A stretch of DNA of 64,000 bases from Nigrospora sphaerica (lineage: Eukaryota > Ascomycota > Sordariomycetes > Amphisphaeriales > Apiosporaceae). Location: contig JAGVVL010000018.1 in NCBI GenBank assembly GCA_018287875.1, forward strand, positions 2,410,501-2,474,500, in the 5' to 3' direction. A model generated the notes under the pieces. The model was not told where the DNA came from and made no database searches. It saw only the letters and a program-made list of their open reading frames with translations. This document shows positions 1 to 64,000 of the stretch, one piece after another. The position numbers were made by a program, and so were the translations under genes. Within the stretch, counting starts at the first letter, position 1. Each line of letters starts with the position of its first letter.

Positions 1-143
1 TTCTTGCCCGCCGACCGCGACGAGGCACCGACGGCGTGCAGGTCGAAGTGAGGGTGCTGGGCCAGGAGGAGGATGAATCGCTGACCGACAGAGCCGGTGC
101 AGCCCAGGACACCGCACTTTTTTCGGGGGAACTCGGGAGCCAT
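1..143 (-). CDS. hom2: Aspartate-semialdehyde dehydrogenase, 5' end only
   Basis: Only the first 47 codons lie in the window; the gene continues past the left edge. The ATG (complement of 141-143) opens [20 protein letters not shown], followed by [13 protein letters not shown] and GASSRSAGK. This is the N-terminal Rossmann NADP-binding segment (GxxGxxG-like GCTGSVGQ) of fungal Hom2. The enzyme reduces aspartyl phosphate to aspartate semialdehyde in the threonine/methionine branch of aspartate metabolism in the cytosol. The start is the first in-frame ATG and fits the yeast protein's N-terminus. A TGAGTCA box about 200 bp upstream fits general amino-acid control. The identity is clear; nothing can be said about the rest of the gene. 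Confidence 0.9.
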
Positions 144-938
144 TGTGTCCGAAATGATCAACAGTGCTGATCTGGAAATCCTCGGGGTGAATTGAATCCA
201 AATGGTCACGGCGGGCGGGCGGTCCTACGGGCAAGCTTGAACTTGAATGTCGGAACTTGAGCCGCTTTCGGCGCTTTGCCTCGCCAAAAGTTGTGCCCCG
301 CGATCGGACGACGAGGAGCTTGTCAACATGGATGCCACCTGAGTCAATCCCAACGTCAAGAGTGGGGCATGCAAATTCCGAGACCGTACACAGTAGGTAC
401 TTCATACTACTTATTGGATGTTAGCACATCATATCCAACCGATACTACGTACGTACTTTAATGTAGGTAATAGGTAGGTCGGTAAGCTGGACACAAGTAC
501 ATCGATGCCAAAACCCAGCAGTACGGGCTTAGATTGATACAAAACGACACGCTATGCTACAGCGACTTTCAGGGTCCATTGAGACGCCCTGTACTACTAC
601 TATTTCTGGCACGGAACCCCGAATCTGCAGGCTCCGGCGGCGGCTCACCAGTCTGTCAAATCGCACACAGGGTCGCCCAAGTGCCCTGCGTGGAAGCACA
701 GTATTGAACAGGTCGATTACGCCTCTAAGGTATATACATTTTGAAACCAGCCCAACGCAGATCCGAACCATCTTTTACCGGAACCCCCCAACCCCCAAAC
801 GAAACAAGTGGCCCAACGCCTCTACCCAAGCGAGCCGCAGGGCATCTGGACGCGAGTCTCATCGGCGCAATACTGAAATAAATCGCCGAGACCGTGATAC
901 CGCCATGGAATAATGTTAGTGCAGCGCATTTCAAGTAC
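144..938. other. Intergenic, hom2 promoter and arg-6 3' flank
   Basis: No convincing gene. It holds the promoter of the leftward aspartate-semialdehyde dehydrogenase gene, including a TGAGTCA box, and the 3' flank of arg-6. Copies of the short motif GTAGGTA occur at about 393-400 and 463-479; this motif recurs in many intergenic spaces of the window. Confidence 0.6.
340..346. promoter_or_regulatory. GCN4/CPC1-type box upstream of hom2
   Basis: TGAGTCA is a perfect match to the palindromic TGA(C/G)TCA site bound by bZIP regulators of cross-pathway amino-acid control (Gcn4 in yeast, CPC1 in Neurospora). It lies about 197 bp upstream of the hom2 ATG, a normal distance for a fungal activator site. 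That it is used is an inference. Confidence 0.5.
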
Positions 939-5830
<4,892 letters not shown>

Positions 5831-6728
5831 TTATTTTTGTTTCGTGACAACAACTGTCGGGCCTGTCAGCATGAAATATGGCAAGGAGCGGGAACGTGCA
5901 GTATCGTGGACCACCTACCAGCGGGAATAACAATGATGAGGATGAGGATGATGATGCCGGCAATCAGGCACATTCTCATCTTCATATCCTTCCACCACAT
6001 CTGCTTCCGTACTCGGTTGGCACCGCGGCGGAAACCCTGGGCGGAGACGGCCAGGTTGTCGGTCTTGTCTTGGAGGTTGTCGAGGCGCTCGCCACGTTGC
6101 GACACCTTGTTGATGTTCTGTCGCATCACATCTACGGTGTCGTCAATTTGCTACATGGCACACAATGTCAGCCGGTTGCCCCGAGTTAACTTTTATCGGG
6201 CGCATGACTGAATCGCGAGGCCGCGGTGTCCCAAATTCCCTGCCTGCCGTTGTTGCAGTTGTTTTCTAGCGAGCGTGTGACGGGCCCTCGTGAGGTAGCG
6301 GGCCAAGCGGGATACGGGCCGCAGCGAAATCTGGAGCCCAGATGGCGTGCAGCAGAATCGTTGGCCGAGGAACGTCATTCCGCCCCAGAGCGAAATCATC
6401 GCAAGCGCGACTCCAGACTCTTTGGGAAACCGGTAGGAGGCACCAGGAGTCTAGGGCGCACGAGGCGGGCGGAAGCGCGAAGCCCTGCGATGACCGCTGG
6501 CTATTGGCCGTAAAGTGACGATCCCTTGACATAAAATAGGCAATCGGTTGGGCGGCAGGAGGGATAGATGGATGCATGTGTCCATCTCGCGATCCAGAAA
6601 CAAGGTCGAGGTCGACTTACCGCTTGCAGAGCCTGTGTCCTGGCATTTCCGCCCTGCTGATGCTGGGGAGCACCAGCCTGACCACCGCTGGGGATGTAAG
6701 GGTCGTAGGGAGCATCCTGGCCGGACAT
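5831..6728 (-). CDS. snc1: Synaptobrevin/VAMP-type R-SNARE
   Basis: An exocytic v-SNARE of secretory vesicles (yeast Snc1/2, Neurospora synaptobrevin). Three exons: 6728-6621, 6150-5919 and 5853-5831, with a 470-bp first intron (GTAAGT) and a 65-bp second intron (GTAGGT, branch CTGAC). The 120-aa product has a Gly/Gln/Pro-rich head (1-36) and a SNARE motif beginning [15 protein letters not shown]. The zero-layer Arg is in [10 protein letters not shown] (R58), followed by [20 protein letters not shown] and one C-terminal transmembrane anchor (about 97-116, tail TKQK). The exon 1-exon 2 junction reads ALQA-QIDDTV, as in relatives. It would pair with plasma-membrane Q-SNAREs at hyphal tips. The first intron is unusually long for this window. 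Confidence 0.93.
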
Positions 6729-9700
6729 TCTGGCGGTTTACCGTGTGGCGACGACTAGTCGAGATGGCGGGGAATCAAATTGCTCAGGTCGTAAATCTCG
6801 GCGCAAAAGGTCGGTCTAGCAATGCTTCTGCGTGGAGGCGGTCGTGGCGATGCGTAATGTTTGTTTTCGCGCGGATTACGAGGTGGTTTGGGGGAGACGT
6901 GGAATGGGAAAAGGGAGAGGGAGAGGAAAGATGGGGAGGTGGTTGAATGAGGTTTTGACAGGGCGGCGGCGTGGGATGGATGGCTTGGACAGGACAGGGA
7001 ACGGGATGGGATGGGATGGATGGTAATGGATGGCTGGCAGGTAGACAGTGAGTGGCTCTGGCTCGGTTTCCGGTGCTGGTGTCCGCTCGCTCGCCCGCGC
7101 AGGTTAAAGTCGGGCAGGGCCCCAATACTTTCTTACCTCTGCTGCGCTGAGGTGGTAATGGGAGGATCCGTGCTTGGGGGGTCGTCAGGTTGGCCGGCTG
7201 AGACTGGAGGGGCCCCCCCAAGCGAAACGTGAACGGGGAAACGAAAACATGGGCCCGACAGTCAGTCATCAGTTCATCGTCCGCGCCAGCAATTCCCATC
7301 ACGGTCAACACCAATCGATTGGATGTCCCATAAGTGTCGAACCCAGGTAGCAGCTGGACGAGGGCAAGCCGAGACAGCAGGAACTGTCGTTAAACCCAGC
7401 CAGCTCACGGCCAGGGATGTGCGCGGCAGCACCTGCTGCTGCTTCGCCGGCTTTGTTTGCTAGCTCTACCCGAGGCCGCCCGCATTCACCCTCTTCCTGC
7501 CCAAGGGCTATTTCTGGTCCGCCTTGTTCTGGTGTTGTTTTTGCTTAGGTACCCTGGATGCCCTGTCATGGATCTATACTAGACCAGTCGATGCTACCCA
7601 GGCCATCCATGCCATACGGCTCGCTCCATCGCATCTAGACCCCCATCGCTACATGTGCATTCCTGTTGTTTACTCTCAATCGTCCATCGTTGTGCGCTGG
7701 TGCTGGTGTAGATACGAATGCATACCCGAGTACCTACCTCTTTTAGTCTTGAGCCCGCCGAGCCCACCGCCTCCGCTGCCTCCGTTGCTCAACCTGGAGG
7801 GGATACGCAATCCACCCACCCCAGCCTCGCTTGCTCCGTCCACCATCCATTCCGGAGCGCGGCAGCCCAGCAGTGCCTCCACCCCTTCGTCTGCCTAACC
7901 CATATGGATAGTTTGACATGGATGCATGTACGTACGTTGCTATTGTGGTTGGGTTGCCTGCCCGTCCGATCGCTGACGACCAATAATACGAGGTACGCGT
8001 GTGTACCTACTTGCATGACGCTGGCTTGTTAGAGGTAGCGATGGCTTCACGCGCAAGCGCTAAGCAGAACTTGGGACTCAGCCCAGGCTGCCTGGCACTC
8101 AAATCCAGCTGGTACTAATACTTTCTGTCTCTTTGGAGTTCCATAGACGGCGGGGTTGGATGCGCCTGGGCTTGGCACATGACCACCAACACTACCACCA
8201 TACCGACCCCGGTGGAAGCAGCCCTGTCGGTAAATGTACCTACCTAATGGGACTCTAGGGGTTTCCGGTCTGTCCCGTCCGTTCCTCATAACACAATGGG
8301 GATAACAAGCAGTAAACAGCAATATCAATCGCAATGGCGGCCAGCAGAGTGCTTTGTTGAAATGAATGAAGCAATTTCCCTCAGACTCTCTCAAGCAAAA
8401 TGTCTGGCATCTCCAATGTCGTCTCGCCGGGACCCTGTCGATCTCTCGGTCTCTGGGGCCAGTGCTAGAAACCATAGCGAATCGCCGCCCCAACTCTCCC
8501 CTCCTTATAATTGTTGCAGCACGGTTTCACCAAGCACCATCAAGACCCTTCCCTGACCATGCGACGATGGCCCACCCTTTTTTTACTTCCCAAAGCCCGC
8601 ACAAGGCGGGCGGATGAATGATGGGCTGCGGGCCAGACGCTCGGGTGCGCAGATACACAGGCCGCATTTGCGACGCCGTGTCGCAGTGGCCCAATCGTCC
8701 GAGGCTCTTGCGTGGAGGTGCAGCGGTCCCGTCTGTATCGGCTCGCGACGATATGCTACTACAAATACTCGGGGGATGGGCTGAGGCTTCAGCTCTCCTG
8801 TAAGCACTCCTCTTCTCCACCCTGCAGTTCACCTGCTGCTGGCTATTGTGTAAAACTCACGATAGCTGGGTTGGGACTTTCGATCACTACTCCGTACCGC
8901 ATCCTGCGGCCGCCGCTGCGGTACGCAGTACCCGTACAGTATGGAAGCTTTCTTCCTTCCCATTGCAAAACTTTGATGTGCGTTACCTAGACCATTTGCC
9001 CACCAAACCCAAGTTTCCATCCGCCTACGACTACAATCTATTCCAGCGATGGGCGATTGGATCAATGCAGCAGTCTGTGTTGAAATGCAGTCCAAGCTCC
9101 GCATGGCCCACTCCGAGACAACCCTGCCGCTGCTAGCGCCGCTACAGAAACCAACGGGAAACGGGCTTGCTCTGCCTTTACTTATACCTTGCGTGTAGGT
9201 GTAGGTATGGGAGAGTTGTATTTAAGCAGACCATCTCACGCCCTTGGGATATGCTCGGCCCGGCCTGGGAAACTCTCCTGCGGTCAAGATGTGGCCCTCA
9301 AGACGGCCTAGCGCTCGTCGGCTTGTCTGATTCAGCTCCTGCGTACCTGGTAACCGATCAGATGCAGCTTGCAGCTATCACGAGTTTTGGACACTTGTCG
9401 TCTCGAAGCTGGACGACCGGCTCCGTGTCAACCCATGCGTCCGGTCCTAATCATAGGGATATACTTGCATGGATGGCGCCAGCAACAGCTTGCACGCCCA
9501 TCCCGCACCATCCAGAGGGCGCACTGCAAAAGCTGCAGAAACATCTACCATCCGTGTCGCCGATTATCGAATACACCGTAGCCAATGGCTTCACTAGGCC
9601 GAGCTGCCCGTCCGCTTTTCCAGGAGCTGGAAGGCCTGGACATCTCCCCACGAGCTCCCTGCCGGCCCGCCCACGTGCTCCTGGGCCGTGGCAAACAAAA

Positions 9701-10417
9701 GGCGTGAGTGTGGCCACTTGCCACAACTGGGCCGGCTAGATCATGCAGGGACTGGTCCATATTCCGCTCTAGAGTTCGACCAGCGGCCCGTCTGGTAGAT
9801 GAACCTTCGGCTTGGCGCTGGGGGAAGACCGTTCTCCAAGGATCAAGATTCTCGGACGACCAACGGGCAAGACCGGACAGCCCAGCAACTTACCTGGCTA
9901 ATAAGGTACAAGACCATTTTTGGGTGCAGGATGGAAGAAGGTAAGGTTATCTGGAATGTCACATGGGGGCCGCGCCACTACGCCGGCGGATTACCATGGC
10001 CTCGAGATATATCCTATTCATGGCTCCTGTCGCCACGACGCTCAAAAACTTCGTCCAACGCCTCTGCCTACTTAGTTGTCCCTTATTGTGACCCTAGCCC
10101 GACTGGTGTGGGAGTACATGTACAACTTGCCCGGCTGTCACGACTCGAACCTCTCGGACGCAGCCCCCTCGCGGTAAGCCTAGAGTAGACGACACAGAGT
10201 CCAAGGAGGAAAGCGTGGATTTTTGATCCTAGGCTGCGAGTTACTGTGACGCTCTACGTTGGCTCGACTTGCATCATCAACATCAGTTTGACCGCGTTTT
10301 CCACTGTCTAAAGCAGAGACACCTCGTCACGGAGGCCATTGAAACATCGCACACTTCCCGACGACTTTTGCCCGGGGCCCCTCCCTTTCTGCATATCTTC
10401 TCGCGGCCGGCCACAGA
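6729..10417. other. Large intergenic region between divergent genes
   Basis: About 3.7 kb between the SNARE and the GH76 gene. I see no open frame with coding character, splice support or family resemblance on either strand. Pyrimidine-rich tracts and TACCTACC motifs (about 7731-7740, 7999-8009 and 8236-8245) occur. It is probably two promoters plus spacer. Confidence 0.5.
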
Positions 10418-12396
10418 ATGTGGCGGCCGGGACGAAATGCCCTCCTGGTGGCAGCCTCTGGACTGCTGCTGATAAGTTCGGCACCGGCCCATGGGTATCA
10501 TCTCGACGCAAATTCATCCGGTAGGACTTTCCACCAGCCCTAAATAAGGACGGGGAACCCTTCTTACTGATTCTGTGGTTTAGACTCCATTAGACCCGTC
10601 GCCAAACAAATGGCTGCAGACCTCATGTCTTTCTACGAGGGCGACCAACCCGGTGGCACTCCTGGTCTTCTACCACGGCCATATTACTGTAAGGCTGAGA
10701 ATATTGTAACCGTTCGAGGCTCGGTTTCTAACAAGCGCGTCCGGCAGGGTGGGAAGCGGGTGCCATGATGGGCGCCATGATCGACTACTGGTATTATACG
10801 GAGGACACAACATACAATAACCAGACGACAGAAGCCTTGCTCTTCCAGGCCGGCAACCACGCCGACTTTATGCCGTCCAACCAAACATTGACCGAGGGAA
10901 ACGATGACCAGGGGTTTTGGGCCATGTCGGCCATGACGGCCGCCGAATACAAGTTCCCCGATCCGCCCCCAGGCGAGCCCGGGTGGCTGGCTCTGGCCCA
11001 GGCCGTCTTCAATACACAAGCCGCCCGGTGGGACACGGAACACTGTGACGGCGGCCTAAGGTGGCAGATCTCCACGTGGAACAACGGCTACAATTACAAG
11101 AATAGTATCTCGCAGGCTACGTTCTTCAACCTGGCCGCACGCTTGGCGCTGTATACCGACAACAGCACTTATGCCGATTGGGCCGTCAAAACGTGGGACT
11201 GGATGGTCAGCGTCAAATTCATCGATGAGAAATACTACATATACGATGGGGCACACATTGAGGATGGCTGCAAGAAGATTGTCCCGTACCAGTTCTCCTA
11301 CAATCCGGTTTGTATTGGGCCCGCCTCGTTGGTTTACGTGATGAAAGAACTGACGAGGCCGGAATAGGGAGCTTTCTTGCTGGGCGCCGCTGCCATGTAT
11401 GCTTATAGCGACAACATGAAGCAGCCGGACAAGGCCAACATGTGGCGCGAGAGGATCGACGGCCTCATCGAAGGACTGCAGGTCTTCTTTCACCAAGACA
11501 CGCCCGATGGTCCCGAGATTATGTTCGAGGTTGCCTGCGAGCCAGTCAATCTCTGCGACGTGGACCAACAGTCTTTCAAAGCCTATTTGAGCAGATGGAT
11601 GGCGGCAACTACCAAGTGGGCACCGTGGACGTACGACGTGATCAAGCCCCTGCTCGCCCACTCGGCCGTCGCGGCCGCGAGGACATGCACTGGCGGCGAC
11701 AACAATCGCATGTGCGGTCTGCGGTGGGTCAACAACTCGGGGGTGTGGGACGGCACGACGGGCGTGGGACAGCAGATGGCCGCCATGGAAGTCGTCCTGG
11801 CCAACATGATACGACACGCCGAGCCGCCTGTGACCAATCGCACCGGCGGGACGAGCGCGGGGGACCCGAGTGCCAGCGGAGCGGACATCGGAAGAAAGCA
11901 CCCCGAGGGAGCCATTGCTTTCAGGCCTTTAACGGCGGCCGATCGGGCCGGCGGCGTGATTCTCACGGTCGGCATCATCTCGGCGCTCCTAACGGCTATC
12001 GCGTACATGGTCACGGATGAGACAAAGACGACCTCGGAGAATGTACGGTTGCTAGCGGGAGGACTTGGAGAAAAGCCAGATAGGGGCCCTGAAAAAGGGA
12101 AGGGCCTCGAGGGCCGCAGTTCCACCGAGTCGGGGGAGGTGACGCGGTCAGCATCTGCTACGTCTTACGGACAACCTCCTACCTTCCAGCTGCGGCCTCC
12201 CGAACAAGCAGCCGGCGGTCTGGCGACGAAGAGAGGCTCGCTAACTTTTGCCGAGGACTGGCCCTTTCAACGGCAGGACGCCGGGCAACAGCAGCCTGAA
12301 GAGCTGCAGCCCGAAGATCTGCAACGTCCGAGGAGCTCCGTATCGAAGAAAGGGGCGACGCTACAGAAGAGGAAAAGCAGATTGAGTACCATGTGA
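10418..12396 (+). CDS. GH76 endo-1,6-alpha-mannanase-like cell-wall enzyme (DFG5/DCW1 family)
   Basis: Four exons: 10418-10520, 10584-10688, 10748-11307 and 11368-12396. The introns are 63, 59 and 60 bp; the last removes an in-frame TAG and joins YNP to GAFLLGAAAMYAY. The product is 598 aa. A signal peptide (about 1-26, LLVAASGLLLISSAPAHG) precedes a GH76 barrel with WWEAGAMMGAMIDYWYYT and the catalytic aspartate pair in EGNDDQGFWA (about 122-123). Several N-glycosylation sequons are present. Yeast relatives are GPI proteins thought to cross-link GPI-mannoproteins to wall glucan by acting on the GPI core mannan. This protein instead has an internal hydrophobic segment (about 450-472) and a hydrophilic tail of roughly 125 residues rich in Pro, Gln and Ser, so it looks membrane-spanning. 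The start is the ATG giving the signal peptide. Confidence 0.92.
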
Positions 12397-14592
12397 AAGG
12401 AACCAGTGAATATCGGAGTTCCCCCACTGTGTCACGACCTGACCATCGTATAGCGTCCTTCTAAAGCGTACGTTAGCGGGTTTGGGGGGTCGACCAGACG
12501 GTCCCGGCGCGTGACGATGTTCTCAAGCGTCTAGGAGAGCACCAGATAGCGACCAATTTGAACATACAGAGGAAACAAGTGCAAAAAAACACTATTCGTG
12601 TAGTTTAACGCCAGCGATGGAATCTCACCGGGGTGGCGATATTAAGCCCTCAAGGAGGTTCCCTAGTCTTTTCGAGCTTCTTTATGCGACTGGGAAGCGA
12701 TGAGGTTGAATCCCAAATCTTCGTTGGTATATGTAGGCGATTTGGGTGGATGATATGAGCCACGCAGATGGTCACACAACTATCCGTGGTGGAAGGTAGA
12801 TTGGACAGCTGCAAGGCACAGACATAGGTAGATGGTACAACTCATAGTTTGCGACGACTATGCCTTCACTTTGAACGCGCCGGACCCGGGGTCGTGGGCG
12901 CCGCCAGAGTGATGGCCACGGGGAAATAGAATTCAATCCTAGTCCGTATTGGCAAGTGAACAATCTCCTTTGAGACGCCTTATTATCACAAGCGAGCCTC
13001 AGCGATGACTCGGCTGCACCCGAGACATTGCCGATTGCGGCCCTTAGCACAGTGTATAGAACGAGCCCCCAAATGTGACGGGCCGTGACGTCGTATCAAC
13101 AAACGCCGGCTGGTTCCGGCGTGACGACGTTACCGAGGGGGGCGGAGGAAATGCGCCCTGCTCATGGGGCACCACCAAGAACCTCCCTCCGATTACGAGG
13201 GCACAGAGCGGCAGAGAGGTAAGAGTCAGAGGCGGGAGGCGGCGGCGGCAAGCTCAATGGCACCGATACACGAGATTTGTCTGGGAGCGAGGCGGGCCCA
13301 TCTTATACAAGTTTACACCTGTGCGACGGGCCGCCCGGGGGGCGTACGGGCCCAGGAGACGAGCCCGTACCGTTCGCCTCCCCCCACGGCTCGTCTGCTA
13401 CATTTTCGGCTATTGTGTGATCTATTGGCCTCGCTGGCCCGAGACTCGGTGCTCGGTAGTATCCCGAGGCAAGGGGAAGGGCGTCGCGGCCAGGCGCAGT
13501 ACCGCCTGCGGGATGCCGCTTGGAGGGTGGAAAGGGGGAAGGGTCGGCTGTTCTTGTCGTCGCTCAACGCGAAAGCTTCTAAGGAAAGAGGCGGGCGAGG
13601 GAGAGATAAAGAGAGAGATGGAATGGAGAATGGACCGGAGACGGAAAGCAACACCAAAAAGAAGACATGGTGCTCTGGTAGAACTCGGAGGTTTTTTTTT
13701 GCGTCTGGGGAATACCTGTGGGCCCCTCCTCATGTGGCCACCCTCGCCCAAGCTGTGACGAAGTTGAGGCTTCACGGTGATCGGCTATGCGAGCTGCGTG
13801 TGGGCGGTTTGAGGAAATGGGGCACGAACGGTTTCTCGTCGAAACACGGGCTGCCGCGCTGTCATGTACCACCCGGGAAGACCCCCAAAGTCCCCCACGG
13901 GGTTGGGAAGCCCATAGATCTACTAGCCCGCATCGTGGTTGAACAGTGCAACATCGCCCCTTGGTCGTGAGGTCGTAGAATCGCTGATTGCGTGGCACTG
14001 ACATATCCGGCCCTCCCCTTCGGCTTCTCGCTGGCGCCTGCAAACAGATAGGTAAACCCCAGCACCGGTTGAAAACCACCTCCGAATGGCCCTCGGCTTT
14101 GTTTTCTTCGAATTCGCTCTTTTGCGCCCTTGCCCTGCTCTACGCTGCCTAGGCCTCGCCCATATACCAGGATCCTGCGTTGCTTGCCCTACCTACAACA
14201 CCCAACGGACGCCACACGTTTCGTCCCAGTTTGGTGACGATACCTCTTCTTTTTTGTTGTGCTTGCACCGACTGGTTCGCCATCCCGAATACCAGAGCCC
14301 AGGTTTCGCAGTCAACAGCGGCGAGCCCTACCAACGGCCAGCCAGCAGACGCGGAGCATTCCCGGTTTACGAGTGACCAGTTTGGTCTCATAGAATTCGC
14401 TCGACACTCCTTTTGGTAAGGACCACAGCAAGTTCCACACCAATATTTCCGTTCATTACATATTCTTACAAGATGAAAGCATTGCATCTGCTTCCCGGGC
14501 CGGCATCGCCATTGCTACAAATCCTCCGGATCCCCCCCCTCCCGCTTACTCCTTTGCACGTTTCGCCATTCACCACCACCACCACCACCACC
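12397..14592. other. Intergenic region
   Basis: About 2.2 kb. The longer open frames (for example 13075-13758 plus) are Arg/Gly-rich, have no domain and overlap equally long frames on the other strand, as expected from GC-rich noncoding DNA. The last few hundred bases are probably the promoter and leader of the small membrane-protein gene. Confidence 0.5.
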
Positions 14593-15130
14593 ATGGACCC
14601 GGACCAGGTGCCTCGTCTCGATCTGCGCGGCGAGGGCCAGTCGCCGCCCTTCGACCCCGTCGGCAACACGAGCAGCCAGCTCGGGGGCTCCCACGGCGGG
14701 GCCACGGTGGGCATGGAGGTGGGCGTCGTCGTGGGCATCGTCGCCCTCGTCATCCTCACCGTCACCGGCGTCTTTCTCTGGCGCGCCCGAAAGAGCTGCC
14801 GCCCCGCGGCCCCCGGCGGCGCCGACGCGGCGCCCGACCCCGAGCGCGGCGCCGGCGCCGGCGGCCCCGCCCCGCCCCCCAAGGACGAACGGCCCGGCAC
14901 TTCGGTCGACACGGGCTTGGCCGCCGCCGACGATGATGCTCGCTCCGCCGCCGTCGCCCGGCCCGGCGGTGTCCATACCCCGAGCCACTGGCGACGCTGG
15001 GCCGCCCCCCGAGGTTATACTGGAGGTAAGCCGGTTGCTGGGGGTTCCTCCCTGGGTCTCGTATTCGGGCTCGTACTGAAGCACCTTGGTTTCCGCAGTG
15101 GAGGAGCACGAGATAGCACTTCGTGCCTGA
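14593..15130 (+). CDS. Small single-pass membrane protein, function unknown
   Basis: Two exons, 14593-15025 and 15099-15130, around a 73-bp intron (GTAAGC donor, GCAG acceptor); 154 aa. The ATG sits in a strong CACCATGG context after a CAC-rich leader. The N-terminal 40 residues are polar (MDPDQVPRLDLRGEGQS). One clear transmembrane helix follows at about 42-64 (VGVVVGIVALVILTVTGVFL) with a WRARK stop-transfer. The cytosolic tail is rich in Ala, Pro and Gly and ends EEHEIALRA. With no signal peptide, an N-outside type III topology is suggested. The architecture resembles fungal proteins with a Mid2-like single helix, but there is no Ser/Thr-rich ectodomain. I do not recognise a family. Confidence 0.6.
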
Positions 15131-17040
15131 TCGCCTGTACACCTTGTCCGCCACAGCCCGTCTCAATACCAGCTCTTGTCTCCAGACCCTGGCTAGTCCT
15201 GGAAGACAGACAGGCAGACTCCCTCACGGCAATTCCGCTCGAGGCACCTTTCTTGATATCGGAGGCCAAAAGAATCAAAAGAGGCCATACGGATGTTGCA
15301 GGGGCAGTTACGTGTAGAGATTGGTGGCATTTCTCCACCGCCAGGAGCATCAGATTGTGTTCTGATTACTTTCGGGTAGTGGTACTCCCGGCGCTTGCTA
15401 AGAGGACACACGGGGGGAAACGAAGCTTTGAAGTCGCAGGCGCCACCGGGGCAGTTGATTCCCTCGTTGTTTTAAGCATGGGAGGCGCAGTCCGTAAAGA
15501 GCAGGGCCATCAAGTCCCAATATGCCAGCAAATAGGCGATAATGGATAGCATGTTCTGTTCAAAACCTCCAACGAGTTCTTTGGTGACCCCGAAAACGTA
15601 CTCAAATCGACTGACTCTCGTATTTCTTCGGTGAATGCTTGACTGGCCATGGAAATCGCACTTCACAGCCCGGAACCTCCGTCACGAATTACCTATCTCT
15701 CAGAGAGGTGCATATCTCTAGGCTTGGGAATGCCCGAGCAGATTCTTGCGGACATAAATCATTTTAGGATATCACCTCACTGCTACAAACTCCTAGCAAT
15801 GATGGCACTCCCAAGTTACTCCAATGCTTACATAGGTACCCATGTGCTTGGTGAAGGCGAACTCAGCACCAGCAGGAATGTACCCGCCTGTGTTCTGAGC
15901 CAGGCGCTTCAAATCCAGCATCTGATTCCCCGCCGTATCATGCTACGCTCTGGTCTTTTCAACCGCCCTTTTCGCATGGGTCTACTCTTTGCTCTGGTGG
16001 CAGTACTGGTCGCGGGGTAGCATCATTCAAAATACTTCCTGATTGGAGGGCGTCCTACACCTTACCAGACCTCCAGGAATTGTGATGTACCACATGAACC
16101 ACCGGCCATTCTCCAGGGATAGTTCCATGCAAGGCCTGAGGATCTCTTTCACGTGTGAATGCGTACAAGCCGGACGGCTCACAGGCGTGAAGTCATCTGG
16201 GGCCATTCGTAGGTACAATAGGAGCAGAAGTAGCTTCAATTCTAGTATCCCAGCTTGTGCATTTGACGGATGTGGTCACAATGAAGTCTCCAAGGAAGTT
16301 GTGGCTGGACCCAATTCCCTTGGGCTATCCGTCAATGCCATACTGCACCAATTTATTCACAAAGGTATGGCATCCGGAACAGGATGCATCAAGCGAGAAG
16401 GCTGTTGCCAAGACAATGGAGTCACCAGGACGGACTGCCCTTTGGGACAAACGGAAAATAAAATGGAAGCGAAAGTTCGGATTGAATTGGCTAGACCCCC
16501 CCAGACAGTACACGGTTTCCCCCATCACTCCAACATATCTTTGATGTCGAAGTCTGGCGAAAGCCTACTCCCATGTCACATCACCAAGTGCCTTTTTACT
16601 TTCACCGCGATTTCAAACAGTATTCAGAGTTCTTGTGGCATTCACAAACACTCGTGAATTCACCGCCGGGTATGTATTCACGTATAGTTCCCTGCTTTAC
16701 GTACATTCAATTGTCCTCCCTCAAGAAAGGAATGAATCGGTCCCCATGCGGGCGAAGTCATGCCAGAAGTAAATTCATCGCCTGACAAAAGAACAGGGAA
16801 CAAACGTTTACGATTTGTTGCTCAATGCTAACATTGAATTGTTGCCTATGTCCGTGGTTGGCCCGGTGCACTCAAATCAGTGACTATTGCCCTTTGGGTG
16901 CCTGGTTTATTTTTTATTTTTTTTTATTTCTAATAAAGCTGTCGTCGTTACCCGCTCCTAGGCTGCAAACTATCACATCTTCATCACCACTCCAACTTGC
17001 ACGCCCGATTTCCACCTTTGTTGGACCAGAACCCATCACA
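15131..17040. other. Intergenic region
   Basis: About 1.9 kb, visibly less GC-rich than its surroundings. No open frame shows a domain or good splice sites. A T-rich tract near 16905-16935 and a pyrimidine-rich leader precede the next gene's ATG. Confidence 0.5.
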
Positions 17041-18152
17041 ATGCCTTCTTCTCAGACCATGGACTTCCTCACTGGCCTTGTCGCCAGTGGCAAGATTTCC
17101 ACCGAAGATTTTGAGAAAGCCCTGTTTTTGGAGAAGGAAACCCGGGAGAAGTCGGTAAGTTCTACACGCGCTAACACCGTCTACGCTACCCTTCTCGACC
17201 ATTTCGTTCAGAGTCTAACAAGTGATCTTCCCAGGATGCTGAAGTCGCTTCTGGTGACGCCGCCAATGCTGCCTCACCTGCCGCGAGGTACATCACTTCG
17301 CGTGCTGCTGAAGTAAGTCTCCCAGATCCTCTTCGATATTTTCACAGATATATATCCTCAATCACCATCATCCCCCCTCACTTATTTATATTGACCATTT
17401 TTTCCCAGCCTGCCGACCGTAGCAGCTTGTTGATCGACGAGCGAGTTGGTCCTCGCACAAGGCAGGCTGCCATATACGACCGCACAAACCCGCGGTCGAG
17501 ACCATTCCAGATTCTCACTTCCCTCAATCCCCCTCCGGACCCCCTCGTGCCCACAGCAGCCGGCCTGGCGTCCTCAAACCCAAGCCAGTTACCCGACGAT
17601 CTCCCGTTGGAAACTTCGTCTCTCAGGCCGCGGGTCGAGGGGAAGAGGGGTGGCGCCCAAGTCCAAGGACCTCCGGTCAACACCAAGAAGGGCAGTGCCC
17701 AAGTCCAAGGACCAGCCGTCACTAAGAAGGGCAGTACCCAAGTCCAAAGACAAGCCAGCACCAAGAAAGGCAGTGCCCAAGTTAAAGGACTAGTAACGAA
17801 AATTCGAAGTGACAAGGGCCCAGATGCCAGACAACCAGTAAAGCTCAACGAGTACCAGAGAGATAGGCTGGACAAGCTTGGTCTGACATCTGAACAAGCT
17901 ATGCGATTCGCCTGTCCTTGGGATATGTACCTGCGGCGCGATAACAAGCAGTGTACCGACATTTCTTGCCCCTTCAATCATTCTGGAGCGGCCAACTTGG
18001 AGCTCAAGCCGCTGATGTGTCCATTCTGGGGTGGCAAGGGGGGCCGCCATGCTCGTTGCACCAAGCCCGACAATGAGTGCCAGCTTGCCCACTATGAATG
18101 TGCTCACAAGCAATATGGCGCCTTGCCGCCCGGATGGGTCATCAGATCCTAA
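17041..18152 (+). CDS. CCCH-type zinc-finger protein with an internal lysine-rich repeat
   Basis: Three exons: 17041-17154, 17235-17312 and 17409-18152. The introns are 80 and 96 bp, both with GTAAGT. The product is 311 aa. The N-terminus MPSSQTMDFLTGLVASGKIS is helical. The middle holds four copies of a 13-14-residue unit of the type TKKGSAQVQGPAV (DNA about 17644-17805). The C-terminus carries two Cys3His sets: C-x12-C-x4-C-x3-H (CPWDMYLRRDNKQC...CPFNH) and C-x12-C-x6-C-x3-H (CPFWGGKGG...CQLAHYEC). Two such CCCH fingers suggest RNA binding, but the spacing departs from the classical C-x8-C-x5-C-x3-H. The frame stays open for 117 codons after the TAA, which is odd. I do not recognise the orthologue. 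Confidence 0.7.
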
Positions 18153-18579
18153 GGGGTGTCCGAGATACCGAGGCCACCAGTTGGGAGAAAGCCGGAGAGC
18201 GAGGCACAGCAATCCGTGAGAACACAATACGCCACGAACTGCGAAGAAAAACCACCAAAGAACCGAACCCCCCCCCCAATACATACACCTATGTCCGAGT
18301 TTGCCATAAAAGAAAAAACCCTACACACACCAATATCCGAGTCTGTCACGTCGAGACCACGAAGGCCATTACCCGCGTTCCCGAACGGAATGGAATGTCC
18401 CAATCCTGCCTTTCGCCGGTGCTCAGTTGCTGGTGTTCAATCCTGGCCGCCCCAAATCCCTTGGTCACGTTCAACTACTGCTTCGACAAGTTGTCGGAGT
18501 AATTGACCAACGCATTATATCACTATATGTCGCATATATAAGCGCGACTGCTTCAAGGCGTTTGCAGTCCGCTTATGCG

Positions 18580-18863
18580 ATGTTATACCCATCTGCGGCC
18601 GAGCCTGCCGCACTGAGATGGTTAAAGCCAACCGTGAGTCCCCAACTACTCAGCATTTTCCTAATTCCCTCATACACATGTGCTGATGCCAGGCATACCA
18701 GGAACTATCTTTATACTGTGATGAGAATACATTGCTCCGTCACATCCGCGGGTGGTGTGAGACCGGCCGTGTCGCATGCAGGCACGCCATGCCGTCGTCC
18801 AAGACCCCTCGGGGTCAACTGCCGCCGCTCACAGAGCAAGACGGCACTTGCGACAGCGACTAA
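18580..18863 (+). CDS. Possible small spliced gene (74 aa), doubtful
   Basis: An ATG at 18580 opens 18 codons ending at 18633. A 59-bp stretch 18634-18692 has a good GTGAGT donor, a CTGATG branch-like motif and CCAG acceptor. The second exon, 18693-18863, stays in frame and reads AYQELSLYCDENTLLRHIRG, then WCETGRVACRH and ends DGTCDSD. The intron restores a long open frame where the unspliced one shifts, which is the only support. Further exons upstream are possible because that frame is open back to about 18427. No family is recognised; it may be a decayed fragment. Confidence 0.3.
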
Positions 18864-19580
18864 TGAGGCTTATACACCGCCGATCCCGCTCAGGATGAGA
18901 ACGATTGTAACTGTCGGCTAAATCTTATACACATCCACTCCGGTTCACCCTCACTAACCTACGTCCCTACGCACTCCAGCCATCAACCCTCATAATGCGG
19001 GCCCTTATGAACCCGGCCGTCACTAACCTGGAGTGGCTATACAAAGGCAGCCTTTGTACAAACGGTGCGCCGAGCTCCAGGCGCCCCACTACCCAACTTT
19101 GGTGTGAGCCAGTATACGGTGATCAACCAGGAGTTCAAGGAGTTCCGGGAGTGGCTTTGTATGAGATGCGAGGCAGCCTTGAAATGTCCAGTCGTGCATA
19201 CGTCTGCGGGCAGGGCTACCAAGAACCATGCCAATCAGCAGCATTGTACTTATAAGAGGCGACGTCTTTTACAGGGCATGGTGTACTATTATATCTACAC
19301 AACCCTAGACGCACTGTAAGTGGCGACGAGTCCCATACCTGATCTGCGGCTCAATATTGACACTGAGGCAGGCATTCCCGAAGTCGTCAAGCCAGTCGGC
19401 TGTTCGCAAGACATGCCCACGCAGGCATCGGCCTAGCCAGACCAAGGTAGCGGGCCTTGAATACCTGCGTGATGCTGCTGTCCTGGCATGGTCTACGACC
19501 AGACCCCAGCACCCGTATGGTCTCGCCGCTATGTTGGGGACCCTGTCGACGGACGCAGCCCCAACCGACACCTGCGCTTC

Positions 19581-19619
<39 letters not shown>

Positions 19620-20406
19620 GGCTTAGCAGGCCGGGACCTTGAAGCCTACAGGAGTAGTCGAACCGACGTGACCGGCTTCGCCTGGGGCTTGCTTTATATC
19701 CATTACTTCGGCGGACATGCCCACCACGCACGGTCTACCAGAACCGGCGCGGCCGCCACTAACGCCGCCGCCGACGATAATACCGACGCCGCCTACGCTG
19801 CTGCTACCGCCGACGACGCTGCCGCTACCGCCAACGACGCCGCCGCTGCCGGCAATGCGCGCAACTTACACCTAGGATTATATTCAACATGGCAGCTACC
19901 CCTAACACAAAAGTCGGGCAAGTCGACTAAACGTGGCAGAGCCCACGCCTCAACTGCAGCCACGCCGGCCACGAACACCGATATTGCGCGCCACTTATAC
20001 TGAGACGGGGCTAGGGTACATAGGTACCTGATGCCAAGGTCCTGATCAAGGTCATGCACCTATAAGTAGCCGTCCAGTTACCACCTCAGAGACAGACAAG
20101 ACACACAAGACACAAGTTCACCTCCTTTTCTTCCTTTTGAAACCACCGCACGTAACGTTTTTGCCCCAGTTAGCGACCTAGTTTGGACCTTACTTTTACT
20201 TGAGTGGTAGACGTACCCTCGATAAAGAACTTGCACGTCTTAGATCGAGGGAATGTCTATCACATTATCAGGGATCGACCTCACGACCGCGTCTTTCCAC
20301 CAGGCACTGCACTCCCCCTAGTGTTTGTCTGTTCTATGGCTCCCCCCCACAGGCAGCGCATACCGGGGGACCTTTGCAGAACAACCCCACGGACCCAGAC
20401 GTCGAG
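18864..20406. other. Low-complexity, poorly coding stretch
   Basis: Contains a CA microsatellite and a GCC/GAC-rich tract (about 19740-19860). Two loosely similar segments beginning CCTAGGATTATATTC (about 19872) and CCTAGGACTATATTC (about 20931) lie about 1.06 kb apart and may be remnants of one repeat. A frame at 19065-19319 has CxxC and HxxxxHC features reminiscent of a degraded zinc finger. A TATAAG-like box at about 20059 and a CT-rich stretch at about 20100-20160 look like the promoter of the following open frame. Confidence 0.4.
19584..19618. repeat. CA dinucleotide microsatellite
   Basis: About 17 perfect AC units. Simple-sequence repeat in noncoding DNA. Confidence 0.95.
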
Positions 20407-20835
20407 ATGACAAGCAGCGAGTACCCTCAGGTCGGTACACTGACCAAGAGCAAGCACCGCAAGCAACCTCGTATGCCGACATACACATATGATCCAAGCT
20501 GCACAGGAAGAGACCTAGTCTCCGACGTTGATGGTTCCTACCGGGGGATGACAAGAGGACAAAGGGCGCAAGCTCTTGATCAAGGAGGCCGTCTGAGCTA
20601 CGCAAGAGTTGGAGACACCAGAGAGGACGCCCTGACCCGTCCTATTCCCACTGCACCTGCGGACTGGCGTGGATGGAGTGACATGCGGCTTCGCATGACA
20701 GCCTTACAGGACGCTTGGCGACAGAACCTGCCAGTCCACAGAGGACGACAAGAACGCGCTGCCTGGCGCGCAGGGATGGTCGCAGGAAATGACGCTGATG
20801 AGATCGAGGAGGACATTTACGGCGTCTCAGACTGA
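20407..20835 (+). CDS. Hypothetical protein, possible orphan (142 aa)
   Basis: An uninterrupted frame from the ATG at 20407 to the TGA at 20833-20835. The protein is charged, Arg/Asp-rich and without hydrophobic segments: it begins MTSSEYPQVGTLTKSKHRKQ and ends NDADEIEEDIYGVSD. The frame is open upstream to about 20200, so the true start or an upstream exon is uncertain. It sits about 350 bp downstream of a TATAAG-like box and pyrimidine-rich leader, which is the main reason to keep it. No family recognised. Confidence 0.35.
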   Translation: MTSSEYPQVGTLTKSKHRKQPRMPTYTYDPSCTGRDLVSDVDGSYRGMTRGQRAQALDQGGRLSYARVGDTREDALTRPIPTAPADWRGWSDMRLRMTALQDAWRQNLPVHRGRQERAAWRAGMVAGNDADEIEEDIYGVSD

Positions 20836-21191
20836 TCAAGGCCTTACACAGGCTAGCCCCTTCATCAGAGTCTGGTCGCTCACACACTGTATTTTAATTG
20901 CGATGCCTTTTCGCTTTGACATTTAGTATACCTAGGACTATATTCGAACGCAGCAGTGCGCACCATTTATGCCTCCCCGGCCGGCCAGGAACACACCCGG
21001 CCCAGCGGCCCTCTCCCTTCCCAGTCGGTTTACGGACGCCGAACCGATATCTTCGGTTCGGCCCCTGGTTATATTTTATACCCCGCCGCAGAAGTACGCC
21101 CGGCCCACGGCGCGCGGCGACGATCCAGACGCGCCCAACAGATACGTTCTGTTCGGGCGCGGGGAGTCATGCGACTGCGGGGCCGAAGCCT

Positions 21192-21310
21192 CGCCGGGCC
21201 GGGTGTGTAACGCCGTTATCAAGGACGACAAGAGACATTTGAGTCTCACGCGCCGGGCCGGGCGTTTAACGCGGTAATCAAGAACGACAAGAAAAATTTG
21301 ACGTCTCGCG
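21192..21310. repeat. Two-copy 59-bp imperfect tandem repeat
   Basis: Unit 1 starts at 21192 and unit 2 at 21251. Both begin CGCCGGGCCGGG, continue with TAACG...TAATCAA/TTATCAA, then CGACAAGA, and end near TCTC. A third, partial copy may begin at about 21311. It lies in noncoding DNA downstream of ATG29. Confidence 0.7.
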
Positions 21311-21922
21311 TGCCGCGCCGTTATAAACTGCGGAATCAGCCCCTCCTGGAACCGAACAAAGATGGAGTTGAGAAAACAGGAGACGGTGGCCGCAGGACGT
21401 GCCACAATGACCGCACATCAATGGAGTGACGGTTACAGAGGGATCGTCGACCTTCCTACACCGCTGGACATTGAGATTCTGACGATAACGGGGTCAATCG
21501 GCGGATTTGGAGGTTTCGGGTGGCTTCTCCTACCACTAAAAGAAGATTTCAGGAGGGCAGCGTTCCTTGCCATGACTGCCGAACCAAAGGAGGCAGTCGC
21601 CCTGAAATGCTGGAGGAACTCACTTCGGTCGGCAGGATGCATGATGGTTGCGGCCAGCCGGGCGTGCCGTAGAGTTGTGTATCGTTATTTCGTATGTAGC
21701 ATTTTGAAATCCATACTTTGCTACTTGACCAAACGGAAGCCCTGTTTCTAAAGGACCATCAATACAGAAGCCGCAAATTGCCGGCCGGAAGACGGAGTGG
21801 TGTTGCCCCAAACCCAACGCCTCTGATGCATCCTATCCCCTTTGCCCAAATGACCCTGCCGAATAAAACACCTGGCCGCAAGGAAAGCAAACGAAAGCAA
21901 AAGCCCGATATCGCTGTCTGGT

Positions 21923-23447
21923 TTAGGGATTGCCCGATTTGGGGAAATATCGGCTCCGGACGACATTACCAAAGGTGCTGATCCGGCTACCCATCGTGCC
22001 GCCGTCCTGCATACGGCTCGCCAAGGCCTCCTCCAGAGCTGATTGCGTCACCGAGGCATCTGGTCATGGGGTCAGAGGGGAACTTGGCTCGCGTGGCCAA
22101 GGACGCAATCGAACGGGGGAACACTTACCATCGAGGTCACTGAAGCTGCTCCCCATGCTAGGGGTGCCGTCGCTGTCGCGCGAATAGCCCTTGGCTTTAT
22201 TGGGACCCGGGCTGCGACCCGTGAGCTCCATGGTGCGGCGCGGCGACAGCGGGCCACTCGGCTTGTGCTTGTCGCCGCCGTGCGGATGCGCGACGTGCGC
22301 CACCGAGCTCGCCGACGAGTCCGAGGCCTGGGAGCGGTGGCTCCGATGGTGGGATTTATGGAGCCTGCGGGACACGTTCTGGGGATGGCCCCGGAGAGTG
22401 GCGCTGAGATCGTGGTGGCCGCTGGCGGAGCCTTCAGCCTGGGCCCGGTACGGCAGGAAGGCCGGCTCCTCTTCGTCGTCGTCGTCGTCTGCAAAGGACG
22501 GGCCATCGTTGCTTTGGAAGCGCGGCGGCCGGCGAATGATGCGGGACTGGGCAGGGCTCGATTCCTCGGATGAGGATTCGGCCGAGCTCGTGTCGGCCGG
22601 GCCGGGCGACTGGGGATCGGGATCGGGCTCGGGCTCGGCGTCCTCTGCCGACGTGGTGATGGGTAGTGATGACACCCGCCGCCGCTGCGCCTCGGTGGAC
22701 GTCCGTATTCCGGGGCCCTTGCCACTGGCGCCTAGGTTTCGAGTCGTGTGCACAGCCGTGTTGTTGGACGGGGTCCGTGTGGTCTGCGGCCGCGGGGTGG
22801 CGCGCATCGGCGACCCGGGAATGCTGCTGTCGTTTCGGGGGAGCGGCGAGTCGCGGCGGATGGACAGGGACGAAACGGTCCACGGACGCGCGGCGGCGCC
22901 TGATGCAGCCGGCTGTATCTGTAGACCGTCGGCCATGACGGGACCCTCGAGGCCAGGTACCGGCGAGGGCGCGGCCGAGCCTCGAGCTGCGGCGGCCGCC
23001 CTGCGCATCTGGGCCCGCACTTGGGCGGCATGTCGCTCGGTAAGAAAGGCAACCTGTTGCAGGAGGAAGTCGACGGTGACCTGAAAGCGCGTTGCGCTGC
23101 GTCGTGTCGGCGGGCGTTCGTCTCGGGGTCAGGGGAAGGGGTACCTACATTTCGTTCCCTAGTTCCCGTCAGAGTCCCAGGGCTTCAGCGGCAGGGCGAT
23201 GGAGGTTCAAGGGCGCACTCACAGTCTATCTCGGTCTTGGTGACCTCGGAAACGATGTTCCAGAGAGCCTCGTCCTTGGACGAGTCCCAGTTCACCTGGC
23301 GGTGGCGGGTCAGCAGCGCGACAGCATAGGACAGGGGCGTTGGGTCGCGGGATCGGCAAGTACCGGAGGCGGGTCCAAGAAGTCTCCCCGGGGGAAAGGA
23401 AGCCGTATGAAGACCGTGTAGGTCGGTTCGGGCTGCGGCGAGGCCAT
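21923..23447 (-). CDS. atg29: Autophagy-related protein 29
   Basis: Subunit of the Atg17-Atg29-Atg31 scaffold that builds the phagophore assembly site on starvation. Five exons: 23447-23364, 23295-23223, 23158-23149 (only 10 nt), 23096-22129 and 22059-21923. The introns are 68, 64, 52 and 69 bp. The product is 423 aa. The N-terminal Atg29 domain is assembled across four exons: PTYTVFIRLPFPRGDF, VNWDSSKDEALWNIVSE, then WNEIATRFQVTVDFLLQQVA and ERHAAQVRAQMRR. The middle is a long Ser/Pro/Asp-rich disordered region with an acidic DDDDDEEE run, as usual in fungal Atg29. The end, SALEEALASRMQDG...RSRYFPKSGNP, is the conserved C-terminal motif. The reading frame closes exactly through all junctions, which supports the tiny exon. 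Confidence 0.93.
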
Positions 23448-25262
23448 GATTCACGTCATGCTCTCGTGCCTGTGATGACTGGCGGTGCCGGTCGGTGATG
23501 TATGGAAGTGAGTGTCGTTGTCGATCGACGAGTTCCACAAGGCTGGGCAGGCTGGCTCGGGGGCACCCTGGTCGCCTTTCCGTCCATCCAGGTTCGCGCT
23601 GCGGCTGCTAAAAGGGCTAGGCAGCTACCCTAGCTGCTGCTGCTGCTGCCGCTGCTGCTGCTGCCGCTGTTGCTGCTAGGGTGCTAACAGATACCAAACA
23701 CCAGCTGCCGCTGGCGCTGCTTATCGTGTTCCATCCTCCATGTCCACTACGTACTGACTTATCGGAGCTCTTATCGCCCAGCGCGCCTCCGTGTTCGCCT
23801 GCATTAGCGCCTGGCCTGGCCTTGTACTCCCCGGATTTGTGCCATGCCAGTGGCTTGGCGTCCCTGACAGCCCCAACTCCAGCAGCCGTCAGCTGCTTTT
23901 CCCCATTCCCATACCACCGTACCATATTTCCCTGCCTTGGGTGCTTCCAAATTTAAAGTAACTACGTCAGTAAAGTATGATGGAGGTGTATACATTGTTT
24001 TCCCCATCCCATGCCACGCGGCCAGTTCGTCGCACGTGTCGGGCTCCCCGTACGGACGGGCTGCTGTGTGGAAGAGGGACGTATGAAATGCTTCTTCGGC
24101 AATCTGCGTCACATCGCCATGGTGCCGACTAAGAATAGGTACTATGTGGACAACGTACGCCATCCTACCGATAACTGCCCAGCCCGTGCCGTCTCCGGGG
24201 CTGACGAGTATCAGAGACATCCCGTTTTCTAGCTGGGGCCGTCGGCTGAAGGTGCTCAGCTGAGCTGAACTTGACGGGGAAGTTGTCTTGGAGTACCGGT
24301 AATCACTCGCCGCATCTCACTTGTCGAGCTTCCCGCACCCAATACGCCGGGGGCAATGTCTTGCAGAACACCACGGCACGCGTCTGGCTGCGACTATTTT
24401 ACTATTCTTGGGCGTTGGAGGCTCCGGCCAATGAGCGGCGAGCACCGGTGAGGTTGTCGAATCAGCCACGAGCCAGCATTAACAACTCTGCGGTTCCGAC
24501 GTACCTACATGCTTACTCTTCATGCTTCTAATATTGTAGGGCCAGCACATTTTCCCATCGGATATTCTGGCTACAAATCGTTGACGCGTTGTCCGACAAG
24601 ACGTGGGTGCTCACTTGCACCGATAAACTTCCTCGACAGCAGGTCAGCAGCATGTGAATGGGACCTGCCTATGCACCTTTGTGGCTCGCCGGCTATTGCA
24701 TATGCATCACCGCTAGTAGTAGCCCCGTGGACCGAATGCAAGAAAGCAGTTACTTAAGCCATCAGCTGGCTCTCTCGTCGGACTGCAGTGCAACAAAAAA
24801 AGCCGGCAGCTCCATCTGAGAGACATCATGACGCTGAGCGGATCGCCGTGCAATCTAGATCTCGCCAGCCAACGTGACCACCAGACGCTCCGCTATTGGC
24901 CGTGCCGCAGTGGGTTGCTTGCTCACGGCGATCTACCCAGTAAAGCGGGTGACCTCGATGAGAGGGGTACGGCACCACCACCGGGGCACGTTGAGCGGCC
25001 ATGGATGTTTTTTTAAACAACTGAATGCACGCGTGACCTCTGATAACGGGAAGGTAAGAAAGATGTAGATATTCCTGCCTGTTTTTGTTCATCTTGCTCA
25101 CCTTTTCCTTCTTGCTCCGAGTCTTAAATTTGGCACCAAGTCGTCTCATACAGAGAGGTTTGCTTACTATTCGACCACGTACCGGAGCCGGTGCACACTA
25201 GTGGCTGGGGACCTTTCTACTGTTATAGAGCGCTGAGCACCATCCTCGGACTCTTAGCTCCG
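23448..25262. other. Intergenic region between divergent genes
   Basis: About 1.8 kb with the ATG29 promoter, a CTG-rich repeat and the upstream region of the membrane-protein gene. No supportable gene. TACGTACCTACATG-type motif near 24500. Confidence 0.55.
23632..23676. repeat. CTG/CCG trinucleotide repeat
   Basis: About 15 units, mostly CTG interrupted by CCG and TTG, roughly 190 bp upstream of the ATG29 start. It may fall in the 5' leader. Confidence 0.85.
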
Positions 25263-26868
25263 ATGACCGAGGTAAGCCAAGAAATGCGGCACCCGGGCAT
25301 GCATGCGGCGTATGGCAAAAGCGCCAATACGTGCTGACCCTGCGTCCCCGTATAGCACATCGGCCCGATCGTGCGACGGGCCCTGGGATTCCCGGCCTGG
25401 ACGCTCACGCCGATCCCGAGCGTCTCGCTGTCGGCGGCGGGGCTGCTGGCGCTGGCGGACCTGAGCACCGTGGCCAAGCGGACCGAGATCTCGGGGGGCT
25501 CGTCGTGGCTGGACACGCTGCTCCTGGCGCCGGGGCTGCACTACCAGCAGGCGGCCGACGCCCTGGCCGGCGGCGGCCGGGGAGGCGGCGACGGGCCTAG
25601 CACCATGGCCGCGACGCCCTCGTACTCAGCCATCGAGCAGCTCCGCGGCGGCGAGACCACCACTTACGTCATCACGAACCCGGCCACGGTTCGCTACCTG
25701 CAGCGCGTCGCCCAGCAGGCCCGCACCGGCGCCGGCCCCGTCGTCGTCGACGTCGCCATGTTGCCGCCGCGCCTGTACCTGCGCCGCCGCCGGAAGCGCC
25801 GCAGCCTCGGCCCCCGCGCCAACATCTTTCGCGACCAGCCGACCGACCTCGGCTGGCTGAGCCACCTGCTGTACCTCGCCGCCCCCGTGCTTACGTTGGC
25901 CGCCTTTCTTTTCATGATCTTGCTGCAAGAGTGTACGTACGCGGCTTTTCCGGGCCCTCTCCTTCTCTGTCCCCAGGGCCACCTTTTTTGCTTCCCCCAC
26001 CCCGGGCCTCAGTCTACTACCCCCCGCGACCCTTCCGGCTGACTGTTCTCGTTCGCCGCGCAGGGTGGGGTGTCGGCATGCTGCTTGCCCTCATGCTCTC
26101 GCGCGTACTCAACATCTGGGTCATCAAGCAGCGGGCGCAACCCCCGCCGCCGGCGCCTGCCCCGAAGACGGCGGCCGGGCCGGGCGGAGCCGACGTGCTA
26201 ACCGAGTACCTGGTGGACCTGGGGCGGGGACGGTCGGTGTGCCTGCGCGGGATGGTGGCGGACGTAAGCGATGCCTGGTCTTCTTGGTTACCCCCGTCAG
26301 CACCAATCCCTCCCTCCCCGTTGTACTCCTGTCGCTCCTGGTTTCTGTCGTGCTGGCCTGGGCGTGCTTCGAAACCCAGCTCTACGATCATCGGCTCGGT
26401 GGAAATTGCTGACTCTGGCCGGTGAAGTTGCAGGCCATCACGACGTCGGCCTGGCTGGCGGCGCCGACGCACCTTGAGGGCTACCTCGAGGCGGCGGCCA
26501 AGCTGATCGTCTACCTCGTGGCCGCCTTCAGCGGCAATATGTCGCAGTCTGGCAGCCTCGTCTTCATGGCCCTACTGCTGCTGACGGCGGGCCTGCTCGG
26601 CCTCAGCAACGCCCACGCCAAGTCCTTCCGCATGCACGGCCGCATCGCCGCGCCCACCCAGGAGCACCTGCCCTACCCGCCTGGCCCCGGCTTCGTCGGC
26701 AGCGATACCACGGCCGCCGGCGGCGGCACCCTCGTGCGCTGGCCGCCGCTCCTGTACCGTCGCGAGAGTACCGGCCTGACGGCCCTGACGGACTTTGCTG
26801 AGGAGGGTCAGATCGGGGTCGCCGTGAAAGCCCGCTATCCCTTCAATGGCCGCATGGATGCCCGATAG
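25263..26868 (+). CDS. Multi-pass membrane protein, function unknown
   Basis: Four exons: 25263-25271 (only nine coding bases, MTE), 25356-25932, 26064-26263 and 26434-26868. The introns are 84, 131, 131-170-bp class (25933-26063 and 26264-26433), the last with a GCTGAC branch motif. The product is 406 aa. Hydrophobic segments: one weak near 25-45, two strong adjacent helices (about 173-195 and 197-215: LYLAAPVLTLAAFLFMILLQ, then WWGVGMLLALMLSRVLNIWV) and two more near 283-325 (LIVYLVAAFSGN, LVFMALLLLTAGLLGL). Loops are Gly/Ala-rich; an RRRRKRR cluster precedes the central pair, so that loop is probably cytosolic. The start is the only in-frame ATG before the first intron. It resembles uncharacterised proteins common in Sordariomycetes; no known domain recognised. 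Confidence 0.75.
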
Positions 26869-27937
26869 CCGACCTGTAGGGCCAGGCGTCATCAATATGC
26901 CGGTTCTGCTATTGCCTAGGTTCAGCCTTCCGTCTTTGTGTACTAAGGGGAGGGGGGGAGGCACAATGTCTCCGTAATGCAATTGCCGGTTCATGCCAAG
27001 GGTAGAAATCCGTGGCCGCGCTCGACCCTTCCTGCGTGGCTGGGCGTTGCGCCGGCACGGCCGCTTGTGCGAGTCAGTGAGTTGGGCAAGAACGACCCAT
27101 GCCGGACAGGGTACCGGGCAAAGAGCCCCCAGTCGGTGCCCTGGCGGAGCCTGTCAAGGCAAGCAAGCGAACGACCCAGCCCAGGTCCCGCGGTACCCGT
27201 AGGACCCCGACAAACGCAGCCGGGCCTTGCGACTGGCGGCGCGATCCCCGAAGGGCGGGATTGCCGAAGGCGGGCGCCAGGGAGGAGGGGGGGTGGAGAT
27301 GGAAGAGTCGGAGCAAACAAAATAGCCGACGTATCGGCATCGAAACAGAACAAACTTTTTTTCCTTTTGTGCGGAAGGGGCGATTACGTAGCATAATCGC
27401 AACTGAGAAAGGGGCCCAACAGGGAAGCCACTGACAGGATGCATTGGTACCTAAGATAGAGCTAAGCAGGTTTAGGTCACTGCCTCTAACATACAGGCCA
27501 CTAACATACGTGCCACGAGATCGATACCTCGTCTCGTGAAAAGGGAAAGGGATCGAGAGCGAGGGGGGTGGAGGGGAAGGGGAGGAAAGGGCCAATAGCA
27601 GGCAGCAAACGAACGACACAAATTTTGCAAATGCTATCAACACCGTTGCCATGGGGGGGTGGAAATGGACCAGATACTTTCGACTCGCTCTAAATCACGA
27701 AACGCCTCAGATTCCATTATCTGATATGCAGCCGTGGACCACCGTTCCGTAACCCCATGCCGCTTGAACAAACAAAAAGGACATGCCGGCCCCCCGCCCT
27801 TCGTACGACGCCAGGTAGAGGCAGAGCGCGGGAGGTCAGGGTGCGATGGTCGAGTATTATAGGTACAAAGGGGAAAGAAAAGAAACTAAACCATCCGAGC
27901 TGGCCAAGCGCTTGAGGCCTGCTGTGTTTGCCCCTCT
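26869..27937. other. Intergenic region between convergent genes
   Basis: About 1.1 kb of 3' flanks. No gene supported; only short overlapping frames on both strands. Confidence 0.6.
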
Positions 27938-30184
27938 TTATCGGTCTCCCTCCTCGCAGGCGCGCACGAGCTCGCAGAGGGAGCGGATGAAGAAGGGGTC
28001 CACCGATACGTTCTTTTTGGGCGCGCCGTCGGGGCCAGACTCGCCGGCCGTCACGCGCAGCGTGGCGACGAGCCGGGCGACGCACCGGGCGAGGCCGAGG
28101 CGGAGCTCCTTGAGCGAGGCGTCGTGGTCGTCGGCGTTGCGGTGGGCGGCCGGGCCAAAGGCCTTGGTGGCGTCGGTCGGGCGCCGGCTAGCCGTGAACG
28201 ACTTCTTGCTCGCCATGGTGTTCGTCCGCGAGCCGCCGCCGGCCCCGGGGAACTCGGGGAACGGCAACGTCGGGCTCGGCGCGTCCGTGTGCATGCCGAG
28301 GATGCTGGCGGCCTTGCGCGGGACGCGCGTGCTGTCCGAGGCCCGGGACCGCGCGGGCGACAGGTCGGAGCTGAGCGTGCTGGAGCTGTACGAGGACTTG
28401 GAGGTCGGCCGGGACGGCGGCCGGGACACGGCCATCGATTTCGGTCGCGACGAAGGCCGGGATGTCGGCCGTGGCGTCGAGGGGACAATAATGGGCGTTC
28501 GGGGGCAGAGGGAGGTGATGTAGTTGTAGGCGACGATGTGCGCGTACAGTGCGTCACACAAGTAATCCGAACCCGTGGGGAAGATCTTGCGGATGGCCCG
28601 CCAGTCCGAGGCGCCGGGCCGCACCGGCGTCATGGCAGGTGCAGCTGCCTCGGGGTACGGTTGTGGTCTCGGCTGGTTCTTCGGGGAGGTTGGATCCTGT
28701 TGCCGCTTCGACGTGAGCCACTTCCATTTCGACGGGCGTTGGGCTTGTGAGCTCGGGAGAGCCAACGACACCTCGGATTCCGAGGTCAGATCAACCGTTC
28801 CGTATTTGAACTTGCGAGAGTGGCCCCGCAGCGTCTCTATCGAGAAACTGGAGCACAGAAGCATCGTCTCCGGGAAGCATTGCACCGAAACACGAAGAGT
28901 GTCGAGCACTTCGGAGGGCACGGGGATGCGCGTTCCGAACTCGCCGCTTGGGTGCCGTTTGTGGGAGGGGCCCATGTCCATGCTCGAGTTGAGCCACTCC
29001 TCGATCTGGATTTGGGGAGAAGATACAATGTGAAGGCCGTTCACCTGGTCCTGGGAGAAATCGGCCATGTCCTGGTATTCGTCCTCTTCGTCAAACACGC
29101 TGTCGTCCTCTTGACTGTGCCGAGGCTGGAACTCCTTATCGGGAGGTGTCGGCGGGCCCATGGGCGTGACAACGGCAAAATTGCCATTATCAGGCTGGTC
29201 AGGCGACGGGGGCGTGCGTGTCGGCATCGGAATCGGAATATCCGGGATTCTTGGTATGGTGGTGGCTCTCAGCGACGAGCGTCTGGTGGGCACCTCGACT
29301 GATTGAATTAGAGGCCCGCCAGGAAACTGATTCGTGACTATAGGCGAAGTAATCGCGCGCGCCAGGTGCGGCGGCGTCTTGGGATGGGCATCGAGTGCAG
29401 AGTACAAGCCGGCGGGCTTGGCAGGGGAGAGTTTGAATCCAAAAGATATGCTTCTGGAGTTGTCAGGGACGACCGTGCGGGCAGGAGAAGGTGCCTGGGC
29501 CAACGGCAGCGGCGGTTGCAGGCTGATGTGGCTCAGGCTGTGCCGGCGTTCGCGGGCCAGGACGTCGTCGAGGTCAAAATCTATCCAGCTGTCGTTGGCA
29601 TGCTTGGTGGTGGGTGTTGGCATGGCCGGGGCCGTAGAGGAATGTGAAGGGGGAACCGAGACATCCCGCGCAGTGCGGATCGACGGGGGCTCCATGGCGC
29701 CCGAGCAGTCCGAGTCGAGGCTATGCACAGAGTCACTGCTTTTTCGCGGCTGGATGTCGGGTTGCGTCAAAGGCGGTGAGGCGCGGGTCCTGGGCGTCTG
29801 CAGTAACTGACCCTGCGACATGTCATGGTGCGCAAGCGACTGCAAAGGGCGCTCGGGGCTGTCTCGGAGTGAATAGCTCCTCTTGCTTCCATCATCGGCC
29901 AGTTCGGTGGCAGGGGCACCTGCCGTCAAATTCCGGGACCGAAAAACGGCCTCCGACTTGCCGAGGTCGCCGGCCAGCATCTCGGGGAAGTTGAAATCCA
30001 TGAGTGGCTCTGCAAAGAAATCCGCATCCAGGTCCACGGTGGACGTGGCTGCAGACTCGGACGAGGGTAGTGGCGGCATGCTTTTCCCGCGGAAGCGGCC
30101 GTTTGCCTCGGAATCGGCGTGTGCTGACAACGGGACGGTTGACATGGAATGTACGCCTCCAGGCATAGTCCAGTTGCTGTCCAT
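27938..30184 (-). CDS. Large Ser/Pro-rich protein, conserved-looking C-terminus, function unknown
   Basis: A single long frame; the first in-frame ATG is at 30184 (MDSNWTMPGGVHSMSTVPL), giving 748 aa. The frame is open for about 24 codons further upstream but has no ATG there, so a 5' exon cannot be excluded. Most of the protein is disordered, rich in Ser, Pro, Thr and Arg, with acidic patches (EEDDSVFDEEDEYQDMADF). Two segments look folded: about 528-565 (WRAIRKIFPTGSDYLCDALY, then AHIVAYNYITSLCP) and the last 70 residues (LKELRLGLARCVARLVATLR, ending DPFFIRSLCELVRACEEGD). The amphipathic, Leu/Arg-rich ends suggest protein-protein contacts. No signal peptide or membrane segment. I do not recognise the family. 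The long frame with strong GC3 bias makes it a confident gene. Confidence 0.8.
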   Translation of the reverse strand: MDSNWTMPGGVHSMSTVPLSAHADSEANGRFRGKSMPPLPSSESAATSTVDLDADFFAEPLMDFNFPEMLAGDLGKSEAVFRSRNLTAGAPATELADDGSKRSYSLRDSPERPLQSLAHHDMSQGQLLQTPRTRASPPLTQPDIQPRKSSDSVHSLDSDCSGAMEPPSIRTARDVSVPPSHSSTAPAMPTPTTKHANDSWIDFDLDDVLARERRHSLSHISLQPPLPLAQAPSPARTVVPDNSRSISFGFKLSPAKPAGLYSALDAHPKTPPHLARAITSPIVTNQFPGGPLIQSVEVPTRRSSLRATTIPRIPDIPIPMPTRTPPSPDQPDNGNFAVVTPMGPPTPPDKEFQPRHSQEDDSVFDEEDEYQDMADFSQDQVNGLHIVSSPQIQIEEWLNSSMDMGPSHKRHPSGEFGTRIPVPSEVLDTLRVSVQCFPETMLLCSSFSIETLRGHSRKFKYGTVDLTSESEVSLALPSSQAQRPSKWKWLTSKRQQDPTSPKNQPRPQPYPEAAAPAMTPVRPGASDWRAIRKIFPTGSDYLCDALYAHIVAYNYITSLCPRTPIIVPSTPRPTSRPSSRPKSMAVSRPPSRPTSKSSYSSSTLSSDLSPARSRASDSTRVPRKAASILGMHTDAPSPTLPFPEFPGAGGGSRTNTMASKKSFTASRRPTDATKAFGPAAHRNADDHDASLKELRLGLARCVARLVATLRVTAGESGPDGAPKKNVSVDPFFIRSLCELVRACEEGDR

Positions 30185-33100
30185 GTCGCTCGCGTGCCGC
30201 TCGCGTGGCGGAAGCGAAAGAGCCTTGATTTGGCAGCGCGACGGGACGGAAGCCAACCGGCCGCTGGTGAAGGATGCGTTCCAGTAGAAAGTAGATATGG
30301 ATCCTTCCAGACCGATCCGGCTCAGCCTGTCCAGGCAGGCAGGGCCGCTGCTTTCAGTTCAGTCGACCAGACGAAAAAAAAAAAAAAACGAAGAAAGACA
30401 CGCATGTGCTGGCTGTTGGCTGGGCTGGGTCGGCACAGCTTGTCCTCTTTTCCCTTTTTCCCCCTTTCCGCCGTTGCCGTCTGGGAAGCAACCTAAGCTG
30501 CAGCTTCAACTGCAAGACCACGCACCGTAGAGTCGAGGTAACGTTTGGTAAGTAAAAAAAAAAAAGGTTGGTAACAATGGCGGCCACACGTCAGGCCAGA
30601 CCAGGTCGGAAAAATTGCGAGTGAGAAGGAGGCCGGTGAGGCTGGATGGCCAGGCAGACGGAAGGATGGTTGCGGAATGTGCAGGAACAAGCTGTAGGAC
30701 GGACGTCTGTCTGATGTATCCGTGTGTGTTGGTGCGGATGAGACGCACGAAGTCGGAAACACGACGATGCGGGCAGCCAATCCGCGCGCCCAGTGGGGGC
30801 AGGCAGGATGGGATACCTCGGGCACTGGAGGGGCCAGGTACACCCAGAAAGGCTAACCGGCAACGCAATGCAATGCAATGCAATGCAACACAACGGACCG
30901 TGTGTGTTGTGTGTGTCGTGTGCGTGCCAATGTGCCTGTGCAAGTTAGGTGGTGTCGGCGGCAGCGGGCAGGTGATGGATGGGCACCACTCAGGCAGTCG
31001 CACTGAAAACCGAGTTGGCGTGGTCAGCACTGCTCAAGCACCTCCGGAAAAGAAAAAAAAGGAGGATGCGTTCCATACCCAAAAGGCGACGACGACAGGG
31101 GCAGGCTGGGGTGGATATAGCCGCAACTGGAAGGCGATGCGCAAAGAAGTGCAACATGGAGCGGGAGGTTCTGCATCTTTCTCTCCCTCCATCGGTGTCT
31201 GCTGTACACAGTAGCAGCTGGGCGTGGTCCGCTTCCCCATCCCATCCCAGCGTACCCAGCCTGCCTGCTGCTTGTTCGGGCCAGGGGTTCTCAACGATGA
31301 TCCGTGGTTCCATCGGCCACCCTGCCCACCCATGGTACTTCGTACGACTATAGTTTACCGAGTGCAGGGAATACAGTGGTGGGTCGGCGCAGAGCGAGTC
31401 CCGGTCAGGGCTCTCCTCCTCTGCCACACGGTTTCCTTCTCTCCCTAGTCTGTCGCCGCCGCCGATCTCCCTAAGGTTCTGCCTCTCCTCGCAAGGGCTC
31501 CAGGACCCTGTTGTTCCAGGGCTGACGGCATGGGTAGGAGAGGTGTGCACGTAGGCAGGATGTAGATGTAGGCCACGGGTGCCGATGGGCGGGCAGCCGG
31601 ACCGAGGGCTAGAATGGAGGGCGACGCAGGTTTCGGCGTCGGGATACGCAAAGCATGTGCGACTGCGATGGCGGAGAGACAATGAACCAGACCTACCATT
31701 GGGTCTCAGGAGCCCGCCGGCAGATTAGCGTGCCTCCATACTTGGATACGCCGATGGAAAAGAATGTACCGGGCGCGCTGGGGGTGTAACTGGGGGGGAG
31801 GAGGGGGGGCGGGCCACTCCCACTCCGTGGTTGTCGTGGTTCTGGTTCTTTTGTGACTTTTGGCGCTTTGCGGCGTCGCCCTGGTCGTCGCGAGGCATGC
31901 AGCTCGCACGAACAAACCCGCCGCCAGCTGGCCCGTCGCCTTTTTCCTTTTTCTTCGTGACGTGACGGGGCCTTTAACGCGAGAGGTGGGGTCGTGTTGT
32001 TGTCAGTCCGCTCCCGCACTCAGAACCCCTTTGCCGCTCCAGGTGGGTTGCCGATAACCTCAAACGATACCGACTACCAGGAATATAACTGACTATCGAG
32101 TGGTCTAAGAGGCCCGTTGCCCCGTTCGGTAGCCACACCTGAAGTGCTTCCCACCCAACGCCCAGGTACCTCAGATGCGCATCCCATCAGGAGTACGACT
32201 GAATGGCTGTTGCGCTGCCGCCCCGACCTCGCCAAGCCCCGACGCAAGGGACCACCCATACAACCTACTGTTGACCATGGGTTCGTGAACAGGGGGGTTG
32301 GCCACCGACGGCCACCCCATCAACTGACATGGGCCCGAAGGACCTGGTCAGCCCAGGCCTGTGCTCACCGCGATCAACATTAACCAATTCTGCGAGAGTG
32401 CGCGCCTCTGCTGCTTCCGTGAAACCTCTTTCCGAGCGGTTCCCACTCCTCCGGACAGTACCAACTCCATTCTATAGCTGGGTTTCTGGATCGATCTCAT
32501 CTTGATGGGCCAGCTCTGCTGTTTTTGCCCGGGGGGGGGTGAGAACCGGCGGGGGGCCGACGAGACATACAGGCAGGCAGCCCGTTCGAAGGCGAATGAA
32601 GAAGAATCCAAGACCCCGGGCACTACGCTCATTTGCAGGAAAGCACGTATGGACCGACGCCTTCCCTACCGGTTGTCCAGCCACGCACGTACTCGCCATG
32701 CGTCGAGCCGGAAGCCCCTGAGACAAAAGTGCAAGGCCGGGAGTCGCTGCCCGAACGACAGCTCGTTCGCGGAACCCCGCCCTGCAAATACCCGGCACTG
32801 GGACGCACACGCAAGTGGAAGGGGAGGAGATTCTTCTAGATGTTCTGGAGCCAAAATGCCGACGGCAACTCCCCGGCGCCTTGCATGAGGGCCCAACCAG
32901 TGAGAACGGGTGGAAGCAAGTTAAGGAGCGCCGGAGGTGCGGATTCCCCTGCCTTGGCGAGATGCGTGTGCTGCGTACCACGGAACGCAGCACGGCTGGC
33001 CACGTTGTCGCCCAGGATGACGGTGAAGTCGGGTCACGGGATTGTCTGCAACCCAGCTGAGTGCATTTGTGCCGTAAGGGCATCAAAGCTGGGAACAAAT

Positions 33101-34757
33101 AACTCGTTCAACCAGCCTTGCCCATGTCGCGCCATGGCATGTTCAAGGCTGCGCCGATGCGCTGAAACATGCCAGGAAGTAAGCTGCAAGCCCCCCCCCC
33201 CCCCGACATCGAAGCCCGCCATCACCAGACTATCGCCATCACGCAGAGACATGCTATTACCTTTTTTGGCCAGTAGGTTTCTGTTTCGACTGTCGACAAG
33301 AAGATGACCCGAAGCCCGTGGGCCATGCGAAACGTCGACGACCGACCATTGCCAACGGTTGGAACGACCCTGATGACGGGTTGCAGATGAAACAAAAACA
33401 CGACACCCAGACAGCGCGCATACCTGGTTGCCGCACACTGGTGAAGAACGGGAGCAGCGCCCAGGGAAGAACAGTAGAAGGGCCAAGGAAGAACAGAATG
33501 AGCGCCCAGGGAAGAACAGAAAAAGGGCCCAGCGAAGAACGGAAAAAAGGGCCCAGGGCCATCAGCTCATCCATAACGTAGTCGACTCCGCCGCTCGAGG
33601 AGGGGGCGGGTGCCGAAGATGGGAGGACAGCCGAGTGGGTGCCCACGGTCATCACAAGGACGGCTTCGTGCTTGTCCCCAGCCAACGAAGCCCCGTCACC
33701 CTTCTGGAAGATTGATTCATCACAAACGACCCTCCCGTGCCTAATTCGCTCGTCCCGTCCACACATGGAGGCGAATGCGAAGTGGCCCTCACGCTCTAGT
33801 GCCGCACAAGATCATCCGAAGGTCATTATCAGCTCGGCGGACCAAGACGGGGATCCCATGTGTTGTGCGCCCTGGGCCGGCCTGTACGAACTACGGGGTC
33901 GGATGGTGCTTCTGCTTTCGACAGCGTCCGGCCGGGGACGTCTGACGCTCACGACCGTTCTGGCAGTCTCGAACTCCACGACGACCATCCCATGTTTGCC
34001 TCGTCAGGGAGTCCGGAGCCCTGTTTAGCCGCGTCTGTCTGTTTGGCTCCAGTTGGTAGTGGAGGTGATGCACAAGTGCAGGTGGAGCGGCCGGCAGCCA
34101 AGAGCTGGGATCGCCTCTCATTGGCCCCGGACTGGGCGGGTTCCTGCGCGAGCGTGCGGACATGACCATGGGGCTCTGTATTTTTTTTATCAAACTTTTG
34201 CGGCGCGCAAACCGCCGAGGCAAGCAGCGCAAGGTAGGTACTGTAATACAATATCTTCTGCATGGGCGTGACGTCGTATCTGGTTCCGGTCCGCCACCGC
34301 ACGAGAACTCCGAAGCTGTAACGCACCGTCGCGCCCGTCGTCATACCTAGGTCGCCCATCGCAGAGGGGAAATTGCGGCCTCAACGGCGTCACGTATTCC
34401 CAAGGCGCACCCAACGTCCAACCCAAACGTCCCGCCGCCGGCCGGACGTACAACTACGACTAGTCTCACACCGCGAGGGCTCAGCCGCCGGCGAACGTGC
34501 GCGAGAGGACGTGCGTGCGCGCTCTCTCTCCGGTACCCAGCGTTTTCTGGGCCTCGTACGCCTCTTCTCACCGCAGAGCAGGGGACTAGACGGCACGCCT
34601 GCCGCGGCCTGTGCTGGGCTTGCCTGCGCCAGAACCAACCCGGCGCATCCCTCTCTGTCCGCCTGGCTGAGCTGGACAGGCGACGTCGAGCTCCAGTCCA
34701 CCCGGGGGCCGTTCCTTTCCATCACACGGTGGCGCAAAAGCGTCGAGCCTCGACACC
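30185..34757. other. Large gene-poor interval
   Basis: About 4.6 kb without a supportable gene. It contains A-rich tracts (30374-30388, 30555-30565), a run of AATGC repeats near 30866-30887, a 13-C tract (33192-33204) and an imperfect tandem repeat at 33440-33565. The last 600 bp are the promoter of IPI3. Frames of 100-200 codons exist on both strands but are low-complexity, lack domains and mirror one another. Confidence 0.5.
33440..33565. repeat. Imperfect tandem repeat, AGGGAAGAACAG type
   Basis: Five or so degenerate copies of a unit of about 24-28 bp built on GCCCAGGGAAGAACAG followed by an A/G-rich spacer with GGGCC. Both strands stay open through it, giving spurious repeats such as ALGPFF. 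Confidence 0.7.
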
Positions 34758-36124
34758 ATGCTGACCGAGAAGTACTTCGCGGCTGTTTCCGGGCCTCCGA
34801 TCGCCAACAACACGGCCATCAACAAGGATGTCGGCATCTACGAGCACACGCTGCACCCCAGCCACTCGACGACGGCCACCTTCAAGAAGAGCTCGGTGCC
34901 CTGCAACAGTCTGGCCTTCAGCGACACCCACGTGTTTGCCGCCCAGGACGACAAGTCGACGGTCCACGTATATAGCCGGGCCAAGGGCAACCAGGAGGCC
35001 ACTCTCACCTTCCACGAGCGCATCCGGAGCGTCATCCTGAGTGGCGATGTCCTGGTGCTGGGCACCGCCGAGGGCCGCATCATCCTGTGGGAGGTATGGC
35101 GCCAGCAACCCACCCGGCCCCGTCAGCGGCTGACCAATTCTCCATGCAGATCTGCACCGGCCGCCAGGTAACCACGCCGTCCTGCCATGTCCAGGCCGTG
35201 ACCTGCCTGGCTGCAACCCCCTATCACCTAATCACGGGATCGGACGATTCCAACGTCAACGTATGGGAGCTGCCGCGTCTGCTGGACCTCGACACCGCCA
35301 TCGAGCACGAGCCAACACGGACGCTATCGAACCACCGAGCCGCCGTCACGTCGATCGCCCTGGGCCAGAGCACGAACCCCGACACCAACGTGTGCATCAC
35401 GGCAAGCAAGGACAAGTCCTGCATCGTTTGGAACTACCAAACGGGCACGCCTCTGCGCACCCTGCTCTTCCCGAGCGCTCCTCTGTGTTTGTGTCTTGAC
35501 CCCTGTGCGCGTGCCTTCTACGTCTCCTCCGACGACGGGTCCATGTTTGCCGTCGAGTTGTTTGCAGAGGACGTGTCGCTGGCGTCCGATGCCGCCGCCT
35601 CCGTCGTCCAGGTATCTTCGGCCTTTGGCGCATCGCCGCAGGAAACCGGCGCGGCCTTAAGCCTGGCCGTCAGCTACGACGGCACCGTCCTGCTGTCGGG
35701 CCACACCCGTGGCCAGATTCTGCGGTGGGACTTGAGCACCCGCGCCGACTCGACCGAAGTAGCCAACCTCAATGCGTCCATTTCTAACCTCGCTTTCGAG
35801 CCGCCGCTGCCCTCTGCCCGGCACACCAAGGTTCATACTGTGGTTAAGCCCTTCCTGGGCAGCCGTGATTATAACTACACAGCCCAGCTCGAGTCCAACC
35901 TCGCCGGCGAGACACGATTTGGAAAAATGCTCAACTCCAAGGCCTTTTCTGCCGACGCGCTGGAGCAAGCCATCCAGGCACTGCAGCAGCCACAAACAGA
36001 GGGCGCAGAGGACGATGCGCTGCGCAAAGAGAATGAAGACCTCTGGAAGGTCATCAACGAACAACGGGCTCTTCAGAAGACGACTACGGAGCAGTTGAAC
36101 GAGGCAAAAGCGGCCAAGGCATGA
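34758..36124 (+). CDS. ipi3: Pre-rRNA-processing WD-repeat protein Ipi3
   Basis: Subunit of the Rix1 complex (Rix1-Ipi1-Ipi3; human WDR18) acting with the AAA protein Rea1/Mdn1 in ITS2 processing and nuclear maturation of 60S pre-ribosomes. Two exons, 34758-35093 and 35150-36124, around a 56-bp intron (GTATGG donor, CTGAC branch, GCAG acceptor); 436 aa. WD-type blades end in recognisable motifs: STVHVYSRAKG, GRIILWEICTG, SNVNVWELPRL, KSCIVWNYQTG and GQILRWDLSTR. The segment FLGSRDYNYTAQLES follows, and the C-terminus is a short coiled coil (LRKENEDLWKVINEQRALQK) as in fungal Ipi3. ATG context ACACCATGC; N-terminus MLTEKYFAAVSGPP fits the family. Confidence 0.92.
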
Positions 36125-36683
36125 AAAAATACACAACGTGCTAAAGAGTAACTTTTTGGGGTTTCATTGGCTCCCGCCATCATGCGGCTCGAATTGTTTT
36201 ATGTACCCCGTGATCCCCACCCATCGGCACCCCAGACCTAGCATCCACCCCCTAACCGATTCCGTATCCTCAATTCAGCACGTCGAGAGCCAGAACTCTC
36301 CGCGGCCTCGCGTTTGATTGACAGGCGGAAGGGGCTGCAAACAGGAGAGACTCTAAACCTTCCGGGTCAGCCCTGTGACTTTTGTATAGCGCTGTGTTGT
36401 GTCTCGCCTAAGTGACAGTCTGCTGTTGGTGTTGGCTCTATGTTGGCAAGGCCGCTCCCATGGGTCCCACGGCTGATGGTAAATTGGTAACCTTTGACAC
36501 CAGTTCCGAACTTCCCGCGGTGATTCCCACGTTCGGCCACTGAGCAGTTGACGGTGATGGATAATACATTGGGCAGTACAGGCCCAGCGGAGGACCGCCG
36601 AGTGGTGCATGTACGGGTTCCATTCCTGATGGCTCAAGAATCATCTTGGTGGCCAAATTGACAAGTGACGTCGAGACACAAGG
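36125..36683. other. Intergenic spacer
   Basis: IPI3 3' flank and the former promoter of the sedolisin pseudogene. Nothing else seen. Confidence 0.6.
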
Positions 36684-38566
36684 ATGCGGCTGGCCTTCGT
36701 TTTTAGCATTCTTGCTGCCCTGGTGGCAGCAGCCGAGGCCCGGCCTTCGAAGGCGAGCCATATAGTGCACGAGAGACGACTGGCTTCTTCCCAAGAATCT
36801 ACCGACAGCGTCAAGCAGTGGTTGAAAGATGAAGGGATCGACCTCGGCCGCGTGGAGTTGTCCCCAGGTCGCAACTGGTTGGAATTCGGGGCGACTGTAG
36901 GCGAGGTCGAGCGTCTGCTCAAGGCCGAGTATCACGTCTGTCGTCACAGCGGGCACGGCAGCAACACATCGCTTGTAATAGCTATCACGTCCCGGATCAT
37001 CACACCAACCGTCCATTTCGATCAACGCATGAGCTACGACCACCTCAAGCCCAGAGCATACTCTGGCCCGGAGCGAACCGATAAGCGACGAAGATTGCCG
37101 GCCAAACGACAAAGCCACAGGAGCGGTATCCAGGGCCAGTCTGCTGATCAGTTCTCCCCGAAGCAAGGCGCGGCCATTCTGAGCGCCATGTCTTCGCTTG
37201 CCGAGTGCGACCAGGCGTTGACCCTTGACTGTGTCCGCGCGTTGTACCAAACACCCAAGGGCTCAGTGGCCAACGCGAACAACACGCTCGGGGTCGTCGA
37301 GTTTACACCCCAAGCCTTCCTCCAGAGCGACCTCGATTTGTTTTTGAGCAATTCGAGCCGCCACTGGTCGGAAAGGGGCCCGCCGTGATACTCATTGACA
37401 AAGCGGTCGTGCAGACCCAAAATAGAAGCGCCGACTTCAGTGGCAAATCGGACCCGGACCTTGAGATCTCCATGGGGCTCGTCTTCCCGCAGAACTTAAC
37501 CCCTTTTCAGGTCGGCGATCCGGTCCAGGGGACGAGCTTGAGCAACTTCCTCGACGCCCTTGATGCTAGCTTTTGTTCTTTCCAAGGCGGCGACTCTCCC
37601 GATTTCGACCTCTTGTACCCCTAGGAGCTCAGATGCGGTGTCACCAAGCCCACTAAGGTCATTTCCACGAGCTACGGCAATGATGAGGCCGACCTGACGC
37701 CGCGCTACGCGGAGCGGCAATGTGCCGAGTATATGAAGCTCGCCCTGCAGGGCGTCTCGATGGTTTTCTCGTCGGGCGCCGGGGGCGTCGCCGGGAACGG
37801 GTTGGCTTGTAGGGACCCGGCCACTGGCAATTTGACGGACGGGAACTCGGGTGTTTTCTCTCCGTCTTTCCCCAGTGCCTGCCCGTAGGTGACATCTGTG
37901 GGCGCTACCCAGATGCTAAACGGGTCTACCGTACAGGCGCCGGAATCTGCCTGTGAAGAAAACATCCTCTCTGGCGGTGGCTTCTCCAACATCTTCCCGA
38001 TCCCGCCGTACCAAAAGGCGGCCCTCGCCAGTTATTTCGCGAATTCGCCGCCTCCGTTTAACGCTTCGCAGTTGGATGACAGCACGAGGGCCAGGGGCTT
38101 TCCAGATATATCGGTCAGTGGTGCTAGGCACGTCACCGTTGTGGATGGTCAATTCGCCCAGCAGTTTGGTACATCGGGTAAGCAGCTCCCATGGTGTTTC
38201 TTGAGGCTTCCGAGAGCTTGGCTAACATGAGATTCGATGGCCTACAGTGTCGGCGCCCGTGTTTGCCTCAGTGTTGAACCTGATCAACGAGAAGCGACCC
38301 CAGGCGCGCAAGAGCCCGGTGGGCCTCGTGCATACCGTGCTGTATGCCAACCCACAGGTGATGGACGACATCAGCAGCGGCAGCAATCCTGGCTGTGGCA
38401 CGGAGGGCTTCACGGCGGTTCAAGGATGGGACCCCGTCACAGGCCTGGGGTGGGTTAAAACGTGTCTTTCGCGGCAGCCTGGCCCCTACCCCCTCGCTCA
38501 TTGCTGACGGTGGACAGCACGCCGAACTACCCAGCCATGGAGAAGTTGTTCCTGAGGCCACCCTGA
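36684..38566 (+). pseudogene. Dead sedolisin (S53) tripeptidyl-peptidase/aorsin-like protease
   Basis: A clear relic of a secreted S53 serine-carboxyl protease. Recognisable in order: signal peptide MRLAFVFSILAALVAAAEA, a shortened propeptide (SVKQWLKDEGIDL...WLEFGATVGEVERLLKAEYH), the Glu/Asp active-site region GVVEFTPQAFLQSDLDLFL, the catalytic-Ser region QQFGTS-VSAPVFAS split by an intron (38178-38248), and the end [29 protein letters not shown] after a second intron. Lesions: most of the propeptide core and other loops are missing, a frameshift lies near 37375-37385, and TAG stops lie at 37622-37624 and 37886-37888 (inside SACP-stop-VTSVGATQ, where the family has Tyr). The oxyanion Asp of SSGDxG is replaced by Ala (VFSSGAGGVAG). 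It cannot make an active enzyme. Confidence 0.88.
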
Positions 38567-39723
38567 GACGGACCAGCCGTCGCTCCCAGCGGAAGGCCAG
38601 GGTGCGGGCGCGACCCCGCCCCGTTGTCGAGCGCAATCACCCTTGCAAACCAGATATGGGGAAAGGCGGGGCTACGACGTATATCACCGGCCCAAGACCG
38701 GAGTCGTTGTCCCGGCCATGGGGAATTGCCGAATGACGATCGCTCTTCCTCTACCCAAACCGGACTGGCTATGGGGGCCGTTGGGAACGTTGAGGAGGTC
38801 GCCGGGCCAAGGCACGGCCGACACATGGTATTTGCCCGGATCCTTTGCGAAATGACGGACGATCCGCTGCCTAGTGTAAATACGTGTAAGGTCTACCCAA
38901 AAGTATACTAACGTACGTTGATGCCGCAATCCGCTTCTACGACAGCGCTACTGCTTCCAACTAGCATTAATGGCCAGCCTGAGCTACCGGCGAGCCCCGT
39001 CTCCAGCAGCGCGGGTCCAATAAGCGGAAGCACGACATCGTCCAGTTGCCTCTTTGGGGAAGGAAGCCTGATACAACGCCACGGAGAAGGAATTCTCTTT
39101 TCCACGACCCGGAGCCTGCCCGTGGCCGTGCTGCCACGGCTGGGAGGGCGTCTTCCCTGTCTGTCAATGTCAGCCTGACAGTCCGCTCACACCAGCTTCA
39201 TAACCCGCCGGGGCCACCCCCGACGGGCTGTGGCCATGTTGTTGCTCTGCATGGCTTTTCGCGGGGTAGGCATCGATGATCGGGCCTATGCCCGACGGCG
39301 GCCCCCGTCATGTGTTTGACTGCGTATAGGGATCCCCGCATCCAACCTACATCTGCCCCATACCCCACGTTTCGGGGTACTCGCCAACACTCCAGAGGCT
39401 CCGAGGACGAGGCGGGGAAACCTGACAACGTGGCCGTCCATGACGTCCACCACCGCGGTTCTTGCGACGGGGGGCCGGCTGGATAACGCGGGGGCTGCCA
39501 CGGTGAGAAAACCGACCCGTCAGGTATAACAACGAGCCTGTCGAGACGCAGCTGGCCCTGCACCCGAGCGGCTGGCTCGAGCGTTCCTGCGATTGACCGC
39601 GACCGTCTCGAGGCCGCCCTGAACCTAGAGACACGGACCCTTCTATTGGGACACTATCGGTTGCTCTAGCGAGTAGACCTGACACGCACACATACACCAT
39701 CGTCCACCGGCGGGGGGCCAGTC
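38567..39723. other. Intergenic region
   Basis: About 1.2 kb between the protease pseudogene and the esterase gene. No gene recognised; probably esterase promoter. Confidence 0.5.
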
Positions 39724-42197
39724 ATGCGATCCCGATCGGTCTGGAGCACGGCGTGGCAAGCCGTGGCCCTGGCGGCCGGCGTACGCCGGCCCCGTGACGC
39801 GGCCGAGTGCTCGGCGCTCGCAGCGTCCGTCGCCGCGAGCCTGCCGGCCCAGAGCCGGGTGCTGAGCGCGACGCGCGTGCCAGCCGCCTCGCTGAACGTC
39901 ACCGGCGTCGTCAATGCGGCGCCGCTGTGCCGCGTGGCCGGCGAGGCGCGGTACGCCGGTACCAACTCGGTCCTCTTCGAGGTCTGGCTGCCCGACGCGG
40001 CGGCGTACAACGGCCGCTTCATGGTTGTCGGTAAGCTCACCCGCTTGCGAAGGGGGGCAAGGCCCTTTGGGGGAGAGGGAAAGGGGGGGGGGCTTGTCGA
40101 CCCCAGGACTGATGATGCACTCGACGGGGCACAGGCAACGGCGGCATGGCCGGCACCATTGACCAGCCAGCCCTCATGAAGAACCTCAACGGCGGATACG
40201 CCGTAGCCGGCGGTGACGCCGGCCACCGGGCGTCCGTCAACAACAACGGCAGCGGGGCCCCGGGCGTGTATCTGTAAGCTCCATCTGGTGTTTTTGTCGC
40301 CCATTCAGCACGAACCCTTTCCCCTCATTCCCGGCGTCCTCGCCCAAGGGTGCTCGGAAACTTGTTCCAGGGACACCGGGTTAAGGATGTTACTGACTTT
40401 AGAAAACGGCAGGCCTTATATGCACGACGCAGCCCAGGTGGAGGCCTGGATTCACCACTCCATCGCGTACTTTACGCCGGCGGCAAAACGCATCGTTGAG
40501 GCCTTTTACAGCGCGCCGGCCCACCACAGCTACTACGTGGGCTGCTCGACGGGCGGCGCGCAGGGCTTCGCCCTCGCGCAGTACCACCCCGAGCTCTTTG
40601 ACGGCATCGTCGCCGGCTGTAAGCAAGATCTTGTGTTCTTGTTTCCCTGTTTCTGCCCGTATTCCTCCCGTTGTACTCCTGCCAGGCTTTGTTCTGGCGT
40701 TGGGGCCTGAGAGTGCTCCGGAATTAAGCCCACGAATAATTGGTATAGGAAATTACTGACTCTGGATGGCGGTAGGTCCCGGGAACTGGTACAGCCACCT
40801 GGCGCTCTCGTTCCTGTGGAACGCCCAATATAGCCAGGTAGGGTCCGCCGCGCACCGGTCCGGAAACGCAGGCCCGTAAAAGCTGACCAGTGAGACACCC
40901 AGGGGGCGGCCAAGCTGCCGCAGGCCTCTTTGGATCTGATGGCGCGGGCGGTGCTCGCGCAGTGCGACGGGCTCGACGGCGTCGAGGACGGCGTCATCGA
41001 GAACCCGCTGGCGTGCGATTTCGATGTGGCGTCGCTGGCGTGCGCTGCCGACGCCCCGTCGGCGGCGACATCGTCGTCGTCGTCGTCGTCGTCGTCACCG
41101 GCTAACGCGACGGCCCCCTCGTGTTTGACGGCGGCGCAGGTGGCGGCGGCGCGCGCCGTCTACGCCGGACCGGTCGACGCGCGCGCCGGCGCCTCCCTGT
41201 ACCCGGGCTTCGCGCCCGGCAGCGAGGCCGAGTGGGCCATGCAGCAGGGCGGCCTCGCCGCCGCCTTCTCGGTCCCCATCCTGCAGAACATGGTCTTCGA
41301 CGACCTCACCTACGACGCCGCCGCCTTCGACTGGGCCGCCGACGTCGACGCCCTCGACGCCCGCGTCGGTCGGTACATCGACGCTGTGTCGCCCGACTTG
41401 TAAGTCACACACCCATACACGCGCGCGCGCGCACACACACACATACACCAGGGACCCCTGTATCCCCTGGCTAGACGACGGGGAACTTCCGTTGCACCCG
41501 TGCCGAGGCCCCAGGAAGCACGGCAGGCGACATACCCTCTTCTCACGCCTACCCCAATCTTCTCAAGAGCCCACTGACCCCAAGCCCCGACAGGAGCGCC
41601 TTCCGCGCCGGCGGCGGCAAGATGGTCGTGCTGCAGTCGTGGGCGGACCCGTTCAACGCGCCGACGTGGCCGCAGCAGCACCTGGAACGGATCGAGGCGG
41701 TCACGGGCAAGGGGAAGGAACAGGACGACGACGGCGGCGTCGGGGCCTGGCTCCGTCTCTTCATGGTGCCCGGGGGCGGCCACTGCGGCGCCGCCGCGCA
41801 CTACCCGCAGGTGCCGGCCGACTGGCACGCCCTTGAGGGCCTCGTGCCCTGGGTCGAGGAGGGCGTCGCGCCCGCCGCCCTGCGCAGCTCGGACCCGCCC
41901 GACCGCTCCGGCCGCTCGCGCAAGGTAAGCAAGCAGCCTTTTCCCCCGGGGCCTTCCTTTTGTTGCCCCCGCTTCCGGCCCCCCAACACCTCACTCCTCT
42001 CATCGTGGTCACGTTACTTCTTTGTGTCTTCCGTCCTCGTCTGAGGTTGCCTCGAACTGGGGCTCCAAAGATACCTATGCTGGGAAACTGCTGACTCCGG
42101 ATCACGATAGCTGTGCCCCTGGCCGCAGACGGCCCGGTACCGCGGCGGCAATGCCGACGACTGGCAGTCGTACGAGTGTGAGGCGTATGGTTTGTAA
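39724..42197 (+). CDS. Tannase/feruloyl-esterase family hydrolase
   Basis: Seven exons: 39724-40030, 40135-40273, 40413-40618, 40776-40837, 40903-41399, 41594-41924 and 42111-42197. The six introns are 65-194 bp and all phases close, giving 542 aa. Family marks: VLFEVWLPDAAAYNGRFMVVGNGGMAG, the nucleophile elbow GCSTGGAQGFALAQYHPELFDGIVAG, the Asp region VLQSWADPFNAP, the His in MVPGGGHCG, and the typical ending LCPWPQTARYRGGNADDWQS. Members split ester links of hydroxycinnamates or gallates in plant cell walls and are normally secreted. The N-terminus MRSRSVWSTAWQAVALAAGV is only a weak signal peptide, so a 5' exon may be missing. A TCG repeat (41069-41098) adds a nine-Ser insertion in the lid region. 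Substrate (FaeB-like or tannase) cannot be told. Confidence 0.88.
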
Positions 42198-42843
42198 CAG
42201 CATGTAGCTGCTGTACGCAGAGGGCAGCAGCCAAGAGAACCGGCAGATACGTCTACAGCGGCTGTTGCGAACCCGAAGCAACCCGGTGGCCCTCGTGGTA
42301 CCAGTGGCCAGGTATTTGGGTCGAGCGTGCCCAGCGACTGAATCGTACGCCGGGTGCTGAGCCGACCCCTGCCACAGCCGGAGATAACGAGAAACAACAA
42401 TCCTCAATACCACAAGTGCCATTAGGTCAGAGGCGCATCATTTCGAACCCTATCGTCCATCGATGCAACCTGACGCGCAACACGGAACGCGGGCCAAGCG
42501 TCTGCTCGAGGGGGCTTGGAATCCTGTAAACTCTCCGCTGACCATGGATGGGGCAATGCTCAAAGACTCATCTAAAAGTAAGCCAAAGAAGCACAACACG
42601 AGAGTCCACTCCCAATGGCACAGAAGCGCGCTGTGCATTTTGGGCTTGTGATTCGATGGGGGCTGTGCGACTGTAGCTCGGTCTACGACCATTTGGTTCA
42701 ACACCCTGTGTTGAATAATGCCAAAAATGGTGGGTGTGCCATCTTCATGCTGTGGTAACCCATCATGGCGACGACAGCCCGAAACGAAAATATAACCAGC
42801 AAAAGGGAGGGATGGAGGTATGGGTAAGAAATGCAAAAAGAAG
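42198..42843. other. Intergenic spacer
   Basis: Esterase 3' flank up to the tRNA gene; nothing else recognised. Confidence 0.6.
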
Positions 42844-42931
42844 GGTCTCGCCGGGGATCGAACCCGGGACCTCGCGCAATATTACTTAGAGTAAGCCCTA
42901 AGCGCGAATTATACCACTAAACCACGAGACC
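42844..42931 (-). tRNA. tRNA-Pro(AGG) with intron
   Basis: Read on the minus strand: acceptor GGTCTCG pairs with CGAGACC; D-arm contains GTTTAGTGGTATAAT; anticodon stem CGCGC/GCGCG encloses a loop TT-AGG-G...T; T-arm CCGGG-TTCGATC-CCCGG is perfect. The anticodon AGG reads proline codons CCU/CCC. A 17-nt intron (about 42871-42887) lies after position 37, the canonical place for eukaryotic nuclear tRNA introns and also intron-bearing in yeast tRNA-Pro. The B box GGTTCGATCC is intact, which makes it a useful contrast to the tRNA-Arg gene near 61 kb. Confidence 0.95.
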
Positions 42932-43299
42932 AGAGGAGAGGCTGTACTGAACAGCCGTGGTTGGAGTATCCGGAGATGAAAGCACTGGTCATTATTAGGC
43001 AATATGTTGTGGGAAAGAGCATGTGGGCGCAAAGAGCTGGACAATTCACGAACGGGTCATCCCTGTAGTATGGGGCTTCGTGCCCGCTATTTTTCAAGAA
43101 CCCCTGGCACAAAGCAGCCCCGAAAGGAAAACGGCGAGACAGGCCAGCTGGTTGGTCCCGAGTCGCCCATTCGGACGGACGCGGGAGGCTGTGTCGGTCG
43201 AACCCGCCGGAACCTAGACTGCGGCGGCTCCAGCCTGCCCAGTTTATCCCGGCGCGTCGCTTCGGGGATGCACCTGGATGACAGAGAGGGGGGGGGGCT

Positions 43300-43303
<4 letters not shown>

Positions 43304-43355
<52 letters not shown>
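43304..43355. repeat. GA dinucleotide microsatellite
   Basis: About 26 near-perfect GA units; simple sequence that keeps several frames open without coding. Confidence 0.95.
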
Positions 43356-43360
<5 letters not shown>

Positions 43361-44557
43361 AGGGAGCACGTGGCCCCCTCGGATGGGGCAGACTGGAAGC
43401 CAACCAAAGGGTGGAGAAGGGCGCGTGGAAATCATAGGGGCATTCGCGGTGAATCTGGCAACGGCCGACGATGGGCACGGGGCCCGTGGGGACGGACTAC
43501 GTTGCATCGTCTCTTCTTTCCGAGGTTCGTTGGCAAGGCCACTGGGGCCACGGGCAGGCCGCCGGCCCCCCGGTTTAGGGTAGCAGTAGTACGATGCACG
43601 CAGTAGTATGCGCATGAGGCTGGGTGGAAAACGGGCCAGCCGGTGGGCAGTCAAGACGAGACAGCGGTGGACAACGCTACCGGCGCTCCCAGAGTCAAAG
43701 TCAGCCGCCACGGGAGCCACGATGGCGAGAGCCAAAGGCCGGCGCATCCCACTCGACACCTTCTACGGGATACGAGCTCGCGAGGGCGAGGCGCGCTGGC
43801 GCAGCTCCGGGAGGCAATAAGCAGCCTAAAGCAAGCAAGACACGCACGCTGGCTTTGGGCCCGATTGCCCGTAGCAGAGCGAATACCTAGCTTGCCTTGC
43901 CTACAACGTTCACTAGAAGACACAACGTGGGATGTCCGAACCCCCCCGCCTGCGCCTTCTTTACCTCGTGCCGCGTGCAAGTGAGCGCCTGACCAGGAAA
44001 AAAAAAGACGAGCAGAGAAAACACACGAGGTTCCACCGTCGGTACGGTCGGTTGCATCGAACTTGGCGCAGGCCGGCACGAATCGCCCGCCAAGCTTGCC
44101 CTCGTCATGGTGTTGCTATCAGGCCACGGGTTTGGTGTTGTCCTTCCAGCAGGCCGCCCGGGGCATGCCATTCCGTCTCTCCATCACGAGAACTCCCCGC
44201 CCCCCCCGTGCCGTGCATGAACGCCGTGGTCCACCCGCCTCTGCACACACACCACAGTGTATCCATGGTAGTATCCAAGGATTGAAGGGTCGGCCTGGCG
44301 TCGCACAGACACGCGATCTTGCTACCAAGAGCCGTGGAAGCGACTGACGTAAGGAGGCGTTGGCAGGTGGATAGACTGACCAGACGGGCCAAGGGTCGAC
44401 GATGCCCCCGGAATCCCGATAGTGAGGCTATTGGTTGTCTTGCTTGTTGCGGCCGCAGCCGCAGCGGCAGTCGCTTGGAGCGGCGGGATGGAAGGAGGAC
44501 GGAGGAGCTCGCCTCGGCTGTGTATCCATCCATCGCTACGATAGGGTCAAACTCACA

Positions 44558-44584
44558 CATCATCATCATCATCATCATCATCAC
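44558..44584. repeat. CAT trinucleotide repeat
   Basis: Nine CAT/ATC units in noncoding DNA. Confidence 0.9.
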
Positions 44585-45278
44585 CATCGCTTCAGCCTCC
44601 CCTCCCCCAGGATCGCATCAGCAAGCCACGGATCGGGGCTAGGGACGCTCTCGGGCCCTCGCCATGCCCGTATTTTCGGCCTCTCCTCGCCCTCTCGGCC
44701 CTCTCGACTGGTTACGAGCCGCCGCTGCCGTGTTGAGGGGAAAAACAAGCAGGGGCGGGCCCCAAGGCAGGCCAGGGCCAACCAAGCCCGGGTCTGGGGA
44801 CAGCCGCTAGCGAAGCCGAAAGCGGGAATGGTCGCAGCTATATTTGGCAGGGTCCGTCCGTTAATACGAAAAGATCGTCACTGGGCCCCGGCTGGCCTTC
44901 CCACCCCCCCCCCCCCCCGGCCGCCGCTGCAAAGCCCGGCACTGGCCCCGTCCGTCGACACACCAACACGAGATGCGGTGGAATCCCCCAACGAGCCCAT
45001 CGGCCCCAGCCCAGCCACTCGCGCATCGCCGGCCGGTGGACTTCCGCGATAGCACCATGCCCACAATGGTCCCGGCTGCCCAGATCTGGGGGGCACCGCC
45101 TTACCTAGTACCTGCCTGCTGGGGACCGTGCCATCATGCCGAGGGCCATGTCACGTAGCCTCCGCCCTTGCCGTCGCCCGTAGCGGCCGCAGTCACGGCT
45201 TAGCTTTGCCGTATCTGTCGGTCTCAATGCTACTCCAGAAGCCATGGAATGTTGTGGACAACAGCCCGTTCGTCGGTG

Positions 45279-45285
45279 TATAAAG
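45279..45285 (+). promoter_or_regulatory. TATA box of the cerato-platanin gene
   Basis: TATAAAG, about 150 bp upstream of the ATG and followed by a C/T- and CA-rich leader ending ATCAAAATG. Strong TATA boxes are typical of highly expressed fungal secreted-protein genes. Confidence 0.6.
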
Positions 45286-45433
45286 ACGGCGAGCCTCCCT
45301 CGGTTGGAGGAAAAAGAGAGATATCATCATCCAGCACACAGCTTCATCTACCCAACCGCCTCTTAATAACCTAATCCCGACCATCTTCCACTCGCTTCAC
45401 CGCCAGGCCACCACCTCCCCCCAATCCATCAAA

Positions 45434-45903
45434 ATGCAGTTCCTCTCCCTCTTCACCCTCGCCGCCGCCGCCTCGGCCGCCTCCGGTTCGTGAAACCCCT
45501 CCCCCCATCTCTCTACTCTCACGTTCTCCGACTAACGCGCGCTCCAGTTGCCTACGACACGGGCTACGATAACGGCTCGCGGTCCCTGACTGCCGTCTCT
45601 TGCAGCGACGGCCCCAACGGCCTGATCACCAAGTACGGCTGGCAGACGCAGGGCGCCATCCCGCGCTTCCCCTACATCGGCGCCGCCGATGCCGTTGGCG
45701 GCTGGAACTCGCCCCAGTGCGGCACCTGCTGGCAGCTCAGCTACAACGGCAAGACCATCAACGTGCTCGCCATCGACCACGCCGGTTCGGGCTTCAACAT
45801 CGGCCTCGATGCCATGAACGCCCTGACCAACGGCCAGGCCACCTCCCTCGGCCGCATCGACGCCCAGTCCGTCCAGGTGCCCGTCAGCAACTGCGGCCTG
45901 TAA
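45434..45903 (+). CDS. Cerato-platanin family secreted protein
   Basis: Two exons, 45434-45485 and 45548-45903, around a 62-bp intron (GTTCGT donor, TCCAG acceptor); 135 aa, the family's usual size. Signal peptide [17 protein letters not shown] is split from the mature part by the intron. The mature protein shows the family pattern [33 protein letters not shown], the paired cysteines in [20 protein letters not shown] and the end VPVSNCGL; four cysteines form the two known disulfides. Cerato-platanins have a double-psi-beta-barrel related to expansins, bind chitin oligomers, self-assemble at interfaces and can be perceived by plants as elicitors. Strong TATA box and C-rich wobble codons suggest high expression. 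Confidence 0.96.
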
Positions 45904-47132
45904 AAACCAGAACACTCATCACGCCAACCATAATACTTAATGAGCCCATGTCAAAGCCATAATTCGTCAATATAATTGCATATTGCTTGCCTCATGCCGC
46001 ATCCGTGCTTTGTTCTGTTCCCCCGTGTCACGTTGCCTCCCGTCTTCCGTCCTTGAAACCTCCATTAGTTCCCGTCTCATCCCCCCCCTACGGTTTCCCC
46101 AGATGATGTGCAGCCAAGGCGGTGCTCCGCCGACAAGAAGCACGGCGCAGCGGGTAAGCCTTAAGGTTTTTGCAGGTGGGCCGCGCTGGTTCGTCATCCC
46201 GATGCCGGGCGCCCGGCAGATCAAACACGAGGATCGACGGGCCCCGCCATACCCCCAGGTGCAGTGTCCGGGCGAGGGGACACCGTCAAAGGATGTCGCG
46301 GGGGCTATAGTTGTAGTTGTGGTTTTCCACACGGCAAGCGTCGGCCGGCGGCGCGAGCAACGGGGGGTTTTCTTGGCAGGGGATAGCCGTCGTCGAAGCT
46401 CCCAAGCCCATCCGTCGAGCCGCTCCCCCTTCCCCCGCAACGCCCGATCCGGTACCGCGCCGTAAGCCACCATGGGCAGCCGACCGAGTGGCCCAAAAGC
46501 ACAAGGGACCGCGAGAGAGGACGGGCCAACCCCCACGCTCCAAAGGCCGCATATCATGAAGCGGTGGTCGTAAAGTCGGCCCCCCCCGGGAACATGTGAG
46601 CACATGTGCGCATTGTACTGGCAGTGGGTAGGTGCGTGGTGTTGAGGAGGAAAGGGGGCGCCCGGCAGGGGGCATTTAAGTTCGGGATACACAGGAGTGG
46701 CTCGTCCGCCCACAACGGATGATTACCTTTCGCAGGGGGTTAGCATGACGGCGCGTGGAATGAGTCGTCTGTTTCTGGCGTGCTACCCCCCGTCCTGTGT
46801 TTCATTTCGGTGATTGCTGCTTTCACAAGGTGCCTGAGCCCAGGTCGTCGAGTTGCGGCGATGCGACGCGGCACGCGCGTCGGCGTACTGTGCGGGCACC
46901 AACTGGTATCGAATCGCCGGACAGCGCACTGATCACAAGTACCGAACCGCTCGCTCTGCCATCAATGCTGATTGGGGGGATATATTTAGGGCGGCGTCCA
47001 AGTCCCTGGGGCCCGGACAGCCATACGACATGAAAATAGTTAAAAAGGTGGGTTATGAAACGGAACAAGAGCGCTGCGTGTACGCCGGGTTTGATTACGC
47101 CTCGCCGGCCCGCGCCGCCTCGTACTGACACC
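45904..47132. other. Intergenic region between convergent genes
   Basis: About 1.2 kb. Frames up to 248 codons occur on the minus strand (about 45967-46713) but have no domain or usable splice pattern. Nothing else recognised. Confidence 0.5.
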
Positions 47133-48894
47133 TTAACGGGCGGCCGACAGCCTCCAGGCGCGCAACGGCAGGCTTTGGAGATGCAACACCTTGGGTCGGA
47201 TGTACATGAAAAAGGTCACGACGCCGACGGCCACGCAGATGACGTTGACAATGTAGTACCCATCTCGAAGCATCTCGCAGCTGCCGCCACCGTTCACGCA
47301 GAGCTCCTTGTCCGGCTGCATGGCGCACGAAAAAGGCTTGGTTACCAGATCGCCCTTCAGCAGGGATGCGTCAACCTTGGATGAGGGCGGATGGCAGGTT
47401 GCCTCGGTGAAGTAATCGACAAGCTTGAGCACAAAGAACTTGGGGAATGTGCCACCAAGGTTAGAAACCCTATGCCGCTGTCAGTATACGGCCCGGATCG
47501 GAATGCAAGGGATGGGCTTACGTGGCGAGAAGTGTCATGTAGGTACCGCCGATGACGGGATCGGCCACTCGAGCGTGGAATGCCGAGACGGCGACAAACA
47601 TGACGGTGTTGGTAAAGGTCGAGAAGACGTGCTCGCCAATGACCAGAAGCATGTACCATGACGTGACGCCCTCCGCCGGAAAGATGCTAACGGTAATTTG
47701 GGCCACAACAGCGGCAAAAAGGCGGCCCATGAAGCCCCAGCACCAGAGGCGCATCGGCGTGTACTCTTGGGACCACTTGCCGGCATAGTATCCCAGACCG
47801 ATCTCAAAGGGGAAGTCGATCAGCACAGTCAAGGCCATGTTCTCCTTGCCAAAGCCCTTGTCCAGAAGTTTCAAGTTGGTGACTCCGTCGTTGGCCTGGA
47901 AGCCAATCTTGGCAATGAGGTGGACGATAATGATGGTCTGAATGTTGCGGAGCTTCAGGACGCCCCACATGATCTTATAGACATCCCAAATGCCGTCTTC
48001 GTTCTTGGTCTTCTCCTCTCTCTTCAGGAGCGCGAGTCCAATGGTAACGGCAATGTACGCCCAGCCCCAGAAGGTCAGGTAACCACCCAGCGTCATCATG
48101 CCCTTGTCACCGGGGACGGAGCGGAACCAGCGGTTGGCAAAGTCGGCAGAGTTGAAGGCCAGGAAGACGGTGTACGACAGGAAATGGCCAGCGGTCAGTC
48201 CCACAGTCTGGGCCGTCGAGGCGTACGAGACATTGCCGGGCGTGAGGAGCGTAAGGGCCCATCCATCAACAGCAATGTCCTGCGTGGCGCACATGAAGAC
48301 CAGGAAAAACCACCACCCGGTGAAGTTCCAGACAGTGGGGCCCCCGGCCTTTCCGGTTGTAATCATCCAGCCCTCGATAAAAGAGCCAAGGACCAGCATG
48401 CCAAAGCCTGACAGAAGTTGGATGGGCAGAATCCAGCTCTTTCTTCTGCCGAACCTGGGGCTCCAGCAAGCGTCCACGATGGGGCTCCACAGAAGTTTCA
48501 GCGAGTAGGGGAATCCGGCCAAGCTGAAGATACCGATCTCTCCGTACGACAGGTGCTCCTTGAGGAGGAAAGGCACGGAGCCGTGGGCCAACCCCATGGG
48601 GATGCCCTGCAGGAAGTACAGCAGCACCAGGAGCAGGAAGTTGGACTGGTCTTGTTTCGGCAGCTCGAAGAAGCCATGGTTGTTGGCCATTGGGGTCTTG
48701 GGAACATCGTCGTCCAGGGAGAAGGCCTCGCGCGCCATCAGGTTCTCGGTGATTTGGCCCGAGTCCTGTTTGGCCGCCGTCTTTCGACGGTACTCGGTGG
48801 TTTCCATCTTGTCAGCTTTGCCGTTCTCGCGTGCGCTGGTCGTGACGGACAGCGCCGGCGGGGACCGATTTGACCGACGTGTTTTGACGCCCAT
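47133..48894 (-). CDS. Acetyl-CoA transporter (SLC33A1/AT-1 family, MFS fold)
   Basis: Two exons, 48894-47522 and 47469-47133, around a 52-bp intron (GTAAGC, branch CTGAC, ATAG); 569 aa. About 70 polar N-terminal residues precede some 12 transmembrane helices. Diagnostic stretches are LLLVLLYFLQGIPMGLAHGS, YGEIGIFSLAGFPYSLKLLW-SPIVDACW, CATQDIAVDGWALTLL, LIAKIGFQANDGVTNLKLLD and ADPVIGGTYMTLLATVSNLGG. The human member AT-1 imports acetyl-CoA into the ER lumen for protein acetylation; fungal members are little studied. A Cys-rich loop (about 500-530: CHPPSS...CAMQPDKELC...GGSCEML) lies before the last helix, as in the animal proteins. The start is the first true ATG (MGVKTRRSNRS). Confidence 0.93.
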
Positions 48895-49911
48895 AAGTGC
48901 TTCTGCGCAGAGGCTCCGGGTGGGCTTGTGCAAGATGGGATCGGCGAATCTCGGGTCAATTGGACGGAAAGGCGGAGGCGAAGAGTATGGGAGCGCGGTC
49001 CAAACGACACTGGTGCTTCCGGTTTAAGCAGAGAACGTCGCGAGATACGAGGGTTGCCGGTGGAAGTATAGTTCGGTCGCAGTCAAGGAAGAAGGTTCGG
49101 TCTACGTGTAACGGCTGCGGTGTATTGGACGCAAGTCGCAAGTATTGAGAAGTAGGGCTGTCACGCCAAAGTCGCCAAATCGGCGCAAAGTCAAGCGGAG
49201 CGCGTTACACTCTGTGTATCGAGGTTGTAAGTAACCGCGGCTGTGGGGTCAAGTAAGAAAGGCGCGGCAAAGGATCGGGAGGAGTTGCGGGCGCGCGTGG
49301 CGGAAGAGATCGGATTGGCCAAGAGTCGTGGTGATGAATACGGGGCGGAGAGGGGATGTCCGCAAGCAAACGAATGGTCAGAAGAGGAAGAACAACAATT
49401 CCCGATTGCGCTCGTGAGTCCGTCGTCGGGGGTAGGGCGTTGGTGTTGAGAGAGTTTACCGTTTCTACTCCCGACAGAGAGGACAGCTATCACGTTCCCG
49501 TGCAGTCTGTCGCGCAGGAAGCGGTCCAGAATTTCTAAGCGTTCTAGAAGCGACACTGGCGCGCCTGGAGGGGCTGGAGCATTTGCCCCTGTCAGGGTCC
49601 AGTCGCGTACCTTAGCACACATTAACTTGTGCATCCGATCCATGTCGCCTGCCTGTTTTGGGGCGCCTACAGGCTGGCAAGAGCGGAAGGCCTGGTCCGA
49701 TAAGATAAGCACTAACCTTTACTGTTAATGTACTTTACACCCAAGTTTCCAAGGCATGTACATAGCTGTGGGAATGGGATCAAGCAAGACGCGGTTGACG
49801 CGCCCCCCGACATAGTCAAACCTCACGCACGACCCAGACTCGATTCAAGGGCGTCGCGAACACGAACACGCTAAAAATACACACATCTTCGGTGGGAGGC
49901 CAGGGATCACT
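48895..49911. other. Intergenic region between divergent genes
   Basis: About 1 kb shared promoter of the acetyl-CoA transporter and the CENP-O gene. A minus-strand frame at 49191-49712 has no recognisable feature. Confidence 0.55.
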
Positions 49912-50878
49912 ATGGCCTCTCGAGACGAATCTGAACCGTTGCTCGATCTGTCTGTCGCCGACCAGCTGGACAACGAGATTGCAAGCCTGAGAGCCCAAGG
50001 TAAGCCATGGAAATGCCGTGTTAACCATGTGCCGTCCCTGTACCCACGCTTTTAGCTCACAGGCTCCCTTAGTTGAATCGCTGAAGAGGCATCTCACCGT
50101 CCAGACCAGCAATATACTGATCGCAGATTCGACCCGCGAATTGTTACGGGACCTGACCAGGCGTAAGCAGAAGGGCGGCTCTGCCAAGTCTGCCGATGAC
50201 GCCGCGAAGCTTCTCAAGCGCTCTGATGAGTACCTCGCCCACAAGCAGCAATGTCTGTACCGCGCTTGTGCCTCCATCACCGCCTTCAAGGTCCACGATC
50301 CCGACCCCAACGCCGTTGACGGCGGCGCCGTGTTGGGGCTTCGGTTTGAGGTCATGTCTAAGGCGCGCTTCCTGCGGCCTTACTACGTTATGCTGAACCG
50401 GCCCTATGCCGACTCACGCTACCTACGCATCCACCGCCACACGGTGCCTCTGTGCATCCCACTCTCCGGGCTCGCAGCTCGCCATCTGCCTGGCCCCAAA
50501 GCCAAGGATGACGACGGTGCTGCTGAGCAGGACCTACCGCTCTTTGCTAGAGCCTTGAGGAGAGAACTTGTCCGTTACCAAAACCGAATCAACATTGTCG
50601 GTGATCTGCACAAAGCCGCCGGCCTGGACAAAAGCCAGCCCGAGCAACAGGAATCGGACGTGTCAGTTGTGCATATCAGCCCGGCCGACGCCGAGGCGAA
50701 GCAAATTAGCATCGAATGGAATGACGGCAAGGTGGGTCGTCTGGTGATGAACGACGACGGCAAAATCGTGAAGATGGCGGTTCAAGGTGAGAATGGACGC
50801 GACCGAGGCGCTGTCCGCAGACTGCTTGGAGGGAGTGTTCGCATCGAGGAGATCTTGGGCCGGCTTGAGGGCACGTAA
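49912..50878 (+). CDS. mcm21: Kinetochore protein Mcm21/CENP-O
   Basis: Two exons, 49912-49999 and 50073-50878, around a 73-bp intron (GTAAGC donor, CTTAG acceptor); 297 aa. The first 60 residues form a predicted coiled coil (DQLDNEIASLRAQ-VESLKRHL). The RWD-type core includes ITAFKVHDPDPNAVDGGAVL, LRFEVMSKARFLRPYYVMLN, then LRIHRHTVPLCIPLSGLAAR and FARALRRELVRYQNRINIV, the signature of fungal CENP-O. The protein is part of the COMA (Ctf19-Okp1-Mcm21-Ame1) inner kinetochore complex and heterodimerises with Ctf19/CENP-P. Acceptors upstream of the chosen one would run into a stop. ATG context CACTATGG. Confidence 0.88.
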
Positions 50879-51455
50879 AAGTGCCGACTGCTGCATGCTC
50901 GATACAGTACCTAACCTCAAACCATGACTCGATTTACGACGGCAACGTGGCATCCAGCGTCGTGGAGAGCATGCTCGCATTCTAGTTTATAGTGTGTCCA
51001 GAATGGCCAGAAATCCGTATCTTTGGAGCTGTGCCGCCACCTTCCACGGTTGGTGGCCCACGATGTGTCCAAGGTGTCGGATTTGGCACTCTCGTCGCAA
51101 GGTAGACTGGCCCAGTAGACTCAAGTTGAGTGCAGAGTCCACAGCCCATCTCTCAGCTGTCCTCGAACGGCAACACCGGGGTAAACTAGAACACAAGGGT
51201 GGACGCATGTTGAGATGTTTACACAGTCCCTTGTGTCCCGGTTGTCGTCTGGTGATACGGTGTTGACGACTGTCTTCCTGCGGAGCTTTGTTAGGGCACC
51301 CAATATCGAAACTCACCTGGATCGAAACAGGGCACATACCATGCCTCCCGGATTTCGACCAGCTAATTCCTCTTACCAAGGGCGCTGATGCCACACATGG
51401 CGTTACCAGCATTCGCTTCGAATGGTCACCAGTGTCGTTGCGTCTCACTCCAGTC
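50879..51455. other. Intergenic or lost 5' part of the next gene
   Basis: CENP-O 3' flank followed by a frame open from about 51288 without an ATG until 51456. The lost N-terminal part of the following gene may lie here in decayed form. Confidence 0.4.
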
Positions 51456-52298
51456 ATGCCGTTCATCATTTGGCGAATCTCTGACGGCAAAGAGGATTGG
51501 GGTTATACCACCGACGTCTCTTCTTCGGAGGCTTGGGAAAATAAAGCAGGAGAGAAGGGGGGTAGTGAAAGTGGACCATTGAAAGGCTCCTCTCATGTTC
51601 ACGGTCTGCCATCGCCTACAGAGGGCAGTGCGCGCGCACAAGCCCAACGAGGGGCGGATTTCCAATTCGACTACCAGAGGGAAGTCTTCGTGTCCCAGCT
51701 TGAAGATAGTCCTGGAGCTGCTTTGGGCTATGCTCTCATTGAAGCTGCTGGAAACGACCCACGCAATTTCAACAAGGTTTGCCCAAGCTGGTTTTGTGCA
51801 GAGCTTCTCACGACCAGAAGGGCTGTGCAGCATCCATCACGGAATGTTGCCGTTCTTCTGATCGCACGTTATGGAACGCGCATGGGCAGAATAGCGGCAA
51901 ACCCCGTCTACAGTCTTGGTCCTGGGAGCAACCGGTTTCAAGAAATGCTGTCGGCGACATTTGAAGGAGGGCTTGAGAAAGGCGACTGCGGTGGCGACTG
52001 TGGTTCCTGGGTGATCGATTCTCGCTCAGGCGACCTCTTTGGCCATCTGGTAGCTAGTCCGCCCGCCTCAGGCAAGGCACTACTGGTACGGTTCATCAAC
52101 ATCTTTGACGACATCGAAACCCGAGACAGGCCTGGTTTTGGTGACGGTTTCGGTTTTGGAAACGTGCTGTATATTCACCTTGTCGCGCATGCTTCTTCGC
52201 CGAGTCATGCAAACATCGCGGTTCAATTAGTTACGTTCGCGTACCGAATGGATGGCGGTGCCATATACTGTGCGAGTAGTGAAGGTTATTCCTTTTAA
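51456..52298 (+). CDS. Fungal GDCG-motif protein, probably truncated
   Basis: The frame is open from about 51288, but the first ATG is 51456 (MPFIIWRISDGKEDWG), giving 280 aa to the TAA at 52296-52298. The C-terminal half resembles a domain I recall from many Pezizomycotina hypothetical proteins: VAVLLIARYGTRMGRIAANPVYSLG, then SATFEGGLEKGDCGGDCGSWV and the strand pattern IDSRSGDLFGHLVASPPASGK-ALLVRFINIFDDIE. In those proteins GDCGSWV stands where chymotrypsin-fold proteases have GDSG, so a cysteine-protease-like or dead fold is possible. Here GDCG is duplicated in tandem. The N-terminal part normally expected is missing and the start is weak, so this may be a pseudogene. Function unknown. 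Confidence 0.5.
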   Translation: MPFIIWRISDGKEDWGYTTDVSSSEAWENKAGEKGGSESGPLKGSSHVHGLPSPTEGSARAQAQRGADFQFDYQREVFVSQLEDSPGAALGYALIEAAGNDPRNFNKVCPSWFCAELLTTRRAVQHPSRNVAVLLIARYGTRMGRIAANPVYSLGPGSNRFQEMLSATFEGGLEKGDCGGDCGSWVIDSRSGDLFGHLVASPPASGKALLVRFINIFDDIETRDRPGFGDGFGFGNVLYIHLVAHASSPSHANIAVQLVTFAYRMDGGAIYCASSEGYSF

Positions 52299-52439
52299 CC
52301 CCAACAGCTTCCCCGCAGTGCAACGCCTGCCAGAGACCAAACTGTATTCACCTCTCCGTCCTCACCTCTCATCATCGTCGCCTTCCGAGCCCTGATTCAC
52401 CATCCCACGGGCCGTCCACCTCCCCAGGAAACCTCCAAG

Positions 52440-53381
52440 ATGGGCTGGCCGAAACTCCCCCCGCAGGCAGCGTACCTCACCTTTTCGAACCCGGAGCGCC
52501 GCAACGCGCTCTCGGTGGCGGTGCTGCGCAGCCTGCGGGACCAGCTGCACGCGTACACGGCGCCGACGGGCGCGGGGCCGCGGCGGCTGCTGCCGGCGAC
52601 GGCGCCGGGGGTGCTGGCGGAGCTCGAGGCGGCGGCGGCGGGGACGGACGCGGCGGCGACGGCGGCGCACGGGTGGCTCGTGGACGCGGGGGCGTGGCGC
52701 CGGGAGCGGGCGGGGCGGCCGCACGTGCTGGTGCTGCGGGCGGGGCCGGGGCCGAGGCCGGGCCCGGTCTGGTGCGCCGGGCACGACCTCGCCGAGCTGC
52801 GCCGGCTGCCGGCGGACGGTGCGCGCGCCGCCTTTGCGCTCTGCGCCGAGGTCATGGGCCTGCTGCGGCGCTTCCCAGGCCCCGTCGTGAGCGCCGTGCG
52901 CGGCCTCGCCACGGCCGCCGGCGCCCAGCTCGCCCTCAGCGCCGACCTGCCGCTCGCCTGCGCCGCCGACGCCGCCTTCCAGCTGCCCGGCGCCGCCATC
53001 GGCCTGCCCTGCACCTCGCCCGCCACCGCCGCCACGCGCCGCCTCGGCCTCCCCTTCGCCTACCGCCTCGCCGCCCTCGCCGAGCCCGTCCCCGCCGACG
53101 CCCTGCCCCCCGGCGCCGTTGAGCTCGTCCACGGCGCCGACGCCTTCGAGGCCCGCCTCCTCGACGTCGTCGCCTCCCTGGCCGCCCGCCCCGCCCAGCC
53201 CCAGGCCCTCGGCAAGTGGGCCTTTTACGCCCAGGCCGGCATCCGCGGCGACGGCGGCGACGGCTACGCCGAGGCCACCGAGTGGGCCGGGAGGGTCATG
53301 GCCCTGCATGCCCGTTCTGCCGACGCCGTCGAGGGCATCGACGCCTTCCTGGAGAAGAGGGCGCCCGTGTGGAAGACGTGA
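52440..53381 (+). CDS. Enoyl-CoA hydratase/isomerase-like protein (ECHDC3 type)
   Basis: A single exon, 313 aa. Crotonase-fold marks: YLTFSNPERRNALSVAVLRSL (strand and first CoA-binding helix), WCAGHDLAEL (first oxyanion loop), SAVRGLATAAGAQLALSADLPLA (second oxyanion region, about 152-172), FQLPGAAIGLPCTSPA (third loop) and a C-terminal helix AVEGIDAFLEKRAPVW. Human ECHDC3 and fungal relatives are mitochondrial, but their substrates are not settled. No obvious targeting peptide. The second half of the usual catalytic Glu positions is not clearly present, so hydratase activity is uncertain. An Ala/Pro-rich insertion lies between the first strand and the oxyanion loop (about 50-95). Base composition is extreme: nearly every third base is G or C. 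Confidence 0.85.
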   Translation: MGWPKLPPQAAYLTFSNPERRNALSVAVLRSLRDQLHAYTAPTGAGPRRLLPATAPGVLAELEAAAAGTDAAATAAHGWLVDAGAWRRERAGRPHVLVLRAGPGPRPGPVWCAGHDLAELRRLPADGARAAFALCAEVMGLLRRFPGPVVSAVRGLATAAGAQLALSADLPLACAADAAFQLPGAAIGLPCTSPATAATRRLGLPFAYRLAALAEPVPADALPPGAVELVHGADAFEARLLDVVASLAARPAQPQALGKWAFYAQAGIRGDGGDGYAEATEWAGRVMALHARSADAVEGIDAFLEKRAPVWKT

Positions 53382-53932
53382 CCGGCGCTGCTAGCATTTC
53401 CGCGCAGGCGCACTTGCAGTTTGGGGAGGTGTGAACGGTTGCGGGTGGACGACGGCGGGTCCAGGAGAAGCCAGATTGTAGCAAAAAGAGGAGGGGCTGT
53501 GGATTCAGGCACTAAGTACGGCTGATTCGTGCGGACTTGGTGGATGTGTGCTTCTGTAGATTAATTTCAAATGGCGTACAAGTCATCTCAGTTCAGGAAC
53601 TCCGAACATCGGCTAATTTGCTAGAGGGAAGGTGATAGATTGGAGGCGACCTAGGAATCGAGATGAAGTAGGTGAGCACGTAACCAAATCACGGAGGGGC
53701 TGACAGAATCCAGCATTTTTCCATCAACTCGCTCCAGGAAAGCCATGCGAAATCAACGGCGGCGTATATTGTAACTGAAATCTACGAAACCAAGAACTCC
53801 TCCGCCCTCCTCATCAATTCTCAAACCCAACCAGACGTTGAAGCAGGACGCTCCTTGACGCCGTCATTACACTGCATCGATCCCATCATGTCAAACATGT
53901 GCATGCCACAAACCGGGCCCTTAAAAACTCTA
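53382..53932. other. Intergenic spacer between convergent genes
   Basis: 3' flanks of the crotonase gene and the wall-protein gene. Nothing recognised. Confidence 0.6.
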
Positions 53933-55936
53933 CTAGATCAAGAAGGCAACCAGAGCGGCGGCAACCACCGCAACACCAGCGCTGGCGAGGCGAGAGGCGC
54001 CGGCAGCCACCACGGGGTAAGTAGGGGGGCTGGCCGGCTCGGTGGGACCGTACTCGGCAACGGTCAGGCTGGACTCGGGGATGTAAGGCTTGGGAGCCGG
54101 AGCGGTGCCGTTACCAGTGGCGTAGTGGCCGGGAGCAGGAGCCTCGGGGGCAGGAGCAGGCGCACTCGGGACCTCCTGGACCTTGGGCATCTCGGGAGCC
54201 GCAGGAGCCTCAGGGCAACCCTCAGAGCCAGGGTGGCAAGAGACCTCGGGGGTGACGGGAGCCTCAGGGTTGACGGGAGCCTCAGGAGTGACAGGAGCCT
54301 TGGGGGTGGCGGGGTAAGTCACCGGCGCTTCCGGGGTGACGGGAGCATCAGGAGTGGCAGGAGCCTCAGGAGTGACAGGAGCCTTGGGGGTGGCGGGAGC
54401 ATCAGGAGTGGCGGGAGCCTGGGGGGTGACGGGGTAGGTCACCGGTGTCTCGGGGATATGAGCCTCGGGGGTGACAGGAGCCTCAGGAGTGGCAGGAGCC
54501 TCAGGAGTGACGGGGTACGTCACCGGGGTCTTAGGGCAGCCCGCTGAGCCGGGGTGGCAGGGACCCTTGGGGATAGCCGGGGCTTCAGGAGTAGTGGGGT
54601 AGGTCACGGGGACCTCGGGGACGACCTCGGGGGCCTTGGGCGTCTCGGGGTGGGAGACGGGGGCGGCGCTGGGCAGCTCAACCTCGTAGACGGAAGGAGG
54701 GGGAGCGGGAGCCCAGGTAGGGGCCGGAACGACGGGCATAGGGCGAGGGTTCTCGGCCACGTACACCGACTCGGTGGGCTTGTAGGTGTTCAAGCTCAAC
54801 GTCACAACGGGATACGCCTCGACCGGGCCGTCGACGGGGTAGGCGTCGGCCGGGCTGTCGACGGGGTAGGCGTCGGCCGGAGGGGTCACCTCGCTGATAG
54901 GGCAGATGGTGGTAGACACGGGAACGACAACGTAGGTGGTCGACTCCTCGCAGCCATCGCACGCAGCCGTCTTGCAAGTTGACGTAGAGTAGATGACGCT
55001 CGTGGTGTAGGCCTGTCCGGCGGTGCCGAAGGTCGTGTAGCCCTCGGGGAGAGCGGTGACACCGGAGGACTTCTCGTCCGTGGGCGTCGGCTTGGCGCCG
55101 TACTGCTCCTCGCCCGTGGGCTTTGCCGTATAGGTTTCGGTAGCGGTACGGTAGGCGGTGCTGTAGAGCGTGGTGGCCGCCGGCTCGGGCTTGTCCTCCG
55201 GCTTCTCCTCCGGCTTGCCCTGCTCGGGCTTGTCCTCCTGCTTCCCCTCCTCGGGCTTCTCCTCGGGCTTCTCCTCAGGCTTCTGCTCGGGCTTCTCCTC
55301 AGGCTTCTCCTCCGGCTTCTCCTCAGGCTTCTCCTCCGGCTTCTCCTCAGGCTTCTCCTCAGGCTTCTCCTCAGGCTTCTCCTCAGGCTTCTCCTCAGGC
55401 TTGCCCTGCTCGGGCTTGTCCTCCGGTTTGCCCTGCTCGGGCTTGTCCTCCTGCTTCCCCTCCTCGGGCTTCTGCTCGGGCTTCTCCTCGGGCTTCTGCT
55501 CGGGCTTCTCCTCAGGCTTCTCCACAGGCTTGTCGTCATGCTTGCCATCGTGCTTGCCATCGTGCTTGTCCTTGTCGTCCTTCTTGTCGCCTCCAAGGCC
55601 GGGGATGCCACCGTTACTGCTTCCAGCAGGAGGAAGGGCGTTCAAGGGCAGCTCACCCAGAGGAGGGAGAAGACCAGGAGGAGGTGGGCACTCATCATCA
55701 TCATCATGCTTGTGCTTTTCGCTTCGCTGCTCAACGTTGGCGTTGAGCCTGAAACCAAAGAGGTTGTTCAGGCCGTTGCCGCCGTTGCTGCTGCCGCCGA
55801 GGCCGGGGAGGAATCCGCCCATGCCGCCGCCATTGTTATCCTTGGGCTTGTTGCAGTCCTTCTTCTTGTGGTCCTTATCGCTGCTGGCAAGGGCGGCCGT
55901 GGCCAGGGTGAAGGCAACGAGGGCTGAGGTCTTCAT
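53933..55936 (-). CDS. Repeat-rich GPI-anchored cell-surface protein
   Basis: A single exon, 667 aa. Signal peptide MKTSALVAFTLATAALA; a Lys/Asp/Gly-rich head; a His/Asp-rich run (KDDKDKHDGKHDGKHDD); then about 115 residues (about 132-247) of charged repeats of EKPE/EQKPE/EEGKQEDKPEQG type. Next come an adhesin-like module (YTTSVIYSTSTCKTAACDGC and TTYVVVPVSTTICPI, about 315-348) of a kind common in fungal wall proteins, and a long Pro/Thr-rich repeat of APVTPEAPATP and VTYPVTPEAP units (about 452-602). The end GASRLASAGVAVVAAALVAFLI is a typical GPI-attachment signal (small residues, then an uncharged hydrophobic tail). It is probably a wall or surface stalk protein. The repeats are nearly identical at DNA level, so copy number should vary between strains. 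Confidence 0.88.
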   Translation of the reverse strand: MKTSALVAFTLATAALASSDKDHKKKDCNKPKDNNGGGMGGFLPGLGGSSNGGNGLNNLFGFRLNANVEQRSEKHKHDDDDECPPPPGLLPPLGELPLNALPPAGSSNGGIPGLGGDKKDDKDKHDGKHDGKHDDKPVEKPEEKPEQKPEEKPEQKPEEGKQEDKPEQGKPEDKPEQGKPEEKPEEKPEEKPEEKPEEKPEEKPEEKPEEKPEEKPEQKPEEKPEEKPEEGKQEDKPEQGKPEEKPEDKPEPAATTLYSTAYRTATETYTAKPTGEEQYGAKPTPTDEKSSGVTALPEGYTTFGTAGQAYTTSVIYSTSTCKTAACDGCEESTTYVVVPVSTTICPISEVTPPADAYPVDSPADAYPVDGPVEAYPVVTLSLNTYKPTESVYVAENPRPMPVVPAPTWAPAPPPSVYEVELPSAAPVSHPETPKAPEVVPEVPVTYPTTPEAPAIPKGPCHPGSAGCPKTPVTYPVTPEAPATPEAPVTPEAHIPETPVTYPVTPQAPATPDAPATPKAPVTPEAPATPDAPVTPEAPVTYPATPKAPVTPEAPVNPEAPVTPEVSCHPGSEGCPEAPAAPEMPKVQEVPSAPAPAPEAPAPGHYATGNGTAPAPKPYIPESSLTVAEYGPTEPASPPTYPVVAAGASRLASAGVAVVAAALVAFLI

Positions 55937-57359
55937 TTTGGAGTATTAGATAATATAGACGGGGAGTCGTATTAATCGGTATCGTAAGAATGAGCGTGGC
56001 TGAAGCGAGTGTGGTGTATCAAAGATACTCGTGTATGTTAAAAGAGTGAAGGGCTGTGGAAAACCTGCAAGGCTGAGATAATTGTCGTGTTTCTGTGGCG
56101 AGTAAAAACTGATCCATTGGCCCGAGGAGTCGACCGCTCTTATACCGACGTGGCCGCCATGGCGGTCAAGCTCGCGCTCTCGGCAGACTCGACATAGACA
56201 GGCAAAGACTCATACCGTCTGGTGGACCCCGAGCTCCCACCAGGTCGTAAAGTTTAAGTCAATGGGCTCAATTTCCAGCAAGGCAATCTGCAGACGAGAC
56301 CCTACGGTCTAGTCCAGTCCTCCGGATCGTCAGGAGACCTTTGCCGTTGTGTACTCCCTGTGAGTCCGTGCTAGCATCACTCGCTTCTTCGCCAAGTTAA
56401 CCCAAGCCACCGCCGACGACAAGAAGCCCTCGCGGCCGACAACAAAAACGCCCATTCTTGGCTCTCGGACCAGTACCTACCTAACAGCGAATCCCTGATT
56501 TCATACCATGAGAGCAGATAAAGTGAAACTGCCTCTGTTAGACCTGTACCTGGTCCATGAGCGAGAGTGGGCGTTGCTGCTGTCGGGCACTAGGACGCCG
56601 AAGCCCTCACTGCCGAACGCAGTTAAAAAGAGAAGTTGCGCTGTATGTGTCTTGGGGTCCCGAGACGAGCCGCTCGGATGTCTTAGCTAGCAGAATTTCC
56701 AGCTAATCAGCAGTCGCGGACCATCACCATTCCTCCCCACTCACTGCTGCTGTCTCAGCCTCCACGTTCTGCCGCGATTATTCCCTCTCGGGTTGGAAAG
56801 ATACTTTGTTCTAGTTGGGCAAGGCTACGGTCCGGCCCACCAATTCGCCACGTGCTGGCGCCTTGCTGGACGCGGCATCGTTGACGAGGGCGTAAGGGCA
56901 GTGCACACAGTGGGAGGCAGACAAGCAAGCACTCGTGCTCGCCTGAGCACGAATTTGTCCGGACCAAATGAATATTAGCGGTTTATGAGGTTGAACCACT
57001 GACCGCAGCCCCGGTGAAGATCGCTGCATTCAGAACCCTAGGCGTGTCTGTTGGTCTGCTTTTGGTGGCACGACACTGCCGTGGTTTTTCCAAGACAGCG
57101 CCTCGTCTTAGACTCTTGGAATGGTCCAGGCATCGAAGGTATCGACTGCATCGCGTGTCGATGTTTTTGCACTGCGACGGGGAATCGTCCCGGGCTTTTG
57201 ACAGCGCTCTCGGTTCGTGTCGATCCCGACCCCAATCATCTACCCAGGGTCACAAGGATGCAGAGCACAGTCCTGGTCTTTCAGGAGGCTTCTGATGGGG
57301 CAGCGGGTGCATTTCCGTCTTGAGATGCAGCTAGCACGTTTGGCAACGGCGCAGCAAGC
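55937..57359. other. Intergenic region
   Basis: About 1.4 kb: the promoter of the leftward wall-protein gene and the 3' flank of YAE1. GTACCTACCTAA motif at 56473-56484. No supportable gene. Confidence 0.55.
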
Positions 57360-58064
57360 TCACCAGTCTAGGACCTCGCGAGTGGGCTGGTCAACCCTGA
57401 TATCTTTCTTGCCCTGAGCAGGCGGCGTAGGCTCTTCTTCGGGGGTGTTCAAGATTTCCCGGTTGATGTTCCACTTCTGTATCTGATCGTCCACAATTCG
57501 CGTCCAGGAAGAGATGAGGGGGTGCGAACTGGCAACATCCTCGAAAATGATGTCTTTGTCGGAACGGCCGGCGACAGCTGGCACGACATTGTATTTCCAA
57601 GTGCCGTCCGGATTCCAATACTGTTCATCGAAGACCATGGTTGTGCTCAGTTTCTCCCGAGCGTCGGCGAGAAGCTCGCAGGCCCGGTTATGGTCATCGC
57701 CGCCCGCGGCCCGCAAAGCGGCCGCTATGCCCTCGAGGTAACCCAGAAGCTCGCCAGCTTTCAGCCCAATGGTAGCTGCCAGGCTGAAACCCTCATCAAA
57801 GCCCGCTTGAATGCTCTGGGCCTTAGCGGCCGTGATCCCTTCACGGTAGCCGGCCGTGGCATGTTCAGTCTGCAGCCGATGCACGTCTGATGGGTGCGAA
57901 TTCCTGCCGTCCGGACCATCTTGAGAACCGCCAAAGACGGGCGAGTCGTTGTCGGAGCCAAAAACATCATCCAGAGAATCGTCGACGACAGCGACGGGTT
58001 GCGTTGCCGAGGCCATGGTAACGAACAGATCCTCGTCTTGGGATTCTCGGCGTGCCAGGTGCAT
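57360..58064 (-). CDS. yae1: Deca-GX3 protein Yae1
   Basis: A single exon, 234 aa from the first ATG (58064), or 218 from a second ATG at 58016 in a better context (ACCATGG); which is used is open. The hallmark is the deca-GX3 motif at about 71-112: AGYREGITAAKAQSIQAGFD, EGFSLAATIGLKAGELLGYL. It forms a helical hairpin that pairs with Lto1. The Yae1-Lto1 complex is an adaptor that brings the cytosolic iron-sulfur machinery to the ABC protein Rli1/ABCE1, needed for ribosome recycling. A Trp residue closes the protein (REVLDW); a C-terminal Trp is a known cytosolic iron-sulfur targeting feature in Lto1 rather than Yae1, so its meaning here is unclear. The acidic N-terminus (DDSLDDVFGSDND) is usual. 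Confidence 0.87.
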   Translation of the reverse strand: MHLARRESQDEDLFVTMASATQPVAVVDDSLDDVFGSDNDSPVFGGSQDGPDGRNSHPSDVHRLQTEHATAGYREGITAAKAQSIQAGFDEGFSLAATIGLKAGELLGYLEGIAAALRAAGGDDHNRACELLADAREKLSTTMVFDEQYWNPDGTWKYNVVPAVAGRSDKDIIFEDVASSHPLISSWTRIVDDQIQKWNINREILNTPEEEPTPPAQGKKDIRVDQPTREVLDW

Positions 58065-59452
58065 TGTCGACGAGACGGCGTAGTGTGTTATGAGATTGAC
58101 GTCCTCGAGATACGGTAGGCGTATTCAAGGCACTTGTGTTCGGGGGGTAGGTAGCGCCTGCCTTGAGATTGTCCGGAAGACCTGGGGGTGTTTTTTTCCG
58201 AAGTGAGTCAGCGCACGGTGTGACAGTGGTTTAGTGGGCGACGAGGGACAGTGCATGCACAGTATGATCGAGTGTCCAGACGTAGGTACGGAGTAGTGGC
58301 GACACAGTCTGCATGAAAGCTTCACATCCCATACGCTTTTCATTCACCAGGAGAGTGTCGATGCCGTTCGATTAACTACACACCTACTTTAGGTAACTGG
58401 TGTATTGAGGTAGGTACTTGTACCGTACGTGCAGATTCACCGGAAATGTATGCCAGCTTGGATTTTACATGCAGCTGTACATCGCCGCCCGCAACACGCC
58501 AGTCGCGGCCGGAAAATGTCCTATTCGCCCGGTTGTTGCGCAGCGTCCACACCCATTTGCGGCAGAGGCTCGTAACGCCGAACATCTCGGCGGAATCCCC
58601 GTAAGCAATGCCATCATCGTAAAAGGCAATGAGTGATGGAACCCTGGGCTGCCGTCCTGAAACAACCCTATGCGCCCTTCCCAGACCCAATCCAGTGTTT
58701 TCTCGCCGTTGCGCAAAGGCTGTCGGGGGACAATTCCCGGTAGTCGGTCGTCGTACCCGCAACCCGGGCTCTTGACAGCGCTTGGCAGGGTACGCACGGA
58801 TCAGCACCGGCTCCTCCCTTCACCCGAGGCGAGGGAAAAGCCCCAACTCCGGATCTGCGCCTCCATCCATCCATCGCCTCGCATTGCCTCGCATCACACC
58901 AACGCCAACGAGTCCAAGCTTTCCAATCCATCCCGTCCAACCCAGTTGCTCGCGGACCTTGAGTCCGGAACTGCGTCCTCGCGTCAGCACTGGCACGGCG
59001 ACCTTCACCATTCCGATTAGGTAAGTCCGCCTTCTCGTCTGCTTAGTCGCTCCGCGGGCTGCGTGGCGAGCCGCCGCTATCCTCAAACTCCGCATTTGAA
59101 CCCCGGCCGAGGAGTTCGGATGCCGAGGTCCTACAGCTTGTGTGGCCGGAGTGCCGGCAAGCCACGCAAACCTATCTACTGGGCTGCCGGCGAGGGGTTT
59201 TGCTCGATGCTGTGTCCCGTATAAGACCTCTTCCCTTTCACTCACGATACCCTTCGTCTTATTGCACTCTATCACGAGCTTGTGCACGCACTCTTACACA
59301 TCATGTTTTCACAGATTCCTTCCCCCTCCGGTAGGCTCTCACCTTCACGGGAAAACAGCCAATCAGCTGCCCTGAGTCTGTCCTTCAACATAGACTCCCG
59401 TCAGCCGTCTCGGTCATCGTCCTTCTCGTCCGTCTGGACAGAGGCTACCACC
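58065..59452. other. Intergenic region between divergent genes
   Basis: About 1.4 kb with the YAE1 promoter, a TGAGTCA box (58204-58210), TACCTAC/GTAGGTA motifs at about 58283 and 58381-58425, and the leader of the PPCS gene. An in-frame ATG at 59303 and a possible leader intron (GTAGGC at about 59332 to GACAG before 59441) lie in that leader. Confidence 0.5.
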
Positions 59453-60661
59453 ATGTCTACCGCGTCCACCCAGGACACCGCGGCTGCCTCTCAGCTAGTG
59501 GCCGAGAGTGACTACTTCGCCTCTAACCCTCCGCCCAAGGCATTGGGTTCGCACGTGGAGCAAGCACGATCCTTCGTTGAGCACCACGCTTCGCTCAAGA
59601 GGCGTGTAGTACTGGTCACGTCAGGAGGCACCACGGTGCCTCTGGAGAAGCAGACGGTGCGCTTTATTGATAATTTCAGCGCTGGTACCCGTGGTGCCAC
59701 GTCGGCCGAGTACTTTCTGGAAGCGGGCTATGCCGTCATCTTCCTCCACCGGCAGTTCTCTCTGCTGCCGTACAGTCGGCACTACAGCCATTCGACCGAC
59801 TGCTTCCTGGACTTCCTACACGAAGCCGAGGACGGCAGCGTCGTGGCCAATCCGACCCACCAGGAGAAGATGCTGGGGGTTCTGCGCAAGTACAACACCG
59901 CCAAGCAGAAGCGCATGCTGCTCATGCTGCCCTTCACCACCATTACCGACTACCTGCACGAGCTACGGGCCGTAGCGCAGCTCATGCGCCCTTTGGGGCC
60001 CGACGGTCTCCTTTACCTTGCGGCCGCCGTGTCGGATTTCTTCGTTCCGCCGGAGCGCATGTCGGAGCACAAGATCCAGAGTACAGATGCCACCTCCAGC
60101 TTCAAGCCACAGCAGGGCCCAGCCACCACAACGGAGCAGCCGCGCCAGAATGCCGACGAGCCCGAGGAGACGTTTGACAACTTCGACTCGTCGCCTAGTG
60201 TACCGCGCAGCAAGCGCCTCATCGTGGACCTGGACCCCGTCCCCAAGTTCCTCAAGAACCTCGTTGACGGCTGGGCGCCCGAGGGCATGATCGTCTCCTT
60301 CAAGCTGGAGACGGACCCGCAGATTCTGGTGCACAAAGCCAAGTACTCGCTGAACCGGTACCAGCACCATCTGGTCATCGGCAACCTGTTGACTACGCGT
60401 AAGTGGGAGGTGGTCTTTGTGGCACCCGGCCAGTCGGACCGCTGGATCCGGGTCCCGAGCAACCGGAGGAGAAAGACTGTCAGCGGCAACGAGTCTCAGA
60501 TCGGTGCCAGTGACCGGAACTGGATGGAACAGGATAAGCCCATGGATCCATCCATGCTACCTGAGGGTGAGCCGGAGATGGAAATTGAGAGCCTGATCAT
60601 CCCTGCGGTGCAAGACTTGCACGGGAAGCATATTGAACAATCCAAGGCAAGGATGAGCTGA
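59453..60661 (+). CDS. cab2: Phosphopantothenate-cysteine ligase (PPCS)
   Basis: Joins 4'-phosphopantothenate to cysteine in coenzyme A synthesis (yeast Cab2). A single exon, 402 aa from the ATG at 59453 in a CACCATG context; a longer frame from an ATG at 59303 is possible but its extra residues look unconserved. Signature blocks: RRVVLVTSGGTTVPLEKQTV, RFIDNFSAGTRGATSAEYFL, LLYLAAAVSDFFVPPERMSE and LVIGNLLTTRKWEVVFVAPG. An acidic Ser/Pro-rich insert (about 220-255) sits before the conserved KRLIVDLDPVPKFLKNLVDG and GMIVSFKLETDP. This is the eukaryotic form, a stand-alone ligase without the fused decarboxylase found in bacteria. Confidence 0.93.
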   Translation: MSTASTQDTAAASQLVAESDYFASNPPPKALGSHVEQARSFVEHHASLKRRVVLVTSGGTTVPLEKQTVRFIDNFSAGTRGATSAEYFLEAGYAVIFLHRQFSLLPYSRHYSHSTDCFLDFLHEAEDGSVVANPTHQEKMLGVLRKYNTAKQKRMLLMLPFTTITDYLHELRAVAQLMRPLGPDGLLYLAAAVSDFFVPPERMSEHKIQSTDATSSFKPQQGPATTTEQPRQNADEPEETFDNFDSSPSVPRSKRLIVDLDPVPKFLKNLVDGWAPEGMIVSFKLETDPQILVHKAKYSLNRYQHHLVIGNLLTTRKWEVVFVAPGQSDRWIRVPSNRRRKTVSGNESQIGASDRNWMEQDKPMDPSMLPEGEPEMEIESLIIPAVQDLHGKHIEQSKARMS

Positions 60662-61120
60662 ACAGACTACGAAGCATGGTTCTGGAGTAGTAATGCAGTG
60701 GGTTTGCTGCGTGTCGCCGCTCTCCGTACCACGATGTGAGATGCAATGCGTGTCCATACTTGCTCGTGGCTTCCACTGTGTCCCACGTTACCTGCTACAA
60801 TTGAGCATGTAAGATAGGTGCTTGAAGTGAGCGATCGAGGTACTTGGGTACTTCTTCGAAATAATACGAGCTGCCGATGAAAGAGTCAGGGGGGGCACGA
60901 AGGCAACACTATTTGAACGGCCATGGTATTTTGATGCCCAAGCCATAGGGGCGCTTTCTCCTTTGACGGGAAATACTCTCAAATCAGTCGGAAGATTCCC
61001 CCCCCCCCCCAGCCGGTGGATGAACCTATCACCTGGAGGGCATCCTGTGGTAACATGTGGCGAACATAGGAGGTAATAAAAGGAGCGGAAGTGACATTCC
61101 TTTGTGAGGCAAAAGGAAAG
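60662..61120. other. Intergenic spacer
   Basis: PPCS 3' flank up to the terminator of the tRNA-Arg gene; a 10-C tract near 61000-61010. Nothing else seen. Confidence 0.55.
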
Positions 61121-61125
61121 AAAAA
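61121..61125 (-). terminator. Pol III T-run terminator of tRNA-Arg
   Basis: TTTTT on the minus strand, 15 nt after the discriminator base of the tRNA-Arg gene. Five T residues are enough for RNA polymerase III termination in fungi. Confidence 0.6.
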
Positions 61126-61140
61126 GGTAATATGAAGCAG

Positions 61141-61281
61141 CACCCCAGGTGGGACTCGACTGTTGGTTCCAAGGTTAGCTGTCTGGCCTGGCAGGTGTTG
61201 CAGCAGGGGGTACTTACACCCGCAATCTTCAGATTTCCTCACAAGTAGGAGTCTGATGAGTTACCATTTCTCTACTAGGGC
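61141..61281 (-). tRNA. tRNA-Arg(CCT) with two introns, one in the T-loop
   Basis: Read on the minus strand and without the two insertions, this is a 72-nt cloverleaf. Acceptor GCCCTAG pairs with CTGGGGT (two G-T wobbles) plus discriminator G; D-arm GAG-AAATGGTAA-CTC; anticodon stem TCAGA/TCTGA with loop CT-CCT-A/A; variable AGATT; T-arm GCGGG-TTCGAGT-CCCAC (one C-A mismatch). The parts ATGGTAAC, ACTCCTA and GAAGATTGCGGGTTCGAGTCCC match tRNA-Arg(CCT) of yeast as I recall it. An 11-nt intron follows A37, the canonical position. A second insertion, 58 bp, splits the T-loop after T54 (see its own entry). The CCT anticodon reads AGG codons and is usually encoded by one or few genes. A T5 terminator lies just downstream. 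If no intact copy exists elsewhere, the insertion must be spliced out. Confidence 0.82.
61160..61217 (-). other. Spliceosomal-type intron inside the tRNA-Arg T-loop
   Basis: 58 bp on the minus strand between T54 and T55 of the tRNA. It starts GTAAGTACC, contains GCTAACC (matching the fungal branch consensus RCTRAC) with the branch A about 16 nt before the end, and finishes CCAACAG. Size, donor, branch and acceptor equal those of the mRNA introns in this window (for example 52 bp at 47470-47521, 59 bp at 10689-10747). Exact removal rebuilds TTCGAGT. The insertion splits the B box, the internal Pol III promoter element, although GGTGTAAGTACC across the donor keeps a faint B-box likeness. Confidence 0.75.
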
Positions 61282-61292
61282 AAGATTCTCTA

Positions 61293-61303
61293 CCACTCGG
61301 CCA
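61293..61303 (-). promoter_or_regulatory. Perfect Pol III A-box-like element upstream of tRNA-Arg
   Basis: TGGCCGAGTGG matches the A-box consensus TRGYNNARNGG exactly and lies 12 nt upstream of the tRNA 5' end. The gene's own A box (TAGAGAAATGG) is imperfect. It may be an accessory promoter element or the remnant of a second tRNA; the flanking CCACA...TAGAGAATCTT does not fold into a complete tRNA. Confidence 0.4.
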
Positions 61304-62144
61304 TGTGGTTGTAGAAGTTCTCTGATTGTTGGGAAAGGATGCCCTTGATTCGGTACATCAGCGACAACCCCGAAACCTCAAGGTTCGCGGATGGGGAGGA
61401 GCGCAGGCAGCAGACATAGGTGTACTAAATACCAGATAGATCAGGATCAGGAGCAGGCAGACTGGTAGTCCAAGCCAATGCCCTCAGTTTGCAAACGGAC
61501 AAGGTTGTACCAAGCCCATCTAAAAGAAGCAGCTTGACCTAAGCAGGCGAGCCGGCCCAGTGAAGTTAGACAAGAGACAGGAGAGATGCCCATGCCTCAC
61601 AGCCCAAGGCACGTGGATTGAACTCGCCGCTTAGGGCATATGGAGCACCCTCAACTATTTCTATCCAAGTTCATGTACCTACTTAGGTAAGTACTTAGTC
61701 AAGGGCTCATCTTCAGTCTGCCATCATTATTCCACCATACCAGAGACAAGTCCTTAATTCCATGTTTCTTTACATCTGACCAAAGGGGAGAGGCTCGACA
61801 GGCTACACCATTCCCCCCATTAACAGTGCTACCATCTACATATCTAATGGGCAGGGTCGTCTTGATGATTGCACGACTTCAGCCAAGGACGTGGCCACCC
61901 AGTCTATATGCTCCCGCTGCAGCCTCACCACGTGCGCCATGGTGACCAACAGATGGACGGCCCTTCGGTCAGTAGAAACCAGCCGGGCTACTAGCCAAAG
62001 CTTTACTACCCCACAAGTATGTACACGGTGCCGCATCGGTACTGGAGTAAACAGGCTATTAATTCTTATTTCCGTTTCGGCGGCATACAGGTTGTTAGGT
62101 ACCAAGGTACATGGTGAGCCCGCTGAAGTGTGCTCTGCTGTTGG
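61304..62144. other. Intergenic region
   Basis: About 0.8 kb between the tRNA and the transcription-factor 3' end, with motifs TGTACCTACTTAGGTAAGTAC (about 61674) and TTAGGTACC (about 62094). No gene supported. Confidence 0.55.
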
Positions 62145-64000
62145 TCAGACGATCAGGCAGTCGAAACCCATGGCTCTCAACTGCACGCGCCAGTCTTGGG
62201 CGCATATGGCGTTTTCGGATCCCTCTGCTCCGGCGCTATCACGGGCCTCTACCCCTTCGGCCTCAATTAAACCTTTGTCTTTCAACTGCCATATCTTGTT
62301 TAGCGTCTCGATGGCCGACCTGATCATCCCCCACGGGCAGAGATCCCACATCTCCTGCAGTCGCGAGGCGACCCACAGCCGGCGCGCGGGGGAGACTATC
62401 TCCACCCCCATCATGAAGAGCGGCCAAGTGGTGTACTTGAACAGCGGGCTGTCGACGCGGATATGCGACAGGTGGTGGTGGATGGTGGTGGCCAGGTCCC
62501 CTACCGTGGGCGCCGAGGCCCAGCCGGCATCTCCGTTCTGGCCGGTGCTGCGCGATGCGGCGAAGGACTGCAGTCCGGGGACGGCCAGCAAAACGTACAG
62601 GCAGGCGGCGGCACGGTACGTGGCCGCGATGCGCTTGCGGTACTCGACTTCTTGCTCGTTGGCGAAGCCCAGCTCGGCGCTGGCAGCGCACATCCTCGCC
62701 ACCCACAACTGTACGTCGAAAGCCTCGGCCTCCTTGAGAAGGGCCAACCCTTCTTCCATATCGTCTGGCGTGGCGTGCCTGCCGGCCTGCCGCCCAATAG
62801 CGCGGGCCAGGCGAGCGGTGCACAGAATGTTGAGAAGCAGATCGGTCGGGCAGCTGTGGTAGCTGTTGGCCTCGGTCCGTCGCAGGATGGGCAGAAGACG
62901 AGCCGGGTCGAGCTCGACGTACGGGGACACCTGGGAGCCGGGCAGAGGGATAATGAGCGAGTCGAGCGTACAGCCCCAGATGTAGTAGGCGACCGAGTCG
63001 GAGGCGATGTAGTCGCGGATGCTGAGCTCACAGGACTCGCCAAGGGGAGTTGCCGATTGGACCATTTCGAGGCACTCCAACTCGGGCCACGCACCGCCGA
63101 ACAAGCCGTCCTTGGCCAGGGCAACATGGCGCGCCGCATTCTCGCCGTGCGATAACGTCTTTGTTGGGGCATCAGAGATCTGCGCTATGACAAGCCGGGC
63201 AGCCGCTTGCATGTGCGCTCGCCACCCACCTTTCCCCGAGTCGACGAGGGCGAAATTGAGAAAGAAGAGGACGGTGGCCAGCACGGCATCCTTGTCGCTT
63301 TGTTGTGCGGCGCCGTCGCCTTGGAACCGATGTCTCTCGAGGATCTCCTGGAGGCCCCTGATGGCTTCATGGCGGGCGCGTAGAGCGTCCACCAGCGCGT
63401 TGGCCGAAGCCACGGCCTCGGGGGCGCCCGGCCGAGAGCCGGCCGTCGCATTAGAGAAATGCAAAGCCGATGCTGCGATGATGATGTGGTGGAGGAAGGG
63501 GTAGTTTCGCGAAAAAGGTATCAACTCCCGGAACGGGTTTCTGGCCACCTGGTGATACGAATCGTGGACTACGAGGTCCCGACAAAAACGCTTTTCAACT
63601 GGGCACGCATCGTTGGCAGTGAGCAACGAGACGCAGGGAAGGAAAGCTGCACTCACAGTACATCAGGTAGTACCTCGACGACCCGTCCAGATCCTGCACG
63701 AGAGGGTCCAGAAGCGACTGCGGTAAGGCAGGGTTCAGCTCGAAGCCCTGGGCCGGCACCGGTTCCGGAGCCGGTGGCGTCGGGGCCGGGGCGGCTCGGG
63801 ATCGGCCAAGGCTACGGGACCGATCCGAGCTCTCCGGGGCAAACGTCGTCCGACCCGCCATGCGGCCGCGCGACGCCACCGCCTCGGTCCATCGAAACAG
63901 TGGCCCGTAACCGAGACAGTCCTGGCCCGTTGTGGCGCATTTGACACAGTACGGCAGGGATCGGTCACAGCGCCGGCGATTCTTGCGGCAGTTGTGACAG
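62145..64000 (-). CDS. Zn(II)2Cys6 transcription factor, 5' end cut by window edge
   Basis: Two exons seen, 64000-63657 and 63598-62145, around a 58-bp intron (GTGAGT donor, CCCAG acceptor). About 599 codons are present; the start lies beyond the right edge. The first visible residues are the Gal4-type binuclear cluster CHNCRKNRRRCDRSLPYC, then VKCATTGQDC, with the C-x2-C-x6-C-x6-C-x2-C-x6-C spacing exact. A Pro-rich linker follows. After it comes the fungal-specific C-terminal domain (PF11951-like), beginning RYYLMYFEKRFCRDLVVHDS, NPFRELIPF and FLHHIIIAASALHFSNATA, typical of regulators that bind CGG-containing sites. Target genes cannot be inferred; it has no adjacent biosynthetic cluster in the window. 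Confidence 0.92.

Follow-up and report, generated by a model that had tools for sequence, protein, structure and literature searches.

The 64,000-nucleotide stretch of the Nigrospora sphaerica genome analysed here, called the window throughout, raises the question of whether a nuclear tRNA gene can be interrupted in its T loop by an intron of the mRNA type. The explanation that we favour, with modest confidence, is that the T loop of a nuclear tRNA-Arg(CCT) gene in the window has acquired a short U2-type intron, that this gene is one of at least three of its kind, and that the intron is probably removed by the spliceosome.

Anatomy of the window tRNA-Arg(CCT) gene

Positions 61281-61141 of the window, on the minus strand, form a tRNA-Arg(CCT) gene with two inserts, the joined exons of which amount to 72 nt. 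The first exon (61246..61281; sequence and covariance model) comprises tRNA positions 1-37, with the 5' strand of the acceptor stem, the D arm and the 5' side of the anticodon arm including the anticodon CCT. It is followed, on the same strand, by an 11-nt tRNA intron of the ordinary type at 37/38 (61235..61245), an exon with positions 38-54 (61218..61234; the 3' side of the anticodon arm, the variable loop, the 5' strand of the T stem and T54), a 58-nt intron of spliceosomal type between T54 and T55 (61160..61217), and a last exon running from T55 to the discriminator G73 (61141..61159; the remainder of the T loop, the 3' strand of the T stem and the 3' acceptor strand). A TTTTT run that may serve as a Pol III terminator lies 15 nt past the tRNA 3' end (61121..61125, minus strand). 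The initial annotation had proposed both inserts on this strand and at these coordinates, and sequence and ARAGORN bear it out; the GTAAGT donor, GCTAAC branch-like motif and CAG acceptor that it described in the 58-nt insert can all be read in the sequence. Its expectation that removal would restore a complete cloverleaf held in part: the product has 72 nt and an acceptor stem paired at 7/7 positions, two of them G-U, but the T stem contains a C50.A64 mismatch, and the D stem is irregular at A13.A22 and at A11-U24, an unusual pair. An AGGA in the 11-nt intron is complementary to UCCU in the anticodon loop; this is weak evidence, since 272 of 2000 shuffles of the intron pair equally well.

The inserts hide the gene from standard tools. 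ARAGORN called no tRNA in the window (its default run also overlooks an ordinary tRNA-Pro(AGG) gene with a 37/38 intron at 42843-42931, minus strand) and none in the unspliced Arg gene; with the 58 nt removed it called a tRNA, misplacing the 11-nt intron and naming the product Ser(cga), and with both inserts removed it called tRNA-Arg(CCT). The Rfam tRNA model gave the gene 26 bits, against a threshold of 29, and built a false T arm from intron bases. We then used a covariance model made from four other Arg tRNAs of the same genome, with the window gene left out; it recovered 61281-61141 at full length, skipping the insert, with 39.1 bits and E=3.6e-8. A model that contained the window gene gave 56.9 bits, a circular result. 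By comparison with shuffled sequence (2 in 3.84 Mb), a 3' tRNA half of equal quality is expected about 1e-4 times per 200 nt. Folded as a single strand, the unspliced 141 nt show no greater stability than their shuffles (z -0.09).

The branch A of the 58-nt insert lies 15 nt before the intron end, a distance like that in fungal introns. The strict donor-branch-acceptor motif has a single occurrence in the window, where 0.05 would be expected per strand. For a looser form, GTRAGT..RCTRAC..YAG, the two strands together give two occurrences and the expectation is 0.45 per strand, so that this form is not telling by itself. Two coding-gene introns could be placed in the window, with exact ends read by eye, and both resemble the insert in size and have looser signals. 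One is a 58-nt intron of a transcription factor gene (63656-63599, GTGAGT..CAG, bounded by the proteins of relatives), with GCTCAC at the place of the branch motif; the other is a 60-nt intron of a GH76 gene (11308-11367, GTTTGT..ACTGAC..TAG), across which the Pfam profile continues. Used as a DNA query against the genome, the insert matched only itself, so that no source intron was found.

Neighbouring genes were also compared at the protein level. For a phosphopantothenate-cysteine ligase, identity is 76-78% with two proteins from Apiospora and 95% with a metagenome protein; for the transcription factor, it is 55-58% with homologs from Apiospora, over 84-96% coverage. Judged by locus tags (PG994_004617 and PG994_004620), both genes share one contig in Apiospora phragmitis. 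The closest named relatives of these genes are from Apiospora and other Xylariales-type fungi rather than from Sordariales, the relatives suggested at first.

Two further tRNA genes with T-loop inserts

With the intact tRNA-Arg(TCT) gene as query, we obtained a partial match at C10:2481718 that ends at the T stem. It belongs to a tRNA-Arg(TCT) gene (L130:1501-1643), 10 kb from the window gene and on the opposite strand, that is interrupted at 37/38 by a 10-nt intron and at 53/54 by a 61-nt insert reading GTATGT..GCTGAC..AAG. A search with further isoacceptors gave a partial Lys(TTT) match at C9:1058037, where a tRNA-Lys(TTT) gene (L150:1502-1633) has a 59-nt insert at 53/54, GTGAGT..TACTAAC..AAG, and no 37/38 intron. 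Despite their inserts, the Arg(TCT) and Lys(TTT) genes score 36.9 and 45.2 bits with the Rfam tRNA model, both above threshold. The segment C10:2471641-2481860 thus contains two of the three genes with a T-loop intron, both for AGR-reading Arg tRNAs; we found no reason for this closeness.

All three inserts (58, 61 and 59 nt) fit GT[AG][ATG]GT..CT[AG]AC..[ACT]AG, a motif written after the inserts had been seen. It occurred in 5, 0 and 0 of 400,000 random window stretches, where the 5 may be the insert itself, and in 0, 0 and 1 of 400,000 shuffles of each insert. A scan for this grammar in the window and 86 loci of the same genome (228,460 bases including overlaps, the loci mostly chosen through tRNA searches) returned the three interrupted genes and nothing more. 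Comparison of the three insert sequences revealed no common origin, with 134, 814 and 552 of 1000 shuffles as similar; being alike in their signals alone, the inserts look like separate gains or old ones. No source intron for the Arg(TCT) gene was found elsewhere in the genome.

The search behind these loci used DNA queries for 15 isoacceptors, and for 11 of them all first-look candidates were scored: Arg(CCT) (1/1 and 2/2), Arg(TCT) (8/8), Lys(TTT), Gln(TTG), Pro(AGG) and Leu(CAA) (18/18), and Lys(CTT), Gly(TCC), Arg(TCG), Arg(ACG) and Thr(TGT) (30/30). A larger query that added Thr(CGT), Thr(AGT), Tyr and initiator Met had 40/67 candidates scored, which covers those four in part. Most uninterrupted isoacceptors searched gave no T-loop insert. 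The reach of such queries is limited to close paralogs: with the joined window tRNA as query, the sole match was the window gene, the intact Arg(CCT) gene being missed, and the reverse query behaved likewise.

As in an ordinary U2-type intron, the 58-nt insert has GT..AG ends and a donor, branch motif and spacing normal for its host, and its removal restores the exon sequence; at 3/3 loci, ARAGORN calls a tRNA only after removal of the insert. We are confident that the insert is an intron of spliceosomal type, and the original proposal of a T-loop intron of this type in a nuclear tRNA gene is strengthened by two further genes elsewhere in the genome. What the sequences show is the anatomy, the intron grammar, its recurrence and the restored cloverleaves; the polymerase, the splicing and the function of the interrupted genes are matters that we infer.

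Transcription signals, judged against box consensus sequences, differ among the three genes. The A box of the window gene, TAGAGAAATGG, departs from consensus at position 11, and its B box is split, the junction at 54/55 reading CAGTCGAGTCC, three bases off (GGT read as CAG). Across the 3' junction at 53/54, the Arg(TCT) gene reads AGTTCGACCCC and the Lys(TTT) gene AGTTCGAATCC, each a B box whose first G is replaced by A; B boxes that start with AGTTC are also found in uninterrupted tRNAs of the genome, Gln(TTG) and Thr(TGT). The AG of an intron at 53/54, together with TTCGANNCC, rebuilds the B box, and Pol III transcription could survive the insertion. This may be why introns are tolerated at 53/54, in which case splice site and promoter would be linked. 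A T10 run lies within 10 nt of the Lys(TTT) gene and a T5 at +15 of the window gene, and the first T5 after the Arg(TCT) gene is about 41 nt downstream; T5 or longer occurs within 50 nt of 10/14 distinct uninterrupted nuclear tRNA genes, and the intact Arg(CCT) gene has only T4. By their better B boxes at 53/54, the Arg(TCT) and Lys(TTT) genes are more likely to be Pol III genes than is the window copy, which, interrupted at 54/55 and with the weakest B box, may be poorly expressed.

Just upstream of the window gene, at 61303-61293 on the minus strand, is a sequence, TGGCCGAGTGG, that resembles an A box of the Leu/Ser tRNA type. It could be a relic of an adjoining tRNA or an additional promoter element.

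Intact paralogs and alternative explanations

It had been suggested that the window gene might be the only one for a tRNA reading AGG. This is not so: pattern search and ARAGORN found an uninterrupted tRNA-Arg(CCT) gene at C12:5830557-5830628, the one intact nuclear copy to emerge from the hunt for a second Arg(CCT) gene that the initial annotation had called for. A pattern for uninterrupted CCT genes gave 15 matches, all inspected, against 21 in a reversed control, and ARAGORN on 9 of these 15 called two Arg(CCT) genes, the nuclear one and one on a bacterial contig, C19. A second CCT pattern gave 5 matches against 6 in the control, none tRNA-like by eye, and a first, narrower one gave no match. 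In the seven reading frames for which codons were counted, AGG occurs 20 times. Intact genes also exist for tRNA-Arg(TCT) (C16:803391) and tRNA-Lys(TTT) (C13:1753140), so that all three interrupted genes have intact paralogs that share their anticodons, and none of the three need work.

Given these intact paralogs, the interrupted genes may be dead copies: redundant tRNA genes into which introns were inserted, for instance through reverse splicing, while the intact paralogs do the work. We regard this as a serious possibility, though we doubt it. The window gene, with its stem mismatch, its A11-U24 pair and its damaged B box, fits it well, and insertions in the D and T arms of eukaryotic tRNA genes are supposed to mark pseudogenes (PMC4090602). 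The two sister genes fit it poorly. After removal of the inserts, 21/21 paired cloverleaf positions are paired in both Arg(TCT) and Lys(TTT), compared with 19/21 in the window gene, where C50.A64 and A13.A22 are unpaired, and 20/21 in the intact Arg(CCT) gene; an Arg(ACG) gene likewise lacks pair 13-22. Among 24 universal positions, scored for two of the interrupted genes, Arg(TCT) has all 24 and the window gene 22, with A11 and T24 deviating. The Arg(TCT) gene differs from its intact paralog at 4/72 positions, through a compensatory change of C-G to T-A, one change of G-U to G-C and the discriminator, and no pair is broken; Lys(TTT) differs at 3/73 positions, all in loops. Random changes keep all pairs in 15,228 of 200,000 trials (7.6%) for Arg(TCT) and in 29,028 of 200,000 (14.5%) for Lys(TTT), so that the lack of a broken pair in both comparisons has a joint chance of about 1% if the changes followed intron gain; taken singly, 7.6% and 14.5% are not strong, and the paired substitutions may be older than the intron. 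The splice signals, which decay would erase, are complete in 3/3 introns. A true relic looks different: a tRNA-Arg(TCG) sequence at C16:2089971-2090019 (minus strand), which documents tRNA decay in this genome, has no 5' half and a changed T55. The window gene itself is far from the intact genes, its best match among 17 compared being 55/72, and with C50.A64, A11-U24 and its poorer B box it is the weakest of the three.

Alternatively, the tRNA sequence could be part of a longer Pol II transcript, a non-coding RNA or a 3' UTR, in which the insert would be an ordinary intron and the tRNA might or might not be released. The transcription factor gene, which ends at 62145, is on the same strand, 864 nt upstream of the tRNA gene. 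We nonetheless think this explanation unlikely: the intron sits at almost the same point of the tRNA in three loci, the Lys(TTT) gene ends in the T10 run typical of Pol III, and the list of open reading frames has no gene-like long one in the 3 kb around Arg(TCT).

We also considered an ectopic intron of the bulge-helix-bulge (BHB) kind, cut by the tRNA endonuclease as in Cyanidioschyzon, nucleomorphs or archaea. T-arm introns of this kind exist, according to passages in PMC4090602 and PMC3978253, and the Arg(TCT) and Lys(TTT) inserts reach 4/4 central pairs, but 344/1000 and 515/1000 of their shuffles do as well. The 58-nt insert does not form the 4-bp central helix with 3-nt bulges at the junctions: it reaches 3/4 central pairs, as do 988/1000 of its shuffles (1971/2000 in another run). 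A BHB intron is thus very unlikely. Chance resemblance or an assembly error, to which reliance on a single assembly leaves some room, is the least credible explanation of all, given an independent model match with E=3.6e-8 and the recurrence of the grammar at three loci, on two contigs. As for a group I intron, the segment 58000-64000 gave 2 family matches at E<=1, neither of them to a group I family, and 58 nt are too short for a group I catalytic core.

Several observations concern the other contigs met in the tRNA searches. Contig C19 (836,366 bases) has many tRNAs, one of them seen with an encoded CCA, genes named by eye for a bacterial-looking DnaJ, SerRS and ankyrin protein, and 39-40% GC in two 9-kb pieces; among the matches listed (80, GTDB set), mostly gamma- and betaproteobacterial, its SerRS is at most 58% identical to any. 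C19 could be from a reduced, divergent bacterial symbiont co-assembled with the fungus. On contig C22, tRNA matches recur at a spacing of about 91.3 kb, and again in C24, as if a mitochondrial genome had been assembled as an overlapping or doubled contig.

Precedents and implications

Our preferred explanation, a spliceosomal intron gained by a nuclear tRNA gene, has partial precedents. It had been assumed that nuclear tRNA introns are known solely after position 37, and this is too narrow: Cyanidioschyzon merolae and nucleomorphs have non-canonical tRNA introns, including T-arm introns in nucleomorphs, of BHB type or of mechanism not known, and archaea have tRNA introns at 53/54 and elsewhere (passages in PMC4090602 and PMC3978253). 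These resemble the N. sphaerica genes in having extra tRNA introns outside 37/38. They differ in being BHB introns or insertions of 3-24 nt, cut by the tRNA endonuclease or by unknown means, whereas the inserts described here have GT-AG ends and a branch motif, with BHB pairing not beyond chance. In Schizosaccharomyces pombe, the U6 snRNA gene has an mRNA-type intron (Tani and Ohshima, cited by PMC8917221), for which an origin by reverse splicing has been proposed (PMC10484740); by contrast, the host RNA here is a tRNA, the B box is split, three loci are involved and splicing is predicted. In lichen rDNA, a 57-bp spliceosomal intron is spliced from Pol I transcripts in yeast (a section of PMC8527467). 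Ectopic spliceosomal introns occur in the rDNA of lichen fungi and other ascomycetes; like the inserts found here, the 57-bp intron is located in an ascomycete stable-RNA gene transcribed by a polymerase other than Pol II, the difference being that rRNA and Pol I take the place of tRNA and Pol III. Among the papers that we looked at in an open-licence PMC library, none described a nuclear tRNA gene with a spliceosomal intron, and passages of PMC12633428 and PMC11782384 contain nothing on the subject.

We propose that Pol III would transcribe an interrupted gene from its A box, B box and T-run terminator, and that the spliceosome would take out the T-loop intron by means of the donor, branch site and AG, as it does with the Pol III transcript of S. 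pombe U6. The T arm would form only after intron removal, and RNase P, RNase Z and, where there is a 37/38 intron, the splicing endonuclease would act after that. Going by sequence features, we think it somewhat better than an even bet that mature tRNA is made by splicing from at least one of the three loci; for the window gene itself, this is conceivable but rather doubtful. There may be a class of spliceosome-dependent nuclear tRNA genes, a suggestion that seems to us evenly balanced, in which at least three tRNAs (reading AAA, AGA and AGG) have U2-type T-loop introns, the 3' splice site at 53/54 is part of the B box, and tRNA supply is partly coupled to the spliceosome. Such genes would easily be overlooked, since the search for non-canonical introns in tRNAscan-SE 2.0 is described, in the relevant passage of PMC8450103, for candidates of the archaeal model.

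If this proposal is true, a single sequence at 53/54 serves both splicing and Pol III transcription. If the introns are spliced, the fungus would have, in addition to the tRNA endonuclease, another pathway for splicing nuclear tRNAs, the spliceosome would be linked to the supply of decoding tRNAs, the order of maturation would be forced, with the spliceosome before RNase P and RNase Z, and these genes would provide natural Pol III RNA substrates whose exons are very short. They illustrate how genes of this build can escape annotation, and they record how non-coding genes gain introns; even if the copies are dead, they still record the entry of spliceosomal introns into tRNA genes.
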